Below the pieces are notes generated by a model, which worked only from the letters and a program-made list of their open reading frames with translations, did not search any database and was not told where the DNA came from. From Actinomycetota bacterium (lineage in GTDB: Bacteria > Actinomycetota > Humimicrobiia > Humimicrobiales > Humimicrobiaceae), in the NCBI GenBank assembly GCA_003155275.1, contig PMCC01000169.1, positions 2,348-15,337 on the forward strand: a stretch of 12,990 bases of DNA, read 5' to 3'. A program made the translations under genes and the position numbers. Below are positions 1 through 12,990 of this stretch, one piece after another. Positions within the stretch are counted from its first letter, which is position 1. Each line of letters begins with the position of its first letter.

Positions 1-198
1 ACTACAAGCTTTGGCTCTGCCAGGTATGGCGGTCCCTGCCCACCTTCAGGCACTCACAGATATTTTTTTAAGATATTTGCCTTGGACGCTGTTCTTGATT
101 TGAAACCGGGGGCGCACACTGCAAATCTTACAACAGCAATGCTGGGCCATATTATTGATAAGGATGAATTTATCGGGCTGTATAAAAAGAAAAACTAA
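1..198 (+). CDS. PEBP / YbhB-YbcL (Raf kinase inhibitor-like) family protein, C-terminal part
   Basis: The reading frame is open from the first base and stops at TAA 196-198, giving the last 65 residues of a protein whose start lies outside the window. The piece opens with a YGGPCPPSGTHRY block, which is the conserved anion-binding segment of bacterial phosphatidylethanolamine-binding-like proteins. It continues with KIFALD, then a TTAMLGHI helix and a short basic end (GLYKKKN), in the order and at the length seen at the C-terminus of this family. Bacterial members are small soluble proteins whose physiological ligand is mostly unknown, so no pathway is assigned. A gene of unrelated function follows 44 bases later on the same strand. 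The family call is secure from the motif; the role is not. Confidence 0.9.
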   Translation, partial: TTSFGSARYGGPCPPSGTHRYFFKIFALDAVLDLKPGAHTANLTTAMLGHIIDKDEFIGLYKKKN

Positions 199-242
199 AA
201 GCTTAAAAATTATAAAACATTTGGAATAATCTTATAATCATC

Positions 243-770
243 ATGAAGAAAACAAATTTGGATAAAAACAGAAAAAATGATACCAGGCAAACCAGAGGAA
301 TTTTATATTTTTCTTTTTTAATTTTTTTGGTTTTTGTTTCTATTATTATTCTTTGCAGTTTAACCATTATAATGTCAGGTTGCGCAGTCAAAGACTTAAA
401 GCTTGATAAAGTCCAGGTAGCAATCAAAGGCAAGGCTGAAATCGCTGAAATGGTAATATGCAAAAATGTTGACAGCAGCCATGCGCCGGTGGATCCGACT
501 GCTGTGTTTGACCCAGGTACAAATTCAATATTTTTATCTGTCAAATTCACCAATTTCAAAATAACAGATAAGCTTAAAGTCACGTGGACATATATTGACA
601 CTAACAGGGAATTAAGCGTACAGGAATTTTCTCCACCTGAATTCAGCTCGGGTTATTACAGCTTCAATATTTCAACTGCCAATGCTTTTCCGGGAGGAAA
701 ATATACCGCACAGGTGGAGCTTAATGGTGACATTGTAAAGACTATTGAATTCAGTATTAAAGTTAATTAA
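243..770 (+). CDS. Small predicted lipoprotein of unknown function
   Basis: The predicted protein has 175 residues. A basic N-terminus (residues 1-19) is followed by a hydrophobic segment (about 20-44) and an MSGC motif with Cys47, which fits a signal peptidase II lipobox (Met at -3 is tolerated but not optimal). The mature part of about 128 residues is rich in beta-strand-like stretches. It ends in FPGGKYTAQVELNGDIVKTI, a pattern typical of small Ig-like extracellular domains of the form 'G-x-Y-x-V-x-V-x-L-N-G'. I do not recognise a named family. No convincing Shine-Dalgarno precedes the ATG; a TATAAT at 233-238 lies only 4 bases before it, so the start or the mode of initiation is uncertain. 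The protein is probably anchored to the outer face of the membrane. Confidence 0.7.
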   Translation: MKKTNLDKNRKNDTRQTRGILYFSFLIFLVFVSIIILCSLTIIMSGCAVKDLKLDKVQVAIKGKAEIAEMVICKNVDSSHAPVDPTAVFDPGTNSIFLSVKFTNFKITDKLKVTWTYIDTNRELSVQEFSPPEFSSGYYSFNISTANAFPGGKYTAQVELNGDIVKTIEFSIKVN

Positions 771-971
771 TTTCCGCTGAATAATTGGCCAAAATTCAAA
801 ATTTCAAAAAAATTTACGCTCGACAAACTAAAATTTTTTAAAAATAATGAGTTGTTCACCAGAACTAATTATATTTTTAAAAATAGAAAAACTAATTTTA
901 GAAATTATATCTATGATTATGTAAAGAGTTATCTACAGCATAAATTCCTGTCATTTAAGATTTAAAAAGTT

Positions 972-1027
972 CAGCCATTTTTGATTTATTGTAATTATTA
1001 ATTTTTTGTATGTTTAAGAAATGGCTG
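972..1027. repeat. 9-bp perfect inverted repeat around an AT-rich loop
   Basis: CAGCCATTT at 972-980 is the exact reverse complement of AAATGGCTG at 1019-1027, with a 38-base AT-rich interior. It lies immediately before the terminator-like hairpin at 1037. It could be an RNA stem or the ends of a degraded small mobile element. There is no adjacent target-site duplication that I can identify. Confidence 0.45.
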
Positions 1028-1036
1028 TATGGTAGC

Positions 1037-1066
1037 AAAAGCCCTCGATTTTATTCAGAGGCTTTT
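1037..1066. terminator. Bidirectional Rho-independent terminator-like hairpin
   Basis: AAAAGCCCTC (1037-1046) pairs with GAGGCTTTT (1058-1066) with one bulged C and an 11-base loop. The A/T flanks give a U-rich 3' arm on either strand (CTTTTATATAT on plus, CTTTTGCT on minus). It could end transcription from the lipoprotein gene or late read-through from the pilus operon. Confidence 0.45.
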
Positions 1067-1071
1067 ATATA

Positions 1072-1158
1072 TCTGAAGGGATTATTGGAAGGATGGTAAG
1101 CTCTTCATCTCAATTTACTACCTTCAGAGTGTGTAGGAACCTTTTACTTCAATAATCC
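1072..1158. other. Strongly foldable block with competing stems, possible structured RNA
   Basis: GGATTATTG (1079-1087) is a perfect complement of CAATAATCC (1150-1158). Directly inside it, 1088-1099 pairs with 1115-1125 (11 bp with one bulge and one G-U). A further perfect 8-bp pairing, TCTGAAGG (1072-1079) with CCTTCAGA (1121-1128), competes with the inner stem for the CCTTC at 1121-1125. I cannot tell which strand would be transcribed, and no known RNA family is recognised. Confidence 0.35.
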
Positions 1159-1229
1159 ATAACCGATAAATACTATTAATTATAGTCTAAAAATATATCA
1201 ATTCTTAATAATTTATCAATTTGCCCCAA

Positions 1230-1510
1230 TTAACCTTCCATTTTTAATCCTGGAATTTTAATTGATGATTTCCAATTGTATACATACTTGTAATGAAGTG
1301 AATACCGACCTAATTTATTTTTACAGAAACTAAAACCACATCATCGAAAACTTTAACCAATTCCATAACATATTTCATAATCCTATTGATACCTTTTTAG
1401 TATATAAATTAAGTACTGACACTTAAATAGACAACCCTGCATTTACAATTTTGAATATTTAAAACATTTAGATATATTTCTTTAGGAATACAAATCTTTT
1501 TACTTTCCAT
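1230..1510 (-). pseudogene. Possible decayed small protein gene, family unknown
   Basis: From ATG 1510 the minus strand reads MESKKICIPKEIYLNVLNIQ and on to a TAA at 1409-1411. The same frame carries a second TAA at 1397-1399. It then continues through MKYVMELVKVFDDVVLVSV to a TAG at 1310-1312. A different frame overlapping this end reads GRYSLHYKYVYNWKSSIKIP and stops at TAA 1230-1232. Together these pieces would give one coherent protein of about 95 residues broken by two stops and a frameshift. In such AT-rich DNA, chance runs of codons are possible, and I do not recognise the family, so this is a weak call. Confidence 0.3.
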
Positions 1511-1599
1511 TTTTAAATCAATATTGCATTTCTTAACAAAATATAATAACTACCGTCAATTTCGCAATATTATTTAATATGTCTCCAAGAATAATTTCG

Positions 1600-2085
1600 T
1601 TAATTTTTAATGCTTCTTAATCTTGAGCTTGCAGCGGAATTTATTTTTATGCTTTCAATCCCAAACATTTTTAAAAAATAACAATCAACCTTTGCCTGGC
1701 AACTTACTTGAAGGTATTTCGGGTTTGTACTTTCATCAAAGACACCGCAGTTAAAATTATTTACACTGAAATCGGGTTTTTGAAGATAATTTCTGTTGAA
1801 ATATTCCATAGCAATTTCCTGCGCCCTTTGCATATCAAGTCGTGTAAAACCTGATTGCTGCGCTGTTAAAACCTCTATTTCTTTTGCGGCCTCCTCAGCA
1901 GAAACCATACAGGCTTTGTTGATTTCTTCCTTATAGACAAAAGCCCTGCCGATGTCAATCGTCATTCCAGTTATCATCATAAACAACGGCATAAGAATGG
2001 CAACAGTTATAAGAACAGCCGCTGTCTCTTTTTTAAAATAGTTATTTAAATAATTGTTTTTTAGTTTCAAAGCTTTTATTTCCAT
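1600..2085 (-). CDS. tadG: TadG-like minor pseudopilin / Tad-domain protein
   Basis: This 161-residue protein is encoded by the last gene of the pilus operon. After a basic N-terminus, residues 20-42 form one hydrophobic segment (ETAAVLITVAILMPLF...), followed by the TIDIGRAFVYKEEINKA stretch (about 43-59). This is the typical N-terminal Tad domain of TadG-like proteins, 'V-x-LP..GL.vD.Gr.y..r..lq.aaDaaA'. The remaining extracytoplasmic part has two cysteines (NFNCGVF, QVSCQAK) that could form a disulfide, plus a third in DCYF. TadG proteins are often several hundred residues long with a vWA domain; this one keeps only the N-terminal module, so it is a short TadG/TadF-type pseudopilin. It starts 25 bases after the repeat-protein stop, with a weak AGG about 8 bases ahead. 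Its role is probably pilus initiation or the tip complex. Confidence 0.7.
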   Translation of the reverse strand: MEIKALKLKNNYLNNYFKKETAAVLITVAILMPLFMMITGMTIDIGRAFVYKEEINKACMVSAEEAAKEIEVLTAQQSGFTRLDMQRAQEIAMEYFNRNYLQKPDFSVNNFNCGVFDESTNPKYLQVSCQAKVDCYFLKMFGIESIKINSAASSRLRSIKN

Positions 2086-2110
2086 ACTTAACCTAAAATA
2101 TAATTCTCAG

Positions 2111-3520
2111 TTAAAACATTATCTCTCCGTAACTGTTCCCACCAAGCCATCTTTCAGGATCTGACAATGTACCTTCAAGATTAATATTTATTGAATTAAA
2201 GCCATTGACCGGATTACTAAAGTAAACATGAATAGTCTGGCCGCCCTCGGCGTAAAGAAATACATGAAGTATGCTGTCTTCATTGCCTGCAAAATCAAAA
2301 AGTGTGAAAGTGCTTATAAAGCCTGCTAAAGATGGGCTGACATTACCGTTATAAATAACAATCTTGTTTGTGCCCTTATTTTTATATCTGGCAACGTCTT
2401 GAAAAATCTTTGCACTGATGATTTTTTTGGGAACTTGTCCCGGCATAAGCTCGGCAGAGTCAATTTCCCAGTCAACTCTTAAATTCATTCCACATTCACT
2501 ACCGCCATTATTCTTGTGCCATCTGGTAAAAATATACTGCGGATCTTTCCTTACTATCACTTTTCCATGAATAGGTTCTTCATAAAATCCGTCTTTTACC
2601 CAAAATTTCTCGGGTTCATAACGGCTTGTGTCCACCCATTCCTTTTCATAATAATCCTTCCAGTAACCGGTGGCTACTCTGTATGAAGTATCGACCCAAT
2701 ATTTGCCTGTTCTTGTTTCCCAATGCGAAGTATCAGCCAGATATCTTACAGTGTAATTTTCCCAGTATCCTGAGCTAACCATAACACTATAAGATTCCTG
2801 AACTGTTACAAACTTATACAGAAAAAGATATTTGGTTGCATAAACGTGTCCGCCTCGGGCAGGCCGATAATCAATAACATAAATGGCCGCCATGTACTGC
2901 GCTCCGTTATATGAAACTTTCTGCATGCCACGCGCCTGAGAAGCAAACGAGTAGACACTCCAACCATAACTGTCTGTACCGTTTATAACAGCAAAATTTA
3001 CATGTACAATTTTTTCAACAGTTCTATATCTTGTCTCCCAGTGTGAAGTGTCGACATATCTTTTTGTAACATAAGACTGCACGCTTTTTTCTTCAACCCA
3101 TACTTGGTATTCTCCGGTCTTATAGTAACCCTGGTTTACCATATATGAAGTGTCAACATATCTTTGTTTTGTTAAATCCCGATAGTAACCATCTTTTTTG
3201 TAGATCATCCTGGTTTCCCAATGCGAAGTATCAACCCAGACCTGCTCACCAGGAGGGTTATCCAACTTTAACCATCCTTCATTTGACCCATATAGATCCT
3301 TCTCGAAAATTATGAAAGGCAGAAAAACTGAAAAAAGGTAAAACAGCATCAATAAAAACGGAACAAGTATAATCTTTAATCTTCGCAGATAATCCCTTCC
3401 AGTAAAATTTTTAAAGTTTTTTTTCATATAAAGTTCCGAATACAGTTCTGAAAACCTATCAAAATCCGGATTTTCTGTTAGTATTCTTATTTTTTTAAAC
3501 AAAAAAATGTTGCGGCCCAT
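2111..3520 (-). CDS. Tad-locus membrane-anchored protein with WVDTSHWETR-type repeats
   Basis: This 469-residue protein belongs to no family I can name. Residues 1-48 are polar and basic, one strong transmembrane helix spans about 49-72, and the rest should lie outside the membrane. Six copies of a D-T-S motif occur at D97, D123, D157, D263, D277 and D297, most in the context [YW]-V-D-T-S-[HY]-[WY], three as full DTSHWETR. They alternate with G-Y-[YW] modules (111-113, 131-133, 251-253, 285-287 and GFY 311-313). The array is interrupted by a different, Tyr-rich segment at about 170-245. Residues about 320-469 look like a separate beta-rich domain. It has no prepilin leader, so it is not a pilin. 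An AAGGAG overlapping the tadE stop precedes its ATG, and only 6 bases separate the genes, so it is translated with the pseudopilins. A wall-facing adhesin or pilus anchor is a plausible role, by inference only. Confidence 0.75.
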   Translation of the reverse strand: MGRNIFLFKKIRILTENPDFDRFSELYSELYMKKNFKNFTGRDYLRRLKIILVPFLLMLFYLFSVFLPFIIFEKDLYGSNEGWLKLDNPPGEQVWVDTSHWETRMIYKKDGYYRDLTKQRYVDTSYMVNQGYYKTGEYQVWVEEKSVQSYVTKRYVDTSHWETRYRTVEKIVHVNFAVINGTDSYGWSVYSFASQARGMQKVSYNGAQYMAAIYVIDYRPARGGHVYATKYLFLYKFVTVQESYSVMVSSGYWENYTVRYLADTSHWETRTGKYWVDTSYRVATGYWKDYYEKEWVDTSRYEPEKFWVKDGFYEEPIHGKVIVRKDPQYIFTRWHKNNGGSECGMNLRVDWEIDSAELMPGQVPKKIISAKIFQDVARYKNKGTNKIVIYNGNVSPSLAGFISTFTLFDFAGNEDSILHVFLYAEGGQTIHVYFSNPVNGFNSININLEGTLSDPERWLGGNSYGEIMF

Positions 3521-3526
3521 TTTGAC

Positions 3527-3958
3527 CTACTCCTTTTCTTCTATTCTCATTGCAGACATACCTTTTATATCAGTGAAACCTTTTACAGTGCCTGGAAATC
3601 GTATAATTCCAGAAAAAAACACAGGTGTGCTATAAATCACTTCTACAGTTATCAGGGTTCCAGGATTTGTGTCAGGAATATTTATTGCTGCCTTTAGCCT
3701 TTCTCCAAACTTCCAACCCGGCAGACTGCCGTTTGCATAGTTTTCAATCGCAGTAGTAGCTGAAGAGTAAGGTTCTTCGGAGAGTGTTGCAGTTCTTGCC
3801 GCTTCATAAGCAGCAGAATTTACAGCGATTTTTGCATTGAGTATAAACCCAAATTGAACTATTCCTGAAATAAAAAGCAGAAGTACCGGCAATATAAGTG
3901 CAAGTTCAAGAAGGACATTACCATTTTGATTATAAGAGACATTTAATATTTTTTTCAT
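3527..3958 (-). CDS. tadE: TadE-like minor pseudopilin
   Basis: This is a 143-residue pseudopilin. Residues 1-13 form a short basic leader ending in Gly13, followed by NVLLELALILPVLLLFISGI. The Glu at +5 after the Gly is the signature of class III prepilin peptidase (TadV/CpaA) substrates, and the hydrophobic N-terminal helix (about 14-36) plus the NAKIAVNSAAYEAAR segment is the TadE domain. The remainder is a small periplasmic-type or wall-facing domain. I start at ATG 3958, with a GGTGGGGTG stretch upstream. A longer frame from TTG 4009 would add a very basic 17-residue extension with no pilin-like character, and I reject it. A strong AAGGAG lies about 25 bases before the ATG with no usable start next to it. 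TadE normally works with TadF/TadG in pilus initiation. Confidence 0.85.
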   Translation of the reverse strand: MKKILNVSYNQNGNVLLELALILPVLLLFISGIVQFGFILNAKIAVNSAAYEAARTATLSEEPYSSATTAIENYANGSLPGWKFGERLKAAINIPDTNPGTLITVEVIYSTPVFFSGIIRFPGTVKGFTDIKGMSAMRIEEKE

Positions 3959-4012
3959 CTTAACACCCCACCGTTTTGACTTTCTCCTTCTTCTGCTATC
4001 CCGTAACAAAAC

Positions 4013-4276
4013 TTAAAGGCTGTTTACAATCGTGTTAAAAACACCCTGCAGCTTGTCGCCTAAAGCAGTTATCACCCCAATACATACGATTACAACAAGT
4101 GCAACATAAAGAGCTATTTCTATAAGAGTTGCCCCTCTGCTGTCTGTAAAATTAGAAAGCAGATTCTTTACCCATACCTTGGCATTGACTGCAGGAATGA
4201 CTTTTTTTAAATTTGCAGATGTTTTCTTAAGAACGGAAATTGTTCTTTTTTTAGAAATTGACAGATTGGCCCGCAT
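4013..4276 (-). CDS. flp: Flp/Fap-type major pilin precursor
   Basis: This is an 87-residue prepilin. Residues 45-87 read as a classic Flp pilin: SRG|ATLIE, then a hydrophobic helix (about 53-70), then ALGDKLQGVFNTIVNSL, matching 'ALG..l...Fn.i...l'. Cleavage after Gly48 would release a mature pilin of only 39 residues, normal for Flp. Two things are unusual: the leader is about 48 residues and strongly basic, where Flp leaders are usually about 10-25, and the usual E-Y pair at +5/+6 is E-I. The gene has the best ribosome binding site of the operon (AGGAGG at 4282-4287, 5 bases from the ATG) and a 204-base gap upstream, consistent with separate, high expression of the structural subunit. The prepilin peptidase is not encoded here. 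Confidence 0.9.
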   Translation of the reverse strand: MRANLSISKKRTISVLKKTSANLKKVIPAVNAKVWVKNLLSNFTDSRGATLIEIALYVALVVIVCIGVITALGDKLQGVFNTIVNSL

Positions 4277-4480
4277 TTTTCCCTCCTAATGTTTTTTAGA
4301 TAATATTTTTATTTATATAAATTATATATTTGTTTAAAATTTTTATGTGTAATCTTATATATTAGTTTTTAAGACTACTGAAATCCCTTTTTATTTTGGT
4401 TTTTGGGCTTTTTGATTTATTTACTTTTTAGGCATCTCGGCTTTTTAAGTTTTAACCCTTTTAAAATTATTGTCCTGTTG
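4277..4480 (-). promoter_or_regulatory. Spacer ahead of flp with probable internal promoter and strong RBS
   Basis: This is the largest gap inside the operon (204 bases, very AT-rich). It ends in AGGAGGGAAAA before the flp ATG. TATAAT occurs on the minus strand at 4326-4321, about 45 bases before the start codon. A good -35 is not visible (TTACAC at 4352-4347 is 20 bases away), so the promoter is only suggested. A dedicated promoter for the abundant pilin would be logical. Confidence 0.4.
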
Positions 4481-5443
4481 TTATCCAATTATGATTTTTA
4501 GCTGCGGCAGTAACGGCATAAGGAAAATCAGCAGCATCGGAATAAATATAAATATAAATATTATCAGTATGAGATTACTTTCAAGCTTCTCTGCTCTCAT
4601 TTTAAGGTTATCCCTCTGATTATTTCTGTAAACTCGGGAAAGATCCTTTAGAACTTCTTTTATAGGATTTCCAATAACTTCAGACTGATAAATCACTTTA
4701 ATAAAACTGTAAAACTCTGCGCAATAAGACATTTTTCCAATGCAGTCAAATGCTTCCTTCCGTGTCACACCTTCAAGGATTTTAATGTTGTATATCCTAA
4801 ATAATCCAGAAATTTCACCGTTAAGATTCCTTAAAATATATGCAATGGTTTCATCCATTGTGAGGCCGGCTTTTATAAGAGAAGCCATCAAATCAATAAT
4901 TTCAGGCAGCTCAATTAAGATTTTTTTTGATATGTTTTTGGTTTTACCTTTCACTATTTCAGAAGGTAGGAAATAAAAAACTGCGGCTGCCAGGGCGGCA
5001 TATAAAAGTAGGTTTATGGATAAGAAAAATCCTACCACCAATACCAACAAAAACACACTTACAGATAAAATAATCCTAAAAATATAAAATTCTTCTATTG
5101 TTTTCATCCTGATACTCAAAACACTCATCCTGCCGCGGCTTTCAAATAGTAGTTTCAGCCTTGAGGCAAAACTACTTCCACCAAATCCTGTATTATTATC
5201 AAATCCTGAATTACTATTAAATCCAGTATTGCTCTTGAACTTAGTATTGCCCCCGGGTACCTTAGAGCCATAAAAATCATTCCGGGTATCACTATTTCTC
5301 CCCCGATTTTTAAAAATACCACCATTTTCATAAAACCTTAAAATGCGTGGCTTTAGACTGGCAGAATGCCTGAACAACACATGGAGCACGATAAAAACAA
5401 AGACTGATATTGATACTGAAAGAATTATTATAAAAGTATTCAT
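4481..5443 (-). CDS. tadC: TadC, inner-membrane platform protein of the Tad pilus (T2SSF family)
   Basis: This 320-residue protein has an N-terminal membrane helix (about 2-23), a polar linker, two central hydrophobic segments (about 121-142 and 144-160) and a C-terminal one (about 289-316). Between them lies the T2SSF (GspF-type) cytoplasmic domain, with IELPEIIDLMASLIKAGLTMDETI at about 177-200, the usual 'lp..id.la..l.aG.s...al' signature. TadC pairs with TadB to form the platform on which the CpaF ATPase drives pilin polymerisation. The linker (about 64-92) is unusual: it contains a tandem NTGF-type repeat rich in N, G, F and S that is not part of the family. The gene starts 8 bases after the tadB stop, so the two are translationally coupled. 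Confidence 0.88.
   Translation of the reverse strand: MNTFIIILSVSISVFVFIVLHVLFRHSASLKPRILRFYENGGIFKNRGRNSDTRNDFYGSKVPGGNTKFKSNTGFNSNSGFDNNTGFGGSSFASRLKLLFESRGRMSVLSIRMKTIEEFYIFRIILSVSVFLLVLVVGFFLSINLLLYAALAAAVFYFLPSEIVKGKTKNISKKILIELPEIIDLMASLIKAGLTMDETIAYILRNLNGEISGLFRIYNIKILEGVTRKEAFDCIGKMSYCAEFYSFIKVIYQSEVIGNPIKEVLKDLSRVYRNNQRDNLKMRAEKLESNLILIIFIFIFIPMLLIFLMPLLPQLKIIIG
5183..5236. repeat. Three tandem 18-bp units inside tadC
   Basis: Three imperfect 18-base units lie at 5183-5200, 5201-5218 and 5219-5236; the first two begin AAATCCTG and the third AAATCCAG. On the coding strand they encode a six-residue unit of the type (S/N)N(T/S)GF(N/D). The repeat is in frame and lies in the cytoplasmic linker before the conserved domain. 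Confidence 0.8.
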
Positions 5444-5451
5444 ACTATTTT

Positions 5452-6417
5452 CTACCTGGCTTTTTCTGCAAGATTTACTATTCTGTTTATAATTAAAAAT
5501 CCTGCAATATAACTTAATAAAGCATATATAAGCACTCCCAAACCGAAACCATTAAGAAGACTGTGGGCAAAATTTTTATTCAACAATGAGACTATGCATA
5601 CTACTACAACAGGAATAAGCATTATGATATATGATGTATATCTTGGCCCTGAGCTTAAAATCCTGATGTATGAGGATATACTTTTCTTTTCCCTTATGTA
5701 ATCAAGCTGATCCTTTAAGTATTCAATCAGGTCGACTCCTTTTTCGTTTGAGGCAATGAAACCTGATATCACCATCATGATTATTTCGCTTTTATTCCGT
5801 TCAATCATTCTAAACAGCGCTTCATTTAAGAGTACCCCCCTTCTTGTGTCTTCAACTACAGTTTCGAATTCACTTTTTAGTGGATCTTCAGCAATTTCAA
5901 GAGTCTTTTGGATACTTATAAGAACATTAGGGTTGGCATAAAGATTGCCGGTAAGATCTATTAGAAAACCTTCAAGTTGGTTTTCTTTTTTTTGAATCAT
6001 TTTCCTGCCTCTGATGTCGATAAAAATAAAGGCTGTAAGGCATAAAAATATTGAAATTGATATAAAAATCAGTATACCGTTTTTAAAAAATATGCAGACT
6101 ATAAAAATCAACGAGAGCGCCACAAGGAAAATAAGTAAGAAAGTAGCAGCATCGACTCTGATGTTGTTTTTAACAAGCCGGCTGTTTAGCCTGTCCAGTA
6201 TGGTTTTGCGACCAGCTGATGCGTAGATATTTTTGCCGTTTGCCAAACCCTGTTTTTTACTATCAAAGAAAGACCTTCGGCTTACATTATTTGAGTAGTC
6301 TTCTTCGGGATAAGTCCTTTTTAAACGGCGCAGCAGCCAATTTTCCCGGGAATTTACATAGAGTGCCGCAGCACAGAAGATATATAAAAATCCCAGTAAA
6401 AAAATCATTGAAATCAC
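5452..6417 (-). CDS. tadB: TadB, inner-membrane platform protein of the Tad pilus (T2SSF family)
   Basis: This 321-residue protein has an N-terminal membrane helix (about 3-22), a basic cytoplasmic linker, two hydrophobic segments (about 91-111 and 113-134), a T2SSF domain (about 147-262) and two C-terminal hydrophobic segments (about 262-280 and 289-311). The domain begins QLEGFLIDLTGNLYANPNVL (147-166), matching the TadB 'q...al..la..l.aG.sl' motif, with DTRRGVLLNEAL (190-201) in the middle. The apparent start is a GTG at 6415-6417, which overlaps the cpaF stop as GTGA. An ATG three codons further in (6408) is an equally possible start, as no clear ribosome binding site distinguishes them. 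It is the partner of TadC and the docking site of CpaF. Confidence 0.88.
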   Translation of the reverse strand: MISMIFLLGFLYIFCAAALYVNSRENWLLRRLKRTYPEEDYSNNVSRRSFFDSKKQGLANGKNIYASAGRKTILDRLNSRLVKNNIRVDAATFLLIFLVALSLIFIVCIFFKNGILIFISISIFLCLTAFIFIDIRGRKMIQKKENQLEGFLIDLTGNLYANPNVLISIQKTLEIAEDPLKSEFETVVEDTRRGVLLNEALFRMIERNKSEIIMMVISGFIASNEKGVDLIEYLKDQLDYIREKKSISSYIRILSSGPRYTSYIIMLIPVVVVCIVSLLNKNFAHSLLNGFGLGVLIYALLSYIAGFLIINRIVNLAEKAR

Positions 6418-7643
6418 AACAGTTGGGTTAATTTGTAATCACCACTTTCATTGAGATTGCTATCTACAACAGCAATCTCGCTTATTTTCCTATTTTTAAT
6501 ATTGTTGTTTTCATCCTTTTCGCATTCAAGAAAAATAACCGCATCAACCGCTCTTGAGACGATTTTCTTTACAATACTGCTGCTCAAATTGGATCTGTAT
6601 TCCATGGCAAACATTTCAATCCTTAAAAGAGCATCGTATGCAGAATCAGCATGAATTGTGCCAAAGCTTCCCCTGTGGCCAGTATTTAATGCCTGCAACA
6701 TCTGGTAAGCGGCCATGCTGTTTCTTACCTCGCCAACAATTATCCTGTCAGCTTTTAGCCGTAAAGTCTCAAATAATAATTTCTCCTGGTTTACCTCATT
6801 ATCTATTTCCCTTGCTTTTGGCCTTGTTGTCAGCATTCTGACATATGGGTGGCTGTTGAGTTTGATTTCCGGAATATCCTGGATAAGGCTTATTATCTCA
6901 TTTTTATCAATAAGTTTTGCAAGGGTATTAAGCAAGGTGGTTTTTCCGGAACCCATTGAACCAGCAATAAGAATATTTCGCTTTTCTTGTACGAATTTTT
7001 TAAGCATCCGCATCGTTTCAGCTGAAAACATTCCAAGTTGAAACTGATCCTCAAGCTGGAAATCAAGACAGTTAAAAACTCGTATTGTTATGTATATCCT
7101 GTCTGATACAGGAGGTATTATTATCGAGCATCTGCTTCCGTCATAAAGCTCGGTATTTAAAAAAGGGATACGCTGGTCAACATTCTTTCCTGAACCAAGC
7201 TTTATTCTGTCGATGATAAGATTGACTTCATCCATGTTTTTAAAGACTTCACCAAGATAATTCTTAACACCATTTTTAATTACAATCATTTCCTTGTCCT
7301 GGATAAAAATATCTGTTATTGTTTTATCAGTAAGATACCTTTCAAGTATGCCCAGTCCAAAGATCTCTGAGACCGCTTTTTCTATTAATTCTTCATCGAT
7401 TTTGATTACAGCGTAAGGATATTTATGGCTTAGCAGTTCTGAAAAAAATATAAATATTTTTTCCCTGCACTCATTTCTGTCTTTAAAATTATCTGAAAAA
7501 AAACTACTGTCTTTTTTAATCTTTTCTGTTAAAAGACTCAGCAAATCCTTTTCAAGCTTGTATGAAATCGCTTCGACTTTACCTACCGTACCAATCTCAT
7601 GTAAATTCGTTTCACTTCTTCCAGTTTTAAGATCAGTTGACAT
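6414..7643 (-). CDS. cpaF: CpaF/TadA secretion ATPase of the Tad pilus
   Basis: This 409-residue cytoplasmic hexameric ATPase of the GspE/VirB11 superfamily energises Flp pilus assembly. An N-terminal domain (about 30-200) includes the FGLGILERYLTDKTITDIFI block (95-114) typical of CpaF. The P-loop is GSMGSGKTT (228-236), the Walker B region is IIVGEVR (301-307), and the conserved 'GH.GS..T.HA' loop is GHRGSFGTIHA (322-332). I place the start at ATG 7643. It has AGGAG 6 bases upstream and overlaps the parA-like stop by 11 bases, indicating translational coupling. The open frame runs 68 codons further upstream, but that extension lies entirely inside the preceding gene and has no CpaF-like sequence. 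All catalytic motifs appear intact. Confidence 0.93.
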   Translation of the reverse strand: MSTDLKTGRSETNLHEIGTVGKVEAISYKLEKDLLSLLTEKIKKDSSFFSDNFKDRNECREKIFIFFSELLSHKYPYAVIKIDEELIEKAVSEIFGLGILERYLTDKTITDIFIQDKEMIVIKNGVKNYLGEVFKNMDEVNLIIDRIKLGSGKNVDQRIPFLNTELYDGSRCSIIIPPVSDRIYITIRVFNCLDFQLEDQFQLGMFSAETMRMLKKFVQEKRNILIAGSMGSGKTTLLNTLAKLIDKNEIISLIQDIPEIKLNSHPYVRMLTTRPKAREIDNEVNQEKLLFETLRLKADRIIVGEVRNSMAAYQMLQALNTGHRGSFGTIHADSAYDALLRIEMFAMEYRSNLSSSIVKKIVSRAVDAVIFLECEKDENNNIKNRKISEIAVVDSNLNESGDYKLTQLL

Positions 7644-8373
7644 CAGGAACTCCTTTAAATAATCCATTTTCAATAATTTTGCCGACCTGCCTGTAGAAAC
7701 CTGACCTTTGTATGGACGATGAGCCTTCAGCAAAAACAGATTTATTGAAATTTTTCTCAAAAGGCAGGAAACCCTGCACCGGCAATCCGGAGATCCTTGC
7801 AAAATCCCATAACTTAAAGCAGTCTTTAATGGTTTTTTTATTAACAAGAAGATTGATTATATTTTTTGAAATGAAAAATCCTTTTGTCAGAATATCATGA
7901 TAATTTATCACCCTGTTGAAGCTTTCAATTGAAGAATCGGTGACAAGCAATATTTTTTTTGACTCTGAAAGCATATTTATAGTCATTGAGTTTAATACAG
8001 TCTGCGTATCGGTGATTACATTTGTATAATTCATTTTGATGACATCTAGCAGTAAAAACAGTTCCTCTTTTTTTACAGATTCGGCGGCAAGAGGGTTTTG
8101 GAGTCCCATCAGGATATCAAGATTGCAGTTAATATTTTTTACATATTTGTTGAGGCTGTCCGGATACCTCAAGGCCATTTCAAGTGAATTTTTCTTGTCA
8201 ATATCAAACAAAGTACCAAAATCACCAGGCGAGCAGTCCAACTCAAAAAGTAATGTCGGCTCCTTTAATTTTTGGCTGAAATAACACCCCGCAGCAATTG
8301 CTATAGATGTTTTACCTACCCCACCTTTATTGGAAACTATGGATATTATGTTTTTAGCCACACTTGCCTTCAT
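7633..8373 (-). CDS. ParA/MinD-type P-loop ATPase of the Tad locus
   Basis: This 246-residue ATPase has a complete deviant Walker A, KGGVGKTS (16-23), followed by LLFELDCSPGDFGTLF (41-56). Those are the switch elements of the MinD/CpaE branch of the ParA superfamily. It shows no DNA-binding domain and no obvious C-terminal amphipathic helix. The tadZ-like protein of the same operon carries an altered Walker A, so this gene may supply the ATP-hydrolysing partner; two such ATPases in one Tad operon is worth noting. It has a good AGGAG 8 bases before its ATG and is preceded by a 184-base gap. It overlaps cpaF by 11 bases. The likely role is positioning or regulating the pilus machine; the family is sure, the role inferred. 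Confidence 0.85.
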   Translation of the reverse strand: MKASVAKNIISIVSNKGGVGKTSIAIAAGCYFSQKLKEPTLLFELDCSPGDFGTLFDIDKKNSLEMALRYPDSLNKYVKNINCNLDILMGLQNPLAAESVKKEELFLLLDVIKMNYTNVITDTQTVLNSMTINMLSESKKILLVTDSSIESFNRVINYHDILTKGFFISKNIINLLVNKKTIKDCFKLWDFARISGLPVQGFLPFEKNFNKSVFAEGSSSIQRSGFYRQVGKIIENGLFKGVPDVN

Positions 8374-8557
8374 AAGAATTACTCCTAAAGATCTTTAAAT
8401 AACCTTATTACTTTTTACCTAACCGACCAGTTATTTGTTACAGTATTCATCCCGCCAGTTTTTTCTAAAAACACCTTAAAATACTTTGCCACATTTTTGT
8501 TAAAATTTAGTTTGCCTTACATTTACTGAGTTAGGTTTATTACAAAAGATTCTGTTT
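8374..8557 (-). promoter_or_regulatory. 184-base spacer between cpaB-like and parA-like genes
   Basis: This is the second largest gap in the operon. It holds a near-duplicated motif on the minus strand (AACTGGCGGG and AACTGGTCGG, about 28 bases apart) and a distant inverted pair, ACCTAAC 8417-8423 with GTTAGGT 8530-8536. These could allow a large hairpin or regulator binding. I see no convincing -10/-35 pair. The downstream end carries the AGGAG of the next gene. Confidence 0.25.
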
Positions 8558-9568
8558 TTATTCCATAGAAACTTTTTCCAAAAAAATCTTATATTTATCT
8601 TCCTTTGTAATCCTTGAGATGACCGGCGCTTCCTTAAGGCTGCATTTTATAAAAATACACCAGCTGCTTTTATTTTTAGCAGCAATAAGTCCGTTGCTTT
8701 CTGTATCTGTTTTCTTAATATCAACTATTTTCAGGTTTTTTATAATTATCTGGCCATCAATTATCATGATATTTTCAGCGAGGGAAAAACTGTTTAAATC
8801 TATAATGCTTTTGCCTGTGCTACCGGCGGTTTCGTCTGGTGTACTGCCTGTATTTTCATCTGTAGTCACAATTGCAGTTTCACTTGTAGTGTCTCCTTTA
8901 GTTTCAACTGAAGCGCTTATAGTAGTTTCAGTTGCTGTGCTTTCTGCACTTTCGCCTGATGTACTTTTTAAAGTTTCATTAGATAAGCTGTCTGAGGCTT
9001 TGTTTGACGAAGTGCCTACAGTTTCATCCGATATATTACCCAAAGTTATTTCAGGAACTTTGGGTTCGGCAATAGTCACACTGTTTCCATAAGCACCTGA
9101 AGTGACCCCACTGACGGCAGAATAGTAATTGCTGTCTTTTTCCTTCTCAGTAGAAACTATACTGATGTTATTGCCTATCTTAAGCTCGTCCATAAGCGGC
9201 TCCTGATAATTTAAATTTATTGCCATCAGGACTTCGCCTTCTACCATCTCTTCAAACATACCTTTTTCGGAGTCCTCGCCGCTAAAAAGTCCGGTGGTCA
9301 AAGGATCGCCTTTTTTTCTTTCAGCTTTTATTATCATTCCTATTATTCCAGTTTTCTCAGAAATATAGCCCTCGGGAAGAGCCTGCTTAAAGTAGGGAAG
9401 CATTCTGATATCTTTTTCTTCTATCTTTGAATTTTTATCAATGTCCCCTGCTGCAACTGCTATATTAATTCTTTCAAAATAATTATTCAGCAATAAATAT
9501 GTGCCGGCTCCAAGTATGACTGCACCCGCCAAAGCAAGTGCTAGGTATTTTTTACCTGAAAATGCCAT
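8558..9568 (-). CDS. cpaB: CpaB/RcpC-like Flp pilus assembly protein with SAF domain
   Basis: This 336-residue protein has an N-terminal transmembrane anchor (about 7-28). A SAF/CpaB domain follows (about 35-95), opening INIAVAAGDIDKNSKIEEKD and containing LPEGYISEKTGIIGMIIKAE, the usual 'v.vA..di..G..i...dl' and 'G...r..i..Ge' pattern. A second strand-rich part (about 110-140, GEVLMAINLNYQ) is the RcpC-like extension. Residues about 180-254 are a low-complexity linker rich in S, T, E and D with recurring S(D/N)ET-type units. A conserved tail follows (about 255-336). CpaB proteins are envelope components of the pilus export path; in a monoderm it would face the wall. The linker is longer than I would expect for the family. 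The start is 41 bases after the tadZ stop, with a weak ribosome binding site. Confidence 0.85.
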   Translation of the reverse strand: MAFSGKKYLALALAGAVILGAGTYLLLNNYFERINIAVAAGDIDKNSKIEEKDIRMLPYFKQALPEGYISEKTGIIGMIIKAERKKGDPLTTGLFSGEDSEKGMFEEMVEGEVLMAINLNYQEPLMDELKIGNNISIVSTEKEKDSNYYSAVSGVTSGAYGNSVTIAEPKVPEITLGNISDETVGTSSNKASDSLSNETLKSTSGESAESTATETTISASVETKGDTTSETAIVTTDENTGSTPDETAGSTGKSIIDLNSFSLAENIMIIDGQIIIKNLKIVDIKKTDTESNGLIAAKNKSSWCIFIKCSLKEAPVISRITKEDKYKIFLEKVSME

Positions 9569-9609
9569 GTTTTAATTCCAGTCCTAATAATTGTTAAAAA
9601 ATTTATTTT

Positions 9610-11469
9610 TTAGTCGCATGTGAGAGATTCCATTACTTTTTTCGTAAACCCCTGCATATCTTTATTATTTGAAAAATCGCACTCTTTAAAATCTGATTTT
9701 CCCGATAAAAAGGAATTTTCGTTGATGCTTACAATTTCTTTTAAACTGATAAATTCGCTGATATTGTTTTTTATAAAGCTGTGGTTGTTGTTATTTTTGT
9801 TTTTATTTAAAACAAGTATTTTTTCCATATCACTATATATGAATCTTTTATTTATACTAGCAAGCCTACCTATACTTCCGGGTGTATAATCTGATACCAT
9901 TATGGTAAGGTCAGCCATATCCAAGACTCCAAAAAATATATCATTTATCTGGTTCGGCAAATCAAATATTAGCAGATGATACTTTTTCCTCGCAACATCA
10001 ACAATGCTGTAAATGTCCTGCATATCAAGTTTTTTTGTAAGATCATAAGAGGGCGGGGGCTGTAATATATCAAAATGTCCCTTGAAATTGATAACAGAAT
10101 TTTCCATTGATGCTCTGTTGTAGCCTTCAGTAAAAATCACCATGTTAGGACTTTTTGGCATTCCGAGATAGTATCCGATGTCACTTCCTCCTTCAGAAAA
10201 ATTAAGGTCTATAAGCAAAGTCTTAAGTTTCCTGAATTCATAAGCCAGGTAAAGCGACAGGAAAGTACTGCCTACGCCTCCTTTGGCTTTTACAAATACC
10301 ATTATTTTTTGTTTTATGGTAACCACCTTCCCCGGCCCCGACATCAGGCTTTCATTTTCCCTACCGGTATTATCCGTTAAGTGCTGTTTGCATAAGCTGT
10401 CATTTTTCTTAACATATTCATGCATATTCTGGTTTGGTTTTCTTATTTCTTCATTATCCTCATTATCCAAAAAGCCATCATTGGCTTCCTGAGCCACTTC
10501 TTTCCAGAAATCATTATATAATTGGGATTGTTTACTTTGCTCTTTATCGGGTTTCATACTTATATTCTTAATGTTTGTGGGTCCAATACCTGCATACTCA
10601 GTGTTTGCAGTCCCCTTATCTGCAGCCTTAATGCCTGAGATCCCGGTGTTTTCATGACCGGTGTTTGTGTTCTGAGCAATAACTGACCTGGTGTTTATAT
10701 CTTCAATGTCTGTAAGCTCGCTGTTTTCGTCCTTATTGTTTGTATCACTAATTTTTGCAGTATCAGTGTTTACTCCCTTAACACTTGCAACCAGAGTACT
10801 TTTATCTCCAAAGTCAGTGGTCCCAGTGTTTGTGATTTCAAAACCTTCAGCCCCATTGTTTATGTCCCAAAATTTTGCAGCTTCTGTGCTTGTGTCCTCA
10901 ATGTTTGTGTCTTCAATGTTTGTGCCCCAAATGTCTGGATTTTTCTTACCAACGGATTTTTTTAAGGCATGTTTTTTATTACTAGGCTTTATGTTTGCAG
11001 TTATATAATCCACCGAATTGCCAGTACCGGCATTTGCACCTGGCCTTGGCCTGAAAATCTTTTCAAAGGAATTCATTAGATGCCTGCCGGAACCTGATTT
11101 TTTCAGAGTGATTTTTTCATCATATTCTTTTTTAATAATGCTTAAAACTTCTTCTCTGTCAACTGGATAGCTTAGGTCTTTTCCCATTACGTAGACTTTA
11201 ACCTTTTTTCTTTCAGCTTTTTTAGCAATTGCTTCCAGGCCACCTATTTTTGGACCGATAATAATTATGTCGATTTTTTCATAATCAATTATAAAATTTA
11301 CTGCAAACTCACTGCTTAAATTCAGGAAATTATAATTTTCCTTAATATCTGACAGGGCCTCAAATGTTTCCCACCGGGTATCTGCGATGATGATATTGAA
11401 ATTCTTATTTCCATTTCCTGATCCATTTACGGATCTTTTATTTTTTCCGAAAATATTTAAATCTGTCAT
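9610..11469 (-). CDS. tadZ: TadZ/CpaE-like localisation protein, with long T/N/D-rich linker
   Basis: This 619-residue protein is encoded by the first gene of the pilus operon. Residues about 24-120 resemble the atypical receiver domain of TadZ/CpaE (alternating strands NIIIAD, DIIIIGP, KVYVMG). Residues about 180-305 are a low-complexity, degenerate repeat rich in N, T, D and E. Residues about 386-610 are a MinD/ParA-like ATPase domain with VFVKAKGGVGSTFLSLYLAY (391-410), LLIDLNFSEGG (418-428) and a Walker B-like HLLIFDLP (498-505). The Walker A reads KGGVGST where active ParA proteins have KGGVGKT, so the phosphate-binding lysine is replaced by Ser401; TadZ-family proteins are known to have atypical P-loops. 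TadZ normally marks the cell pole or other site where the pilus is built. No Shine-Dalgarno precedes the ATG. The length is well above the usual 370-500. Confidence 0.85.
   Translation of the reverse strand: MTDLNIFGKNKRSVNGSGNGNKNFNIIIADTRWETFEALSDIKENYNFLNLSSEFAVNFIIDYEKIDIIIIGPKIGGLEAIAKKAERKKVKVYVMGKDLSYPVDREEVLSIIKKEYDEKITLKKSGSGRHLMNSFEKIFRPRPGANAGTGNSVDYITANIKPSNKKHALKKSVGKKNPDIWGTNIEDTNIEDTSTEAAKFWDINNGAEGFEITNTGTTDFGDKSTLVASVKGVNTDTAKISDTNNKDENSELTDIEDINTRSVIAQNTNTGHENTGISGIKAADKGTANTEYAGIGPTNIKNISMKPDKEQSKQSQLYNDFWKEVAQEANDGFLDNEDNEEIRKPNQNMHEYVKKNDSLCKQHLTDNTGRENESLMSGPGKVVTIKQKIMVFVKAKGGVGSTFLSLYLAYEFRKLKTLLIDLNFSEGGSDIGYYLGMPKSPNMVIFTEGYNRASMENSVINFKGHFDILQPPPSYDLTKKLDMQDIYSIVDVARKKYHLLIFDLPNQINDIFFGVLDMADLTIMVSDYTPGSIGRLASINKRFIYSDMEKILVLNKNKNNNNHSFIKNNISEFISLKEIVSINENSFLSGKSDFKECDFSNNKDMQGFTKKVMESLTCD
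10570..10930. repeat. Degenerate repeat tract encoding the TadZ linker
   Basis: Over about 360 bases the plus strand repeatedly shows TGTTTGTG-like cores at irregular intervals of roughly 15-50 bases. On the coding strand these give N-T-N/D and I-E-D-T peptides. The clearest pair is CAATGTTTGTG copied 15 bases apart near 10898-10923 (protein NIEDTNIEDT). The units are in frame and strongly diverged. Confidence 0.6.
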
Positions 11470-11493
11470 CTTAAAATAAAAAAATAAAAAAAG

Positions 11494-11520
11494 TTTATAT
11501 TTCAGGCCTTTATATTTCAG
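11494..11520 (-). repeat. Duplicated 12-mer in the tadZ leader
   Basis: TTTATATTTCAG occurs twice, at 11494-11505 and 11509-11520, spaced exactly 15 bases apart, in the untranslated leader upstream of tadZ. It could be a regulator or RNA-binding site, or a chance duplication in AT-rich DNA. Confidence 0.4.
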
Positions 11521-11647
11521 ACTTCGACTTATTTTATAAAAATTATTGTAGTACCGGCGGTTTTACTCCTGTATTCTTACTAGTTTTAATATTTTATATA
11601 TAATTTTATTAATAGATATTTATAATACCTATTTTGTTTAAATAGTA

Positions 11648-11676
11648 TTGTTTATATTAGTAATATAAAGTATATT
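11648..11676 (+). promoter_or_regulatory. Candidate divergent promoter for the small nuclease-like gene
   Basis: TTGTTT (11648-11653) and TATATT (11671-11676) are separated by 17 bases. The -10 matches 5 of 6 consensus bases and the -35 is weak. Transcription would start near 11683, 77 bases before the ATG at 11760. It overlaps the oppositely directed pilus promoter. Confidence 0.4.
11651..11669. promoter_or_regulatory. Perfect 19-bp palindrome, candidate operator
   Basis: TTTATATTA-G-TAATATAAA is a perfect 9-bp inverted repeat around one central base. It covers the -10 of the leftward pilus promoter and lies in the spacer of the rightward promoter, so a bound protein could affect both. The all-A/T arms make chance occurrence less unlikely than the length suggests. 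Confidence 0.45.
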
Positions 11677-11682
11677 TGTCAA
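11654..11682 (-). promoter_or_regulatory. Candidate sigma70-type promoter of the pilus operon
   Basis: On the minus strand TTGACA (11682-11677) is followed after a 17-base spacer by TAATAT (11659-11654). The -35 is perfect and the -10 has 4 of 6 consensus bases. The predicted start near 11647 gives a leader of about 178 bases before the tadZ ATG. It is the only good promoter in the region ahead of the operon. Confidence 0.55.
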
Positions 11683-11759
11683 GTATTATATAAAAAGTTT
11701 TTAAAATTTAATTTCACTAGACAGACAAAATTTCTTTGAAAGTCTCAACTAACTAAATA

Positions 11760-12140
11760 ATGAATAGTTATAAAAAATTATTAGAAGAAAGAAGAACTTG
11801 GTTCAAAAATATTGGCAAGATTTATTGTCCTATTTTGAAAGAATACATCATATTTAATTCTAGGAACTTTAATCATCTTATTTACCCAAATGGGAAGTGG
11901 AGACCTAAAAAAGAACAAATGTATAAGTTAGGACTTTTACCTTTAGTAATACCAGTAATAAAAAACTCAACAAAAATATCTCAATATGAGAAATGCTTTG
12001 TTAAGAATTTAGGAAAAGAAGCAGAGTTTTGGACTTTAACAGAAATTGTTAGGGGACATCAAACCTTAATAAAAGTCATCTTAAGAAGAGTAGAAACAGG
12101 AAACATTGCTTTTCTAAGTGTTATGAAAATACAAAATTAA
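11760..12140 (+). CDS. Small basic protein resembling BECR-fold (PBECR-type) nuclease domains
   Basis: This is a 126-residue basic, soluble protein with no membrane segment. Its blocks are KIYCPILKEYIIFNSRNFNH (20-39), KKEQMYKLGLLPLVIPVIKN (50-69), EFWTLTEIV (about 90-98) and KVILRRVETGNIAFLSVMK (105-123). From memory this layout matches the small PBECR-type proteins of the Barnase/EndoU/colicin E5-D/RelE-like nuclease fold, many of which are annotated only as hypothetical. The terminal 'v.vilRr...g.i.f.Sv' strand pair with the paired arginines would be the likely active-site side. The nuclease activity is an inference from the fold resemblance. It stands alone, divergent from the pilus operon and convergent with a small RNA gene; no antitoxin-like protein gene is adjacent. 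No Shine-Dalgarno precedes the ATG, the first in its frame (TAA at 11754-11756). Confidence 0.6.
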   Translation: MNSYKKLLEERRTWFKNIGKIYCPILKEYIIFNSRNFNHLIYPNGKWRPKKEQMYKLGLLPLVIPVIKNSTKISQYEKCFVKNLGKEAEFWTLTEIVRGHQTLIKVILRRVETGNIAFLSVMKIQN

Positions 12141-12152
12141 AAGAAACCCTGA

Positions 12153-12251
12153 CAAAAACGAAAAACCACTTTTAAAAGAGTGGTTTTTCGTGTGCTTACT
12201 TTCGGCTTATGGGATCCCTTAGCCGAGACAAACCTTTCGGTTCATAAGCAC
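12153..12251 (-). ncRNA. Candidate independent small RNA with three-way-junction fold
   Basis: Read on the minus strand, the predicted transcript starts with GTGCTTA (12251-12245), which closes onto TAAGCAC (12198-12192). Inside are two hairpins. One is AACC-GAAA-GGTT, a GNRA tetraloop stem (12242-12231). The other is TCGGCT/AGCCGA (12226-12221 with 12207-12202), with a loop containing the self-complementary GGGATCCC. A strong terminator follows at once. A promoter 6-7 bases upstream puts the start on the first base of the outer stem. The total is about 99 nt. The sequence matches no RNA family that I recall, and it lacks tRNA features and the hammerhead core. The agreement of promoter, fold and terminator is the main evidence. 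Confidence 0.6.
12158..12191. terminator. Strong Rho-independent terminator, shared by two convergent units
   Basis: ACGAAAAACCACT (12158-12170) and AGTGGTTTTTCGT (12179-12191) form a perfect 13-bp stem with an 8-base loop. On the minus strand it is followed by TTTTG and ends the small RNA. On the plus strand it lies 18 bases after the nuclease-like gene and can end that mRNA too, though with a poorer U-tract (TTTTTCGTG). Confidence 0.85.
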
Positions 12252-12257
12252 AAGAAT

Positions 12258-12285
12258 ATAGTAGACTATTGATGTATTTTGTCAA
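12258..12285 (-). promoter_or_regulatory. Sigma70-type promoter of the small RNA
   Basis: On the minus strand a perfect TTGACA (12285-12280) is followed by TACTAT (12263-12258) after 16 bases. An alternative TATATT at 12260-12255 would have a 19-base spacer. The predicted start is near G12251, exactly the 5' base of the outer stem of the RNA fold. Confidence 0.6.
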
Positions 12286-12537
12286 ACCTTGCTTAACATT
12301 AACCTGGAATTTTATTTTTTTAAACTATATTAAAGCTATTATCGATTTCTCTATGATTCCACCTAAAAAGCCATTTCGTTTATGTATGCCTGTAAATGCT
12401 TAAATGATATTTTGTGATAAGTACTATAAACAGAATGCTTTTCTATTGCCCAAAAACTTTAAATGGTATTTGTATTAATATGGCCACAGTAGCTGCAGAT
12501 ATATGGCCAAAGATATATGTTATTAAGATATTCGGGG
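12286..12537. other. Intergenic region downstream of gatB
   Basis: These 252 AT-rich bases have no open frame of note. ATATGGCCA-type motifs occur twice (about 12479-12487 and 12501-12509 on plus). As GGCC-centred palindromes they could pair with each other after gatB, but no U-tract follows, so I do not call a terminator. Confidence 0.35.
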
Positions 12538-12990
12538 TTATTTAATCAGCTTTAAGAGCAGCTCATTTACCAGTTTGGGATTTGCCTTGCCTTTTGTCAG
12601 GGCCATTACCTGCCCCACCAGAAACCCTATGGCATTTACTTTTCCGCCTTTTAACTGCTCCACCACACCTGGGTTATCTGCAATGACCTTTGCAACCACA
12701 GCCTCTATCTGCCCTTCATCACTTATCTGCTGCAGTCCCTTGTCTTTTATGATTGCCTCCGGGTCGCCCCCCTTATAAAACATCTCTTCAAAAACCGGTT
12801 TGGCAATCTTTGAGCTTATTTTCCCCTCGTCAACAAGCGCAATCAGCTTAACCAGGCTTTCTGGGGCAATGCTGCTTTCTTCAATTGACTCGGTCTCCTT
12901 ATTTAAAAAGGCGCTGAAATCCCCCATGAGCCAGTTGCTTATGGTTTTCGGATTGTTATAAAGTGCGACGCATTTTTCAAAATACTGCGC
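12538..12990 (-). CDS. gatB: Aspartyl/glutamyl-tRNA(Asn/Gln) amidotransferase subunit B, C-terminal part
   Basis: The frame is open to the window edge and gives the last 150 residues of GatB. It starts within AQYFEKCVALYNNPKTISNW and runs through LMGDFSAFLN to the helical GatB/YqeY tail, with SSKIAKPVFEEMF, VEQLKGGKVNAIGFLVGQVM and the conserved end GKANPKLVNELL. GatB is the subunit that binds and kinates the misacylated tRNA in the GatCAB complex, which converts Glu-tRNA(Gln) or Asp-tRNA(Asn) to the correct aminoacyl-tRNA. The tail domain binds the tRNA elbow. Full-length GatB is about 475 residues, so roughly two thirds lies beyond the window. The ending looks intact, with TAA at 12538-12540. 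The identification is secure. Confidence 0.95.
   Translation of the reverse strand, partial: AQYFEKCVALYNNPKTISNWLMGDFSAFLNKETESIEESSIAPESLVKLIALVDEGKISSKIAKPVFEEMFYKGGDPEAIIKDKGLQQISDEGQIEAVVAKVIADNPGVVEQLKGGKVNAIGFLVGQVMALTKGKANPKLVNELLLKLIK

Follow-up and report, generated by a model that had tools for sequence, protein, structure and literature searches.

A candidate head-swapping protein of the Tad pilus tip encoded among minor pilin genes in Actinomycetota and Thermoanaerobacter

Described pilus tips and the Tad locus of the window

Minor pilin complexes have been proposed to customise the tips of Tad (type IVc) pili, and sections of PMC12075869 describe the tips of Myxococcus Tad pili, and by structural models those of others, as made up of minor pilins whose distal domains vary. 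In passages of PMC12607857 and PMC13170226, CpaL is described as a predicted fusion of a minor pilin with a vWA domain. In PilY1/PilC proteins, as outlined in parts of PMC7541494 and PMC13190605, a signal-peptide-type N-terminus is followed by a variable N-terminal head and a conserved C-terminal domain, and the genes have minor pilins as neighbours; Myxococcus PilX, which is without Glu5, is placed adjoining PilY1 at the tip (a section of PMC7541494).

The window analyzed here is a stretch of 12,990 nucleotides from an Actinomycetota bacterium (assembly GCA_003155275.1, contig PMCC01000169.1). It encodes a TadA-type ATPase, two T2SSF proteins, flp and tadE, by which it was classed as a Tad (type IVc) locus, and the genes are transcribed in the order CpaE/TadZ-like, CpaB-like, TadZ-like, TadA, TadB, TadC, Flp, TadE, DTSH-head protein, TadE/TadG-like (Table 1). 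The gene of the DTSH-head protein lies 6 bases from tadE and 25 from the next gene, exactly as the original prediction had it; the name 'tadG-like' that was given to this next gene is fair but loose, with weak Pfam matches (PF07811 at 0.00044, below the cut-off, and PF13400 at 0.06). The DTSH-head gene is present in a single copy in the host genome (assembly size 2.18 Mb in 178 contigs, completeness 85%; a further row at E 0.04 was regarded as chance). The CpaE/TadZ-like and TadZ-like profiles each match the other's proteins in relatives, and the CpaE/TadZ-like protein (9610-11469) has a long low-complexity Asn/Thr-rich N-terminal part ahead of its ATPase-like domain.

Table 1. Genes and features of the window, with the evidence for each
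Feature	Position	Strand	Basis
DTSH-head protein gene, 469 aa, ATG start	2111..3520	-	ORF and translation
Probable Shine-Dalgarno AAGGAG, ATG 9 bases downstream	3530..3535	-	Read from sequence
Hydrophobic segment (about residues 46-72), ~45 residues before it; signal-peptide-like in relatives	3305..3385	-	Hydropathy, relatives' N-termini
Head (residues about 94-315), predicted antiparallel beta-meander, ten DTSH/SGY-type turns	2576..3241	-	Turn spacing, AlphaFold
Head insert (residues about 175-235), differing in relatives L030, L031, L038, L039	2816..2998	-	Alignment
C-terminal domain (residues 313-469), Ig-like beta-sandwich, the family's constant part	2111..2584	-	Alignment, searches, VIA-align
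TadE minor pilin, PF07811 at 3e-13, prepilin-type site GNVLLE	3527..3961	-	Pfam
Second TadE/TadG-like minor pilin, without GxxxxE (Glu5) and without Gly before the hydrophobic core	1600..2085	-	
Flp major pilin, PF04964	4013..4276	-	Pfam
TadC platform protein, T2SSF	4481..5443	-	Pfam; B/C name from operon order
TadB platform protein, T2SSF	5452..6417	-	Pfam; B/C name from operon order
TadA ATPase, T2SSE	6414..7847 (frame as listed)	-	Pfam
TadZ-like ATPase, AAA_31	7633..8373	-	Pfam
CpaB/RcpC-like protein, SAF domain	8558..9568	-	Pfam
CpaE/TadZ-like protein, AAA_31 at 0.0022 (below cut-off)	9610..11469	-	Pfam

The window protein resembles PilY1/PilC in layout, with an N-terminus that may be of the signal-peptide type. 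It differs in carrying an Ig-like C-terminal domain instead of the PilY1 beta-propeller (for which Pfam gives no match up to E 1), in giving no Pfam match to vWA or DUF4114, and in standing beside Tad minor pilins rather than type IVa ones; on the C-terminal propeller and the neighbours, membership of the PilY1/PilC family was rejected. With TadG, KilN and CpaL it shares a variable distal domain encoded beside Tad minor pilin genes (parts of PMC12075869 and PMC12607857). Those proteins, however, are pilins in which an N-terminal alpha1 helix is fused to the distal domain, whereas the present head belongs to a protein of its own that has no classical pilin site, and identity with these tip minor pilins was rejected because the prepilin peptidase motif GxxxxE, at or before the hydrophobic core, occurs in 0 of the 18 family proteins checked (window included). 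The motif is present in 15 of 15 distinct Flp proteins, in 20/27 upstream-type TadE proteins and in none of 19 downstream minor pilins (16 of which keep the Gly before the core, counted by eye), so that its absence tests for the classical pilin site only. Because the PilY1 layout is found here at a Tad locus, without propeller or classical pilin site, we file the protein as a PilY1-like arrangement belonging to neither the PilY1 nor the TadG family.

Turn motif and predicted fold of the head

All six DTS motifs to which the original prediction drew attention are there (D97, D123, D157, D263, D277 and D297); in 2000 residue shuffles, DTS occurs 0.095 times on average and at most twice. The context [YW]VDTS[HY][WY], which had been assigned to all six, fits in its strict form D97 and D157 alone (2/6), and the GY[YW] modules that were thought to alternate with DTS are the same element as DTS, a hairpin turn. 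A joint pattern (DTSH-type plus xxGY-type) finds ten sites in the window protein, and a mean of 0.5 sites with a maximum of 5 in shuffled heads.

The ten turns are spaced by 12, 14, 6, 28, 92, 14, 14, 20 and 12 residues, every spacing being even. In 21 proteins (window included), 215 pairs of successive turns lie no more than 26 residues apart; 211 of these distances are even and 4 are odd, as compared to 23 even and 20 odd in shuffled heads. Two-residue turns at even distances would, in our view, be expected of an antiparallel meander whose side-chain register is fixed. According to AlphaFold, the tandem beta module that had been anticipated is indeed predicted, with two-residue strand breaks at 10 out of 10 turns of the window protein (98-99, 109-110, 124-125, 129-130, 158-159, 249-250, 264-265, 278-279, 298-299 and 309-310). 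In Thermoanaerobacter the repeat is nearly regular, with a period of 12 residues in which VWVDTSHWETRK-type units alternate with VWVKSGYWKTEK-type units. The whole window model has a pLDDT of 72.9 and a pTM of 0.40 with mixed confidence in the head, and modelling of the Thermoanaerobacter version was unsuccessful (45.1); for these two reasons we infer an antiparallel beta-meander rich in Trp and Tyr for the head rather than reporting this fold as a result.

Linkage to Tad genes and distribution

The DTSH-head protein has no significant family match in Pfam, NCBIfam or PHROGs; in PHROGs, a holin model at E 0.099 was the only row, and the protein was not matched to phage structural families. Matches to it are found in 21/61 related genomes and in 23/396 genomes across the phylum (own genome counted in both), and in 8 out of 24 genomes of the order of Thermoanaerobacter wiegelii. 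When 84,980 species, represented by one genome apiece, were scanned with one motif pattern, 26 loci came up, including 20 with Actinomycetota-type titles, T. wiegelii, Thermoanaerobacter sp. A7A, Caldanaerobacter subterraneus, two Clostridia assemblies and one contig labelled Micrarchaeota. Relatives are thereby known from Candidatus Humimicrobiia, other Actinomycetota, Thermoanaerobacter and Caldanaerobacter.

Assignment to an unrelated phage family was looked for as well, and tblastn found no relatives in phage (50,697 records) or plasmid records. IMG/VR gave one match, a lambda-type J protein that shares two such turns and is otherwise unrelated; in this tail tip protein (L092:4047-7331) an SGYW and a DTSHWETR hairpin lie within an FNIII-A domain, so that the same turn element is present in a phage attachment protein. 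The Micrarchaeota-labelled contig (L074:1-4207) has a 1402-aa frame with a Kazal domain; 13 SGYW/DTSH-type turns fall within the first 450 residues of this frame, and no Tad genes are in view on the contig. In the open-licence literature we found no paper on the DTSHWETR motif or on a Tad pilus in Thermoanaerobacter, and no description of such a Tad-locus protein among the matches listed (including the passages matched in PMC3244431); since only open-licence papers were covered, this is no proof of novelty.

The loci were annotated by means of profiles that we derived from the Tad proteins of the window. Out of 42 loci tabulated, L072 and L143 are second copies of contigs already included, leaving 40 distinct loci; L036 gave no row (only a fragment adjoining a minor pilin), and the table leaves out L111 and L115 (second copies in G409 and G412) and scan loci on contigs already under G handles. 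A same-strand Tad gene is found within 6 kb in 32 of the 40 distinct loci, so the proposed linkage to Tad genes recurs. The eight loci without one are L041, L042, L043, L066, L074, L113, L116 and L141, which include a remnant (L113) and three contigs with a length of 3-6 kb (L042, L043 and L066); L116 and L117 may be the two ends of one gene, because they come from the same genome, L117 ending in a gene start and L116 beginning inside the gene.

In 19/40 loci, window included, the next gene encodes a minor pilin and either overlaps or starts no more than 104 bases away, and 9 of these 19 overlap the DTSH-type gene (open frames as drawn). Upstream, tadE is within 140 bases in six loci (L022, L023, L024, L026, L035 and L047), and in others an extra 205-250-aa gene lies between tadE and the DTSH gene, or the contig starts there. 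Extra proteins of 205-275 aa directly before the DTSH gene are seen, for example, at L025:8807-9430, L031:6759-7490 and L061:7731-8510 and are absent in the window; they have an N-terminal hydrophobic segment and no convincing Pfam match in those scanned. In L061 (Thermoanaerobacter sp. A7A) the DTSH gene is followed by a prepilin peptidase gene (PF01478).

Orthologous TadB (E 1e-25 or better) is found in 20 out of 35 genomes of the window's family. In 11 of these the contig extends beyond the tadE slot, and the DTSH gene is there every time (in G025 and G027 only the gene start before the contig end, and split over two frames in G009); the contigs of the other nine end before tadE or within 0.9 kb after it. 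Several contigs break at or just before the DTSH gene, which is to be expected of repeats. A blind comparison of the C-terminal domain with TadB in the same 35 genomes gave 13 with both, 7 with TadB only, 3 with the domain only and 12 with neither (Fisher p 0.016), and in the order of T. wiegelii (24 genomes) the numbers are 6, 3, 2 and 13 (p 0.02). In that order, 3 out of 9 TadB-positive genomes are without the C-terminal domain, and the domain occurs without a TadB match in G406 (fragments away from Tad genes) and in G412 (TadE and CpaE within 4 kb). TadB-only genomes indicate that Tad systems without the gene exist.

Exchangeable heads, probable export and possible place on the pilus

The last 157 residues of the window protein make up a domain in which K, P, H, R, P and N are invariant (alignment of 22 sequences), predicted to be a beta-sandwich that aligns with Ig-like folds (AlphaFold, VIA-align). 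The original prediction had no two-part architecture, and this constant part is mostly outside the residues 90-315 that it suggested for study. Searched alone, the domain is found in 21/396 Actinomycetota genomes, and in the phylum and order of T. wiegelii in 5/398 and 8/24 genomes, respectively.

Several other heads are found on this domain. At the Tad locus of G409, a 1089-aa protein in the same position has the same C-terminal domain without DTSH repeats; PG_binding_1 (1.9e-21) covers its residues 324-379, and by eye the rest of it resembles a propeller and CARDB-type repeats (Pfam gives only WD40 at 0.024, below the cut-off). G409 holds this locus twice, in opposite orientation (L110 and L111), with 1089-aa proteins reading alike. 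G411 has a 604-aa form with another head, its Tad genes 4.4 kb away; in G707, where tadE is 387 bases away, a 955-aa form truncated at the contig edge bears ETSP repeats; and G480 (L141) has a 433-aa form with another head and a Ser-rich linker, with no Tad gene in view and the contig end near. The DTSH head is also found in G005 (L040) at a second, divergent Tad-like locus, without the window-type C-terminal domain. That stretch (L040:1-11838) includes a weak SAF match, a T2SSE ATPase, a protein with weak zinc-ribbon matches and an HTH protein. The protein is modular, then, with a constant C-terminal domain on which heads are exchanged and a DTSH head that also occurs on another C-terminal part. 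Within the family, head and C-terminal domain are similarly conserved in substitutions (48.7% versus 51.8%).

The product might instead be secreted to the surface or matrix and have the operon, and perhaps the export route, in common with the pilus while staying outside its structure. We consider this distinctly unlikely, since mere cargo would need no C-terminal domain that is common to all heads at Tad loci, and since the downstream minor pilin gene directly adjoins in nearly half of the loci.

The single transmembrane helix of the original prediction is real as a hydrophobic stretch (core at residue 50 by hydropathy), but its equivalent in relatives looks like a signal peptide: in 23 out of 23 N-termini inspected by eye, a hydrophobic core is followed by a small residue and then by an acidic residue or Gly (AxA proper in 6 of them; example junctions are AYA-GDW, LNA-ETR and IFA-EEE). 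Judging from these relatives' sequences, the label 'membrane protein' is doubtful for the window protein. At the corresponding junction it reads LYG-SNE, and cleavage by signal peptidase is uncertain in this protein specifically, which may stay anchored because about 45 residues precede the hydrophobic stretch. Sortase anchoring was considered too; by eye there is no C-terminal LPXTG with a hydrophobic tail, the end being the conserved beta domain with a terminal Phe.

An anchored protein could be a wall-facing component of the pilus base, held in the membrane by its hydrophobic segment, with a head that threads through or binds peptidoglycan, guides the pilus and replaces the outer-membrane parts that monoderms are missing. 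The long stretch ahead of the window protein's hydrophobic segment is consistent with such a role, as is PG_binding_1 in one head on the same C-terminal domain, in a protein whose N-terminal hydrophobic segment has no obvious cleavage site. Yet the small residue after the core in the 23 relatives is in signal-peptidase fashion, the window protein has no wall-binding domain in Pfam, heads that differ so strongly are unneeded by a conserved gate, and some Tad loci are without the gene. We regard this reading as unlikely, and of the two roles originally offered, pilus-associated adhesin and wall-facing anchor, the adhesin is likelier and the anchor weaker.

Our preferred reading, to which we give a probability of about 0.5, is that the gene encodes an exported, non-pilin, head-swapping protein of the Tad pilus tip, with an Ig-like mount on minor pilins and an adhesive-type head, analogous to PilY1 in layout. 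The product would be exported through signal peptidase I, and its C-terminal domain would be the mounting piece that docks on neighbouring minor pilins, the likeliest partner being the downstream minor pilin without Glu5. The head, with its two-residue DTSH/SGY turns, would point away from the filament tip, offer an aromatic surface for contact and may serve in adhesion.

The position of the gene among minor pilins also suits a priming factor that is required for pilus assembly to start and whose head is of little importance, and in Myxococcus PilY1 and minor pilins prime assembly (a part of PMC7541494). Such a role is compatible with a place at the tip rather than opposed to it; as an explanation in its own right it is very unlikely, as it leaves the large, regular and exchangeable heads unexplained. 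We counted several observations against the tip reading, including Tad loci without the gene, the 8/40 loci without a Tad gene, the Micrarchaeota-labelled frame and L141, as well as the similar conservation of head and C-terminal domain, the mixed AlphaFold confidence and the possible anchoring of the window protein.

More tentatively, and at somewhat less than even odds, the family may represent a new class of Tad tip, in which a separate exported non-pilin protein with a constant Ig-like mount bears interchangeable heads, one of them a new free-standing single-layer beta-ribbon fold. For this ribbon we propose strand-turn units of 6 to 14 residues with Trp on both faces, and estimate a length of 7-10 nm (14-20 strands at 0.48 nm). 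The Thermoanaerobacter versions would open this reading to tests in cultured species.

The turn parity rule defines a repeat without a significant match in the family libraries searched (Pfam, NCBIfam and PHROGs), and the C-terminal domain is a marker by which further heads can be found. Since lineages exchange heads, the pilus would be re-targetable with its mount unchanged, and a linked, head-swapping protein is a concrete candidate for the gripping part of the Tad pilus.
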